Source: Kiritimatiellota bacterium (GTDB lineage: Bacteria; Verrucomicrobiota; Lentisphaeria; Oligosphaerales; JAADHN01). From it: a stretch of DNA of 47,776 bases. The DNA lies in NCBI GenBank assembly GCA_013151865.1, contig JAADHN010000021.1:1-47776 (forward strand), in the 5' to 3' direction. The notes below the pieces were generated by a model. The model had not been told where the DNA came from. It searched no databases and saw only the letters and a program-made list of their open reading frames with translations. Both the position numbers and the translations under genes were made by a program. Shown here one piece after another: positions 1 to 47,776 of the stretch; the first letter of the stretch is position 1, and the number at the start of each line of letters is the position of its first letter.

Positions 1-1
1 C

Positions 2-3000
2 AAGCCCCAGGGGCGCGTGTTCAGTCCGCCGGTCGCCAGCGGCGATACGGCCACGGACAGCGATGCGGACCCCGCGACCGGGCGGACCCCGTCCATCGTC
101 CTGGCCGCGGGCGCGAGCCTCACGGACCTCGATGCCGGCCTGGCCGAGACCGGCAGCATCGGCGACTTGGTTTGGGACGACGCCAACTTCAATGGGATTC
201 AGGATCCCGGGGAAAACGGCGCTCAGGGAATCACCGTCAGACTGCTTGATGGGGCAGGAACATCGGTTCTGGCTACGGAAATCACAGACGCAGCGGGCAA
301 CTACCTTTTCTCCAATCTCACGCCGGGATCTTATATGGTTGAGTTCGTGGCGCCTCAAGGATACGTCTTCACGCATCCTCACCAAGGCACTGACCCCACG
401 AAAGACAGCGATGCGGATCGGGCGACGGGCCGAACGCCTTCTTTCAATCTTCCTGAAGGGCAAAACGACCGGACCCGCGATGCCGGCTTGGCTGGCGCGG
501 TAACCTTGACGGTTGCGAGCGATTATGGCACTGTCGATCCCTCTGTCGGAGTCACCACCTATGACGCCGGGACCGAGATCACAGCCACCGCTGCGGGATC
601 GCCTGTTGCGGGCACGACAGGCCAACGCTTCGTTCTGACGGGCTGGACGGGCACCGGCGATGTCCCCCCCTTCGGCGTGCGCGCGACCACCGGTGCGTTT
701 ACTCTCACTCAGGACTCGACTCTCACTTGGCAGTGGCAGACTCAATGGCTTCTGACGCTCGAAGTCCAGGGGCGGGGCTCAGTCACCCGAACGCTTGGGG
801 CAACGGACAGCGCCTCGGGAAGATTGGTCCTGCAGGATTGGTACCGTGACGGTGCAGAGGTTCAGTTTCAGGCTGAACCGGCCCGGAATTACCATTTTGT
901 CAGGTGGACAGGCGACCTGCCCACCGCGACCGACCCCACCCACCCCATTCTCACGGTCACCTTCGACCGACCCCGGAGCCTGACGGCCCTATTCGAACTT
1001 GACGGGACATTCAGTCGCACGATTCAGGCCTTGGGCAATGCCACCCAACCCACTACTTGGTTCGGCGTGGCAGAACAGCCGGATTCACAGGCCAAGGACG
1101 AGCCGCCCGCCGAAGGCCAGGAACTCTATTTCATGGATCCGGAACTGGGCGATTTGGCATACTCGATTCAAGCTCCGAGTCCGGACATCGCGTGGCTGCT
1201 GGTCGTCCGCCTTCCGCCCACGGGCACGGGAAGCACACGGCAGGGATACGATGGCATCGTACACTTGAAATGGGGCGACGACGTCCAACGCCCGGAGGAC
1301 GGCTGGCCGACAAATGGGCTGCCGTTCATGATCGCCGAAGTCACTTCGGACACGGACATGACCATGCTTTCCGGTCCCGTTAACATGCTCGAGAATGACG
1401 AATGGCCCGATCCCCTGACGGCCGATCCAAACGCGGAGGTCTTCCGCTATTTCCGCATTTTCCCCCGGACTTTGCACCGACTGCAAATCGTGAGCGCGGC
1501 GCCGGGCGTGACTCCACCGTTGGAGATCGGCGATCCCCAGGGAGCGGGCGTCTATCCGGCAGGTTCCACCGCACTTTGGTCCGTCACGTCCCCCTGGCCT
1601 TCTGACACGGGCCGGCGTTTCATCACCTACGTGAGCGGCGGCACGGTCCTCATGGACGCCCCAAAGACAATCACTGTTCCCTGGCAGACGCAATGGCGGA
1701 TCGATTTCGCGGTTCAGGGCCCGGGGTCCCTGGACAGGGCATCCGGCTGGTACAATGACGGGGGCACCATCGAGGTGACGCCGACGGCCGAACCGCACGC
1801 TCACTTCGTGCGTTGGGAAGGAGATACTCCAACTGCAACCCGCACCAGTGAAACTCTCTCCATTCCCGTAAACGGTCCCATGGCGCTGACCGCTGTGTTT
1901 GCCTGGGACACGCAGACCCTCACCGTTGTCAGCCCCTACGGGACGCCCGCCCTGCTCTCGGTCGCCGATGAAAGCATCGCGGCCACCGGCGTTGGGGACC
2001 ACACTTTCGAGTACGGGATCGCCTTGACGGGAATTGTCCAGGGCAGCCCGACCGCCGGAGGTCCCGGGGAACGTTTCGTGGTGCTCGGATGGCGTTGGAA
2101 CGCAGATGGTTCCGAACTGGCGTCCGGACTCGGCAATCGGACGTCTTCACTGAGTATGACACGAGATTCGACCCTCACATGGCTGTGGGGCCGACAGGTG
2201 CGGCTCGTACTGAATGCCGTCGGCAACGGTGTGGTGTTGCGAGATCCGCGCGGCATCCCCGACAGCACACGTGACCAGACCACGGCGGTTTGGTACATGA
2301 CCGGCGCCGTGGTGCGCCTGCTGGCACGTCCCGGCGTCGGCCAGGTCTTTGCCGGTTGGACGGGCGCCGTACCGCCGGGCGAAGAGCAAACGAACCCCAT
2401 CACATTGCGAATGGACGCCGCTGCTGAAATCACCGCCGATTTCGAACCTGCGGGGAGTGTTGAAATCGGGCAGGTTGACCTGCAACAACCGCAGAGGACC
2501 CTCACCGTGCTGACTTCGGGCACGGGCAGCGTGCAGACCGCTGTACTCACGCGTTCCAGTGCCTCCACCGAGGGCCGAGCGAGTACCGTATACGCGCACG
2601 GCACGACCGTGCAACTCACCGCGACAGCCGCGGCTGGGACCGAATTCAATCAGTGGTACGGCGACGTGCCGACGAATGCCAACGTCTGGGACCCCACGCT
2701 GATCGTCGGGATGGACCGTGACCGCCGCATCGTGGCGGACTTCGTGCCGACCGACGCGCTCGATGGAGTGCATGCCGCTCGGCCGTCGCCCGGGGCCACC
2801 GACGTACCGGTCTACAGCGGTCTCGAGGCAACCCTCGATCCGGCCCCAACGCCGCTTTTACGGATTGGAAATGACGGGAACGACCAAGAACCAAACGGTC
2901 CGGATTACGAATTCCTGGCCGGGCGACACCAGGTGACCGTGGCTGAATTCATCGCTTTCTTAAACAGCGTGGTCGCCGACGCCCCTCCCCGCAGCAATCG

Positions 3001-5800
3001 CCAAAGCGGCGTGTTCCCAGACCCGGCGACCGGGAAACTGTATTTCAACGTCGCACAAGCGCCGTCCACTTTGCTTTTCGACCCGTTACAGAACAATCAA
3101 AACGGTTATTTCGACTACGGCATCCAGTACATTCCCGATCCTGACGGCGGGCACTTCGAGTATGACGCAACCTATCGCGACTTTCCCATTGTGGGCGTCA
3201 CCTGGTACGGGGCCGTCAAGTACTGCAATTGGTTGACCGCCCGCAAAGGACTGGGTTGGGCCCACTGGTGCTACACGGAAGGCGAGAGCCCGCAGGACTG
3301 GCGCCCCGCCAACTTGACCGTTGCGGAATGGACCGACGGTTTCGACGAGGCTGAACGCCGTGCCTGGCTCGAACGATATCCCGACGGCTTCCGGCTGCCC
3401 ATGGACGGTTCTGCATCCGCGGCGGCGGCGTTCAACGAGTTCTACAAGTTCGCCGCCTGGGACGGAGCAGCCGGCGTGGATCGCGTCGAAGGTTCGGGCG
3501 GGCGTCCGAATGCCTGGGACGACGTCGACCCCTACAACGGCCCGGTTGCCGCCGACGATTGTCTGCCGAACTATTTCGGTCTGGACCATGCATTGGGGAA
3601 TGTGTGGACTTGGATGACCGACACTTTGGCGCCCGGCGACCTCGGACGCCGCGCCATCCGCGGCTGGAGTTGGTGGAACCGTCCGGAAGATGTGGACGCA
3701 ACGTTTCGATGGGGCGTGCCGCCCGAGGGCGCTTACTCGGACTTGGGCTTCCGAGTTGTGACCGGACGCGACTACCAGGTTGAAATGCAGCTTACCGACG
3801 CCACCGATTTTTCGAACCGGACCCTTCAGGCAACCGGACCGCAGACCGCCCGCACCTGGTATCCCGACCTTCTCCCTGCCCAAACCTACTTGTGGCGGGT
3901 CCAGGCAACCTACCCCGGCGGCCTACTGCCTTCCACAGAACGATGGTTCGGCGCGATGAACGGACAATTCGACCCCGGACTGGATACCCGCATTTATCCG
4001 AACACGGAAAGTTGGACCCCGGTCCTCGGTACTCCCGGCATCCAAGTCGGCCTGTACTTTGCGGATGTCAACGGAGACGGTGCCTGGCAGGAGAATGAGG
4101 CAATTTGGGCGGACCGGGGAAGGACCGGACGCTACGATCCCGGGGTGGATATGGAAGTGGCCGCGGGTGATGCCGGCTGGAGTTCGACCGCGGGCGCTTT
4201 CGGACGAGGCAATATCCTGCTTTTCGCGGACACAGACGGAAACGGGCGCTTCGACCCCGCTGAAGATGTGTGGCAGGACAACGGGACGCCGGGGCGTTAC
4301 GACGCCGGAATCGACATCCTCGCCTATGACGGCGGTGACGGCGGTCAACCGGTTGACGGCATGCCGGGCACGAACACGGGCCTCTTTTACGAGGACGCCG
4401 ACGGGAACGGCGCCTACACTCCGGGCGAAGATCTCTGGCGAGACAATCCCGGCGGCGTCATCGGTGAATTCGATGACGGTCTGGACACTCGGGTGTTTGA
4501 CGGAGGTGACGGCTGGACTGCGGCAGACGGCGCCGTAGGCACGCAACGGGGCGTCTATTACAGCGACACCAACTTGGACAACGCCTATACGATCAACGCA
4601 CAAGGACACGGGGAGGACATTTGGATCGATGCGGGACGTAACGGGACGTACGATGCAGGACTCGATACCATGGTCTCCGCCGGGTATGACGGATGGCAGA
4701 CCCCGGACGGCGCAGCCGGCATCCGAGGTGAACTGCGGTTTGCAGACACCGACCGAGATGGACGCCGGGACGCCGCCGAAGACGTTTGGGCAGACCGGGG
4801 TAACGCCGGGATGTACGACGCCGGAATCGACGTTTTGGTCCGCCCCTCCACGCGCCGGGACCGCGACGGGGTTCGAGTCGGGGAACCTGCCGATGGCGAA
4901 ACCGGCATTCATGGGGACTTGCGTTATGCCGACGCGAACGGCGATTGGACTTACTCGCCAGGGGTGGACAACCTGTGGGTGGACGGAAACGGCGACGCGC
5001 AGTATTCCGCCGACGAACAACTCGTTCTCGGTGTGTGGCGCCCGATGTACGGGACGCCCGGAACGGGCGGCCGGATATTCTACCAGGACACCGATGCCGA
5101 CGGCCAATACACCGATGGAGAGCCGCTCTGGGTGGACCGTGATACACGCGCAACGCCGGGAGTTTTCGACACGGCAACAGACCTGGTCCTGCTCGGAACA
5201 CCCCCAGCGGACGGCACGACCGGCATCAGCACCGGGGTCTTTTTCAGCGACGCCAACGGCAACGGCGTGTACGATCCGGACGAAGATGTCTGGAGGGAAG
5301 CGCCCTATGCTTCCTTTACGACCGCATCCACCGGAATTCAGCAGGTCGCCATTGACGTCACGGTCGGTTGGAATCTGATTTCGACCCCGCTCGAACCCAT
5401 TGCCGTCGACGTCCCGCCTGCCGTGGCGCCCCGCTTCTCGGCCTGGAAGTGGAACCGGACGGCGGCCCGTTATGAACCCGTATCAAGGCTCGAACCGGGA
5501 CGCGGTTATTGGTTCTTCGCCGACGCCGAGGCACAGATCATCGTGACAGGTTACGCGCCGGAAGACCCACGGGTCTTTGTCTACCCCGGTTGGAACTTGA
5601 CAGGGGTCATAACCCCCGTCCGAAACCTTGATCCGGCCAATCTCTATTTGCCGATCTATTGGTGGGACGGGACTGGCTACGTTGGTGAAGACGAGACACA
5701 CGCCATCCAACTCCGTCTGTTCCGGGGCTATTGGATCAAAGTCCCCGACACAGTTTCACGAGTTGAACTGCGCGAGTGGGAAGTACTGGAGCGGAACTGA
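2..5800 (+). CDS. Giant multidomain surface protein, 5' truncated by window edge
   Basis: The frame is open from the first bases, so the N-terminus lies outside the window; a GTG at 17 falls inside an SdrD-like repeat and is not a convincing start. Counting residues from 17, the order is: the tail of one SdrD B-like domain (1-46), a full SdrD B-like domain (about 47-160, beginning GSIGDLVWDD), several divergent InlB-type B-repeats (about 160-335 and 490-925, with motifs such as FVRWTGD and FAGWTGA), an FGE-sulfatase/lectin-like domain (about 950-1250), an Fn3-like linker, eight or nine calcium-loop repeats (about 1315-1765) and a C-terminal module with two GWNLxx motifs. No LPXTG or obvious C-terminal membrane anchor is visible. 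It is probably a secreted adhesin-like or matrix protein; the ligand is unknown. Its stop lies 21 nt before the next gene, a predicted outer-membrane barrel, so the two are probably co-transcribed. Confidence 0.9.
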   Translation, partial: KPQGRVFSPPVASGDTATDSDADPATGRTPSIVLAAGASLTDLDAGLAETGSIGDLVWDDANFNGIQDPGENGAQGITVRLLDGAGTSVLATEITDAAGNYLFSNLTPGSYMVEFVAPQGYVFTHPHQGTDPTKDSDADRATGRTPSFNLPEGQNDRTRDAGLAGAVTLTVASDYGTVDPSVGVTTYDAGTEITATAAGSPVAGTTGQRFVLTGWTGTGDVPPFGVRATTGAFTLTQDSTLTWQWQTQWLLTLEVQGRGSVTRTLGATDSASGRLVLQDWYRDGAEVQFQAEPARNYHFVRWTGDLPTATDPTHPILTVTFDRPRSLTALFELDGTFSRTIQALGNATQPTTWFGVAEQPDSQAKDEPPAEGQELYFMDPELGDLAYSIQAPSPDIAWLLVVRLPPTGTGSTRQGYDGIVHLKWGDDVQRPEDGWPTNGLPFMIAEVTSDTDMTMLSGPVNMLENDEWPDPLTADPNAEVFRYFRIFPRTLHRLQIVSAAPGVTPPLEIGDPQGAGVYPAGSTALWSVTSPWPSDTGRRFITYVSGGTVLMDAPKTITVPWQTQWRIDFAVQGPGSLDRASGWYNDGGTIEVTPTAEPHAHFVRWEGDTPTATRTSETLSIPVNGPMALTAVFAWDTQTLTVVSPYGTPALLSVADESIAATGVGDHTFEYGIALTGIVQGSPTAGGPGERFVVLGWRWNADGSELASGLGNRTSSLSMTRDSTLTWLWGRQVRLVLNAVGNGVVLRDPRGIPDSTRDQTTAVWYMTGAVVRLLARPGVGQVFAGWTGAVPPGEEQTNPITLRMDAAAEITADFEPAGSVEIGQVDLQQPQRTLTVLTSGTGSVQTAVLTRSSASTEGRASTVYAHGTTVQLTATAAAGTEFNQWYGDVPTNANVWDPTLIVGMDRDRRIVADFVPTDALDGVHAARPSPGATDVPVYSGLEATLDPAPTPLLRIGNDGNDQEPNGPDYEFLAGRHQVTVAEFIAFLNSVVADAPPRSNRQSGVFPDPATGKLYFNVAQAPSTLLFDPLQNNQNGYFDYGIQYIPDPDGGHFEYDATYRDFPIVGVTWYGAVKYCNWLTARKGLGWAHWCYTEGESPQDWRPANLTVAEWTDGFDEAERRAWLERYPDGFRLPMDGSASAAAAFNEFYKFAAWDGAAGVDRVEGSGGRPNAWDDVDPYNGPVAADDCLPNYFGLDHALGNVWTWMTDTLAPGDLGRRAIRGWSWWNRPEDVDATFRWGVPPEGAYSDLGFRVVTGRDYQVEMQLTDATDFSNRTLQATGPQTARTWYPDLLPAQTYLWRVQATYPGGLLPSTERWFGAMNGQFDPGLDTRIYPNTESWTPVLGTPGIQVGLYFADVNGDGAWQENEAIWADRGRTGRYDPGVDMEVAAGDAGWSSTAGAFGRGNILLFADTDGNGRFDPAEDVWQDNGTPGRYDAGIDILAYDGGDGGQPVDGMPGTNTGLFYEDADGNGAYTPGEDLWRDNPGGVIGEFDDGLDTRVFDGGDGWTAADGAVGTQRGVYYSDTNLDNAYTINAQGHGEDIWIDAGRNGTYDAGLDTMVSAGYDGWQTPDGAAGIRGELRFADTDRDGRRDAAEDVWADRGNAGMYDAGIDVLVRPSTRRDRDGVRVGEPADGETGIHGDLRYADANGDWTYSPGVDNLWVDGNGDAQYSADEQLVLGVWRPMYGTPGTGGRIFYQDTDADGQYTDGEPLWVDRDTRATPGVFDTATDLVLLGTPPADGTTGISTGVFFSDANGNGVYDPDEDVWREAPYASFTTASTGIQQVAIDVTVGWNLISTPLEPIAVDVPPAVAPRFSAWKWNRTAARYEPVSRLEPGRGYWFFADAEAQIIVTGYAPEDPRVFVYPGWNLTGVITPVRNLDPANLYLPIYWWDGTGYVGEDETHAIQLRLFRGYWIKVPDTVSRVELREWEVLERN
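3953..5310 (+). repeat. Tandem calcium-binding-loop repeats within the giant protein
   Basis: Eight or nine copies of a loop of the form [FY]xDxNGDGxxxxxEDxW alternate with a GxYDAGID-type motif, at a period of roughly 55-70 codons. Examples are FADTDGNGRFDPAEDVW and FSDANGNGVYDPDEDVW. The alternating Asp/Asn residues match dockerin or EF-hand type calcium loops. One copy (YSDTNLDNAYTI) carries an extra insert, and another (YADANGDWTYSPGVDNLW) is followed by a second loop, WVDGNGDAQYSADEQ. The repeats are protein-level; nucleotide identity between copies is only moderate, so this is old duplication and not a recent DNA repeat. Confidence 0.8.
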
Positions 5801-5821
5801 GTACCAGGAGGTGGCAGCGAT

Positions 5822-6805
5822 ATGATCAAGAAATCCGCACGAATTCTTACATTGCTCTTTGCCGGGGTGTGGCTTACCGCCGCCGCACAGGACGTGGCCT
5901 ACCCGACCGGCGGTGAAGGAGGAACGAATATTCCCGACAATCCGGGCGGGGAAGGACACGTCCTGACCGCAGAGGAATTGGCCCGCTTGCGCAAGATGCG
6001 GGTCATGGAATTGGCCGGAACCAATGCGCGTCAAGCCCTGCGATTCACCATCCGACGCCTTGTGCTGAGGATGTCGAGACACGTAGCTCCCGTCGGCGGA
6101 CGGACGCTGCGCGGCCGGCGTTTCCGTCAGGCGGGCCCTGTCTTCCAGAATATCGACACGACTTTCGAGACCGCCTATGCAGGGATCCGCGTCACTTCGG
6201 TGGATGCCTCGGGCTATTCGTTCGAAGAAAACGCCTCGGTGTCCGCCGACATCGGCGATCAATTCCATGGCGGACTCACATTGACCAAGACGCGCACTTA
6301 CCTGAATGGCCCCTTCGGCAGCGAAGTCGGAACGTTGGGAACGGATGCGTACCTCAACATGGACCTCGGTGAGACCTTCTCCCTGGGCGTATTCGGGACC
6401 ACCTCCATGGTCGACGTCGAAGAGGTAAACGGCAACGGAGCAACCTACGGCGGAGGCGCCACGCTTTCCGCTTACCGACGGTTTGGCGGCACAGTGTTGA
6501 CGGCAACCGGGTCGATCACGCGCTTGTTCCAAGACGTATCCGACCGCGAGTACGACACGACCGCTTCCGGGATCCTCGATGTTCAACACGACTGGACCGA
6601 TTCGTTGAGCACGTCGACCTACGCGTACTTTTCCGACTCGTTGCGCCAGAACCTGCCGGGCGACCGCTGCTTCTGGAGCGCGGGCCTGGAGTTTCTCTAC
6701 CAACCCCTGGACCGCTTGGAACTGACACTGGGATACGAGAAGACATTCGCCCTGAACGACTACCGGGAATTCCGCATCAATGCCGGCCTGACCTGGTCCT
6801 GGTAG
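5822..6805 (+). CDS. Predicted outer-membrane beta-barrel protein
   Basis: A 327-residue protein with a clear signal peptide (hydrophobic stretch ILTLLFAGVWLTAAA, likely cleavage after Ala-Ala-Ala at about residue 22). The mature part starts with a short low-complexity Gly-rich segment and a basic region. From about residue 105 it shows alternating polar/hydrophobic strands rich in Tyr, Thr and Gly, ending in an aromatic C-terminal residue (AGLTWSW), as outer-membrane barrels do. AGGAGG at 5806-5811 lies 10 nt before the ATG and fixes the start. The gene follows the giant surface protein by 21 nt, so it may help export or anchor that protein; this is inference from position only. I do not recognise a named family. 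Confidence 0.65.
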   Translation: MIKKSARILTLLFAGVWLTAAAQDVAYPTGGEGGTNIPDNPGGEGHVLTAEELARLRKMRVMELAGTNARQALRFTIRRLVLRMSRHVAPVGGRTLRGRRFRQAGPVFQNIDTTFETAYAGIRVTSVDASGYSFEENASVSADIGDQFHGGLTLTKTRTYLNGPFGSEVGTLGTDAYLNMDLGETFSLGVFGTTSMVDVEEVNGNGATYGGGATLSAYRRFGGTVLTATGSITRLFQDVSDREYDTTASGILDVQHDWTDSLSTSTYAYFSDSLRQNLPGDRCFWSAGLEFLYQPLDRLELTLGYEKTFALNDYREFRINAGLTWSW

Positions 6806-6853
6806 CACACCACCCGCCGGGATAACCGGTTCAGCCGACAGGGACCCGCACCA

Positions 6854-7273
6854 ATGCCGTCCCCTGAGACCCCCATGGGCTTGGCCCTACTGATCTGTGA
6901 CGTGATCATCGAGGACAAGTTGACCGGGAAGAAGAGTCTGGTCGGCCTGTTCGACCGGATTCACGCCCGCGTCTTTCCGTGCGTGCACGCCTCCATGGCC
7001 GTTTTCGTGTCGCTGACCAGCGGACATGGGAAATACCCATGCGAAATCCTCTGCCGCCACACAGACGGTAAAACGACCGCCTTTTCCGCCAAAGGCGCCA
7101 TCGTCATGCCCGACCCCTCCAAGGTGGTGGACCTGGTATTCCGCTTGAACGGGGTCCGCTTCCCAAAACCAGGAACGTATTGGGTGCATTTTCTGGCGGA
7201 CGAAATGCCCATCATGATGCGCCCGCTGCAAATCCTCCGAGTAAAAGAGCAAGCCCCGCCGGCCGGAAAGTGA
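6854..7273 (+). CDS. DUF6941-like small protein of unknown function
   Basis: A 139-residue protein without signal peptide or membrane segment. The opening (LLICDVIIEDKLTGKKSLVGLFDRI) and the closing motif (FPKPGTYWVHFLADE) fit the family I recall as DUF6941, which is common in planctomycetes and relatives and has a predicted compact beta-sandwich fold; no function is known to me. AGGGA lies about 9 nt before the ATG. The stop codon is separated from the start of the GspF-type gene by a single base, so the two are almost certainly translated from one message. That placement is the only functional hint. Confidence 0.6.
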   Translation: MPSPETPMGLALLICDVIIEDKLTGKKSLVGLFDRIHARVFPCVHASMAVFVSLTSGHGKYPCEILCRHTDGKTTAFSAKGAIVMPDPSKVVDLVFRLNGVRFPKPGTYWVHFLADEMPIMMRPLQILRVKEQAPPAGK

Positions 7274-7274
7274 T

Positions 7275-8480
7275 ATGGCGCTTTACCGATTCAGAGTCAG
7301 CAACCCCGCCGGAATCGTCAGCGAACTCCTCATAGAAGGGGATTCACAAGCCGACGCAACCCGTCGCGTTCAGCGTCGCGGCTTGATGCCCATTCAGTTC
7401 CTCGGCGAAGGCGCTCTGCCGGCCGAGGGACGCCGGTCGTGGAGTTTTCGCCGGCGCTTGGACGTGTATGATTTTACCGACCGCCTCGTCCCGCTGCTCG
7501 AAGCAGACATCCCCATCGAACGCGCCCTGGGAATCATCAGCGACGGCATGGACGATCCGTTTGCCCGGCAGCTCGTGAGCGACATGCGTCGAGGATTGCA
7601 CGAAGGTCGAAAGTTCTCGCAACTCATCCACGACCGGGATTACCTCTTTCCTCCGATCTTCGCGAGCGTCGTCGAGGCCGGCGAGGAGGCGGGGGCACTC
7701 CCCGGGGTGATGGCTCAACTGCATCGCTTTCTGGGCGAGGCGCGCGAGTTGCGCTCATTCATCATTTCGGCCTCGATCTATCCCATTGTGGTCCTATGCG
7801 TCAGCCTGGGCTTGGTGACTGCCTTGCTTGGGTTCGTAGTCCCCCGCTTCGCCGGTGTCCTGGCGACGGCCGGGAGACACGTCCCGCCGTTGACGCAGTT
7901 TCTGCTCGACATCTCGGCCGCCCTGCGACAGTACTGGTGGGCATTCCCACTGGCGCTGGCCCTGTTCCTGCTCTTGATTCGGGAAGCGCGACGCGAGACA
8001 GGCCCCGTCAGAGAGGCGTGGGATCGCCTGTTGCTACGGCTCCCCCTGGTGCGACGCGTGACCCTCATGTCCAACCTCGCGCGGATGGCCCGGACAATGG
8101 CCACACTCATGCGCAGCGGTGCACACCTCCTCGATACCGTAACCATTGCGTCCCGCGTCATACAAAATACACCGCTCCGACGCTCTGTCTCGGGGTTGGC
8201 CGCCGGCCTGCGGCGCGGCGAGCGACTGTCTCATGCCCTCAGTCAAAGCAGCCTGATCCCCTCGTTCATGATCCGCATGATCGCAGTGGGAGAGGAAACC
8301 GGCGAAGTCGAGGCCATGCTCAACCGAGTCGCTGATCGTTACGAACAGGAACTGCGCCGACTCATTCGACGCGTTCTGAGTGTGTTCGAACCGGCCGTCA
8401 TCATCTGCCTCGGACTGATCGTCGGACTCATTGTCGCCTCGATGTTCCTGGCGATTATGGACGTGCAGAGCGGACTCTGA
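7275..8480 (+). CDS. gspF: Type II secretion/type IV pilus inner-membrane platform protein (GspF/PilC family)
   Basis: A 401-residue protein of usual GspF length. Two T2SSF repeats are visible: the first with FASVVEAGEEAGALPGVM (about residues 132-150), the second with FMIRMIAVGEETGEVEAML (about 331-350). Membrane segments lie at about 158-190 (IISASIYPIVVLCV onward), 218-237 (WWAFPLALALFLLLI) and at the C-terminus (IICLGLIVGLIVASMFL). The family forms the inner-membrane platform that couples the assembly ATPase to pseudopilus growth. The gene is followed by two pseudopilin genes; no GspE ATPase, secretin or prepilin peptidase is in the window, so these must lie elsewhere. Confidence 0.93.
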   Translation: MALYRFRVSNPAGIVSELLIEGDSQADATRRVQRRGLMPIQFLGEGALPAEGRRSWSFRRRLDVYDFTDRLVPLLEADIPIERALGIISDGMDDPFARQLVSDMRRGLHEGRKFSQLIHDRDYLFPPIFASVVEAGEEAGALPGVMAQLHRFLGEARELRSFIISASIYPIVVLCVSLGLVTALLGFVVPRFAGVLATAGRHVPPLTQFLLDISAALRQYWWAFPLALALFLLLIREARRETGPVREAWDRLLLRLPLVRRVTLMSNLARMARTMATLMRSGAHLLDTVTIASRVIQNTPLRRSVSGLAAGLRRGERLSHALSQSSLIPSFMIRMIAVGEETGEVEAMLNRVADRYEQELRRLIRRVLSVFEPAVIICLGLIVGLIVASMFLAIMDVQSGL

Positions 8481-8572
8481 TCGCCCCGCCCCCCGAGGCG
8501 GCATCCCGCGAAAAACCACCCGGGACGCGTCGGAAAAGCGCGAAGCCTGGTCAACCACAGGAGTCGGACTCG

Positions 8573-9004
8573 ATGTACTCGAAAACAAAAGACCGTAAAC
8601 GGCAGACCCGGCGGGCCTTCTCATTGATCGAAATCATGGTCGTCCTGTTGATCATCGGCTTGGTCAGCGCCTTGGTGGCCCCTCAAGTGATCAAGAAGCT
8701 CAACCGCGCTAAAGTCCAGACAGCCCAAACCCAGGTGCGTCTGCTCAAAAACGCCTGCAAAGACTACTACCTGGACATGGACAAGTACCCGGACCGCCTC
8801 GAGGACCTCATTCAGGATCCCGGCTCGGACAAGTGGGACGGCCCTTACCTCGATCCGCCGAAGATCCCGAAAGATCCGTGGGGAAACGACTATCATTACA
8901 ACAAACCCGGGCAGAACGACCGCCCCTTCGATATCGTCTCATTCGGCGCCGACAACGCACCGGGCGGCGAAAAAAACAACGCGGACATCAACAGTTGGGA
9001 GTGA
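8573..9004 (+). CDS. gspG: Major pseudopilin, GspG-like
   Basis: A 143-residue protein with a class III (prepilin) leader: about 15 mostly basic residues, then the cleavage region RRA|FSLIEIMVVLLII with Glu at +5 and a long hydrophobic helix. The C-terminal half has the GspG pattern YYLDMDKYPDRLEDLI, DPWGNDYHY and a DIVSFGADNAPGGE segment ending near NADINSWE, where GspG proteins bind calcium. The -1 residue is Ala, not the canonical Gly. AGGAG about 10 nt upstream supports the ATG. It lies 92 nt after gspF and 62 nt before a second pseudopilin gene. It probably forms the pseudopilus shaft. Confidence 0.92.
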   Translation: MYSKTKDRKRQTRRAFSLIEIMVVLLIIGLVSALVAPQVIKKLNRAKVQTAQTQVRLLKNACKDYYLDMDKYPDRLEDLIQDPGSDKWDGPYLDPPKIPKDPWGNDYHYNKPGQNDRPFDIVSFGADNAPGGEKNNADINSWE

Positions 9005-9066
9005 CCCGAAAACCGGCGCCCCCTCCCTCTCCCTCCCCCCCGCCGTCCAACGCCGCGGGAGTCGTC

Positions 9067-9651
9067 ATGTACACCCATCGCTTTACGCTCATTGAGATGT
9101 TGGTGGTTCTCGCGATCATGGGGTTGGTCTCCGCCTTGGTCATACCGCGCGTCGGACGATTGCCGGCCGGCATCGCCATTCGGCGGACCGTGGCCCAAGT
9201 CCGAAACGCGTTTCGCATGGCCGCCGTCCGTGCCCGAGGCACCGGACGCGCTGTCCGCCTGGAGTTCGCCCCGGACGCCCACGCACTACGTCTCAGCGAC
9301 CTGCCCCGCTCACGTTTCTCCACCGATGCCAGGCTGACGCCGCCATCATTTCCGGCAGCCTCCGGCGACGCCGGAACTTCTTCCGCAGACGGAATCGGCG
9401 AAAACGGGACCGGTAGTGCCGGGCTGCTGGCGGCGTTGTCCGCCTTTCCATTGCCCAAGGGGGTCGAGTGGCGTTCCGACAACGCACCGGCCGGGGGGGA
9501 CGGAGACGAAACTGTCGAGTTTCGCTTTTTCCCCAACGGCGAAGCTTCCGGCCCGGACCTTGTGGTCATTGCCGGAAAACGCCGCGTCCGCCTCACACTC
9601 GAGCGCCTCACCGGCCGACTCCGCGCCACCGAAGAAGAAACCACGCCATAG
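9067..9651 (+). CDS. Minor pseudopilin, GspH-like
   Basis: A 194-residue protein with a very short leader, MYTHR, followed by FTLIEMLVVLAIMGLVSALVIP, a prepilin N-terminus with Glu at +5 of the mature protein. The -1 residue is Arg, which is unusual for prepilin peptidase substrates. The remainder (motif VRNAFRMAAVRARGTGRAVRLEF, then a beta-rich C-terminal part ending in KRRVRLTLERLTGRLR) resembles GspH/FimT minor pseudopilins. A longer in-frame reading from 8833 overlaps gspG and lacks a ribosome site; GGGAG 6-7 nt before the ATG at 9067 supports the chosen start. It is last in the gspF-gspG unit and is followed by a hairpin. Confidence 0.8.
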   Translation: MYTHRFTLIEMLVVLAIMGLVSALVIPRVGRLPAGIAIRRTVAQVRNAFRMAAVRARGTGRAVRLEFAPDAHALRLSDLPRSRFSTDARLTPPSFPAASGDAGTSSADGIGENGTGSAGLLAALSAFPLPKGVEWRSDNAPAGGDGDETVEFRFFPNGEASGPDLVVIAGKRRVRLTLERLTGRLRATEEETTP

Positions 9652-9652
9652 A

Positions 9653-9671
9653 TGTCCGGTCGCACCGGACA
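9653..9671. terminator. Perfect hairpin between convergent genes
   Basis: TGTCCGGT / ACCGGACA form a perfect 8-bp stem with a 3-nt loop (CGC), beginning two bases after the pseudopilin stop codon and 41 bases before the end of the convergent dehydratase gene. No T-run follows on either strand, so if it terminates transcription it is a non-canonical, possibly bidirectional element. Confidence 0.5.
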
Positions 9672-9711
9672 GTAGGCGTGCAGAGACCGGTGTGCCGCGC
9701 CGACAAACGAC

Positions 9712-10677
9712 TCAATGAGCACGGAGGATTGCGGCGTACCGTCCGAGCGGCAGGTTGCCGCCGCTGAGAATGCCCACCACTTTTTTGCCCCGCAGCTCGT
9801 CCCTCAGCTTGCGCGCTCCGGCCAACGCCGCCGCTCCCGCGCCCTCGGCTACCATGCGCGCGTGTTCGGCAATCAACCGGATCCCCTCGTCGATCTCGGC
9901 GTCGCTCACCGTAACGAAATCGTCCAACAGCTCCCACATGATCCGCATGGTCAGCGCGAACGGCACCCGCGTCGCCAGTCCTTCGTGCGGCGTCCCCATC
10001 TCCGCCTCCACGTCCAAGGTTCGCCGCTTCCACCCGCGCCAGGCGGCCGGGGCACTCTCGGACTGCACGCCGATCACCCGCACGGCACGGTTCAACCGTT
10101 TGGCTACAATGGCGTTGCCGCACGCCCCACTGCCGCCTCCCACCGGGACAACGATCACCTCCACATCCGGCAGCTCCGCGAAGATTTCCAGCCCCATCGT
10201 GCCCACTCCGGCAATCAACAGGGGCTCGTTGGCCGAATGCACGTACCGGTACCCCTCCCGCCCGACCACCCGCTCCACCTCCTCGCGCGCCGCGTCGAAG
10301 TCCGCACCGTGCAGTCGCACCTCCGCCCCGAGGTCGCGCATCGCCTGCACCTTGGCCGGATTGACGTTTTCCTCAGGGCAATAGATCACCACCGGCACCC
10401 CGAACGTTCTCCCGGCAAAAGCCAAAGATTGACCGTGGTTCCCGGTGCTCGCCGCGATCACGCCGACCGCCTTCTCCGCTTCACTCAATCTCCCCACCAA
10501 GTTCACCCCGCCACGCACTTTGAACGCACCCACCGGTTGGCAGTTTTCGCATTTGAGGTAAAAATCACATCCCAGCAACCGCGATAACCCCCAGCAGTGC
10601 ACCAGCGGCGTAGGCGGCAGGTACGGCAGGATGAAGTCCCTGGCATCGACAACATCTTCAAAATCGGGAACTGCCAT
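9712..10677 (-). CDS. PLP-dependent threonine/serine dehydratase (fold type II)
   Basis: A 321-residue protein with the catalytic domain only; no ACT or other regulatory C-terminal domain, so it resembles catabolic threonine/serine dehydratases or serine racemase-like enzymes more than biosynthetic IlvA. Seen: the PLP-binding lysine K53 in GAFKVRGG, the substrate loop ASTGNHGQSLA, the phosphate-binding glycine loop VPVGGGSGACG and the C-terminal SGGNLPL. The expected reaction is deamination of Ser/Thr or a related hydroxy amino acid to a 2-oxo acid. A GTG at 10686 is an alternative start; the ATG at 10677 is preferred. The gene begins about 12 nt after the stop of the upstream hydrolase gene, indicating one operon. 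Exact substrate is not decidable from sequence. Confidence 0.85.
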   Translation of the reverse strand: MAVPDFEDVVDARDFILPYLPPTPLVHCWGLSRLLGCDFYLKCENCQPVGAFKVRGGVNLVGRLSEAEKAVGVIAASTGNHGQSLAFAGRTFGVPVVIYCPEENVNPAKVQAMRDLGAEVRLHGADFDAAREEVERVVGREGYRYVHSANEPLLIAGVGTMGLEIFAELPDVEVIVVPVGGGSGACGNAIVAKRLNRAVRVIGVQSESAPAAWRGWKRRTLDVEAEMGTPHEGLATRVPFALTMRIMWELLDDFVTVSDAEIDEGIRLIAEHARMVAEGAGAAALAGARKLRDELRGKKVVGILSGGNLPLGRYAAILRAH

Positions 10678-10689
10678 CGTTATCACACT

Positions 10690-12342
10690 CTATTCCAGGT
10701 CGACCACCGGCAGTCGCAGGCAGGAACGCACGCCCGGCCCGTGCAACACCGAGTTATGGGCCACCACCGACTCACCGCCAGCCCATGGACCCGCCATCGT
10801 GTTGTCATGCGGCAGGATGCGTGGATAATCGCTGCTGGCGACCATCAACCCGATCCGCGCCCCGGCCGGAAACACGTAGCCGAGCTGCCCCATCTGCAGA
10901 TGAATGGCCGTCGCCCGGTTCTTCTCCAGCGGCAGTGGGGCGCTCCAGCTTTCCCGATACCGGCACCGCAACGATCCCAAAGTCAGGCAAATGACGGCCC
11001 CGGATGCTTCTTCCACGCAAAGTCTCGCCACAAAGTCGGTATCTTCCGCGTCGCTGGCCACGAACAGATCCAACCCGACATCGCCGAGGATCGTCAAGGC
11101 TTGCGGCAAGATCTCACTGCGGTAGTAGAGCACGTCCGGACGCGCAAGAATCGGCCGGACGTCAACCGGGCCGGCGTGCGGCAGGCCCCAGTAGATGGGA
11201 CCGCCCCGCGTGGGGACCGGCTCCCGAGGGTCGCAAGCATACGAGTCTCGGATGTCCCTATCGGGGACTTCCTGACGCAGCGTTCCGGTCTCACCCATCG
11301 AATCCAGGTGCCAGTTCCGCACCTCGGCTGCCGGCGGCGGCCAATCCTCCAAGTCGACCCAACGATTCTCCCCCATTAGAAACACCTTTACCGGCGCTTC
11401 CTGCAACAGACCGTCGTCCCTGTCTTTCAGATGCAGATCCAGGAAGCGCAGTTCATGCTCCAGCAGCGGGAAGTCCGCCGCCGGCCCAAAATCCCACTCT
11501 CCGTACCGACGCTGGGCTCCCCCTCGCGCACCCGTGGTGGTGTGCCCCCACGGTCCGATCAGCAGGCGCTGTCCGGAGCGCGCCCGGTCGGTCGCTCCCA
11601 CATCCCGTATGCGACTGTACGCCGCGTATTGCCCCCGAGTCAGATGATCGAACCATCCTCCCGTGTGCAACCCCGGCACCCGCACCCGCTCATGCATCGC
11701 ATACTGGTCGACATTTTTCCAATACCCGTTGTATCGATCCCGGACCGCCCACTCCTTTAACACGGGCGTCCCGAAACCCACCCGCGTGGCGATCTCTTCC
11801 ACGCCGCCGAGACCATGCAGATCCTCCCATGAGAAATGCTGCATCGGGGGCTGGGTCCGACAACTGGCGTGAGTCACCGACCAACGGACGGCATTGGCCA
11901 GGGCAAAACACCCGTCGTATCGAATCCAGTCCCGAAAAAACGAGCCGGGCGCCACCGACGGCACGATGCAGCGCAACGCCTCGTGCCCTCCGGCCGCCGC
12001 CGGCACTTGCACAATCCCCAGGTAGCTCCGTCCCCACAGCCCGATACGCCCGTTGCACCATCGCCGATTCGCGACCCAATCCAAAGCGGCTTGTCCGTCT
12101 GCCGCCTCGTCCACCAACGGCCGAAACAGTCCGTCCGAGTCGTATTTCCCCCGGCAGTCCTGCACCACGCAGGCGTAACCGCGCGCCACGAATAGTCCGG
12201 CCGTCCCCTGCAACGACGTGCGGTGGTACGGGGTGCGCACCAGCACCGCCGGGAAGGGGCCCGGCCCATCCGGCAAATACACGTCCGTAGCCAGCTCAGT
12301 CCCGTCCGCAGCCGGTACCCGGCGACACAACCGGTACTGCAT
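10690..12342 (-). CDS. CocE/NonD family hydrolase (peptidase S15-like)
   Basis: A 550-residue alpha/beta hydrolase with a C-terminal jelly-roll, the layout of X-Pro dipeptidyl-peptidase/cocaine esterase-like enzymes. Visible: YACVVQDCRGKYDSDG (family signature following the oxyanion strand), the nucleophile motif GRSYLG (Ser near residue 107), and LLIGPWGH carrying the catalytic His. The C-terminal domain ends with the usual ARIGLMVASSDYPR segment. A longer reading starts at 12372, but GGGAGA lies about 7 nt before the ATG at 12342, which decides the start. No signal peptide, so cytoplasmic. It sits between nikR and a dehydratase gene in one unit. Members hydrolyse esters, amides or beta-lactam side chains; the substrate is unknown. 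Confidence 0.88.
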   Translation of the reverse strand: MQYRLCRRVPAADGTELATDVYLPDGPGPFPAVLVRTPYHRTSLQGTAGLFVARGYACVVQDCRGKYDSDGLFRPLVDEAADGQAALDWVANRRWCNGRIGLWGRSYLGIVQVPAAAGGHEALRCIVPSVAPGSFFRDWIRYDGCFALANAVRWSVTHASCRTQPPMQHFSWEDLHGLGGVEEIATRVGFGTPVLKEWAVRDRYNGYWKNVDQYAMHERVRVPGLHTGGWFDHLTRGQYAAYSRIRDVGATDRARSGQRLLIGPWGHTTTGARGGAQRRYGEWDFGPAADFPLLEHELRFLDLHLKDRDDGLLQEAPVKVFLMGENRWVDLEDWPPPAAEVRNWHLDSMGETGTLRQEVPDRDIRDSYACDPREPVPTRGGPIYWGLPHAGPVDVRPILARPDVLYYRSEILPQALTILGDVGLDLFVASDAEDTDFVARLCVEEASGAVICLTLGSLRCRYRESWSAPLPLEKNRATAIHLQMGQLGYVFPAGARIGLMVASSDYPRILPHDNTMAGPWAGGESVVAHNSVLHGPGVRSCLRLPVVDLE

Positions 12343-12413
12343 GACACGCTCTCCCTTCGCAATTCCACACAAGTCGAGGCCGGACTCACCCCGCGCGCGC
12401 GCCCCGTCGGACC

Positions 12414-12830
12414 TCAGTGCAGTTCAGCCCCGGTCGAACTCATGTTGAGCGCGGCATGCAGCACACCCTTCTGCCGCCGCAAGCGGTCGGCAATCCGCTG
12501 CAATCTCCGAGCTGCTCCACGCATCAGGGTCACCTCCACACAGTGGTGGGCGTCCAGGTGAACGTGCGTCGTGGCCAGGATCTCGCTGTGGTGGTCGTGT
12601 TGCAGCTCCGTAAGTTTCTCACTGAGTCCGTGGGTGTGGTGATTGTACACCAGGGTCAGCGTCCCGACCACGTCCCGGTTATACTTCCATTCGCGCTTGA
12701 CAAGCTGCTCGCGGATGAGGTCGCGAATAAACTCCGAACGGTTTTCATAGCCGCTCTCGCTTACAAGCCCCTCGAGCTGTTCGTAAAGGCTTTTTTCGAT
12801 AGATATACTGAGTCGAACCAGTTCACTCAT
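12414..12830 (-). CDS. nikR: Nickel-responsive regulator NikR (ribbon-helix-helix)
   Basis: A 138-residue protein. Residues 3-45 form a ribbon-helix-helix DNA-binding domain (VRLSISIEKSLYEQLEGLV, then NRSEFIRDLIREQL). The C-terminal ACT-like regulatory domain contains the nickel ligands with exact NikR spacing: H78, H89, H91 and C97 (compare H76, H87, H89, C95 in E. coli). GAGGAG 10 nt upstream supports the ATG at 12830 over in-frame starts at 12839 and 12917. It is the first gene of a minus-strand unit with a CocE-type hydrolase and a PLP dehydratase. No nickel transporter or nickel enzyme is nearby, so its targets are elsewhere or the operon is itself metal-controlled. Confidence 0.93.
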   Translation of the reverse strand: MSELVRLSISIEKSLYEQLEGLVSESGYENRSEFIRDLIREQLVKREWKYNRDVVGTLTLVYNHHTHGLSEKLTELQHDHHSEILATTHVHLDAHHCVEVTLMRGAARRLQRIADRLRRQKGVLHAALNMSSTGAELH

Positions 12831-13195
12831 GGCGAACATACTCCTCACAGACGAAAAACCGGTACCGAGGGCCGTCGCACCTTCCGGCGCAATAGATGCC
12901 GGGCCGACATTACCCAATTACCCGCCCGCGCCCCTCCCGCATGTGCCCCATGCCCGGGGGCTCGAAGTGTCGGCCCGTTGGACGCTCCGGACGTCCTGTG
13001 ATAAGATAGCGTCTGAACCAAGTCCCGGCACCCGGCGACGCCCTTCTCCGACGAGAACGGCTCCCAACCGGCGTCCCGTCCGGTCGTGCGTGGGGGAACC
13101 CTCCCCTCGGACGATAAAGTTTCCGGGCAACGCGCCGGGAGGTCAACGTGCGGGCACCGGGGACACAACGGTCCCGCAGGAGAGGAGACGTCGTC
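12831..13195. other. Divergent intergenic region between nikR and the large secreted protein gene
   Basis: A 365-bp region with divergent genes on both sides. No ORF in it has support. It holds the ribosome site for nikR on the minus strand, a weak promoter candidate for the plus-strand gene (12978-13007) and that gene's ribosome site (AGGAGAGGAG) shortly before 13196. I did not find a convincing GTATGA-N16-TCATAC type NikR operator. Confidence 0.5.
12978..13007 (+). promoter_or_regulatory. Weak sigma-70-like promoter candidate
   Basis: TTGGAC at 12978-12983 and TAAGAT at 13002-13007 are separated by 18 bp and lie about 190 bp before the large secreted protein gene. Three of six bases match at -35 and four of six at -10. 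This is a weak call by eye. Confidence 0.25.
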
Positions 13196-16100
13196 ATGAA
13201 ATCGACAAAACCCTTGCAGTTGATTTCGGGCGTTCGGGATTGGGCACGAATCGTCGTCCTTGTCACGGTGCTCCCGAGTCTGCCGGGGGCGACGCGGGCG
13301 GCCCCGGCACTGCCTCGTCTCGAATCGGATACATGGCGGATTGCGCCCATCGAACCGCAGGCGCCCTATACTGGCTTTGTCTGCGAACTCCGCAAGACCG
13401 GCTGGCAAGTCCTCATCCGTTTCGGCAGCGTGGGCAACCTGACGGCCCTAGTCGGCCGGGTTCGGCGTGAGACGGACGCCCCCGTGCTGCGTTTCACCCG
13501 CTTGAAGGGACAGCCCACCCCCGGATTCGCACGAGACTCGTACATCGAGGTCGGAATAGACCCCCGCACGTCAATACCCGAAATACGTTTCCGCCTGCAT
13601 TTGAAAGAATTCAATCAAGCCGCCTGGCGTGCCGGGATGGGCGATGTTCCGTTTCATTTCATGGTCTGCGCACAGCCCGACGCCCGCATCTTCCACCAGC
13701 GCGGTTGGCCTGTCCCGACCCCGTTGCAGGATCCGTACCCGATGTTGAGCGAGGCCACGAGATACGGCGTTCAGATCCGGAGTTTTTGGTCCAAGGCCTG
13801 GACTTATGCGCCGCCGATCGGGGCCTGGCCCATCCCGGCGATGGGGCTTTGGACGCCCGAGCGAGGCCAATATGTGGCGTACGATTTCCATGCCGCCCGA
13901 CTCGGCGAGAACTCGGCTCGGGACGTTGGCGCTGCCTATTGCTGGAAGTTCCGGAATACGGGTCGTTTTATGGCCTTGGTCTGGCCCTACGCGCGTCCAT
14001 ACCAGAAACTGCGGTTTCCGCAACTCCCGGACCATGCCGTGATCGCGTCTCGCTTTCATTTGCTCGCCACCCAAAGACTTTACCCCGACGACGACCCGAA
14101 CTTGTTCGTCCAGGAATTCGCCTGGAAATACTTTGCAGACGCCTTCCCGGGGGCACCGCGTATGAACGACCTCTCATGGCTGTCTGCGCCGTACCGGCTC
14201 AAAGACTTTCCTGCTTCCACGCTCGGCCGGCTGTACCGCAAGATCACCAAAACCCGCTGGTGGAAAGCCGGGACCGTCGACGTCGGGGGACTTGTGTGGG
14301 ACGGCGACCCGGTAACGGTCGCCTTTGAGAACAAGCGTCAAGCCCAGATCGACCGCCTCCGAAAAGATGTGGACTTCATGCTGACCAAGGCGCAACGATT
14401 TCGAGTCGGTCCGGACGAATGCGTGAGTTGGCGGAAACCTCTCTCGGGCGAAGCCGTGGACATGTTCGGTCCGGAGGGGGTGCCCACGCTGCACAACATC
14501 CAGACCTGGCAGGTCGCCCTCGCCTTTCTCGATCTCTGTCGGAACGATCCTTCTCAGCGGGAGCGTCTGCTGCCCATCGTGGACGGGGTGCTGCGCTGGA
14601 CCCGGCACGTGCTTTACACGCGCAACGGCTACGCCGACGTGCCGGCAGCCCAGTTCTGCTGGGGAGCGGGCCCGGTGACCACGTTCTGCCTGCGGTATTA
14701 CTACACGTTTCGCGACGATCCGAAACGCCAGGACTTGGCCGCGCTGGCCCTGAAGCTCGCTCGAACCATGCTCTACAGGTATCTACCCATCTGGTTGAGC
14801 GACAGCAACAAAACGGACGCTCTCGACAGCTCTTTCTTCATGGAGCCGAATAGCGGCATCAGTTGGCTCGGTGCGGCCTGCTCGAACGAGGTCTGGGTGA
14901 TCCCTCACGCCCTGACCCAGGTATACGTCGCCACGGGCGACCCGCTGCTCGCCCACTGCCTGCGGGGAATGCTCGAGCGATGGCATCAGCTCTATCGCGA
15001 CCAATACGCACCGAACATCTCCGCATACGGAACGGCGTTCAGCGAACGGCTGGGCCTCTACGACGGCGCCGCTCAGGCCCCCGGGACACGCGCCGGGTTC
15101 GGTGGACTCTGGGGACTGTTCGAACGCCTGGCATGGCCGATGGGCGAGGCCAAGGTCCGTTTCGTCTGCGGTGAGGCCGCGGCCATCGCCTTCGACCGAA
15201 ATGGCAAACACACCGATCTGGCAGAGTACCGTTCGTACGGCAACGGACGTTTCTCATGCAGAATTGTCCCCCTGGGAGACGCCGCCTCGCACCAGAAGGG
15301 GCCCTTCGCCATTTGCGTCACGTACCCGTTTTTCGACCTCCGGAAACAGGCGGTCTGGCGCATCCGCGACGGCGAAAAAAAACGACTCGCGCCCGGCCGC
15401 CTCCTCCGAACCTTTGCCCAACGCCCGGACACAGTCCTGGTCCGCGGGATGCGTTACGGCGACACCCTCGCGGTCGGCCGGTTCGATCCCGGGACGCCGG
15501 TCCGCCCCTGCCCCAAACTACGTACGCGCCGACTGGCTCACGGTCGGCGGATTGGACGATCCTTTTGCCAAGACCTCGCTCCGACCTGCAACGTACCGCT
15601 CCGCGCCGACTGGGACGACCCGAAATCCTGGGCCGGACTCGATCCGGGATTGCGCTGGTTGTACGGCGTGCCGTTCGAACTCGTCGACCCCATGTTGAAC
15701 AAAGGGCGCAACGCTGCAAAGGGAGTCGACATCCCCCTGACGGGTCGAGCGGACGATCTCTTTATCCTGGTCGCCGGCGCTCCGGAACGACTTGAAGGAC
15801 GGGTGAACTGCCGGCGAGGACGCCCCGTGGCGATACAAGACACCCATCTCCCCCCTGTCATCGAGGGATGGCCGCAGTGTTTCGATTGGAAAGTGAGCAT
15901 GTTGCACGTCCGTACGCGCGGGAGAGAGTTGCGAAGTCTGCAAATCAAGGACACCCCTGTGCTCGCCGTTACGACTGTTCTGGACGCTCCGGCCGCCGTA
16001 CGACAGACCCTCGCCGCGCTGGACAAACTCCGGAATACCCAACTCCTGCGGCGGCAGCGAGTCCAGGCCCTGCTTGCACTTTCAGACAAGTTTCAAGCCC

Positions 16101-18103
16101 TTTCGGGACGAATCGCCGTCCTACCTTTGAAAAGAAACTCCAACCCCTATGCACTGCCGATCGTCAAAGCGCTGCATAACGCCAACCTGATGAAACATGT
16201 GCATCTGCTCACTCCCGGCGAGTTCGTTGACCCGAGCACGTTCAACGCGGACCGTTTCTGGATCACGCTCTACCTCGGCGGCGAAGAGTATTGGCGCAGC
16301 GTGAATCGCCAAGGCGACGGCGACCAGGCTCTGCTCCGTTACCTCGACCGGGGCGGGACGCTGCTCGTGTTGCCCACGGGCCCGTTCCCGTTCTACTATG
16401 ATCAAAACGACAAGGTCGTCGTGGCTGCGGGCCGGTTCGGGCTGCCCATCTGCGGCAGCGGAGCCGGCCAACGGCAGGATGCGCCCGCGAACAGCCGCCT
16501 GCGCGGTTGGGAAAAACCGCCGACCGGCCACGCGTTCGTTTTCAAAGTGGCTCCGAACCAGCAAATCGTCCGGTCCCTGCCCCCCGCGTTTCTGTTCCCG
16601 AAAGACGAGGAGGCGGACCAACGGTGGCGTCCGCTGGCGCCGAGCGCCGCTCGCGGCCCCTATAAGCCGTTGATCACCCTGACCGACGAAACCGGCCGAA
16701 GCTGGGGCGACGCTGCCGCACTTCTCGGCGTAAGAAGGGGCCGGGTCCTTTCGGTCTGGAGCACTTTGCTCAAAATGCCCCGGATCTCCGTGCCCCTCAT
16801 CGCCGACGTTCTCGGGTTCGCTCTGAACACGGCGTTGCCCCCCATCGCCGAAACCGTCTGCCTGCGAACTTCGCAACCCCCGGTGATCGACGGGCGACTC
16901 GACGACCCCATCTGGAAAGCCGTCCCGATCCTCGACGATTTCCACCTGCTCGGACCGGGGCTGCGAAAGCCGCACTCCGCCACGCGCCTCCGCATGTGTT
17001 GGGACGACACCAATCTGTACCTGGCCTTCGATGCGCAGGATCCGGACATCTGGTCCGACAAGACCGGACGAGACGAATTCCTCTGGGAAGGCGAGGTCGT
17101 CGAGTTCTATATCGACCCGGACGGCGACGGCAAACACTACAAAGAGTTCGAAATCAATCCGCGAAACGCGGTGCTGGATCTGAACATTGCGCAACCCACG
17201 AACGGCGGCGTACCCCTCGATGACGTGAAACGCTTCCTCCGCTGGAACGCCGCGGGGCTGAAAACCGCCGTCCGGGTGGACGGCACACTCGAAGACCGAA
17301 CCGATGCGGACCGCGGCTGGCAGGTCGAAGCCGCCATCCCTTTCGCCAGTCTCGTGGACTCCGGCGCGGCGGCGCCTCGGGTCGGGGATGCCTGGCGCGT
17401 GCAATTCTTCCGAATCGACCGGTCGCGCGGCCTGAAAAAACCGGACCTTGCGTCATGGTCGCCAACCCGCTTGTTCCATACCCCCGACCGCTTCGGCAGC
17501 GTCGTTTTCGGCGGACCGGCGGTCCGAGACGATTTCTCGCTTTATCCTGCGGGCGAGGCGCCCGGTCCCCCCTGGCAGGTCTTGACCGGCAAGTGGACCG
17601 TCGAACACGGGGCACTGGTGGGCGAAAACTCCGGAACCGATGCTTGGCACGCCCTCGGAATCCGGTGGGGCAATCCGGCTTGGCGAGACTACACAGTGAC
17701 CGTGGCGTTTCAAATCGAAGCGCGGGGAAGCGACTGGCGCGACGGCCCATGGTTCGGCGTGCGCTGCTCCGGAAGAGACGGATACTTCGTCGATTTCAGC
17801 AACCGAGACGTCCAGCTTCACAAAGTCTCGGGCGGCGTCGGTACGGACGACGCAACCTGCTTGGCCCGGGCAAGCTGCAAACTGGGGACCACCCCCCATG
17901 TCGTCGCCATCTCGGTCCGGGGCAGGCGACTCAGAATCCGACTGGACGGCCGGCAACTTCTCGACGTCGTGGACGACCGTCTGAACGACACCCCCGCCTT
18001 GGAAGCGGGCACAGTCGTGCTCTCGGCCCGGCGCTGGTCGGGCGGCCGGGACGTCACCCGAGTTCGGTACGATTCCATCTCGGTCGAACACTTTCCCAAT
18101 TGA
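13196..18103 (+). CDS. Very large secreted carbohydrate-acting protein with CBM9-like and LamG/DUF1080-like domains
   Basis: A 1635-residue protein. A signal peptide is visible (hydrophobic IVVLVTVLPSLPGATRAA, cleavage probably after TRAA). The middle (about 380-700) is Trp/Tyr-rich and helical, resembling the (alpha/alpha) barrels of glycosidases and lyases. Around 800-870 is an NPCBM-like segment (GLRWLYGVPFELVDP). Residues about 970-1215 look like a Rossmann or glutaminase-like domain (RIAVLPLKRNSNPYALPIV, GGTLLVLPTGP), as in beta-galactosidase trimerisation domains. About 1220-1440 is a CBM9-like domain (PVIDGRLDDPIWKAV, DDTNLYLAFDAQDPD). The end is a concanavalin-like DUF1080/LamG domain (DDFSLYPAGEAPGPPW, DGPWFGVRCSGRDGY). 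AGGAGAGGAG precedes the ATG at 13196. It probably acts on a polysaccharide outside the cytoplasm; catalytic residues cannot be assigned. Confidence 0.85.
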   Translation: MKSTKPLQLISGVRDWARIVVLVTVLPSLPGATRAAPALPRLESDTWRIAPIEPQAPYTGFVCELRKTGWQVLIRFGSVGNLTALVGRVRRETDAPVLRFTRLKGQPTPGFARDSYIEVGIDPRTSIPEIRFRLHLKEFNQAAWRAGMGDVPFHFMVCAQPDARIFHQRGWPVPTPLQDPYPMLSEATRYGVQIRSFWSKAWTYAPPIGAWPIPAMGLWTPERGQYVAYDFHAARLGENSARDVGAAYCWKFRNTGRFMALVWPYARPYQKLRFPQLPDHAVIASRFHLLATQRLYPDDDPNLFVQEFAWKYFADAFPGAPRMNDLSWLSAPYRLKDFPASTLGRLYRKITKTRWWKAGTVDVGGLVWDGDPVTVAFENKRQAQIDRLRKDVDFMLTKAQRFRVGPDECVSWRKPLSGEAVDMFGPEGVPTLHNIQTWQVALAFLDLCRNDPSQRERLLPIVDGVLRWTRHVLYTRNGYADVPAAQFCWGAGPVTTFCLRYYYTFRDDPKRQDLAALALKLARTMLYRYLPIWLSDSNKTDALDSSFFMEPNSGISWLGAACSNEVWVIPHALTQVYVATGDPLLAHCLRGMLERWHQLYRDQYAPNISAYGTAFSERLGLYDGAAQAPGTRAGFGGLWGLFERLAWPMGEAKVRFVCGEAAAIAFDRNGKHTDLAEYRSYGNGRFSCRIVPLGDAASHQKGPFAICVTYPFFDLRKQAVWRIRDGEKKRLAPGRLLRTFAQRPDTVLVRGMRYGDTLAVGRFDPGTPVRPCPKLRTRRLAHGRRIGRSFCQDLAPTCNVPLRADWDDPKSWAGLDPGLRWLYGVPFELVDPMLNKGRNAAKGVDIPLTGRADDLFILVAGAPERLEGRVNCRRGRPVAIQDTHLPPVIEGWPQCFDWKVSMLHVRTRGRELRSLQIKDTPVLAVTTVLDAPAAVRQTLAALDKLRNTQLLRRQRVQALLALSDKFQALSGRIAVLPLKRNSNPYALPIVKALHNANLMKHVHLLTPGEFVDPSTFNADRFWITLYLGGEEYWRSVNRQGDGDQALLRYLDRGGTLLVLPTGPFPFYYDQNDKVVVAAGRFGLPICGSGAGQRQDAPANSRLRGWEKPPTGHAFVFKVAPNQQIVRSLPPAFLFPKDEEADQRWRPLAPSAARGPYKPLITLTDETGRSWGDAAALLGVRRGRVLSVWSTLLKMPRISVPLIADVLGFALNTALPPIAETVCLRTSQPPVIDGRLDDPIWKAVPILDDFHLLGPGLRKPHSATRLRMCWDDTNLYLAFDAQDPDIWSDKTGRDEFLWEGEVVEFYIDPDGDGKHYKEFEINPRNAVLDLNIAQPTNGGVPLDDVKRFLRWNAAGLKTAVRVDGTLEDRTDADRGWQVEAAIPFASLVDSGAAAPRVGDAWRVQFFRIDRSRGLKKPDLASWSPTRLFHTPDRFGSVVFGGPAVRDDFSLYPAGEAPGPPWQVLTGKWTVEHGALVGENSGTDAWHALGIRWGNPAWRDYTVTVAFQIEARGSDWRDGPWFGVRCSGRDGYFVDFSNRDVQLHKVSGGVGTDDATCLARASCKLGTTPHVVAISVRGRRLRIRLDGRQLLDVVDDRLNDTPALEAGTVVLSARRWSGGRDVTRVRYDSISVEHFPN

Positions 18104-18964
18104 GACGGCGGACGAAAGAATGATTGCGAACTCCGCATTCTGCCCTGCGGCAACCGAGAAGGCGCCGCCTAACTGGGACAGCCTTGCGGCAACGTCAAAG
18201 AACGGTGCGGCTATCGCGGAGCGGTGTGCCGGAAAAGTGTTGCGTGCGACGAGGCGCCGGTGCGTCCATTGTCGGGAGTCGTGCATCCCGCGAAGTCCAC
18301 GCGCGCACCCGATATCGTCCGATCACCGCACGAACCCACCGCCACGCCGCTGCACGGGATTGGAGATGCCGTGCCGGTACACTCGCCGGCACTGCCGAAC
18401 TTCAACGCGATCGGCTGCACACGGATGGTCACACCGTGATCTGCACCCGCTCGAGATCGGTAGCGGAATTGGGCACGGGCGTGGCCGGCGGACCGCCCTG
18501 ACCCGGAGCGTCTTTGGAGTGCGGTGGAGCGAACCCCCGGGCGCCCCTTGCTCGGATGAGCGCGAATGAACAGGGAACACCCGGGCCGCCGGCTTCAGCC
18601 GCTGGACTGCGCGTCTCTCCGAACCGACGCGCTTCAGCCCACCGCGAGCACACGGCGAGAGCGGCAAAACCTGATTCCGCAGTGCCGGCTGCGATGATCG
18701 CAAGTGCACCGTGCCGCCTGTTGCCATTCCGGCGTTCCACGCTACCTTTTGCCGTACCGGGCATAGGTTCTCTTTTTGCGCCCCGGCATTCGGACGGGCT
18801 GCGCCCCGGGAGGCACCGCCGATCTTGCCGTTCCCGAGACCGCCCCCCCGAAACGCCCGTGCCGGGGCCTCGGCGTCGTTTTCACAGCCCGCCGCAAGAG
18901 CCGGCGGCGCATGTCAGAGACTTTTGCAAAACCTCATCACTCCGGACTCCGAACGAGGAATCAG
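18104..18964. other. 861-bp stretch without a supportable gene
   Basis: Several short ORFs exist in all frames but none has a family signature, consistent codon use or a ribosome site. The second half (about 18500-18700) contains two GCTTCAGCC copies and has a texture unlike the flanking genes; it could be a decayed gene or a genome-dispersed repeat. The last bases carry the ribosome site (AGGA) of the sulfatase gene. Confidence 0.45.
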
Positions 18965-20437
18965 ATGAATCGAAAACGCGGGCCGAATATTCTGGTGGCG
19001 ATCGCCGACGACCAGGGCTGGCCGCACGCAAGTGCCTACGGCTGCCGGTTCGTCCGGACACCGGCTTTCGATCGCGTAGCCGCCGAGGGCGTACTGTTCA
19101 CGAACGCCTTCTGCCCCGCACCTTCGTGCAGCCCGTCACGGGCGGGCCTGCTCACCGGCCGAAACCCCTGGCAACTCGAAGAAGGGGGTGTGCTCTGGAG
19201 TCTGCTCCCGGCCCGCTACCGGGTGTATACCGATCTGCTCGAGGCGGCCGGGTATCATGTGGGCCACACCTACAAGGGCTGGGGACCGGGCAGCGTAGAA
19301 CTGAGCGGGCGGAGTCGGAACCCCGCAGGGCCGGGCTGGAACCGACGAAAGACTGTGCCGCCGGCTGCGGCGATGAGCCGAAACGATTACGCTGCGAACT
19401 TTGCAGATTTCCTCGAAGCCCGTCCGGAGGGGGCGCCGTTCTGTTTCTGGTACGGCAGCAAAGAGCCCCATCGTCCCTACGAAAGCGGTTCGGGCTTGCG
19501 GGCCGGAAAACGACTCGAAGACGTGGAACTCCCTCCCTATCTGCCCGATTCGGAAGAAGTGCGCAGCGATTTGCTCGATTACGCTCTCGAAATCGAATGG
19601 TCCGATGAACATCTCGGCCGTATGCTGGCCCTTCTCGAGGAAAGAGGCGAGTTGGACGATACGCTCGTGGTGGTCACGGGCGACAACGGTTTCCCGTTCC
19701 CGCGGGCCAAGGCCAACCTGTACGAACAGGGCATGCACGTCCCCATGGCGATCCGCTGGGGCGCCCGGACGCCCGGAAGCAGGACCGTTACGGATTTCGT
19801 GAGTTTCATCGACCTTGCCCCCACGTTCCTCGAAGCAGCGGGACTGACACCCCCGGAAGCCATGACCGGAAAAAGCCTGCTGCGTCTCTTGACCTGCAAT
19901 CGGTCCGGACGCATCGAGCCTGGACGCGACCACGTGCTCACCGGTCGCGAACGACACGCCTACTGTCGGCCGGGCAACACGGGTTACCCGTGCCGGGCAA
20001 TTCGCACTGACGATTTCATCTACATCCGCAACTTCCTTCCCGAGCGCTGGCCGGCCGGTGATCCGCCTGCTTACGGCGATGTGGACGGCTCGCCCACCAA
20101 GCATTATATGATCGAGCACCGGGACGACGAGCACGTTCGCCCCCTCTACGAGCTGGCATTCGGCAAACGCCCGGCAGAAGAACTGTATGTGATCACGGAC
20201 GGTTACGCGTGCATGAAAAACCTGGCAGCAGACCCGGCTTATGCCGAAGTCCGTACCCAATTGCGACGAAGGCTGGAAGACGAACTCCGCCGCCAGGGCG
20301 ACCCCCGAATCGTGGGCGGCGCCGAAGTCTTCGATGCGAGTCCGTACGTCCCTCTGCTCGGCAAAGACCTGACCGAGGAAGATTTCGTCGGTCTGCAGGC
20401 ACTGCGACGGGAAGGTCTGCTCGACCCCGGCCAATAG
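18965..20437 (+). CDS. Sulfatase (formylglycine-dependent, type I)
   Basis: A 490-residue sulfatase of the alkaline-phosphatase fold. Metal-binding D15-D16 lies in ILVAIADDQGW; the active-site motif is C55-S-P-S-R59 (CSPSRAGLLTG), where Cys is expected to be oxidised to formylglycine by an FGE or anSME not present here. GDNG near residue 240 supplies the distal metal ligands. AGGA 5-6 nt before the ATG at 18965 supports this start; the longer frame from 18776 adds nothing conserved. There is no signal peptide from either start, unlike most glycan sulfatases of this group, so it appears cytoplasmic. It lies between a large secreted carbohydrate-acting protein and an esterase, consistent with degradation of sulfated, esterified glycans. 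Confidence 0.92.
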   Translation: MNRKRGPNILVAIADDQGWPHASAYGCRFVRTPAFDRVAAEGVLFTNAFCPAPSCSPSRAGLLTGRNPWQLEEGGVLWSLLPARYRVYTDLLEAAGYHVGHTYKGWGPGSVELSGRSRNPAGPGWNRRKTVPPAAAMSRNDYAANFADFLEARPEGAPFCFWYGSKEPHRPYESGSGLRAGKRLEDVELPPYLPDSEEVRSDLLDYALEIEWSDEHLGRMLALLEERGELDDTLVVVTGDNGFPFPRAKANLYEQGMHVPMAIRWGARTPGSRTVTDFVSFIDLAPTFLEAAGLTPPEAMTGKSLLRLLTCNRSGRIEPGRDHVLTGRERHAYCRPGNTGYPCRAIRTDDFIYIRNFLPERWPAGDPPAYGDVDGSPTKHYMIEHRDDEHVRPLYELAFGKRPAEELYVITDGYACMKNLAADPAYAEVRTQLRRRLEDELRRQGDPRIVGGAEVFDASPYVPLLGKDLTEEDFVGLQALRREGLLDPGQ

Positions 20438-20533
20438 CCCTCAACCCCACCCGCTCCGGGGTCGAGAACGGGTATATCCGCAACAGTCGCATTGCCCTCG
20501 ATCCTGCAGCGAAAAACCCGGAGTAACGACTCG

Positions 20534-21478
20534 ATGAATGCTTTTGCCACCGCGCGGGCGCTCCTGTTTCTGACCCCGGCGGCCGCACTTTCCGGCAGAC
20601 CGCCGGAACCGGCCAAGGCGGAAAAAGCCGTGCCTGCCGCGGAAGCCCGGCCGATGCTCAAGCCCCTGAAAGGCGCGGTCGCGAAAGTCTACAAGACCGT
20701 GGACGGCTGGCGGCTCCAGGTGCACGTTTTTTTCCCGAACGGACACCGGCCCGGGGAAAAGCGCCCCGCCATGGTGTTTTTTTTCGGGGGGGGATGGATC
20801 GGCGGGGCCCCAGGTCATTTTCGCCGCCAGGCCCAACATTTGGCCGATCTCGGAATGGTGGCCATTTGCCCCGAGTATCGCACGAGAAACCGCTGTGGCA
20901 CCCCGCCCTTCGCGTGCGTCGAAGACGGAAAATCGGCCATGCGCTGGGTCCGCGCCCACGCGTCCGAGTTGGGGGTCGATCCGGACCGAATCGCGGCGGG
21001 CGGCGGATCGGCCGGGGGACACGTTGCGGCGTGTACGGCATTCATCCCCGGGTTCGACTCGCCGAATGACGACCTGAGCGTGAACCCCGCGCCCAACGCC
21101 CTCGTGCTTTTTAATCCGGTCATCGACACGACGAGAAAAGGATACGGATGGGAGCGTCTCGGGTCGCGGCAAAAGGACATTTCCCCGGTCCATCACGTGA
21201 GAACCGACGCCCCGCCCACCATTATCTTTCATGGAACCGCGGACACCACCGTTCCGTTCGAAAACGTCCAACGGTTCCAGCGGTTGATGCTGGAAAAAGG
21301 AAACCGCTGCGAACTAGTTCCGTTCGAGGGCAGGAGCCACGGGTTTTTCAACAAGGGACCGGACTTCGCAAGGTGCGTGGCGCTGATGGACCGCTTTCTG
21401 GCGAGCCTCGGTTACCTTCGTATGCCGGACAGAGGGACTGCGGGACAGGTCGGGGGCGGGGGTGCGACGCATGACTGA
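20534..21478 (+). CDS. Alpha/beta hydrolase, esterase/lipase-like (BD-FAE type)
   Basis: A 314-residue protein. The N-terminus (LLFLTPAAALSG) looks like a short signal peptide, so export is likely. The oxyanion motif is GGGW (85-88), the nucleophile S159 in GGGSAGGH, acid D237 in HGTADTTVP and base H269 in GRSHGFFN: a complete triad of the carboxylesterase/acetyl-xylan-esterase type found beside glycan-degrading enzymes. GGAG before the ATG supports the start. It begins 96 nt after the sulfatase gene, in the same direction, and probably removes acyl groups from the same polysaccharide. Substrate not determined. Confidence 0.88.
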   Translation: MNAFATARALLFLTPAAALSGRPPEPAKAEKAVPAAEARPMLKPLKGAVAKVYKTVDGWRLQVHVFFPNGHRPGEKRPAMVFFFGGGWIGGAPGHFRRQAQHLADLGMVAICPEYRTRNRCGTPPFACVEDGKSAMRWVRAHASELGVDPDRIAAGGGSAGGHVAACTAFIPGFDSPNDDLSVNPAPNALVLFNPVIDTTRKGYGWERLGSRQKDISPVHHVRTDAPPTIIFHGTADTTVPFENVQRFQRLMLEKGNRCELVPFEGRSHGFFNKGPDFARCVALMDRFLASLGYLRMPDRGTAGQVGGGGATHD

Positions 21479-22667
21479 TCGGGTTCCCGCAGTCCCAAGC
21501 CACACCATGCCGGCGAACCGCACAGCGGGAGTGTATGTTCTGCTCGTCCGGGTCAACCGTTCTTTTCGGGCCGGAATCGGCGGCCGGGAAATGACGTTTG
21601 AGAACGGCTGGTACGCCTACACGGGGCGTGCCATGGCCGGCTTGGCCGCCCGCCTGGCCCGACATCTGCGAACTTCGCAATTCCGGCACTGGCACGTCGA
21701 CCGTTTATTGGCCAACGGCACGGTCGCCGACGTCCAGGTTCGCTTTACTACTGACCCGACGGAGGAATGCCGGACCGCTGCCGAAGTCGGGACCTGGACC
21801 GGAGCGCGCCCTGTGCCCGGGTTCGGGGCGAGCGACTGCGCCTGCCGGTCGCACCTTTTCCGCTTCGTCCGCCGGCCGGCCGGCTCGTTGCACGCAGGGA
21901 CCGTTGCCGCGAGCCTCGCGGAAATCTTCCGTTGCCTCAACCAACGCTGGGATAACCATGCCCTCCACGACCGCGACCCGTTTGGGACGCTGGTTTCCTG
22001 TATTCTCTCCCTGCGCACACAAGATCCAGTCACCCATGCAGCCGGGCAGCGGCTTTTTGCGGAGCTGCGGACTCCGCAAGAATTTGCTGCAGCAAATCCG
22101 GAACGAATCGCAGAATTGATTTTCCCCGTGGGCATGTTCCGGCAGAAAAGTCGGCGTCTGGTCGAGATCGCCCGCCGAATCCTCGACGACTTCGGCGGGC
22201 GGGTCCCCGCGGAGATCGACGCCCTTGTCGCCCTGCCGGGTGTCGGACGGAAGACCGCCAACCTCGTTCGCTCCTTTGCCTTCCACCTGCCCGCCCTGTG
22301 TGTGGACACGCACGTGCACCGAATCGCCAATCGTTGGGGGCTGGTTCGCTCGGCCACCCCCGACCAAACAGAGTGCGAACTCCGCAGCGCATTGCCCGAA
22401 ACCTATTGGATCGCCGCAAACCCGCTCCTGGTCCAGCACGGACAAAACATTTGCCGCCCGCTGGGACCACGCTGCGGGGAGTGTCCCCTGGTCGGCCTGT
22501 GCGACTTTGGGGCACTGCGGCAAGAACAGGCCTGGCTCGAGGCGTTCGTGCCCGGCGCGCCGCCGCACCCCAGCCTGAAGCATTTCACGCCGGAGCAGCG
22601 TACATCGGGCCGCGTTTCTGGAAGACTGTCGGGGCCGAAACCGCCCTCCCCGTTCTCCCCGCGATAA
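21471..22667 (+). CDS. DUF123 (GIY-YIG-like) domain fused to endonuclease III
   Basis: A 398-residue fusion. Residues about 18-140 match DUF123 (GVYVLLVRV, GWYAYTGRAM, HWHVDRLL, then FGASDCACRSHLFRF), a GIY-YIG-superfamily domain best known from archaea. Residues about 145-350 are endonuclease III: HhH motif LPGVGRKTANLV with catalytic K261, D279 in VDTHVHRIANR, and a 4Fe-4S loop with C328, C335, C338 and C344 (C-x6-C-x2-C-x5-C). It should excise oxidised pyrimidines and nick abasic sites; the N-terminal domain could add a second nuclease or DNA-binding activity. The ATG at 21471 overlaps the stop of the esterase gene by 8 nt; a GTG at 21462 and an ATG at 21507 are alternatives. Confidence 0.9.
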   Translation: MTDRVPAVPSHTMPANRTAGVYVLLVRVNRSFRAGIGGREMTFENGWYAYTGRAMAGLAARLARHLRTSQFRHWHVDRLLANGTVADVQVRFTTDPTEECRTAAEVGTWTGARPVPGFGASDCACRSHLFRFVRRPAGSLHAGTVAASLAEIFRCLNQRWDNHALHDRDPFGTLVSCILSLRTQDPVTHAAGQRLFAELRTPQEFAAANPERIAELIFPVGMFRQKSRRLVEIARRILDDFGGRVPAEIDALVALPGVGRKTANLVRSFAFHLPALCVDTHVHRIANRWGLVRSATPDQTECELRSALPETYWIAANPLLVQHGQNICRPLGPRCGECPLVGLCDFGALRQEQAWLEAFVPGAPPHPSLKHFTPEQRTSGRVSGRLSGPKPPSPFSPR

Positions 22668-22702
22668 CTCGCCGGGGGCACGCGTCGAGTCGGTTTTCAA
22701 CT

Positions 22703-22740
22703 GGGAAAGAAGTTGACCGGGACAGGCCTGTCCTTTTCCC
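22703..22740. terminator. Stem-loop between convergent genes
   Basis: GGACAGGCCTGTCC (22720-22733) is a perfect inverted repeat followed by TTTT on the plus strand. An outer pair, GGGAAA (22703-22708) with TTTCCC (22735-22740), encloses it. It lies between the convergent ends of the endonuclease III fusion and mutL, where a shared terminator is expected. Confidence 0.5.
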
Positions 22741-22829
22741 GTTTGTACCTGGGATCGAGAAAGGACGCAATGATCGGAAACGAGAAGCCCCCGGGCGCTT
22801 CCGCCTTTGAACCTGCCCCCCACCTTGTC

Positions 22830-24683
22830 TCATGCCCGGCGCCCGAAACGTTTTTCCAATTCCGCCATCGGAATATTGATCATCACGGGCCTACCGTGAG
22901 GGCAGGTGTAGGGCATCTCGGTCCGTGCGAGATCTCGAAGAAGCCCTCTCACTTCGTCGTCGGCCAAAGGATCCTCGGCCCTCACGGCATGTTTGCAAGC
23001 CGCCTGGGCAATCCTGACCTCATCAATCCGTTTGACCCCGCCCGGACGGGTCCGTAAGTCGTCCAGAATGTCTCGCAGCATTCCGGCCAGGTTTTCCTGG
23101 GGGAAGCCGGGCGGGACGGCGGTCACGAGCACCGTGTTTCCGCCAAAAGGTTCCAGACCGAAGCCGAGTCGGTCGAAATCTCCTTGGCGGCCGGCCAAGA
23201 AAGCGGCGTCGGCCGGAGCGAGTTCGATGGTCACGGGCAGGAGGAGGGGTTGGCGGGGACCTTCCCCTTTTGCGGCCGCAGCCAAAAGGCGTTCGAACAG
23301 AATGCGTTCGTGGGCGGCGTGCTGATCGATCAGGACCAGACCACCGCTCCCTTCGGCCACCAGGTAAAGGTTGCCGAACGTCCCGATTATGCGCAGGGCC
23401 GCGATTTCCGGGCGGGTGGCCGCGGACAGGGACGTGCCCGGCATGCCCGGGGCCGAGTCCTTCGCAGCGCGCGCTTCGGCAGTCGGGTCCGCGGCCCCCG
23501 TTGACGCCACGGCGGGAGGACTGTCGGCGGCCGCCCCATCCGGGTGACGGTCGAGCGGCGGGAACAAGGGCCCGGCGGCCGGGTCGGACGCAGGAACGGC
23601 GACCTCTTCCGGAATAGGCTTGGCTCCCGGAGGGGGACGGGGCAGCGGCGCCGCCACGCCGAGCCCGGGTTGGAGCGCGGGCGAAACCGCCGCTGCGGCT
23701 TCCCGCAAAGCCCGTCGCAGGGCTGCTGCCACAACCTGCCCCACGAGCCGGCCCTCCCGAAAACGCACGTCTCGCTTGGCCGGGTGCACGTTCACGTCCA
23801 CACGCTCCGGATCCAAGTCGATGAAAAGGACGACCGGGGGATATCGGCCTTTCATGACCAGGGTGTGGTAGGCATCGCGAATACCGTAATAGACCACGTC
23901 GGCCGCGGCAGGGCGCCCATTGACGAACACGCGCTGTTCCCGGCGTGAGGAACGCGTAAACCCGGGCCGCGCCGCAAACCCGCGCACGGCAATCCCGTGT
24001 TCCGCGTAGTCCACCGGAAGCATGCCGGCGGCGACGTCGCGCCCGAGTAGACGGACGAGACGGGCCCGGCTGTCGTCCGTCTCGCCGGCGAACAACACGC
24101 GGCGACCGTCCATGACGAGTTCAACGGACACCCCGGGATGTGCCAAGGCGTGCAGGAGAACGATTTCTTGGATGTGCCCGTCCTCAGTCGCCGCACTGCG
24201 CAAGAACTTCCGTCGGGCGGGAAGGTTGTAAAACAAGTCCTGGACACGGACGTTCGTACCGGGGGTGCAGCCGCAGTCCCGGACGTCGCGCAAACTTCCA
24301 CCGTCGACCGCAACTTCTGTTCCAACCGCGTCGTCGCGCTGCCGTGTCTGCAGCCGAAACCGGCTGACCGCGGCGATGCTCGGCAGGGCTTCGCCGCGGA
24401 ATCCCAGGGTCTGGATTCGGTCGATGTCTCCGGGGGCACGGACCTTGCTTGTGGCGTGGGCCTCGATACAAAGCAACGCGTCTTCACGATCCATGCCGCT
24501 GCCGTCATCGAGGACTTGCACCAGCCGCCGCCCCCCGCTCCGGGTCTGAACCATAATCCGAGTCGCCCCGGCATCGATGGCGTTCTCGATGAGTTCCTTG
24601 ACCACCGAGGCCGGGCGCTCGATGACTTCGCCCGCTGCTATGCGGTTCGAAATCTCGTCCGGAAGAATGCGAATTTCACTCAT
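22830..24683 (-). CDS. mutL: DNA mismatch repair protein MutL (endonuclease type)
   Basis: A 617-residue MutL of normal length. The N-terminal GHKL ATPase has IAAGEVIERPASVVKELIEN, DDGSGM, the HATSK box and LGFRGEAL. The linker (about 335-425) is rich in Pro and Ala. The C-terminal domain contains DQHAAHERILFE, which fits the DQHA(x)2E(x)4E metal-binding endonuclease motif, plus ACKHAVRAEDPL and CPHGRP, so the protein should nick DNA itself, as in bacteria lacking MutH. The start codon overlaps the stop of the upstream TPR gene in an ATGA arrangement, giving translational coupling. MutS is not in the window. A much longer in-frame reading beginning at 25622 covers the TPR gene out of frame and is not credible. 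Confidence 0.95.
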   Translation of the reverse strand: MSEIRILPDEISNRIAAGEVIERPASVVKELIENAIDAGATRIMVQTRSGGRRLVQVLDDGSGMDREDALLCIEAHATSKVRAPGDIDRIQTLGFRGEALPSIAAVSRFRLQTRQRDDAVGTEVAVDGGSLRDVRDCGCTPGTNVRVQDLFYNLPARRKFLRSAATEDGHIQEIVLLHALAHPGVSVELVMDGRRVLFAGETDDSRARLVRLLGRDVAAGMLPVDYAEHGIAVRGFAARPGFTRSSRREQRVFVNGRPAAADVVYYGIRDAYHTLVMKGRYPPVVLFIDLDPERVDVNVHPAKRDVRFREGRLVGQVVAAALRRALREAAAAVSPALQPGLGVAAPLPRPPPGAKPIPEEVAVPASDPAAGPLFPPLDRHPDGAAADSPPAVASTGAADPTAEARAAKDSAPGMPGTSLSAATRPEIAALRIIGTFGNLYLVAEGSGGLVLIDQHAAHERILFERLLAAAAKGEGPRQPLLLPVTIELAPADAAFLAGRQGDFDRLGFGLEPFGGNTVLVTAVPPGFPQENLAGMLRDILDDLRTRPGGVKRIDEVRIAQAACKHAVRAEDPLADDEVRGLLRDLARTEMPYTCPHGRPVMINIPMAELEKRFGRRA

Positions 24684-25447
24684 TTCGGGGGAGGTGCGGC
24701 GCGCCCCTGTACCGTCGGAGAGGCGTGCTGCCCCGAGGCCTTGCGGTTCGCCTGCACCAAAACTCCAGCTACGATTTTTTTGAATTCGGGGCGATCGCGG
24801 ATTGAGTCGAAGTTGGGATCGGCCAAATACGGGAGGATGCCGGCGCCCAAGTGTCTGCGGGCGATTTCCAGGTAGTACAGAGCGCGGTCGGCATCGGCCA
24901 TCCGGGCGTAGGCGGCGGCCGCGGCGCAATTGAGCGGCCCGTTCGCCGGGTGGCTCCGCAGGCCCCGACTCAGATTGGCGGCCGCGGCCGCGTACTTGCG
25001 AAGCCGCAGTTGGATGATCCCGAGGTGCGCCCGTATCGCGGGATCGTCGGACTTCCCGTTGTCCAGATAGCGGACCAAGTAATGCTCGGCCTCCACGTCC
25101 CGCCCGAGCTGACTGCTGACCAAACCGAGAGCGGCAAGCAATTCGACCCGCGACGGGTCTGCGGCAAATGCAGCTCGAAACAATTCCAGTGCTCCCTGGT
25201 AATTCCCGGCTTCGAGGAAACGGCGAGCCGAGCCTGCCAGAAACTCCGCCTCGGTGCGTGGGCCACGACTGCGAGAGGCCGACGCCGGGTTGTGCCCGCG
25301 ATCCGGGCCGGTAGTGCGTTGCGAAGGGACCATCACGTCCCGACGCCAGACACCGCTCCACGGCGCGGGTTGGTGCTCGAGCACCACGGCGGTCACAAAC
25401 GCCGTAAGTGCCAGGATCGCGCTGAGAATGACGGAGGACGTACGCAT
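24680..25447 (-). CDS. TPR-repeat protein with N-terminal membrane anchor or signal
   Basis: A 255-residue protein. The N-terminus (MRTSSVILSAILALTAFVTAVVLEHQ) is one hydrophobic helix, either an uncleaved anchor or a signal peptide. Residues about 75-210 hold three to four TPR-like helix pairs, for example ARRFLEAGNYQGALELFRAAF, ALGLVSSQLGRDVEAEHYL and AAAYARMADADRALYYLEIA. The tail ends with RPEFKKIVAGVLVQ. It is probably a scaffold facing the periplasm. The ATG at 25447 directly precedes the hydrophobic segment and is chosen over the longer frame from 25669, whose N-terminus is read from an intergenic repeat. It overlaps mutL by 4 nt, though no functional link is known. Confidence 0.75.
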   Translation of the reverse strand: MRTSSVILSAILALTAFVTAVVLEHQPAPWSGVWRRDVMVPSQRTTGPDRGHNPASASRSRGPRTEAEFLAGSARRFLEAGNYQGALELFRAAFAADPSRVELLAALGLVSSQLGRDVEAEHYLVRYLDNGKSDDPAIRAHLGIIQLRLRKYAAAAANLSRGLRSHPANGPLNCAAAAAYARMADADRALYYLEIARRHLGAGILPYLADPNFDSIRDRPEFKKIVAGVLVQANRKASGQHASPTVQGRAAPPPK

Positions 25448-25640
25448 GCCTGTGTCCCGACCGCGCGCCCGGCCCGGCAGCGGTCGCTCGTGCCCCTCCC
25501 GGAGAAGACAAGGCCGCCGCTCCCGGCCCGACTGGAGCAATCCTACGCCTGCGGGCCGCAAAAGCGAAGCAAAGCCTGCCGCCCTTTCGGAAGGGAGGCC
25601 CCTCCCTCCCAAAGCCGCCCACAACCAGTCCACCTCGATC

Positions 25641-25813
25641 AATTCATGGACTTCGCCGCGAAAGGGCACATCTCAAACGGATTCAGGTCATTGCGTCGAG
25701 CGCCGGGCAAGGCAGTATTGAATCCCGCCTCGGTCGGCGGGCGGCGGCAATGATCTGGCGATGTGCGAGATGCGTCATCGCAGCAAATGGCTCATGCCTT
25801 GTTCAGGTTGGGG
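25641..25813. repeat. Dispersed intergenic element, copy 1
   Basis: This copy aligns with 44589-44762 with a single one-base gap. Identical blocks include ACGGATTCAGGTCATTGC and GAGATGCGTCATCGCAGCA. A hairpin with stem CCGCCT (25725-25730) / GGGCGG (25739-25744) and an 8-nt loop is kept in both copies, and most differences across that hairpin are transitions that preserve pairing. A second small hairpin, GATG-CGT-CATC (25769-25779), is identical in both. In each case the element lies upstream of a minus-strand gene and downstream of another. No transposase, target duplication or terminal inverted repeat was seen. Confidence 0.8.
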
Positions 25814-25853
25814 CTCGTCCACACAGAGGCGTGAGCCGCGGGAGTTGTCGCTT

Positions 25854-25868
25854 TTCGCCAGAGGCGAA
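25854..25868. terminator. Small hairpin downstream of the 25902-27197 gene
   Basis: TTCGCC-AGA-GGCGAA forms a 6-bp stem with a 3-nt loop, 34 bases beyond the minus-strand stop codon. No T-run follows on the minus strand, so terminator function is uncertain. Confidence 0.3.
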
Positions 25869-25901
25869 TCGCTGCCACGCCTTCGGGTGGCCGGGATCAG
25901 G

Positions 25902-27197
25902 TTAAACTGCTGCCGCAAATCGACCCCGAGCAACGCCGACAGCCTCCCGCTCCGACAGTGGACGCACGCCGCCCAACCCCTGGGCGCTTTCCATGAGGAG
26001 CAGGGTCTCTGTAAACGCATCGTACGCCAGTCGCGCCAATTCCGCGTCCCGCCCGACCGTGACCACACCCAACAGCGTGAGCACAATTACGGCGGGTCGA
26101 TGCACTTCACCCCCGGCGCGCAATGGAAACTCTTTGGTGAAACGCCGAATGTATCGTTCCCAGGCGTCCTCGATGCGACGCGGTATCTGGCGCGCGGAGT
26201 CTCCCGGCTGCAGGTCGACGACCATCGGGAAAACACCGCCGGCGGCGGCCGTGCGATAATCCGGAAACCCCTGCGCCAGGGCCCGAACCACATCGGGAAG
26301 ACTGATAGCGCGCCGAACATAGCCTTGCCGTGACGCTTCCCAGGCCGTCACGCAGCGGTCGTCGCCGAAGCGTTCCGACAGGAGCCGACAGGCGATCTCG
26401 AACAGTCGCTCGGGCAGCAGTTGCTCGGCACCATGAAAAATCCAAGTGAGGCGACCGCGACGATTCTCGGCCTCCGTGACGATCCGGTCGCGAATCAGGC
26501 AGTACGTTTTCCACAACTCCGCCGCGGTCTTTCGCCAGAGAAGCATCCCCTCGCGGGCAAACATAACCACATCGGCTTCCAGAGACTGGGCCTCGATCTG
26601 CTGCATGGCCCGGGGCGCCAACACGCCCATGGGAAGCAGGGGATCAACACGAGGCATGTAGATAATATTGGGCGGCATGGTGCGCGCGGAAGCGTGGGAA
26701 AACAACTCGTAAGCAACGTCGGCGCCCTCCTGCGAGCATACGAGAGTCCGCACGGTTTCGTTCCGGACGAACAGACTCCACTGCGGGACCTCCGGTTTCC
26801 CCTGGAAGGGGATATGTATCCCCGTGTCGAGGGACGGCTCGCCGTCGCCGGAGCCTGCCGACCGATAAAGAGAAAGCAGTTTCTCGTCCAATTTCGATAC
26901 CGCAGCCGGAGTCACAGCCTCCGGCCCCGCCCCGGCAACGGCGTCATACTGCTGCTCGATCGCTTCCCAGCCGGCCATCAGATCGTCAAGACGAAACTCG
27001 CCGAACCTGACGTGCGGCGCCTTCGCCCCGCAGGCCAAATTGACGAACATCCGGGTCCCGTCGTTAACGCCCAGACTGAAAACGTCGAAGTCGGATGCGC
27101 ATGTGTCGTCCTTGCGCTCAATCTCATCGAGCAGACATTCGGCGAGCACGTCCAAATCGTTGGCCGGGACTCCCGTGAAATTCGGAATGTCAGACAT
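25902..27197 (-). CDS. Protein of unknown function, 431 residues
   Basis: I do not recognise this protein. It has no signal peptide and no convincing membrane helix; the strongest hydrophobic stretch (PAVIVLTLLGVVTVG, about residue 380) is short. Composition is that of a soluble mixed alpha/beta protein, with a His/Trp-containing patch (ENRRGRLTWIFHGAEQLLPERLF). Coding character is good: a long open frame with codon use like its neighbours. The ATG at 27197 is chosen because the sequence before it (to 27323) does not look protein-like; a GGAG lies about 12 nt upstream, rather far. It stands alone between two intergenic regions longer than 400 bp. Confidence 0.7.
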   Translation of the reverse strand: MSDIPNFTGVPANDLDVLAECLLDEIERKDDTCASDFDVFSLGVNDGTRMFVNLACGAKAPHVRFGEFRLDDLMAGWEAIEQQYDAVAGAGPEAVTPAAVSKLDEKLLSLYRSAGSGDGEPSLDTGIHIPFQGKPEVPQWSLFVRNETVRTLVCSQEGADVAYELFSHASARTMPPNIIYMPRVDPLLPMGVLAPRAMQQIEAQSLEADVVMFAREGMLLWRKTAAELWKTYCLIRDRIVTEAENRRGRLTWIFHGAEQLLPERLFEIACRLLSERFGDDRCVTAWEASRQGYVRRAISLPDVVRALAQGFPDYRTAAAGGVFPMVVDLQPGDSARQIPRRIEDAWERYIRRFTKEFPLRAGGEVHRPAVIVLTLLGVVTVGRDAELARLAYDAFTETLLLMESAQGLGGVRPLSEREAVGVARGRFAAAV

Positions 27198-27670
27198 CGG
27201 CTTCGCAGTCTCCGTTCTATACCATCGCCGCCAAGAAGTCCCACTCACCCGCAAGTGCGGAATCGCCGGGACGGAAATCCGGATTCTTCCGATCTGAGAC
27301 GGTTGCCCTGCCCAGTCGCACATCTCGGAAAAACCGGGACGCCAAGCAAACCAGACAACCCGAGTCGGGAAAAATACGGTCCCACCGGGTATAATTCAAG
27401 GAACGACCCGAGTGTCCGCTTGCGCAGCGGAGACATCCCGGGAGGCGGACCCGCCCAACCCCTTCCCGCCTCGGCCCGCAATGCGGACGCGCGGCGCAAA
27501 TTGGAGGGGTACAGTCGGCGACCCGGCGCCCGGTGTCCCCACGGGACCTCTCCGTTCGCCCTGTACAACTAACGGTTCGGATCGGGTCTGAATTGAACCT
27601 CTGCAAGCGGATGACTGCCGGCCGGCCCTGTTCGTCCCTCCCCGCCCCCCAAAAAAACGCGCCTTAATAC

Positions 27671-27700
27671 TTGACAATACAATAAAGACATATAAGGTAT
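27671..27700 (+). promoter_or_regulatory. AT-rich promoter-like site upstream of sat/cysC
   Basis: A perfect TTGACA (27671-27676) sits in a short AT-rich island. TATAAG follows at 27691-27696, but with only 14 bp between them; TAAGGT at 27693 gives a better 16-bp spacer with a poorer match. The base composition differs sharply from the surrounding DNA, which supports a promoter, though exact boxes are uncertain. Confidence 0.4.
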
Positions 27701-27794
27701 TCGTTTTCCGGTCAAGAAAAGGCGGCGGCAGGTCGGGGTCCGACGGTCGGCGCTTTTTTCCGGAACCGACGTTGCCGTAACGACCTCGTCGCAG

Positions 27795-27810
27795 TGGGAG
27801 TTAACTCCCA
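27795..27810. promoter_or_regulatory. 16-bp perfect palindrome, operator candidate
   Basis: TGGGAGTTAACTCCCA is a perfect inverted repeat centred on GTTAAC, 46 bp before the start codon of the ATP sulfurylase gene. Its symmetry and place suggest a dimeric repressor or activator site; the regulator is not identified. Confidence 0.5.
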
Positions 27811-27841
27811 AGTATCTCAACCGGCCCAAGTACCTCAACCG
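27807..27841 (+). repeat. Two 17-bp direct repeats in the sat/cysC leader
   Basis: CCCAAGTATCTCAACCG (27807-27823) and CCCAAGTACCTCAACCG (27825-27841) differ at one base and are offset by 18 bp. The first overlaps the right end of the palindrome; the second ends just before the GGAG ribosome site. They could be tandem binding sites for a protein or an RNA-level control element. Confidence 0.65.
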
Positions 27842-27855
27842 ATGGAGAATGAACC

Positions 27856-28857
27856 ATGCCGACTCACCTTATCCCTCCCCATGGGGGCGCCCTGATTAAC
27901 CTTCAGACCGCCCCTGCCCGAGCCGAGGAACTCAAACAACACGCCAGGGAGTGGCCCTCATGGGATCTCACGCCCCGGCAGATTTGCGACCTCGAACTGC
28001 TGATGAACGGCGCCTTCTCTCCGCTGACCGGGTTCCTGGCCCGCCGGGACTACGACTCTGTGTGCGCCGACATGCGACTGGCCAACGGAGTGCTGTGGCC
28101 CATTCCAATTACGTTGGATGTATCTGAAGAAACCGCCCGGGGTCTGCGTCCCGGTTCCTCTCTGGCCCTCCGAGACCTCGAGGGGATCATCTTGGCGGTC
28201 TTGACCGTGGAGGATGTCTGGGAGCCGGATCGGACCGCGGAAGCCGAACAGGTGTACGGGACGGCCGACCCAGAACACCCCGGGGTTCGCCACCTTCTCC
28301 GGGACTCGCATCCATGGCTTGTCGGTGGACGCATCGAGGGCGTGGAGATGCCGCGCCACTACGACTTCCCCGATATCCGCCACACCCCCACCGAGCTGCG
28401 TCAGAGCGTGGCGCGTCTCGGCTGGCGTCGCGTGGTGGCGTTTCAAACCCGCAATCCCATGCACCGTGCGCATTTCGAGCTGACCTACCGGGCAGCACGG
28501 GACCGCGAGGCGAATTTGCTGATTCACCCTGTGGTGGGCATGACGAAACCGGGGGATGTGGACCACTTCACCCGGGTCCGCTGCTACAAGGCAATCCTCC
28601 CTCACTACCCCGCCAACACAGCCATGTTGAGCCTTCTGCCCCTGGCCATGCGGATGGCCGGCCCGCGAGAGGCTGTGTGGCACGCAATCATCCGAAAGAA
28701 CTTCGGCTGCACGCACCTGATTGTCGGTCGCGACCACGCGGGCCCCGGAGCAAACGCCGCCGGCGAGCCGAGCCGTTCTACGGCCCCTACGACGCCCAGA
28801 AACTGCTCCGAAAACACGAGGAAGAGCTGGGTATCTCGATGGTCCCGTTCAAAATGA
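27856..28857 (+). CDS. sat: ATP sulfurylase part of a bifunctional Sat-CysC gene, frameshifted
   Basis: As it stands the frame encodes 333 residues. The homologous part is residues 1 to about 305: the ATP sulfurylase N-terminal domain, the nucleotide-binding [13 protein letters not shown] (about 195-207, Q-x-R-N-P-x-H-x-x-H) and GRDHAGPG near residue 295. After AAGEP the frame is lost because AGCCG is duplicated in tandem (28766-28775); translation then adds about 28 unrelated residues and stops at 28857. Removing one AGCCG restores [11 protein letters not shown] and joins this part to the frame that continues to 29582, giving a fusion of about 573 residues. Sat makes APS from sulfate and ATP. 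GGAG precedes the ATG at 27856. Whether the shift is real or a sequencing/assembly error cannot be told here. Confidence 0.85.
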
Positions 28858-29582
28858 TGGTCTACGCGCCGTCGCGGCAGGAGTATTTGCCTGTGGACGA
28901 AGTGCCGGAAGATCTCAAGACCGAATCCATCTCCGGAACGGAATTGCGGCGGCGCCTCGCCAAGGGATTGCCCGTGCCCGAGTGGTTCTCGTTTCCCGAA
29001 GTGATGGAGCAGCTCCGCGAAACTTATCCTCCGTTGAGTCGCCGGGGCTTCACCGTCCTGTTCACGGGACTGCCCAGCTCCGGAAAATCCACCATTGCCA
29101 ACGTCTTGCTGGTCAAACTGCTCGAACTTGGCGGCCGCCCGGTTACTCTGCTGGATGGCGACATCGTCCGCAAGAACCTGTCCTCCGAATTGGGGTTCTC
29201 GAAAGAACACCGGGACTTGAACATTCGGCGCATTGGTTTCGTGGCCTCGGAGATTACCAAGAACCGCGGAATTGCCATTTGCGCTCCGATCGCCCCTTAC
29301 GACCGAGTGCGCAAGGAAGTTCGAGAAGTCATCGAGGACGTGGGTGGTTTCATCCTGGTCCATGTCTCGACGCCTGTATCGGTGTGCGAACAGCGCGACC
29401 GCAAAGGACTGTATGCCAAAGCCCGGGCCGGTCTGATCAAGGAGTTCACCGGGATTTCGGATCCGTATGAAGTCCCGGAAGATGCCGAATTGGCCTTGGA
29501 CACCACCGAAATGACCCCTGAAGAATGCGCCCAGGAGGTGCTTCTCTTCCTTGAAAAAGAAGGCTACATTGCTCCTCGATGA
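28770..29582 (+). CDS. cysC: Sat C-terminal part plus APS kinase, continuation after the frameshift
   Basis: This frame resumes exactly where the ATP sulfurylase homology is lost: [20 protein letters not shown] and [24 protein letters not shown] complete the sulfurylase. They are followed by an APS kinase domain with Walker [10 protein letters not shown], then [23 protein letters not shown], the APS-binding [22 protein letters not shown], and [20 protein letters not shown] kinase phosphorylates APS to PAPS. Independent translation would need an internal start such as the ATG at 28839, which would leave the kinase domain intact, but no good ribosome site is visible. Taken with 27856-28857 it is one broken gene. 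Confidence 0.85.
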
Positions 29583-29810
29583 ATCGCGGGGGTCCGCCCG
29601 AAAAGGACGCATCGCTGTACAAGCACACGTTTCGAGCGAGATCCCGTCGGTCCCGTCCGGCGACGCACCCCTTTGCGGGGGAGCGTCCCGGGCGGAAGCG
29701 ACGGAAGTTCCCGACACAGGGCGTGCCCGTGGATTGCACCGCGCTTTTCGGGTTGTCACTCGTGAAGCGCCCCGCCGGGCACATCCGTGACGGTACCGGG
29801 AACGTGGAGC

Positions 29811-32800
29811 ATGACACCAATCTTTCGTCTCTTCGTTGCGCTCTGTCTGCTCGGAGGGGGGCTCGCCGGGTCGGCCTTCTCCCGCGCCCAGTCCGCGGAT
29901 GCGATCCTGGCGGCGGCCGGCGTAAGAGGCGGTCTGTTGGTACATATCGGCTGCGGGGACGGCACGCTCACTTGCGCCCTGGCGGCCGACGCCAGATACT
30001 TGGTGCACGGACTGGACCCAGACCCAACTGCCATTGCCAAGGCCCGGGACCGGGTTCGCGCCAACGGGCTGACGGGCCGTGTGACTCTGGAACAGTGGGA
30101 CAAACCGGTCCTCCCGTATGCGGACGGCTTGGTGAACCTGGTGGTGGGCACGGCCCCCGGCATCGTTTCCATGCACGAAGTCATGCGCGTCCTCTCTCCC
30201 GGCGGCGTGGCCTACCTCCGGCAAGGAAGCCATTGGGAACGCCGTGTCAAGCCCCGACCGGCGACCTTGGATGAATGGCCGCAGTTTTTTCACGACAGTA
30301 CGGGAAACGCTGTTTCGAAGGACCGGGTATGCGGACCGCCGCATCGCGTTCAGTGGATCGCCGGTCCACGTTGGGCCCGCAGTCACGAACACTTGGCCTC
30401 GATCAGCGCGGTCGTCACATCCCATGGACGCCTGTTCTGCCTCGTGGATAACGGCCCGACCGCCTCCGTACTCCTGCCTTCTGCATGGGCCCTTGTGGCC
30501 CGGGACGCCTTCAGCGGTGTGCGCCTTTGGGAACGGCGGCTTCCGTCCTGGGAGGGACAGCTCCGTCCATTCCGCTCCGGCCCCGCGGCCCTGCCCCGGC
30601 GTTTGGCCGCGGCAGGCGATTCGGTCTACGTCACCCTCGGATACGGCGCACCGGTGAGCGAACTCGACGGCGCGACGGGACGCCTGCGCCGAACCTTCCC
30701 CGGGACAGTGGGCGCGACCGAAATCGTCATCGACTCGGATCGCCTTTTCGTCGTGGCAGGCGACGTGAATCGGGCGGCGGCCGCAGAAGCAACCAAAAGG
30801 AGAGGAGCCACCCCGCCGCCGCATGATAAGCGGATCGTCGTCCTGCGGGCGACGGACGGCGCGGAACTCTGGCGAAAAGCAGACTCCGATACCGCGCAAC
30901 TCCTGCCACTGACCCTGGCGGTCGCCGACGGTCGGCTCTTTTTCCAGAACCCCCGGCAATTGATCTGCCTCGATGCCGCGAGCGGCAAGGAATTCTGGCG
31001 TACGGACCGGCCGGTCGCCACACGGCGTCCGGCTTGGTCGACTCCCACCCTGGTGGTATCCGACGGCGTCGTGCTGTCGGCCGACCGCGCCGCGCCGCGA
31101 CCCGACAACGGCGGCACAACAGCCCCCAAGAAGATGGAGTGGCTCGTAAGCTGGGCCGGCGGGGGAAAACCGGGGGAATTGATCGCGTTTTCCGCTGAAA
31201 CCGGCCAAAAGCTGTGGAGCTGCCCCTGTCAGGAAGGCTACACATCGCCGGTCGGGGTATTTGTGATCGATGGCTTGGTTTGGACCGGGCGCCTGGTGCG
31301 GGCAGGCGATCCTGGCATTGTTGAAGCGCGGGACTTGAAGACCGGCAAGGTCAAGCGCACCCGGCCGCCGGACAAGAGATTCTTCCGTGTGGGCATGGCG
31401 CACCACCGTTGCTACCGTGATCGGGCCACGGACCAGTACTTGCTTCTCGGCCGCGCCGGGATCGAGTTCGTTGACGTGAAGACCGGGACAGTCGACCCGA
31501 ATCACTGGGTGCGCGGGGCTTGCCAGTTCGGGATACTGCCGGCCAACGGACTCGTGTATGCTCCGTCTCACAGTTGCGCGTGCTACCTGAATGCCAAGCT
31601 AAACTCCTTTAACGCATTGGCCCCGAAGCGCCCGCGTGACTCGAGCATCACGAAGCCGGGACCATCCGCATCGTCCCGGATCGAGCCGGGACCGGCCTGG
31701 GGCGAAAAGGTCGGTCTCCGAGCCGGAGAGGCGGGCGACCTTGCGGCCGAGTGGCCGACTTATGCGGCCCGAAGCGGCAGCACCGCGGCCGCCGTTTCCC
31801 CCAAACTCGGCGAGAAGTGGCGGGCGACCATCGGAGGCCGCCTCAGCAGTCCGATAGTGGCGGCGGGACGGGTGTGGGTGGCCGAAGTCGATGCCGGCAC
31901 GATCCACGCTTTCGATGTCGCATCCGGCAGAGAAGTGTGGCGTTTCGCCACGGCGGGACGGATCGATTCGCCGCCCTCATTTTACGAGGGGCGCGTTGTG
32001 TTCGGTTCGGCAGACGGTCGGGTCTATTGTGTCCGGGCCGATGACGGTCGCCTCATCTGGCGATTCCGAGCCGGCCCCGAGGACCGACGCATCGTTGCCT
32101 ACAATGCCGTCGAATCCGCCTGGCCGGTGCACGGCAGTGTACTGATCCTGCCACCGAAGACGGCCGGGGACACGCCGTCGATCTGTTTCGCCGCAGGCCG
32201 TTCCACCTACCTGGATGGCGGGATCTTCCTTTATCGCCTGAACCTCTATACCGGCGAGATCGTGAAAGAACGCCGCCTGAACGACCGCGACCCGCAGACG
32301 GGTCTGGAATCCCAAAAGGGGATCACCGGGCTTGGGATGAAAGGGGTACTGCCGGACGTGCTGTCGGCCGCTGATGACTCGATCTTCATGCGCCACGCCC
32401 GGTTTGCCGCCGACAGCCTGGCGGACCGTGGACCGATCCGGCACCTGTTCTCGCCCACCGGCTTCCTGGACGACACGTGGTGGCACCGTTCCTATTGGCT
32501 TTACGGGACGCAGTATATCTCCGGCTGGGGTGGCTGGTGGCGCGCCGGGAATCGGTCGCCGTCGGGACGCATCCTGGTTATGAACGACGCCGTCATTTAC
32601 GGGTTCGGCCGCACGTTCATGCCCAGCGGCAATGCCGGCCAGTGGGCGTACGGCGAAACCTATCGGCTGTTTTCGACAGACAGAGATTTCAAGACACTCG
32701 CCTCCCCCACGCCGGGGCGACGACGCGGCAGGGCGCCCACAAAATCCATCGTGAACGTGCACTGGCAGAAAGACATCGGCATGGCGGTCCGCGCCCTGGT

Positions 32801-33671
32801 TCTGGCCGGGAAAGACCTTTTCGCCGCCGGACCGCTGGGAGACGTCCGGGAATCTAGGAAAGCATTCCGCGGGGAAAACGGGGCCGCGCTCAAAGTCATC
32901 GTCCCGGAAACCGGGGAACTGCGGATTGCCTGGAGGTTGCCGGCGCCGCCGGTGTTCGACGGCATGGCTGCTGCCGAGGGCCGGCTCTTCGTCGCCCTGA
33001 CCGACGGGACGCTCGCCTGCCTGGCCGAGGGATCGGAACGCCCCTTGAGCCGAGTCGCCGGGATCCCAAACAAAGCGGTCCGCCCCCCGACCCCACGCCC
33101 GGAAATCGGCATCGCACGCCTGCCGGCGCCGCTGCCGCCGCTCCCGAACGCCCGTGAAAACAAGGCCTTCCAGACGGTGTCCAAGTGCGTGATTGGTGAG
33201 GTGGACTCCGGCTTCCGGATCGCCGCGGACCGGGGCCGGGTCGGACTGGTTCTCCGCGCCCTGTCCACTCCCATCACCCGCCGGGCCGTGTTCAGAATGC
33301 GGATCCGCCCTGTCCCCGGTTTCTCAACCCCGCGGTTCTACCGGAACGGGTTCCTCGCTTTCGGGGACGGCACCGACGACGGTCGACTCGTCAAGTGCGG
33401 CCTAAAGTTCCTGGCGCGCCAAGCGTTGATCATGGAAGGTCCGACCAACGGGACCAAGGCCACCGCCTCGGAAAGACTGAGCAGGGCCCCGGACAAAGCG
33501 GTGTGGATCACGGTCAGCGTGGATCTGAATTCGGGAAAGATCACCTTCCGGGTCGGCAAGAAAACGCTGCAGGCCGTGTTGCGCCGCAAACCGCCCGCCA
33601 TAACGTACGTCGGGTACGCAGTGCTCAATGCGGTGACCGATTTCGGCCCTATCGAAATCACCGGCGAATAG
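29811..33671 (+). CDS. Secreted protein: methyltransferase-like domain, PQQ-type beta-propeller and LamG-like end
   Basis: A 1286-residue protein. Residues 4-28 are a signal peptide (IFRLFVALCLLGGGLAGSAFSRA). Residues about 30-150 are a class I SAM-methyltransferase fold with motif I VHIGCGDGTLT (44-54), the acidic GLDPDP and a late MRVLSPGGVAYL strand. From about 155 (WPQFFHDSTGNAVSKD, GPPHRVQWIAGPRW) follow PQQ/BamB-like propeller blades, with repeated motifs such as LICLDAASGKEFWR, IHAFDVASGREVWRFATAG and VYCVRADDGRLIWRFRAG. The last about 170 residues look like a concanavalin/LamG domain. The ATG at 29811 is preferred over the GTG at 29787 because it starts the signal peptide. This architecture recurs in planctomycete-type genomes as I recall, with no assigned function. 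Sulfur-gene adjacency is probably incidental. Confidence 0.82.
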   Translation: MTPIFRLFVALCLLGGGLAGSAFSRAQSADAILAAAGVRGGLLVHIGCGDGTLTCALAADARYLVHGLDPDPTAIAKARDRVRANGLTGRVTLEQWDKPVLPYADGLVNLVVGTAPGIVSMHEVMRVLSPGGVAYLRQGSHWERRVKPRPATLDEWPQFFHDSTGNAVSKDRVCGPPHRVQWIAGPRWARSHEHLASISAVVTSHGRLFCLVDNGPTASVLLPSAWALVARDAFSGVRLWERRLPSWEGQLRPFRSGPAALPRRLAAAGDSVYVTLGYGAPVSELDGATGRLRRTFPGTVGATEIVIDSDRLFVVAGDVNRAAAAEATKRRGATPPPHDKRIVVLRATDGAELWRKADSDTAQLLPLTLAVADGRLFFQNPRQLICLDAASGKEFWRTDRPVATRRPAWSTPTLVVSDGVVLSADRAAPRPDNGGTTAPKKMEWLVSWAGGGKPGELIAFSAETGQKLWSCPCQEGYTSPVGVFVIDGLVWTGRLVRAGDPGIVEARDLKTGKVKRTRPPDKRFFRVGMAHHRCYRDRATDQYLLLGRAGIEFVDVKTGTVDPNHWVRGACQFGILPANGLVYAPSHSCACYLNAKLNSFNALAPKRPRDSSITKPGPSASSRIEPGPAWGEKVGLRAGEAGDLAAEWPTYAARSGSTAAAVSPKLGEKWRATIGGRLSSPIVAAGRVWVAEVDAGTIHAFDVASGREVWRFATAGRIDSPPSFYEGRVVFGSADGRVYCVRADDGRLIWRFRAGPEDRRIVAYNAVESAWPVHGSVLILPPKTAGDTPSICFAAGRSTYLDGGIFLYRLNLYTGEIVKERRLNDRDPQTGLESQKGITGLGMKGVLPDVLSAADDSIFMRHARFAADSLADRGPIRHLFSPTGFLDDTWWHRSYWLYGTQYISGWGGWWRAGNRSPSGRILVMNDAVIYGFGRTFMPSGNAGQWAYGETYRLFSTDRDFKTLASPTPGRRRGRAPTKSIVNVHWQKDIGMAVRALVLAGKDLFAAGPLGDVRESRKAFRGENGAALKVIVPETGELRIAWRLPAPPVFDGMAAAEGRLFVALTDGTLACLAEGSERPLSRVAGIPNKAVRPPTPRPEIGIARLPAPLPPLPNARENKAFQTVSKCVIGEVDSGFRIAADRGRVGLVLRALSTPITRRAVFRMRIRPVPGFSTPRFYRNGFLAFGDGTDDGRLVKCGLKFLARQALIMEGPTNGTKATASERLSRAPDKAVWITVSVDLNSGKITFRVGKKTLQAVLRRKPPAITYVGYAVLNAVTDFGPIEITGE

Positions 33672-34018
33672 GTTGACGGTGTCCGGGAGTGGATCGATAG
33701 CCGTATGCGGCCGCGGTCTCGGGGCAAGACTCGCGACCGGCAGAATACAGTCCGCCCGTCCGCCGTCCCCGATGGGGTGACGGCGGAAGGCCCTCCTCTC
33801 CGACACATCCATCCCGCAAATCCCGCGCAAGGGGGACCCCGTCCGTTGCCCGGGGGGCGCCCCCGTCAAAGCATATGAGAATCCCCTTTTCGGGGTTGCA
33901 ACCGGGAAACACACCGCTAGAGTTGAATCGGTCTCAGGCGCCTTGCCGACCCCCGGAAACCGAAACCGGCGGCGCCACCCGACACGTGGGGGAGACCCCA
34001 GTAATGGAGCCATGAACC
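33672..34018. other. Intergenic region upstream of the export cluster
   Basis: A 347-bp region with no supportable ORF. It contains two hairpins (33852-33866 and 33884-33896) and, at the end, the ribosome site GGAG about 10 nt before the export-cluster start. A promoter could not be assigned by eye. Confidence 0.45.
33852..33896. terminator. Two GC-rich hairpins after the propeller-protein gene
   Basis: CGGGGG-GCG-CCCCCG (33852-33866) and CCCC-TTTTC-GGGG (33884-33896) are adjacent stem-loops about 180-225 bases beyond the stop codon. Neither is followed by a T-run longer than two bases. They may end the upstream transcript or sit in the leader of the next operon. Confidence 0.3.
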
Positions 34019-34849
34019 ATGCCTTCGCGAATCAAGAACTTGCTGGGACGGTCATCCGCTTCCGAGCATAAGGCGCAGGAGACGGACGGGCAGGAGGAGA
34101 GCCTCGAACAGGCCATACTCCAGGAAGACCAGCAGGAGGATTTCGAAAAGGACCGTTCGATCCTTGACGACGGAGCGGGTCTGGCCGAGAAGAAGGTGCA
34201 GAAAGAAGCCGAGAAGGAAGTCCAAAGCGCAGCCATGGACTCCCTGAAACGTCTTCACATGATCCAGATGGGGCGGTGTCCGAAATGCAGCGGTCACTTG
34301 CGGCGACACCTGTTTGCCTCGATCTGCGACTCGTGCGGGTGGCACACCTTCGACACACCGCGCGAGGGCCCGGTCCGGGTCCACCTCAAGTCCGGCGCGG
34401 GCGTGGTCGAGGGCGAGCGCTGTTACCGAGTGCAGACGGGCGCGGTCCTGGTCCTGAAGGGCGACCTGGTCGTGGCCCAGGTGCCGAAAGACTCCGTGGG
34501 GTGGATCGAGTACATCTGGTCGGAAGAAGAGATCGAACAGCGACACAAGCACGTGCTCGAGCGGGCCAGCGTCCGTTGCGCTTGGTGCGACAGTGAAGCC
34601 GACCCAGAAAAGGACGGTTTCCACTTGGTCCAAGTGGCGTTCGGGACCAGTCAGGAACGATACTGTTTCTGCTCGGACAAGTGCTACGAGGCATTCCGCA
34701 AGATGTACCCGGCACGAGTCCATCGCAACTGCTACGAGCGCAACTGCGCCGAGTGCAACCTCTGCGTCAAACGCTACGAGGACGAAACCGAGGGCGTTCA
34801 TCTTCTGGCCAAAGACTTCCTGCGGGTGAAGCAGCTTAAGAAGAAGTAG
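34019..34849 (+). CDS. Cys-rich zinc-ribbon/TRASH-like protein heading an export cluster
   Basis: A 276-residue soluble protein that I cannot name. Residues 1-80 are highly charged and helical, probably a coiled coil (EESLEQAILQEDQQEDFEKD). A zinc ribbon follows: CPKCSGHLRRHLFASICDSCGW (two CxxC pairs, about residues 87-108). The next about 70 residues include a predicted beta segment. A second metal site resembles a TRASH or MYM-type treble clef, with CAWC and then CFCSDKCYEAFRK. The end has CYERNCAECNLC. In all there are 14 cysteines. TRASH domains are known from metal sensing and trafficking; that role here is inference. GGAG lies about 10 nt upstream. It ends 9 nt before an HlyD gene and is clearly in that operon. 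Confidence 0.7.
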   Translation: MPSRIKNLLGRSSASEHKAQETDGQEESLEQAILQEDQQEDFEKDRSILDDGAGLAEKKVQKEAEKEVQSAAMDSLKRLHMIQMGRCPKCSGHLRRHLFASICDSCGWHTFDTPREGPVRVHLKSGAGVVEGERCYRVQTGAVLVLKGDLVVAQVPKDSVGWIEYIWSEEEIEQRHKHVLERASVRCAWCDSEADPEKDGFHLVQVAFGTSQERYCFCSDKCYEAFRKMYPARVHRNCYERNCAECNLCVKRYEDETEGVHLLAKDFLRVKQLKKK

Positions 34850-34858
34850 GATCTCGCC

Positions 34859-35899
34859 ATGGGCGATTACCGAACAACCTCGGGGGAGTCTCTCCCGGAA
34901 CCGAAAAAGCTCCGGCGCCGCCGCTGGTTGCGGCGCCTGCTCACGGTCGGCATCGGCGCGACCGCGCTCATCGGGGCGGTGTGGAAGATCCGGGTCGACC
35001 GTTACGTGGTGGCCGCGGGCTACGTCACGACGGAACATTACGCCGAAGTACGCTCGCCCACGGTGGGAATCGTGGCGGAAATCGTGGTGCGGACCGGCGC
35101 GCAAATCGAGAAAGGGGACTTGATGGTCCGGCTGGACGACACCCAGCAACGCGCCACGCTCGAGCAGGCGCAGAGCCAAGTTCGCAAAGCCGAAGCCCAA
35201 CTCTCGCGCCGAGAAGCGGAAATCCGCGAACTGCAACGAAAACTCAGGGAAGACATCGCCATTGCCAAGCTGCGCCTCGGAAACGCCACGACCAAGGTCG
35301 TTCGTACCCGGGAACTGCTGAAAAAGGGCCTCGTGGCGGCCAGTGCCCTCGAAGATGCCAAACTCAATGAAGAACTCGCCCGGGCTCAACTGACGTCCCT
35401 ATTGAGCCGGGATGAGACCGTTTACGACAAGGAACTCGCAGTCTTGCGCCAGGAGCTGCAGGGACAACGGGATGCCGAGGTCCGAGCGGAGGCGCAGGTG
35501 CGCGCACGCCAGATTCGGGCACCCATCGCGGGGCGGGTGCTCCGCTACGAATTCGTCATCGGCGAACTGGTGCGCCCCGAACAAGTCCTCTATGAGATAT
35601 TTGGCGGCGACCAGCAAGTCCTCAAATTACGCATCGGAGAACGATACGCCACCCGCGTGGCCGTGGGCCAACGCTACCGGGCCACGCTGGCGCCGTATTC
35701 CGGCCTGCAGAAAGTCTGGTTCGAAGGCAAGATCAAGTACCTGCGGAACGTAATCCAGGCGGACGGCAAACGCACCTACCGCGTCGCCTATTGCTCGTTC
35801 GACCCCCAGGGGCGGACAGTGCCGCCGGGCACGACGGCCGAAGCCCGGGTCTATTACGGGCGTTCATCACTGCTGCTTTACCTGCTGGGAGTGGACTGA
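34859..35899 (+). CDS. HlyD-family periplasmic adaptor (membrane fusion protein)
   Basis: A 346-residue protein. A single membrane anchor lies at about residues 26-42 (LLTVGIGATALIGAVW). It is followed by a biotinyl-lipoyl half (AEVRSPTVGIVAEIVVRTGAQIEKGDLMVRLDD), a long alpha-helical hairpin (about 95-215, rich in Glu, Arg, Gln and Leu), the second lipoyl half (RQIRAPIAGRVLRYEFVIGELVRPEQVLYEI) and a beta-barrel domain. It should link an inner-membrane transporter to an outer-membrane channel. It lies 9 nt after the Cys-rich gene and 42 nt before the first ABC half-transporter. No TolC-like gene is present here. AGGA about 9 nt before the ATG supports the start. Confidence 0.92.
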   Translation: MGDYRTTSGESLPEPKKLRRRRWLRRLLTVGIGATALIGAVWKIRVDRYVVAAGYVTTEHYAEVRSPTVGIVAEIVVRTGAQIEKGDLMVRLDDTQQRATLEQAQSQVRKAEAQLSRREAEIRELQRKLREDIAIAKLRLGNATTKVVRTRELLKKGLVAASALEDAKLNEELARAQLTSLLSRDETVYDKELAVLRQELQGQRDAEVRAEAQVRARQIRAPIAGRVLRYEFVIGELVRPEQVLYEIFGGDQQVLKLRIGERYATRVAVGQRYRATLAPYSGLQKVWFEGKIKYLRNVIQADGKRTYRVAYCSFDPQGRTVPPGTTAEARVYYGRSSLLLYLLGVD

Positions 35900-35941
35900 C
35901 CCCCATCCGGTGCGGAAGCCGGGACTTCAGCCGTACGCCCC

Positions 35942-37684
35942 ATGAAACGCAGCCGATTCACCCAGCTCGTCCGGTTCCTGCGCCCATACCGCGGACGCAT
36001 GCTGTGGCTGGTTGCGTTCACCGTCTTTCTCTCGTTACTCGCCATGCTGCCGCCGCTGATCCGAGCCATCATCGACCGGGTGATCACCGGCGGGCAGCGC
36101 GCCCTCCTCCTGCCACTGGCGTTCTTTATGTTGGGGCTGCCCATCCTCAACGCCTTTTGCGGCTACCTCCAGACCCTGGGGATCGCTTACGTCGGCCAAC
36201 GCTTCGTGTTCGACATTCGGAGCGCCCTCTACGATCACCTCCTCCACATGTCCCAGCGCTTCTTCGGCAGCCGGAGTGTCGGCATGCTCGTGAACCGGCT
36301 CATGGGCGACACTGCCATGGTCCAAAGCATGGTCACCGCCCAGAGCATCCGAGTCATTTCCGATCTCGTAGTGTCCGCTTTCGCTATCACGGCGACCCTT
36401 TTCCTGAACTGGCGTCTCGCCATGCTCCTCTACCTGACGATCGTGGTTTTCGTCATCAACTACCGCATGAATATCGTCCGCATCCGACGGGCGACGCGTA
36501 GCTATCGCGGGGCCATCGACCGCCTCTCGGGCGGCGTCGAGAATCGCCTGACCACCAGCTTGGCCGTCAAGACATTCGGGACCGAATACCGGGAACAGAC
36601 CTCGTTCCGGGCCGAGTCCGAAGCCAGCGTCAATCTGATCCAGGAGGCTTTGTATGCCACCAATACATTCTCGATGAATACAATGTTGATTCAATCCTTG
36701 GGACGGGCGGTGATTTATTTTCTGGGATGCGCACTGGTGTTGCGAGGCGATCTGAGTTACGGCGATGTGGTGGCGTTCACCGCCTACGCCATGCAATTGT
36801 TGTGGCCGGCCGTGCGCTTTTCCCAGCTCGCCCGCCAAATCCAGGACGTGGGTGTTTCCGTGGACCGGTTGTTCGAGATCTTCGACGAAGAGCCGGAGGT
36901 ATCGAACCGTCCCGGGGCCGTTCGGATAGCGCGCCTCCGGGGAAAGGTGGACTTCGAACATGTTTTCTTCCATTACGAAGAAACCAACCCCGTTCTCACA
37001 GATTTCGACCTGCGCGTCCAGGCCGGCGAAACAGTGGCCCTCATCGGCCCGACCGGGTGCGGCAAGACGACCATTCTCTCCCTGATTCTCCGCTTTTTCG
37101 ACGTATGCGACGGCGCCGTGAAGCTGGATGACATGGACGTGCGCGACATCGACTTGCACTGCCTCCGCCGGAATTTCGGCATCGTGCTGCAAGAACCTCT
37201 GCTTTTCACCGTGAGCATCGCGGAAAACATTCGATACGGTAAACCGGGAGCGAGCGCGGAAGAAATCGAGCGGGCCGCTCGCATCGCCGAAATCCACGAT
37301 TTCATCGTTTCCCTCCCCGATGGATACGACACCGTGATCGGTACCGAAGGACTCGAATTCTCCGTGGGACAGAAACAACGGCTGACCATCGCACGCGCCG
37401 TGGCCGCGGACCCGGCTATCCTGATTATGGACGAAGCGACCAGTGCCCTGGATACCGAGTCGGAACGCGCCATCCAGAAAGCCATGGATCGCGTGCTGAA
37501 AAACCGGACTTCGTTCATCGTGGCCCACCGACTCAGCACCATTCGCAACGCAGACCGCATCGTGCTCCTCGACAAGGGATGCATCGTCGAAATGGGCAAT
37601 CACGAGGAGCTGATGCAACTCCCGGACGGCCGTTACCGACACTTGTACAACACGCACATGGGAAAAGGAATCATCGAGGAATAA
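35942..37684 (+). CDS. ABC exporter half-transporter, permease-ATPase fusion, with consensus Walker B
   Basis: A 580-residue protein: an ABC type I exporter membrane domain (about residues 15-315, six helices, including MLWLVAFTVFLSLLAMLPPLI) and an ATPase domain. Walker A is GPTGCGKTT (from residue 369), the signature motif is FSVGQKQR instead of LSGGQ (about 473), Walker B is ILIMDEATSALD with the catalytic Glu, and the H-loop is VAHRLSTI with His. So its own ATP-hydrolysis residues are intact but its signature motif is degenerate. This pairs with the next gene, which has the opposite pattern, giving a heterodimer with one active site. The start at 35942 has no clear ribosome site. Substrate unknown. 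Confidence 0.93.
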   Translation: MKRSRFTQLVRFLRPYRGRMLWLVAFTVFLSLLAMLPPLIRAIIDRVITGGQRALLLPLAFFMLGLPILNAFCGYLQTLGIAYVGQRFVFDIRSALYDHLLHMSQRFFGSRSVGMLVNRLMGDTAMVQSMVTAQSIRVISDLVVSAFAITATLFLNWRLAMLLYLTIVVFVINYRMNIVRIRRATRSYRGAIDRLSGGVENRLTTSLAVKTFGTEYREQTSFRAESEASVNLIQEALYATNTFSMNTMLIQSLGRAVIYFLGCALVLRGDLSYGDVVAFTAYAMQLLWPAVRFSQLARQIQDVGVSVDRLFEIFDEEPEVSNRPGAVRIARLRGKVDFEHVFFHYEETNPVLTDFDLRVQAGETVALIGPTGCGKTTILSLILRFFDVCDGAVKLDDMDVRDIDLHCLRRNFGIVLQEPLLFTVSIAENIRYGKPGASAEEIERAARIAEIHDFIVSLPDGYDTVIGTEGLEFSVGQKQRLTIARAVAADPAILIMDEATSALDTESERAIQKAMDRVLKNRTSFIVAHRLSTIRNADRIVLLDKGCIVEMGNHEELMQLPDGRYRHLYNTHMGKGIIEE

Positions 37685-37803
37685 CCCCCGAATCCAGCCG
37701 AGGGACAGCACTCCGGGGGCCGCAGTGAGACAGGCGCAAAACGCCGCAGCAGGCGACGACCCCCAAGCGATTCGGTGGAACATGCGCCAATAGCATCCAC
37801 ACA

Positions 37804-39744
37804 ATGAAAACGCACCATCGCAACTATGCCTTCCGTCCCCCGCGGAAGGAGAAAGAAAAGCGGGCCGGGCGCTTCTCGCTCCTGGTGCGATTCTTCCGGA
37901 CGTATCTCTTGCCGTACAAGTGGGCGCTGACCCTCTGTGCGGTGATTGTCAGCCTGAACGCCTGCTCGGTCTACCTGATGGCCTACTACGGCCGAATCGT
38001 GGTGGACTCGATCCTCGTGGTCCGGCCGGCCGGCGAGGCAAGCGCCGCCGCACCGGACCGGCGGCGGATCTCGGCCAGGGACCGAACTCCCACAGCCCAT
38101 CGCACGACTCGGAACGGACTCGGACGGCGAATCGATGAGCCGACCCCCCTGACGCTGCGCCCGCCGGGGGCCGGGCCCCGGCTCGCCGGCGTATTCGCGG
38201 CGTACGTCTTCACCATCGTCCTGCTGAACTTCATGGCACGCGTGGTTCAGCGCCGCCGAATCCGCATCGGGCAAAACGTTACGGCGCGGCTTCGCGAGGA
38301 CATGCACGAAAAAGTCCTCAAACTGACGCTCGGCTACCACCGCCTCTACTCGCCGGGACGTCTGCTCTCCCGGATCATGTCCGATGTCGGCGTGGTCCAG
38401 AGGCAGATGATGCAGACCGTGCTGAGCGTAGTCAGCAACTCCGTCATGATCGTGGTCGGCGTCACTCTGATCCTTTCCATCCAGTGGCAAATGGGGCTGA
38501 TCGCCTTCACCGCCATTCCATTGTACGTTTTGCTGTACCACAGCGCCAAGGGAAAGGTCAGGGCCGTCACCCGTGAGCTGAGGCACACCAACTCCTGCCT
38601 GTATGGTCTCGTCTCCCAAAAGTTCGAGGCCAATAAAGCGGTCCAGGCCTACGCGCGCGAACGCCATGAATTGCTTAATTTCCACCGCCTGGCCGCGTGC
38701 TTCCTCCGGGACGCCATTACTCAGCAGCGCATCAGCGCCGGCCTGGGGCGCAGCGCCGGCATCATCAGCAGTCTGACCCGAGGCGCCATATTCCTCTATG
38801 GCACGCACCAGATCCTCAACGGGAATCTCAGCCTGGGACAAATGATGTACGCATACAATGCGGCCATGAGCCTCTTCACGCCCGTGCTGGCCCTGAGTCA
38901 GCTCAACGTCACCGTGACACGCCTTTTGGTGATCCTGCGGCGGCTCGTGGATATTCTGGACGAACCGGTCCAGATCGCCGACGCCCCGGACGCCGTGCCC
39001 TTTCCCGCGCCGCTGAAACAGGGAATCTCCGTGCGCCATATCCGGTTCCGCTACTCTCCCGATGCGGACGCAATCCTGCAAGACGTGACGCTCACCGTGC
39101 CCGCCGGCGCCTGGCTGTGCCTCATGGGCGCCAGCGGCGCGGGCAAGACCACGCTGCTTTATCAGCTGGCCCGACTGTACGAACCCGAAGCGGGCCAGAT
39201 TCTCTACGACGGTGTCCCACTGCGAAGAATCCGCATGGACTCGCTCCGGAAACGGATTGCATACGTACCCCAGGAACCCCAGATTTTTGCCGGCACCATT
39301 CGAGAAAACATCACTTATGGTTTCCCCGATGCCGAGCCCGCGCAAATCATGGCCGCGGCAAAAGCAGCGGAAATCCACGATTTCATTCTTGAAATGCCGG
39401 TCCAATACGAAACCTTGGTGGACGAGCGCGGCACAAGCTTGAGCGGCGGACAGCGCCAACGGATTTCTCTGGCCCGTGCTCTGCTCACAGACCCGGACGT
39501 GCTCCTGCTCGACGATTGCACCTCGGCACTGGACGCCGAGACGGAACGACGCATACAGGACACCCTCGCCCGAATCCTGGTCGGCAAGACGGCCGTCATC
39601 GTGTCTCAGCGCATCTCCATGGCCATGCGCTGTCACCGTATTTGCGTCCTCAGCGACGGCCTGGTGACCGAGGACGGCACGCACCGGGAATTGTTGACCC
39701 GAGGCGGCTTCTATGCCCGCCTGTACCACCAACAAACCGAGTGA
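37804..39744 (+). CDS. ABC exporter half-transporter with degenerate Walker B and H-loop
   Basis: A 646-residue permease-ATPase fusion. Walker A GASGAGKTT (from 442) and signature LSGGQRQR (about 546) are normal, but Walker B reads VLLLDDCTSALD (Asp in place of the catalytic Glu, residue 571) and the H-loop reads VSQRISM (Gln in place of His, residue 602). These changes mark the degenerate site of a heterodimeric exporter such as those of the TM287/288 or BmrCD kind. A loop of about 55 residues rich in Arg, Pro and Ala (about 73-129) is inserted between the first two membrane helices, on the periplasmic side. It lies 119 nt after its partner gene, with no clear ribosome site. Confidence 0.92.
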   Translation: MKTHHRNYAFRPPRKEKEKRAGRFSLLVRFFRTYLLPYKWALTLCAVIVSLNACSVYLMAYYGRIVVDSILVVRPAGEASAAAPDRRRISARDRTPTAHRTTRNGLGRRIDEPTPLTLRPPGAGPRLAGVFAAYVFTIVLLNFMARVVQRRRIRIGQNVTARLREDMHEKVLKLTLGYHRLYSPGRLLSRIMSDVGVVQRQMMQTVLSVVSNSVMIVVGVTLILSIQWQMGLIAFTAIPLYVLLYHSAKGKVRAVTRELRHTNSCLYGLVSQKFEANKAVQAYARERHELLNFHRLAACFLRDAITQQRISAGLGRSAGIISSLTRGAIFLYGTHQILNGNLSLGQMMYAYNAAMSLFTPVLALSQLNVTVTRLLVILRRLVDILDEPVQIADAPDAVPFPAPLKQGISVRHIRFRYSPDADAILQDVTLTVPAGAWLCLMGASGAGKTTLLYQLARLYEPEAGQILYDGVPLRRIRMDSLRKRIAYVPQEPQIFAGTIRENITYGFPDAEPAQIMAAAKAAEIHDFILEMPVQYETLVDERGTSLSGGQRQRISLARALLTDPDVLLLDDCTSALDAETERRIQDTLARILVGKTAVIVSQRISMAMRCHRICVLSDGLVTEDGTHRELLTRGGFYARLYHQQTE

Positions 39745-39848
39745 ATCCCGGCCGCCTTCCGCCTCTGCCCCCCCTTCCCTTTGACCGTGCCCCCACTCCC
39801 TGAAAAAAGTGAAGTATCTTACGGGCGCCGCTTCCGGCCCCCATCGTC

Positions 39849-39863
39849 CGGGGCAGAGCCCCG
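39849..39863 (+). other. GC hairpin just upstream of the permease start
   Basis: CGGGGC-AGA-GCCCCG gives a 6-bp stem with a 3-nt loop, ending 14 bases before the ATG of the permease gene. It occupies the place where a ribosome site would be, and none is visible. It might limit translation or end the preceding transcript. Confidence 0.3.
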
Positions 39864-39877
39864 AGTGAACCTTGCGC

Positions 39878-41206
39878 ATGATTGCATACATTCTACGCCG
39901 AACACTTTTGGGCGTCCCGATCATCCTTGGGGTGCTGCTGGTCACTTTTGTCCTGTTTCACGGGGTAGCCGGCGACCCGGCCGCACTTATGGCGGGCAAG
40001 AACGCCTCTCCCCGGGAATTGGAAGAACTGCGGCGGCAGCTCCGGCTGGACCGCCCGCTACTGTTCGGGCACTGGCGGCGCACCGAGTTGTTTCGGCCCG
40101 CCTCGTTCGCCACCGGCCCGGACCGCTTCGGGGATTGGCCGGGAACGGTCTGGCGCGGTCCCGCGCCCCACGGAGTCCTGCGCCTCATGCCCGGCGCGGC
40201 CCTGCGAATTCGGCGGGAATGGCCGGAAACCACGCCGGAGCGGCTCCGATGCACGGTCGAGTTCCGTGGCTCGCTGCGGGTGCTCGACGCCGGTTTTCAA
40301 AGCACCCGCTGGCGACGCGTCCGACTCCCCCTCCCGGCCAATGTCCGGGCCGTTACTCTCACCGCAGGCGTCGCCGGAGCGGACCTCCGAGGAATCTCCG
40401 TGCAACGGCGACAGACGAACCCGTTGGATTCTCAATTCTTGGCGACCCTGCAGGAAGTCGTCGATCTCCGACGCAACCCGGTCAGCGGACGGCTCCGACT
40501 CTCCTTCTTCAATTTCGGCGAAACGCTGCTCACGCATGAGCCCATTCGCAGGGTCCTGCTTCGGGGCCTCGGACCGTCGCTGGCCCTGACCGTGCCCATC
40601 TTCATCGTCGAACTGCTGCTGGCCATCGGCATCGCCATGGTGAGCGCTTTCTGGCGGGACACTTGGGTGGATCGGTCCCTGGTCATCCTGTCCGTTGCCG
40701 GGATGAGCATCAGCTATCTGGTCTACATCCTGCTCGGTCAATACTTCCTGGCCTATTACTGGAACCTGTTCCCGGTTTGGGGGTGCGAATCATGGCGTAA
40801 CTTTGTACTGCCCGTCCTGGTGGGAGTGGCCAGCGGCATGGGCGGCAGCGTCCGGTTCTATCGGACGGTCTTCCTGAACGAAATCTACCGGGACCACATT
40901 CGCACGGCGCGATCCAAAGGTTGCAGCACGTTGAGGATCATGACGGCACACGTCCTGCCCAATGCCCTCATCCCCATCATCACCCGAATTGCGGTTGTAC
41001 TGCCCTTTCTCTACACAGGAAGTCTGCTGCTCGAAAGTTTCTTCGGGATCCCCGGGCTGGGCTATGCCGGGGTCGGCGCCCTGGCGAACGCCGACCTCCA
41101 GCTTCTCAAGGCCTTGGTGCTCGTGGGGGCGCTCATGTTCGTGGCGGCGAACATCTTTGCCGACGTCGCCTACGCATTGGTCGACCCGAGAGTTCGCCTC
41201 AATTGA
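39878..41206 (+). CDS. DppB/OppB-type ABC transporter permease with a long extra loop
   Basis: A 442-residue binding-protein-dependent permease. The first helix (residues 2-30, YILRRTLLGVPIILGVLLVTFVLF) and GVAGDPAALMAG are typical of DppB; the C-terminal half has the conserved EAA-type loop (IRTARSKGCSTLRIMTAHVLPNALIPIITRIA) and SLLLESFFGIPGLGYAGVGALANAD. The family is usually about 310-340 residues; the excess is an inserted soluble segment between helices 1 and 2 (about 65-190, beta-rich). No DppC-type second permease, binding protein or ATPase gene follows, so the gene is an orphan. The ATG at 39878 is used; a TTG at 39872 is two codons upstream. It would move peptides or oligosaccharides. 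Confidence 0.88.
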   Translation: MIAYILRRTLLGVPIILGVLLVTFVLFHGVAGDPAALMAGKNASPRELEELRRQLRLDRPLLFGHWRRTELFRPASFATGPDRFGDWPGTVWRGPAPHGVLRLMPGAALRIRREWPETTPERLRCTVEFRGSLRVLDAGFQSTRWRRVRLPLPANVRAVTLTAGVAGADLRGISVQRRQTNPLDSQFLATLQEVVDLRRNPVSGRLRLSFFNFGETLLTHEPIRRVLLRGLGPSLALTVPIFIVELLLAIGIAMVSAFWRDTWVDRSLVILSVAGMSISYLVYILLGQYFLAYYWNLFPVWGCESWRNFVLPVLVGVASGMGGSVRFYRTVFLNEIYRDHIRTARSKGCSTLRIMTAHVLPNALIPIITRIAVVLPFLYTGSLLLESFFGIPGLGYAGVGALANADLQLLKALVLVGALMFVAANIFADVAYALVDPRVRLN

Positions 41207-41551
41207 CAACTCCAGGCTCTTCGCCGGGATCCCGGAGCCCCCCGTGCGCGGAACTGGAATACCGATTATCACGGAATAGGTTGCAGCACAAGCAAACTCG
41301 CGGCGGCCGCAAGGACTTTCACGACAGTTCGGAGACGACCGGCAATCCCCTGCGGACGCCTGCGTCACCGTTCGAATGAACGCGGCGATACAACCGGATG
41401 CATCGCGCGTTCTTGATGCAGCCGGGTGGCAAGAAGGCACTGTCAAGTTCGGAATGAAAACGCCATGACGAATAAATGATGGAATCAGGGGCGAATTCGG
41501 TGCGGATGGAAGGTGAGTTTCCCCGGGGTGGTGCAGGAAAGGAGACGGGAG
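41207..41551. other. Intergenic region before the fucosidase-like gene
   Basis: A 345-bp region. No ORF has support, and there is no remnant of a second permease gene. The last bases hold AGGAGA, the ribosome site for the gene at 41552. Otherwise nothing recognisable. Confidence 0.5.
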
Positions 41552-42991
41552 ATGACGGCGTCTCATATGCTCGGTGTCGGTTGCGCAACCCTGCTTGTTC
41601 CAGTAGCCTGCGCCGGGGACTTGGCGAAAGAATCGGCGCAGCGCGGCGATACCGACTGGTTCAAAAAAGCCGGGTGCGGCGTCTTCGTGCATTACCTGGA
41701 GGGCATCCAGAACAATCCGGGCCGCATTCATAGTCTCGGCAGGCACACATCCTGGGACCAATGCGTGCGGGAGTTCGATGCCGAACGGTTTGCGGAAACG
41801 ATGCGGGAAGTCGGCGCGGGTTACGTGATCTTCACGGTCATGCAGATCACGCGCTATATGATCGCGCCGAATGCGACCTTCGACCGCATCACGGGCTACA
41901 AACCCGGCCAGGCCTGCGCTCGGCGTGACCTCATCGAGGATCTCTACCAATCGCTGCATAAGCGAGGCATTCCCTTGATGCTCTACTGGACAGGCGACGG
42001 GCCGCGCGGCGATGCGCAGGCGGCGAAGGCGTTCGGCTGGCGGCAGCCCGTGACCGAAGAGTTCTTATCCAAGTGGTGTCGGGTTGCGGCGGAGTACGGC
42101 GAGCGTTACGGGCCGAAAGTGCGCGGCTGGTGGGTGGACGGTTGTTACCGATGGTTGGGGTACGATGACGAAAAACTCGCGCGTTTAGCAAAAGCTCTCA
42201 AAGCGGGTTATCCCCACCGGATCGTGGCCTTCAACCCCGGTGTCGAAAAACGCGTCGGCGCGTACAGCCGGCACGAGGACTACACCTGCGGCGAACAGAA
42301 CCACTTTCGCGATATGCCCGTCAACCGATTCGTCGACGGTGAGCAATGGCACATCCTGTCCTACCTCGGATCGAGCTGGGGACATCCGGGCTGCCGATAC
42401 ACAAAACGACAATTGAGCGATTACGTGTTCGAAGTGACGCGCCGGGGCGGGGTGGTTTCCGTCGACGCGCTGCTCTACCGCGACGGATCGCTCGACCGTT
42501 CCCAGGTCGAGGTATTGAAGGCGGTCCGCCGCGAGCTGGAAACCGGCAAGGCGCCTTCGCCCTTCCCGCCGGGCAATCTGGCCTATCGAAAACCGACGAG
42601 ATTGCTGAGTCTCGACGGTTCGCGTGAGCTGGAAGTGAACAGCGGCGTGTTTTTCCCCTGGCTCGGTGTGGACGGCAGGATCGACACGCTCGCACTGGCC
42701 GGCGGGCAGTGGCCATGGACGTTCGAAGTCGACTTGGTGGATACGGTCCCGATCCGACGCGTGAAGGTGACGTTCGGCAAAGGCTACGCAACACACTTCG
42801 AAATCCGCGTCTCGACGGACGGCGAACAATGGAAAACCGTCCGTAAGAAAACGGACCACGACGGCAGTCCCTTCGAGGCCCGGTTCCACCCGACGCTCGC
42901 ACGCTACATTCGGGTCTGCGGCATCGAGCCGAACGGTCCCAAGCAGCGCGGCGTGCAGATGTCGATTGCGGAACTTGAAGCATACAAGTGA
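41552..42991 (+). CDS. GH29-like alpha-L-fucosidase family protein with C-terminal discoidin-type domain
   Basis: A 479-residue protein. The signal peptide is MLGVGCATLLVPVACAG, with cleavage probably after ACA. Residues about 30-330 form a TIM-barrel of the fucosidase type: WFKKAGCGVFVHYLEG near the N-terminus, then VGAGYVIFTVMQ, and RGWWVDGCYRW with D196 at the position of the GH29 nucleophile. The acid/base residue is not evident, and no canonical HxxEW-type segments are seen, so activity and sugar specificity are uncertain. Residues about 345-479 are an F5/8-type (CBM32-like) carbohydrate-binding domain (VDLVDTVPIRRVKVTFG, FEIRVSTDGEQWKTV, RYIRVCGIEPNG). AGGAGA 8 nt upstream supports the ATG at 41552. 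It probably acts in the periplasm or outside the cell. Confidence 0.8.
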   Translation: MTASHMLGVGCATLLVPVACAGDLAKESAQRGDTDWFKKAGCGVFVHYLEGIQNNPGRIHSLGRHTSWDQCVREFDAERFAETMREVGAGYVIFTVMQITRYMIAPNATFDRITGYKPGQACARRDLIEDLYQSLHKRGIPLMLYWTGDGPRGDAQAAKAFGWRQPVTEEFLSKWCRVAAEYGERYGPKVRGWWVDGCYRWLGYDDEKLARLAKALKAGYPHRIVAFNPGVEKRVGAYSRHEDYTCGEQNHFRDMPVNRFVDGEQWHILSYLGSSWGHPGCRYTKRQLSDYVFEVTRRGGVVSVDALLYRDGSLDRSQVEVLKAVRRELETGKAPSPFPPGNLAYRKPTRLLSLDGSRELEVNSGVFFPWLGVDGRIDTLALAGGQWPWTFEVDLVDTVPIRRVKVTFGKGYATHFEIRVSTDGEQWKTVRKKTDHDGSPFEARFHPTLARYIRVCGIEPNGPKQRGVQMSIAELEAYK

Positions 42992-43386
42992 ACGCGGGGG
43001 CAGCACCCCCCGCCGACCGCCTCTCCGCCCCCCCCGTCCGCTCTTCGCCGACCGCGGAACATCCGGGCGGATGCACCTCGCGCTCGGTGTGGATGCGGAA
43101 TCACAAGCAGAGCGACGCCAAGCACGCCGATCTCCCTGCCGAGTCGCTGCGCCAGAATAAGGGGTCGAATCCGCCCGGGGCCAGTCCGACAAGAGCAGGC
43201 CCCGCCGCCTTGGGAACAGGAGCGCGCATGCTTGCGCCCAGCCGACTCGACACGGCGAACCTGGGGCCTCTTTTGCGAGAGACCATCTCCGCCAACCGTG
43301 GCGATACAGCCGCAGCCCGTGCTCGAAGAACCGAGTGGAGACGCACGTCCCGTAGAAGACCATCCGAGGCGCAGCCTGCACGACCG
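42992..43386. other. Intergenic region between convergent genes
   Basis: A 395-bp region between the ends of the fucosidase-like gene (plus) and the GT9 gene (minus). Open frames exist on both strands but none carries a recognisable motif or ribosome site. A hairpin lies right after the plus-strand stop (42993-43012). Confidence 0.45.
42993..43012 (+). terminator. GC-rich hairpin after the fucosidase-like gene
   Basis: GCGGGGG / CCCCCGC form a 7-bp stem with a 6-nt loop, starting one base past the stop codon. It lacks a T-run, so only a weak terminator candidate. Confidence 0.35.
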
Positions 43387-44508
43387 TCACGAACCGCCCG
43401 CCCCGCCGCAGGCGCCGATTCGTTCCAGCGCGGTCATGACCCTTTCCGGCGCGATCGTCCGAAGACAGCGATAGTCTGCCTCCGGCAGTGGGCAGGTGCG
43501 TCGGAAGCAAGGCGCACAGGGAAACTCTTCCCGCAGTACGATCCAGCGTTCGCCCAGTGGCCCCGTTGCCGTCGGGTCGGTCGAGCCGAAAACCGCCACC
43601 CCCGGCGTCCCCAAGGCAGCCGCCAAGTGCATGGCCCCGCTGTCGTTGGCCGCCACGGCGCGAACTACGCTCAGGACGGCCATGAGTTCCCCGAGACTCG
43701 TCGTTCCAGCCAGGTTCAGTGCTCCGAGACTCCCCGCGATCGCCACATCGCCCAGGGATCGCTCGCGCGCTGTCCCCACCGCGACCACGCGTCCGCCGCG
43801 CCGGGTCCACTCCCGGGCCACCCGGCCGAACGCCTCGGCCGACCATTGTTTCGCCGGACCGTAAGCCGCCCCCGGCGCCAGGGCCAGCCAAGGGACGCCC
43901 GGGACACGCCGGACACCGAACCGGGCCGCGGTCTCGGAGGCGTGCTCCACCTCCAGCTCGGCGGCGATGTCGCCCGGTTCTACGGCGCCGAACGCAGCCG
44001 CGATTTCGAGATAGTGGGACAGTTGGTGGCACCCCCGACACGCACTCTTTCGCCACGGTCGAAGCGCATGCGTCAACAACAACCGCCGACCGTTCCCGGC
44101 GCGGCCGAGGCGTAGAGCCAGACCTGCCCGCCAAAGGTCCCAGGCCGACCCGAACGAATTCGGCAGAACGATCCCGACCCCGGCCCCAAGCCCCCGGAGC
44201 CGCCGCAAATCCTCCCCGCGAAGACGCGGTGGACAAAAAGGCCCCACCACATCCACCCACGGGGCCGCCGCCCAAACCGGGGCCAACGACTCCGGGCATG
44301 CCACAAACAATCCGCACCCCTGCGGGAGAAAACGCCGGAGCTGTTTCACGGCCGGCATGCACATCACCGTATCCCCAAGCCAGTTCGGAGCGCGAATCAG
44401 TAAGCCGTTCCGCCACGGCAGGCGACCGGGATCGAGTGCCGCCGGACCGAAACGGTCACACTCCGGCAGTCTCGGGCGGTAAATTGGAGGTGTGGCGTCG
44501 TGCTGCAT
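43387..44508 (-). CDS. Glycosyltransferase family 9, heptosyltransferase II-like
   Basis: A 373-residue GT9 enzyme. Visible: the N-terminal APNWLGDTVMCMPAVKQLR, LALAPGAAYGPAKQWSAEAFGRVA for the nucleotide-sugar half, and ANDSGAMHLAAALGTPGVAVFGSTDP, all diagnostic of ADP-heptose:LPS heptosyltransferases. The late PCFRRTCPLPEADYRCL segment is also typical of WaaF-like proteins. It should transfer a heptose (or related sugar) to the lipopolysaccharide core at the cytoplasmic face, and implies an outer membrane with LPS. The frame is open to a TTG at 44547; the ATG at 44508 is preferred although no ribosome site is evident. It stands alone; the dispersed element copy 2 lies 81 bp upstream. Confidence 0.88.
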   Translation of the reverse strand: MQHDATPPIYRPRLPECDRFGPAALDPGRLPWRNGLLIRAPNWLGDTVMCMPAVKQLRRFLPQGCGLFVACPESLAPVWAAAPWVDVVGPFCPPRLRGEDLRRLRGLGAGVGIVLPNSFGSAWDLWRAGLALRLGRAGNGRRLLLTHALRPWRKSACRGCHQLSHYLEIAAAFGAVEPGDIAAELEVEHASETAARFGVRRVPGVPWLALAPGAAYGPAKQWSAEAFGRVAREWTRRGGRVVAVGTARERSLGDVAIAGSLGALNLAGTTSLGELMAVLSVVRAVAANDSGAMHLAAALGTPGVAVFGSTDPTATGPLGERWIVLREEFPCAPCFRRTCPLPEADYRCLRTIAPERVMTALERIGACGGAGGS

Positions 44509-44980
44509 GGGACCGTGAAAGGAAACATCGCTTGATCGAAGGGGCAAATCGAGAATGTGCGCCCAAACTCCGTGGGCTTACCCCGGGTAATTCGTGAACT
44601 CCGTCGCGAGAGGACGTAGCTCATACGGATTCAGGTCATTGCATCGAACACCGGACCGGACCGTGTTCAAACACCGCCTTGATCGACAGGCGGCAGCAAT
44701 ATGCTGAAGATGTGTGAGATGCGTCATCGCAGCAGACGGCTCATGCATTATTCAGGGTTGGGTCGATTGAAAAGTCGGACGCCCGCCTCCCGGCGCCGCA
44801 ACCGTAATCGCCGGCAAATCGACTCGGCGGGACGGGGCTCGGAATCGTCCCCGTTCCCCACGCCGACTCACTACAACTACCGTCAGTCCAATAAGTAAGG
44901 CGTCTCGCCCCGGCGGTTCGAGAAACTTCGATTCAGTCGCGCCCGACACGTGAGACGAGCAGGAAAACAGAGCCGCTTTC
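44509..44980. other. Intergenic region holding dispersed repeat copy 2
   Basis: A 472-bp region between the GT9 start and the end of the epimerase gene, both on the minus strand. Positions 44589-44762 are the second copy of the dispersed element. The rest (44763-44980) shows nothing recognisable. Confidence 0.6.
44589..44762. repeat. Dispersed intergenic element, copy 2
   Basis: Partner of 25641-25813, in the same orientation. The conserved hairpin is CCGCCT (44674-44679) / AGGCGG (44688-44693) with an 8-nt loop; compared with copy 1 a U-G pair becomes U-A. The GATG-CGT-CATC hairpin (44718-44728) is identical. A small open frame starting MCEMRHRS is present in both copies, but differences between the copies change several amino acids beyond it, so conserved coding is not supported. 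Confidence 0.8.
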
Positions 44981-46012
44981 CTATTCGGGCCAAAGTCCGT
45001 CTTCGGACGGGCCGTTCCAATACTGGTCCCGGTATTCTCGATAAAAGGCGATCGTCTCGGCCAGTCCCGTCCGGAGCGGCGTGGTCGCTTCCCAGCCGAC
45101 CACTCGCCGAATCTTGCTGACGTCGGCATAATAATCCCCCGGCTCCACTTCCGCGCGTTCACGGGTAAAATCGGTGAATGCGTAGGAGCCGGTCCCGGCA
45201 ACCTCGACGATGAGCGCCGCCAGTTCGCGGAAACTGACCGGCTTTCCCGTGCCCACATTAAACACTTCGCCGTAAGCGTCCGGACACAGGCTCACCTGGA
45301 GCAGGCACTCCACAAGGTCGCGGATATACAAGAAGTCCCGCAAAATGCCGCCATCCCCGAAAACGGGCAGGGGCTCGCCGTCGACCGCTTTGCGAATGAA
45401 CCAGTTGACCACGCCGTACTCGTCGTGCATCATCTGATGCCGTGCCCCGTACGTATTGGTGATGCGAAGGCACGCGCACGGCATCCCATGCACGTCGGCA
45501 TACACCAGCATCATCATTTCCGCGGCCACATTGTTCACCGCGTAAATCCCCTTGGGGTTCTTCGGATGGTCTTCGGTAACCGGCAGTTGCACCGAACTTC
45601 CATACTCGCCCCGAGTCCCGCTGAACACGATGCGCGCCGTCGGATTGTGTTTTCGACAGGCTTCGAGCAAGACCAAAGTCCCCCGGCAGTTGATCTCGAG
45701 ATCCTGCAGCGGATTGCGAATCGAATCCACGTGGTTCACCTGACCGGCCAAGTGAAAGATGTAATCCTGCCGCCGGACGAGGTACTCCATCGAATGCGGG
45801 TTGCAGATGTCCCCGAGATTCACACGCACGGCGTCGCGAATGTCCGCGATATTGAAAAAATTCCCCCCGAGCCGCGGCAGCATGTTGTCCACCAGCGTAA
45901 CCCGGGCGCCCAAGTCCACCAGGCGATGGGCAAGATTGGACCCCACGAAGCCCAGTCCCCCCGTTATCAGGACCCGCTTGCCTTCGAATCTCGAATAGTC
46001 GTACTTTCTCAT
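44981..46012 (-). CDS. NAD-dependent nucleotide-sugar epimerase/dehydratase (extended SDR)
   Basis: A 343-residue extended short-chain dehydrogenase. Residues 15-24 carry the Rossmann motif ITGGLGFVGS; HLAGQV and LEINCRGTLVLLEACR are typical of UDP-glucose 4-epimerase and GDP-mannose dehydratase relatives. SGTRGEYGSS supplies the catalytic Ser/Thr region, and RITNTYGARHQM and FGDGGILRDFLYIRDL define the substrate half. The usual YxxxK pair is odd: Y157 is present, but the lysine position is Asn (YAVNN, residue 161). GAGGAG about 5 nt before the ATG at 46012 decides the start over 46039. It probably makes a sugar nucleotide for surface polysaccharide, consistent with the GT9 gene downstream. 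The exact sugar is unknown. Confidence 0.88.
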   Translation of the reverse strand: MRKYDYSRFEGKRVLITGGLGFVGSNLAHRLVDLGARVTLVDNMLPRLGGNFFNIADIRDAVRVNLGDICNPHSMEYLVRRQDYIFHLAGQVNHVDSIRNPLQDLEINCRGTLVLLEACRKHNPTARIVFSGTRGEYGSSVQLPVTEDHPKNPKGIYAVNNVAAEMMMLVYADVHGMPCACLRITNTYGARHQMMHDEYGVVNWFIRKAVDGEPLPVFGDGGILRDFLYIRDLVECLLQVSLCPDAYGEVFNVGTGKPVSFRELAALIVEVAGTGSYAFTDFTRERAEVEPGDYYADVSKIRRVVGWEATTPLRTGLAETIAFYREYRDQYWNGPSEDGLWPE

Positions 46013-46157
46013 GCAGCTCCTCTGGCGTTGTAAGCTCACACACGGTAAACTACACGCTGTTCGTTGCCGAATGTAGCCCCTTCAGGCAAAAAGCCGGCGT
46101 CCCCCTCCCCAGCACGGCAGTTCCGGACGGGACGCTTCAGCAAAGGCCCGCGCTCAG

Positions 46158-47462
46158 ATGAGCATGACCATCACGGAAAAAATACTGGCTCGTCACGCCG
46201 GCAAACCGGCGGTCGCTCCCGGCGAAACCGTTTGGGTCAACGCCGATATTCTGATGACCCACGACGTGTGCGGCCCCGGAACCATCGGCATTTTCGAACG
46301 TGAATTCGGCCCGGACGGCCGGGTGTTCGACCCGGAAAAAGTCGTACTCACACCGGACCATTACATCTTCACCGCGGACGAAAAATGTCGGCGCAACATC
46401 GATGTCTGCCGTGCGTTCGCCCAAAAACAGCACCTGCCCCATTTTTACGACCCGGGCACTTCTTCCTACTGCGGGGTTTGCCATGTCGCCTTGCCCCAAA
46501 GAGGGCACTGCCGACCGGGCGAAGTCGTATTCGGAACCGACTCCCACACCTGCACGCACGGTGCATTCGGTGCATTCGCCACCGGAATCGGCAACACGGA
46601 CGCGGCGTTTGTGCTGGGTACCGGCCGCCTCCTGCTCCGGGTGCCCGAGAGTCTCCGCTTCGAACTGGACGGCCCCCTACCCCACTATTGCATGGCCAAA
46701 GACTTTATCCTGCGCGTCATCGGCGACATCGGGGTCGCCGGCGCCACTTACTGCGCCATGGAATTCGCCGGCAGCGGTATCGCGGCGCTCGGCATGGAAG
46801 AACGTATGACCATTTGCAACATGGCCATCGAGGCGGGCGGCAAGAACGGCATCATCGCCGCCGACCAAATCACGCTCGATTATGTCCGCCGACGCACGGA
46901 CAAACCGTTCACCACGTTCGAAAGCGACCCCGACGCTCACTACAACGCAGTGCACCGATATTGCGGCGCCGAGATCGAGCCTTGCGTGGCGTTGCCGCAT
47001 TCCCCGGACAATTTCGCCACCGCTCGAGATGCCCGCAAACAACAGATTACCCGTGCCTACATCGGGAGCTGCACCGGCGGCAAGATCACAGATTTCATTG
47101 CCGCGGCCCGAATACTCAAGGGGCGAAAAGTCGCCGTCGAAACGTTCCTGGTGCCGGCCACCGTGGAAGTCGAAACCGCCTTGACAACGGAAACCATCGA
47201 CGGTGTGCCGCTGCTGCGCGTGTTCCGGGAGGCCGGCTGCCTTCCCCCGGCGCCGCCCTCGTGCGCCGCGTGTTTGGGCGGCCCTGTCGATACGTTCGGA
47301 CGCTGCAACGATGCCGAAATCTGCATCAGCACCACCAACCGAAATTTCATTGGCCGGATGGGCTCGAAACAGGCAAAGGTCATCTTGGCGTCGCCCCTGA
47401 CCGTAGCCGCCTCGGCCGTCACGGGGCACATCACGGACCCAAGGGAATTCCTCGGAGCCTGA
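46158..47462 (+). CDS. leuC: 3-isopropylmalate dehydratase large subunit (aconitase superfamily)
   Basis: A 434-residue member of the shorter LeuC/homoaconitase large-subunit type. The three 4Fe-4S cysteines are in GTDSHTCTHGAFGAF, YIGSCTGG and CAACLGG. MEERMTICNMAIEAGGKNGII and the terminal TTNRNFIGRMG are also family hallmarks. With LeuD it isomerises 2- to 3-isopropylmalate in leucine synthesis; homoaconitase or a related hydro-lyase is possible because the subfamily is not decided by these motifs. A second ATG follows two codons later; no strong ribosome site precedes either. The leuD gene begins 40 nt downstream. Confidence 0.93.
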   Translation: MSMTITEKILARHAGKPAVAPGETVWVNADILMTHDVCGPGTIGIFEREFGPDGRVFDPEKVVLTPDHYIFTADEKCRRNIDVCRAFAQKQHLPHFYDPGTSSYCGVCHVALPQRGHCRPGEVVFGTDSHTCTHGAFGAFATGIGNTDAAFVLGTGRLLLRVPESLRFELDGPLPHYCMAKDFILRVIGDIGVAGATYCAMEFAGSGIAALGMEERMTICNMAIEAGGKNGIIAADQITLDYVRRRTDKPFTTFESDPDAHYNAVHRYCGAEIEPCVALPHSPDNFATARDARKQQITRAYIGSCTGGKITDFIAAARILKGRKVAVETFLVPATVEVETALTTETIDGVPLLRVFREAGCLPPAPPSCAACLGGPVDTFGRCNDAEICISTTNRNFIGRMGSKQAKVILASPLTVAASAVTGHITDPREFLGA

Positions 47463-47502
47463 CCGCACCCCCCGGTCATGCTCATGTCTAAGGACGCGTA
47501 CC

Positions 47503-47776
47503 ATGTCAGAACGGATTCGCGGCGCCGTCTTTGTCGTCGGCGACAATATCGACACCGATCAGATCATCCCGGCCCAATACCTGAATCTCGTGCCGACCAT
47601 ACCCGAGGAATACGAGAAACTCGGCACCTATGCTCTCGCCGGCCTGCCCGAGGGCGTACCGCGGTTCGTGCCCGACGGCGAATCGAAAACACCCTACACC
47701 ATCGTGGTTGCCGGCCGAAACTTCGGCTGCGGCTCAAGCCGCGAACATGCTCCTGTGGCCCTGGGCGCCGCAGGAG
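47503..47776 (+). CDS. leuD: 3-isopropylmalate dehydratase small subunit, truncated by window edge
   Basis: The first 91 residues of a LeuD-type small subunit. DNIDTDQIIPAQYL and the substrate-binding loop VAGRNFGCGSSREHAPVAL are diagnostic. AGGA at 47491-47494 lies 8 nt before the ATG. It lies 40 nt after leuC and would form the heterodimeric enzyme with it. The family is about 160-200 residues, so roughly half is missing at the end of the window. Confidence 0.93.
   Translation, partial: MSERIRGAVFVVGDNIDTDQIIPAQYLNLVPTIPEEYEKLGTYALAGLPEGVPRFVPDGESKTPYTIVVAGRNFGCGSSREHAPVALGAAG

What the first reader, a model, noticed from the sequence alone, without database searches (positions are those of the whole stretch)
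25641..25813. 173-bp dispersed intergenic element in two copies 19 kb apart
Positions 25641-25813 and 44589-44762 align over their full length with one 1-base gap. They contain identical runs of 18 and 19 bases and no gene. Both copies have the same orientation and both lie 80-200 bp upstream of a minus-strand gene (TPR-mutL and GT9). No terminal inverted repeats, transposase or target duplications are visible, so this is not an evident MITE. It may be a family of small RNAs, shared leaders or binding sites spread across the genome.
Basis: seen in the sequence. Interest (0 to 1): 0.7.

Follow-up and report, generated by a model that had tools for sequence, protein, structure and literature searches.

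The report
Phylum-wide hairpin mobile element (MITE)
The repeated 174-base stretch is a fossil copy of a small non-coding jumping element with roughly 200 copies in this genome; relatives across the phylum keep the same length and the same single-strand hairpin although their sequences have almost completely changed, which suggests that the fold itself is needed for the element to spread.

Summary
The repeat is real: a dispersed element of 174-175 bp (window 25634-25807 and 44582-44756), with at least 40 copies scored in this genome and about 200 extrapolated (29 near-full copies in 816 kb). Young relatives show 4-bp YTAR target duplications and precise empty sites, so it is a MITE. IS1380-family insertion sequences of the same class carry the same ends and YTAR duplications and are the likely mobilisers; none was found in this genome, where copies are old.

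The unexpected part is the body. Elements of 173-176 bp with cores mostly 40-56% identical occur across families of the class and in other classes of the phylum. All fold end to end into one hairpin with a conserved subterminal core (TTCGTNRCGAGAG...TCGNAGYAGA). 52 of 66 pairs show compensatory double changes (0 of 500 shuffles). Non-Watson-Crick pairs favour G-U on one strand (53:17 unique sites), while mutations in individual copies are nearly unbiased (96:84). This points to selection on a strand-specific single-stranded hairpin in the transposing lineage. No Rfam family matches. What the hairpin does is inferred, not shown.

The parts
25634..25807 (+). Element copy 1, full length (174 bp); '+' is the strand whose hairpin is more stable in the family
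   Evidence: nhmmer 171.5 bits, E 5e-51; bounds
25634..25648 (+). Left terminal inverted repeat, degenerate: CTCGATCAATTCATG (consensus CCTGATTAATTCATG)
   Evidence: copy alignment
25652..25664 (+). Left conserved subterminal core TTCGCCGCGAAAG (phylum consensus TTCGTNRCGAGAG)
25778..25787 (+). Right conserved subterminal core TCGCAGCAAA (phylum consensus TCGNAGYAGA)
25793..25807 (-). Right terminal inverted repeat (CCTGAACAAGGCATG read on the minus strand)
44582..44756 (+). Element copy 2, full length (175 bp)
   Evidence: nhmmer 169.2 bits, E 2.5e-50; folds end to end, z -3.9
44582..44596 (+). Left terminal inverted repeat, degenerate: CCCGGGTAATTCGTG
44600..44612 (+). Left conserved core TCCGTCGCGAGAG
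44727..44736 (+). Right conserved core TCGCAGCAGA
44742..44756 (-). Right terminal inverted repeat (CCTGAATAATGCATG read on the minus strand)

Best explanation
The element is a non-autonomous, MITE-type transposon of 173-176 bp. An IS1380-family (DDE) transposase acting in trans binds its terminal repeats and inserts it at YTAR, duplicating 4 bp. Insertion at YTAR with duplication is shown by empty sites in relatives; IS1380 as the mobiliser is inferred from matching terminal repeats and target duplications. The body is one long hairpin on a defined strand: its fold, its length and a subterminal core with two asymmetric internal loops are conserved across the phylum while the stem sequence drifts. 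Because structure is kept in the transposing lineages but not in inserted copies, the folded single strand (a transcript, or single-stranded DNA) most likely serves the element's own spread rather than the host gene next to it. In the window's genome the copies are fossils without a detectable mobiliser.
For: Copies: at least 40 in the genome, 29 near-full in 816 kb. TSD: 129 relatives' copies, 87 with 4/4 and 36 with 3/4 identical bases, left and right flanks associated at Fisher p 7e-17 and 1e-20, neighbouring bases unmatched. Empty sites: L103 372-547 against L190, L152 against L068/L184, L126 against L142, each with a single YTAR. Mobiliser: L293 1713-3417, 472-aa PF13701 transposase of 476 bits, TIR CCTGATCAATTCACG/CCTGGATAATTCACG; L296, 1613 bp, TIR CCTGAATAATTCATAAA/CCTGAATTATTCATAAA, TSD CTAA/CTAA; L397 with CTAG/CTAG. 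End pattern in 30 of 198 class genomes, none in reversed controls. Structure: 39 of 60 and 52 of 66 pairs with double changes, 0/500 shuffles, slid controls 32-41% paired against 91%. Strand: GU 53 against AC 17 unique sites, p 2e-5, + strand more stable in 12 of 12 families; further families sum to 63:12; mutations in copies 96:84. Within-genome copies show no covariation above shuffles.
Against: No IS1380 transposase was detected in G000, G016, G002, G012, G273, G236, G325 or G400, so the mobiliser is not seen in most host genomes; these are draft assemblies and repeats may be missing. The element body has no evident similarity to the IS1380 interior, so it is not a simple deletion derivative. 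G124-G126 elements (160 bp, without the core motif) do not show the G-U excess. No transcript data were available. DNA G-T wobble would give the same strand signal as RNA G-U.
Confidence: 0.74

Rival explanations
1. Ordinary MITE: the palindrome has no function. The arms are kept complementary by arm-to-arm correction (template switching or gene conversion at the hairpin), and only the ends matter for transposition.
For: Within-genome copies show no structural constraint. Bacterial MITE transcripts commonly form stable stem-loops (review PMC10969869). Length variants of 77-119 bp also carry intact TSDs, so the full body is not strictly required for insertion.
Against: Correction of arms is not expected to favour G-U over A-C mismatches (53:17) when copy-level mutations are nearly unbiased. 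It would also erase the conserved asymmetric internal loops, which persist across the phylum.
Confidence: 0.25
2. Host-beneficial regulatory RNA, leader or terminator family: copies are kept because they regulate neighbouring genes.
For: 22 of 29 copies lie mostly outside rough gene calls against about 12% of random positions. The hairpin is stable as RNA.
Against: Copies face both ways relative to genes (9 against 8, plus 10 divergent and 2 convergent) and accumulate mutations with no excess of compensatory change and near-equal GU and AC changes. Residence in intergenic DNA is expected of any tolerated transposon.
Confidence: 0.06
3. REP/REPIN-like element moved by a Y1 (RAYT) transposase acting on a single-stranded hairpin.
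For: Palindromic, single-strand fold conserved, high copy; GTAG-tagged REPs exist in Verrucomicrobia (PMC3733652).
Against: Y1 elements do not duplicate the target (own knowledge). Here both flanks carry the same YTAR variant and empty sites have one copy. No RAYT gene was searched for.
Confidence: 0.04
4. Mobilised by another DDE family with a YTAR target (IS5 or IS701 type) rather than IS1380.
For: These families are also known for 4-bp YTAR duplications (own knowledge), and most host genomes lack a detected IS1380.
Against: Transposases found with PF13546 and PF01609 in four to six element-bearing genomes lack these ends, as do the IS630-type PF13358 hits, whereas intact IS1380 elements in the same class carry them.
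Confidence: 0.12

Closest known systems
Bacterial MITEs (Correia elements, QMITE, Chunjie, ERIC), reviewed in PMC10969869
   Same: Short, mostly non-coding, terminal inverted repeats, high copy, intergenic, transcripts predicted to fold
   Different: The 174-nt fold, the length and a subterminal core are conserved across several classes with massive covariation and a strand bias; the review (searched for IS1380, hairpin and Verrucomicrobia) has no hit for an IS1380-linked MITE
IS1380 insertion sequences (prokaryotic outgroup of piggyBac in PMC10813416)
   Same: Same type of terminal repeats (CCTGAATAATTCAT...) and 4-bp YTAR duplication; piggyBac uses TTAA and, rarely, CTAA or TTAG
   Different: The element has no transposase gene, and its body is unrelated to the IS interior
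ERIC / RU-1 (127-bp enterobacterial palindrome)
   Same: Long imperfect palindrome spread through a large clade (own knowledge; copy numbers in PMC10969869)
   Different: Different length and ends; covariation and strand bias of ERIC were not compared here
Integron attC sites
   Same: Works like: a sequence-variable palindrome whose strand-specific fold, with asymmetric unpaired bases, is what is recognised (own knowledge)
   Different: 4-bp target duplications at dispersed single insertions; no cassette arrays noted; no formal attC test was run
REP/REPIN (RAYT-associated)
   Same: High-copy intergenic hairpins
   Different: 20-40 bp units (PMC3733652); here 174 bp with TIRs and TSDs

Membership tests
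MITE (non-autonomous transposon) | Terminal inverted repeats | tested here: met
   CCTGAWTAATTCATG at both ends
MITE (non-autonomous transposon) | Target-site duplication | tested here: met
   4-bp YTAR in relatives, Fisher p 7e-17 and 1e-20; decayed but above chance in G000
MITE (non-autonomous transposon) | Insertion into a previously empty site | tested here: met
   three filled/empty pairs in OFTM167 repeats
MITE (non-autonomous transposon) | Short, non-coding, many copies | tested here: met
   173-176 bp, 29 copies in 816 kb
MITE (non-autonomous transposon) | Autonomous partner with the same ends | tested here: met
   IS1380 elements L293/L295, L296 and L257 in the same class; none found in the window's own genome
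IS1380-derived element | Mobilised in trans by an IS1380 transposase | not testable with these tools
   needs a transposition assay
IS1380-derived element | Internal deletion derivative of an IS1380 copy (shared subterminal sequence) | tested here: not met
   noncoding ends of the IS copies, read by eye, lack the conserved core and body of the element; only the ends are shared
Structured RNA family | Compensatory base changes across homologues | tested here: met
   52 of 66 pairs, 0/500 shuffles; 39 of 60 pairs
Structured RNA family | Defined strand | tested here: met
   GU 53 against AC 17 unique sites, 12/12 families more stable on the + strand; cannot separate RNA from single-stranded DNA
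Structured RNA family | A discrete transcript | not testable with these tools
   no RNA-seq available
Known Rfam family | Match to an Rfam model | tested here: not met
   no match at E 0.1 other than a neighbouring tRNA
REP/REPIN | Short hairpin unit without TSD, linked to a RAYT gene | tested here: not met
   174 bp with TSD; RAYT gene not searched
Integron attC | attC core sites and cassette arrays | not tested
   no formal attC model was run

The most novel reading that the evidence does not exclude
A phylum-wide lineage of tiny DNA transposons whose spread depends on a strand-specific 174-nt folded nucleic acid (a hairpin RNA, or folded single-stranded DNA), with a conserved double-internal-loop core as a recognition site, while the terminal repeats are free to change with the local transposase. 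This would be a structured-nucleic-acid requirement in a DDE (IS1380/piggyBac-type) transposition system.
Probability: 0.4. Interest if true: 0.9.

Novelty: new variant of a known kind. Interest (0 to 1): 0.76.

Why it matters
Bacterial MITEs are usually treated as passive deletion derivatives with young, species-level families. Here the same 174-nt architecture is kept in genomes of several classes although stem sequences have turned over, and the constraint acts on the mobile lineage, not on inserted copies. That makes the question of why MITEs are palindromic directly testable: swap stem sequences, break and restore pairs, and invert the G-U pairs in a transposition assay. It also adds a structure family absent from Rfam and an IS1380-linked MITE system with hundreds of insertion-site examples. 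Terminal repeats differ between genomes (CCTGAATAATTCAT, CCCGCATTTCTCAC, CGCACATTATTCATG, CCCGGACATCTCAC) while the core stays constant, as expected if ends adapt to local transposases.

Tried and rejected
(2) IS701 (PF13546) and general DDE_Tnp_1 (PF01609) transposases in element-bearing genomes: no matching ends. (3) IS1380 in the six genomes first examined: weak or non-matching; it was found only after reading long inter-TIR distances in other class members. (4) The 1802-bp TIR pair in L101 looked like an autonomous copy but holds short IS110-like ORF remnants next to MITE sequence (assignment from reading). (5) IS1380 3' noncoding region as the source of the hairpin: no resemblance. (6) Viral, phage and plasmid collections: no match. 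(7) A selected regulatory role of individual copies: no covariation, no orientation preference.

Full report
OBSERVATION. The element bounds are 25634-25807 and 44582-44756 once more copies are aligned. A search of the window's own genome (G000, 6.21 Mb, 176 contigs, 97% complete) lists 40 scored matches out of 162 candidates. A profile of G000 copies run on 816 kb of the genome finds 29 near-full copies, about 36 per Mb; about 200 copies genome-wide is an extrapolation. No Rfam family matches.

ANATOMY. The copy consensus runs CCTGATTAATTCATGAACTTCGTCGCGAGAG ... CATCGCAGCAGATGGCTCATGCATTATTCAGG. The whole element folds end to end; the G000 consensus reaches -97.3 kcal/mol on the strand shown and -71.9 on the other. 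The window copies fold with z -2.3 on the + strand and -5.1 on the - strand for copy 1, and -3.9 on the + strand for copy 2.

IT MOVES. Related genomes contain the same ends in far younger copies. A strict end pattern occurs 194 times in G058, 102 in G053, 50 in G016 and 33 in G000, and never when read backwards. The window's class is therefore probably Kiritimatiellia or a neighbour. In 129 such copies the four flanking bases match left to right in full in 87 cases and in three of four in 36. The target is YTAR (mostly CTAA, CTAG, TTAG), and the association between the left and right copies is p 7e-17 at position 1 and p 1e-20 at position 4, with no matching beyond. Removing an element and one YTAR copy gives sequences that exist uninterrupted elsewhere: L103 372-547 against L190 (TTAA), L152 against L068 and L184, L126 against L142. 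This is transposition with a 4-bp duplication. In G000 itself only a weak trace of the duplications remains (78 matches against 61 expected, p 0.001), so those copies are old.

WHAT MOVES IT. IS630, IS701 and general DDE_Tnp_1 transposases in carrier genomes do not bear these ends. Reading outward from ends in other class members gave complete elements. L293 1713-3417 in G020 is 1705 bp with a 472-aa transposase matching PF13701 (DDE_Tnp_1_4) at 476 bits, TIR CCTGATCAATTCACG/CCTGGATAATTCACG, and flanks CTAA and CTAG. L296 in G135 is 1613 bp with TIR CCTGAATAATTCATAAA/CCTGAATTATTCATAAA and duplication CTAA/CTAA; G054 has at least eight copies with related ends, and L257 in G063 is a decayed one. 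I assign PF13701 with these ends to the IS1380 family from established knowledge; IS1380 is used as the outgroup of piggyBac, whose target is TTAA and rarely CTAA or TTAG (PMC10813416). Matching ends and target make an IS1380-type transposase the likely mobiliser. This is inference, and no IS1380 transposase was found in G000.

THE BODY IS CONSERVED AS A FOLD. Across G000, G016, G002, G012, G053, G058, G061 and G062 the length is mostly 173-176 bp, although cores outside the outer 32 bases share 40-56% identity between most groups. Two genomes from other classes of the phylum (G317, G325) carry 174-bp elements with the same layout and YTAR flanks. A covariance model of 14 families (R1) then found full-length matches in further genomes outside the class (G236, G273, G400, G412) and a shortened one in G423. 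In a MAFFT alignment of 14 family sequences, 39 of 60 pairs show double changes, 91.1% of cells are paired against 73.8% in shuffles and 32-40% when slid, and no shuffle reaches the observed values. In 11 families drawn from across the phylum the figure is 52 of 66 pairs. The sequence-conserved part lies just inside the ends: TTCGTNRCGAGAG on the left and TCGNAGYAGA on the right, which face each other in the stem as two asymmetric internal loops.

WHICH STRAND. If the constraint acted on double-stranded DNA or arose from arm-to-arm correction, G-U and A-C mismatches should be equally common. Orienting each family by the left core motif (G061b by similarity), unique sites give 53 G-U against 17 A-C (p 2e-5), and the + strand is the more stable in 12 of 12 families. 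One copy each from nine further families (G325, G412, G273, two from G400, G236, G317, G060, G423) sums to 63 against 12 (my sum over); most of these were chosen by the model, which may favour the foldable strand, but all carry the left core on the same side. The internal control is the mutations that individual genomic copies have gained at consensus Watson-Crick pairs: 96 unique G-U against 84 unique A-C over four families, near parity, although G016 counts alone are skewed. Within G000, pairing in copies is no better than shuffles (89.1% against 89.0%). So selection appears to keep a strand-specific fold in the lineages that transpose and to relax after insertion. The evidence does not separate RNA from single-stranded DNA, and no transcript was examined.

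CONTEXT OF COPIES. With a rough GC-position gene caller, 22 of 29 G000 copies lie mostly outside genes, against about 12% of random positions. Orientation to neighbours is balanced (9 and 8 co-directional, 10 divergent, 2 convergent). The window copies lie next to a MutL/TPR region and a glycosyltransferase 9 gene. Nothing indicates a role of individual copies in gene control.

COMPARISON AND VERDICT. By tests of ends, target duplication, empty sites, size and copy number this is a MITE. It is not a deletion derivative of the IS1380 copies seen, since only the ends are shared. It resembles ERIC and other palindromic MITEs (PMC10969869), and in the kind of constraint it works like attC sites, but with a DDE-type target duplication. 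Literature searches on the held library found no description of an IS1380-linked MITE or of this family in the phylum; that library is incomplete. I rate it a new variant of a known kind: the mobile element is ordinary in class, while the phylum-wide strand-specific fold is not.

Noticed in passing
L133 2819-2833, L191 5083-5097, L183 about 6870: Minimal 15-bp palindromes (CCTGATTAATTCAGG or close) sit between YTAR copies (TTAG/TTAG in L191), as if the hairpin had been deleted and only fused ends remain.
   Followed up: partly
L295 3' noncoding 180 bp, L296 178 bp, L300/L311 158 bp: IS1380 copies share a GGGGGWAAGGGGG motif downstream of the transposase stop codon, although G054 and G020 transposases are only about 36% identical.
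   Followed up: no
L156 4767-5031, L199 7341-7605: Element copies of 265 bp carry a nested ~91-bp repeat (TATACTGCAAGCAGTAAGTTTTTCGACATT...) that also occurs elsewhere in OFTM167: a second short repeat family.
   Followed up: no
L101 14-1815: IS110-like ORF remnants lie between two element ends; elements may serve as insertion targets for IS110.
   Followed up: partly
L286, L279, L277, L287 (G011/G017): Other element families with CCTGAATTATTCATG ends carry unrelated palindromic interiors of 112-234 bp, i.e. the same ends with different hairpins.
   Followed up: partly
L045 1499-1758: An element copy ends about 12 bp before a tRNA gene in CSSed165cm_406.
   Followed up: no
L379, L380, L392-L394 (G124-G126): 160-bp elements with the same ends but lacking the TTCGTNRCGAGAG core show no G-U excess: a possible core-less subfamily.
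   Followed up: no
L269, L270, L293 left ends (G001, G020): Some larger elements start with a small palindrome at the left end (CCTGATCAATTCA...TGATCAGG or similar), so hairpin ends occur also in longer elements.
   Followed up: no
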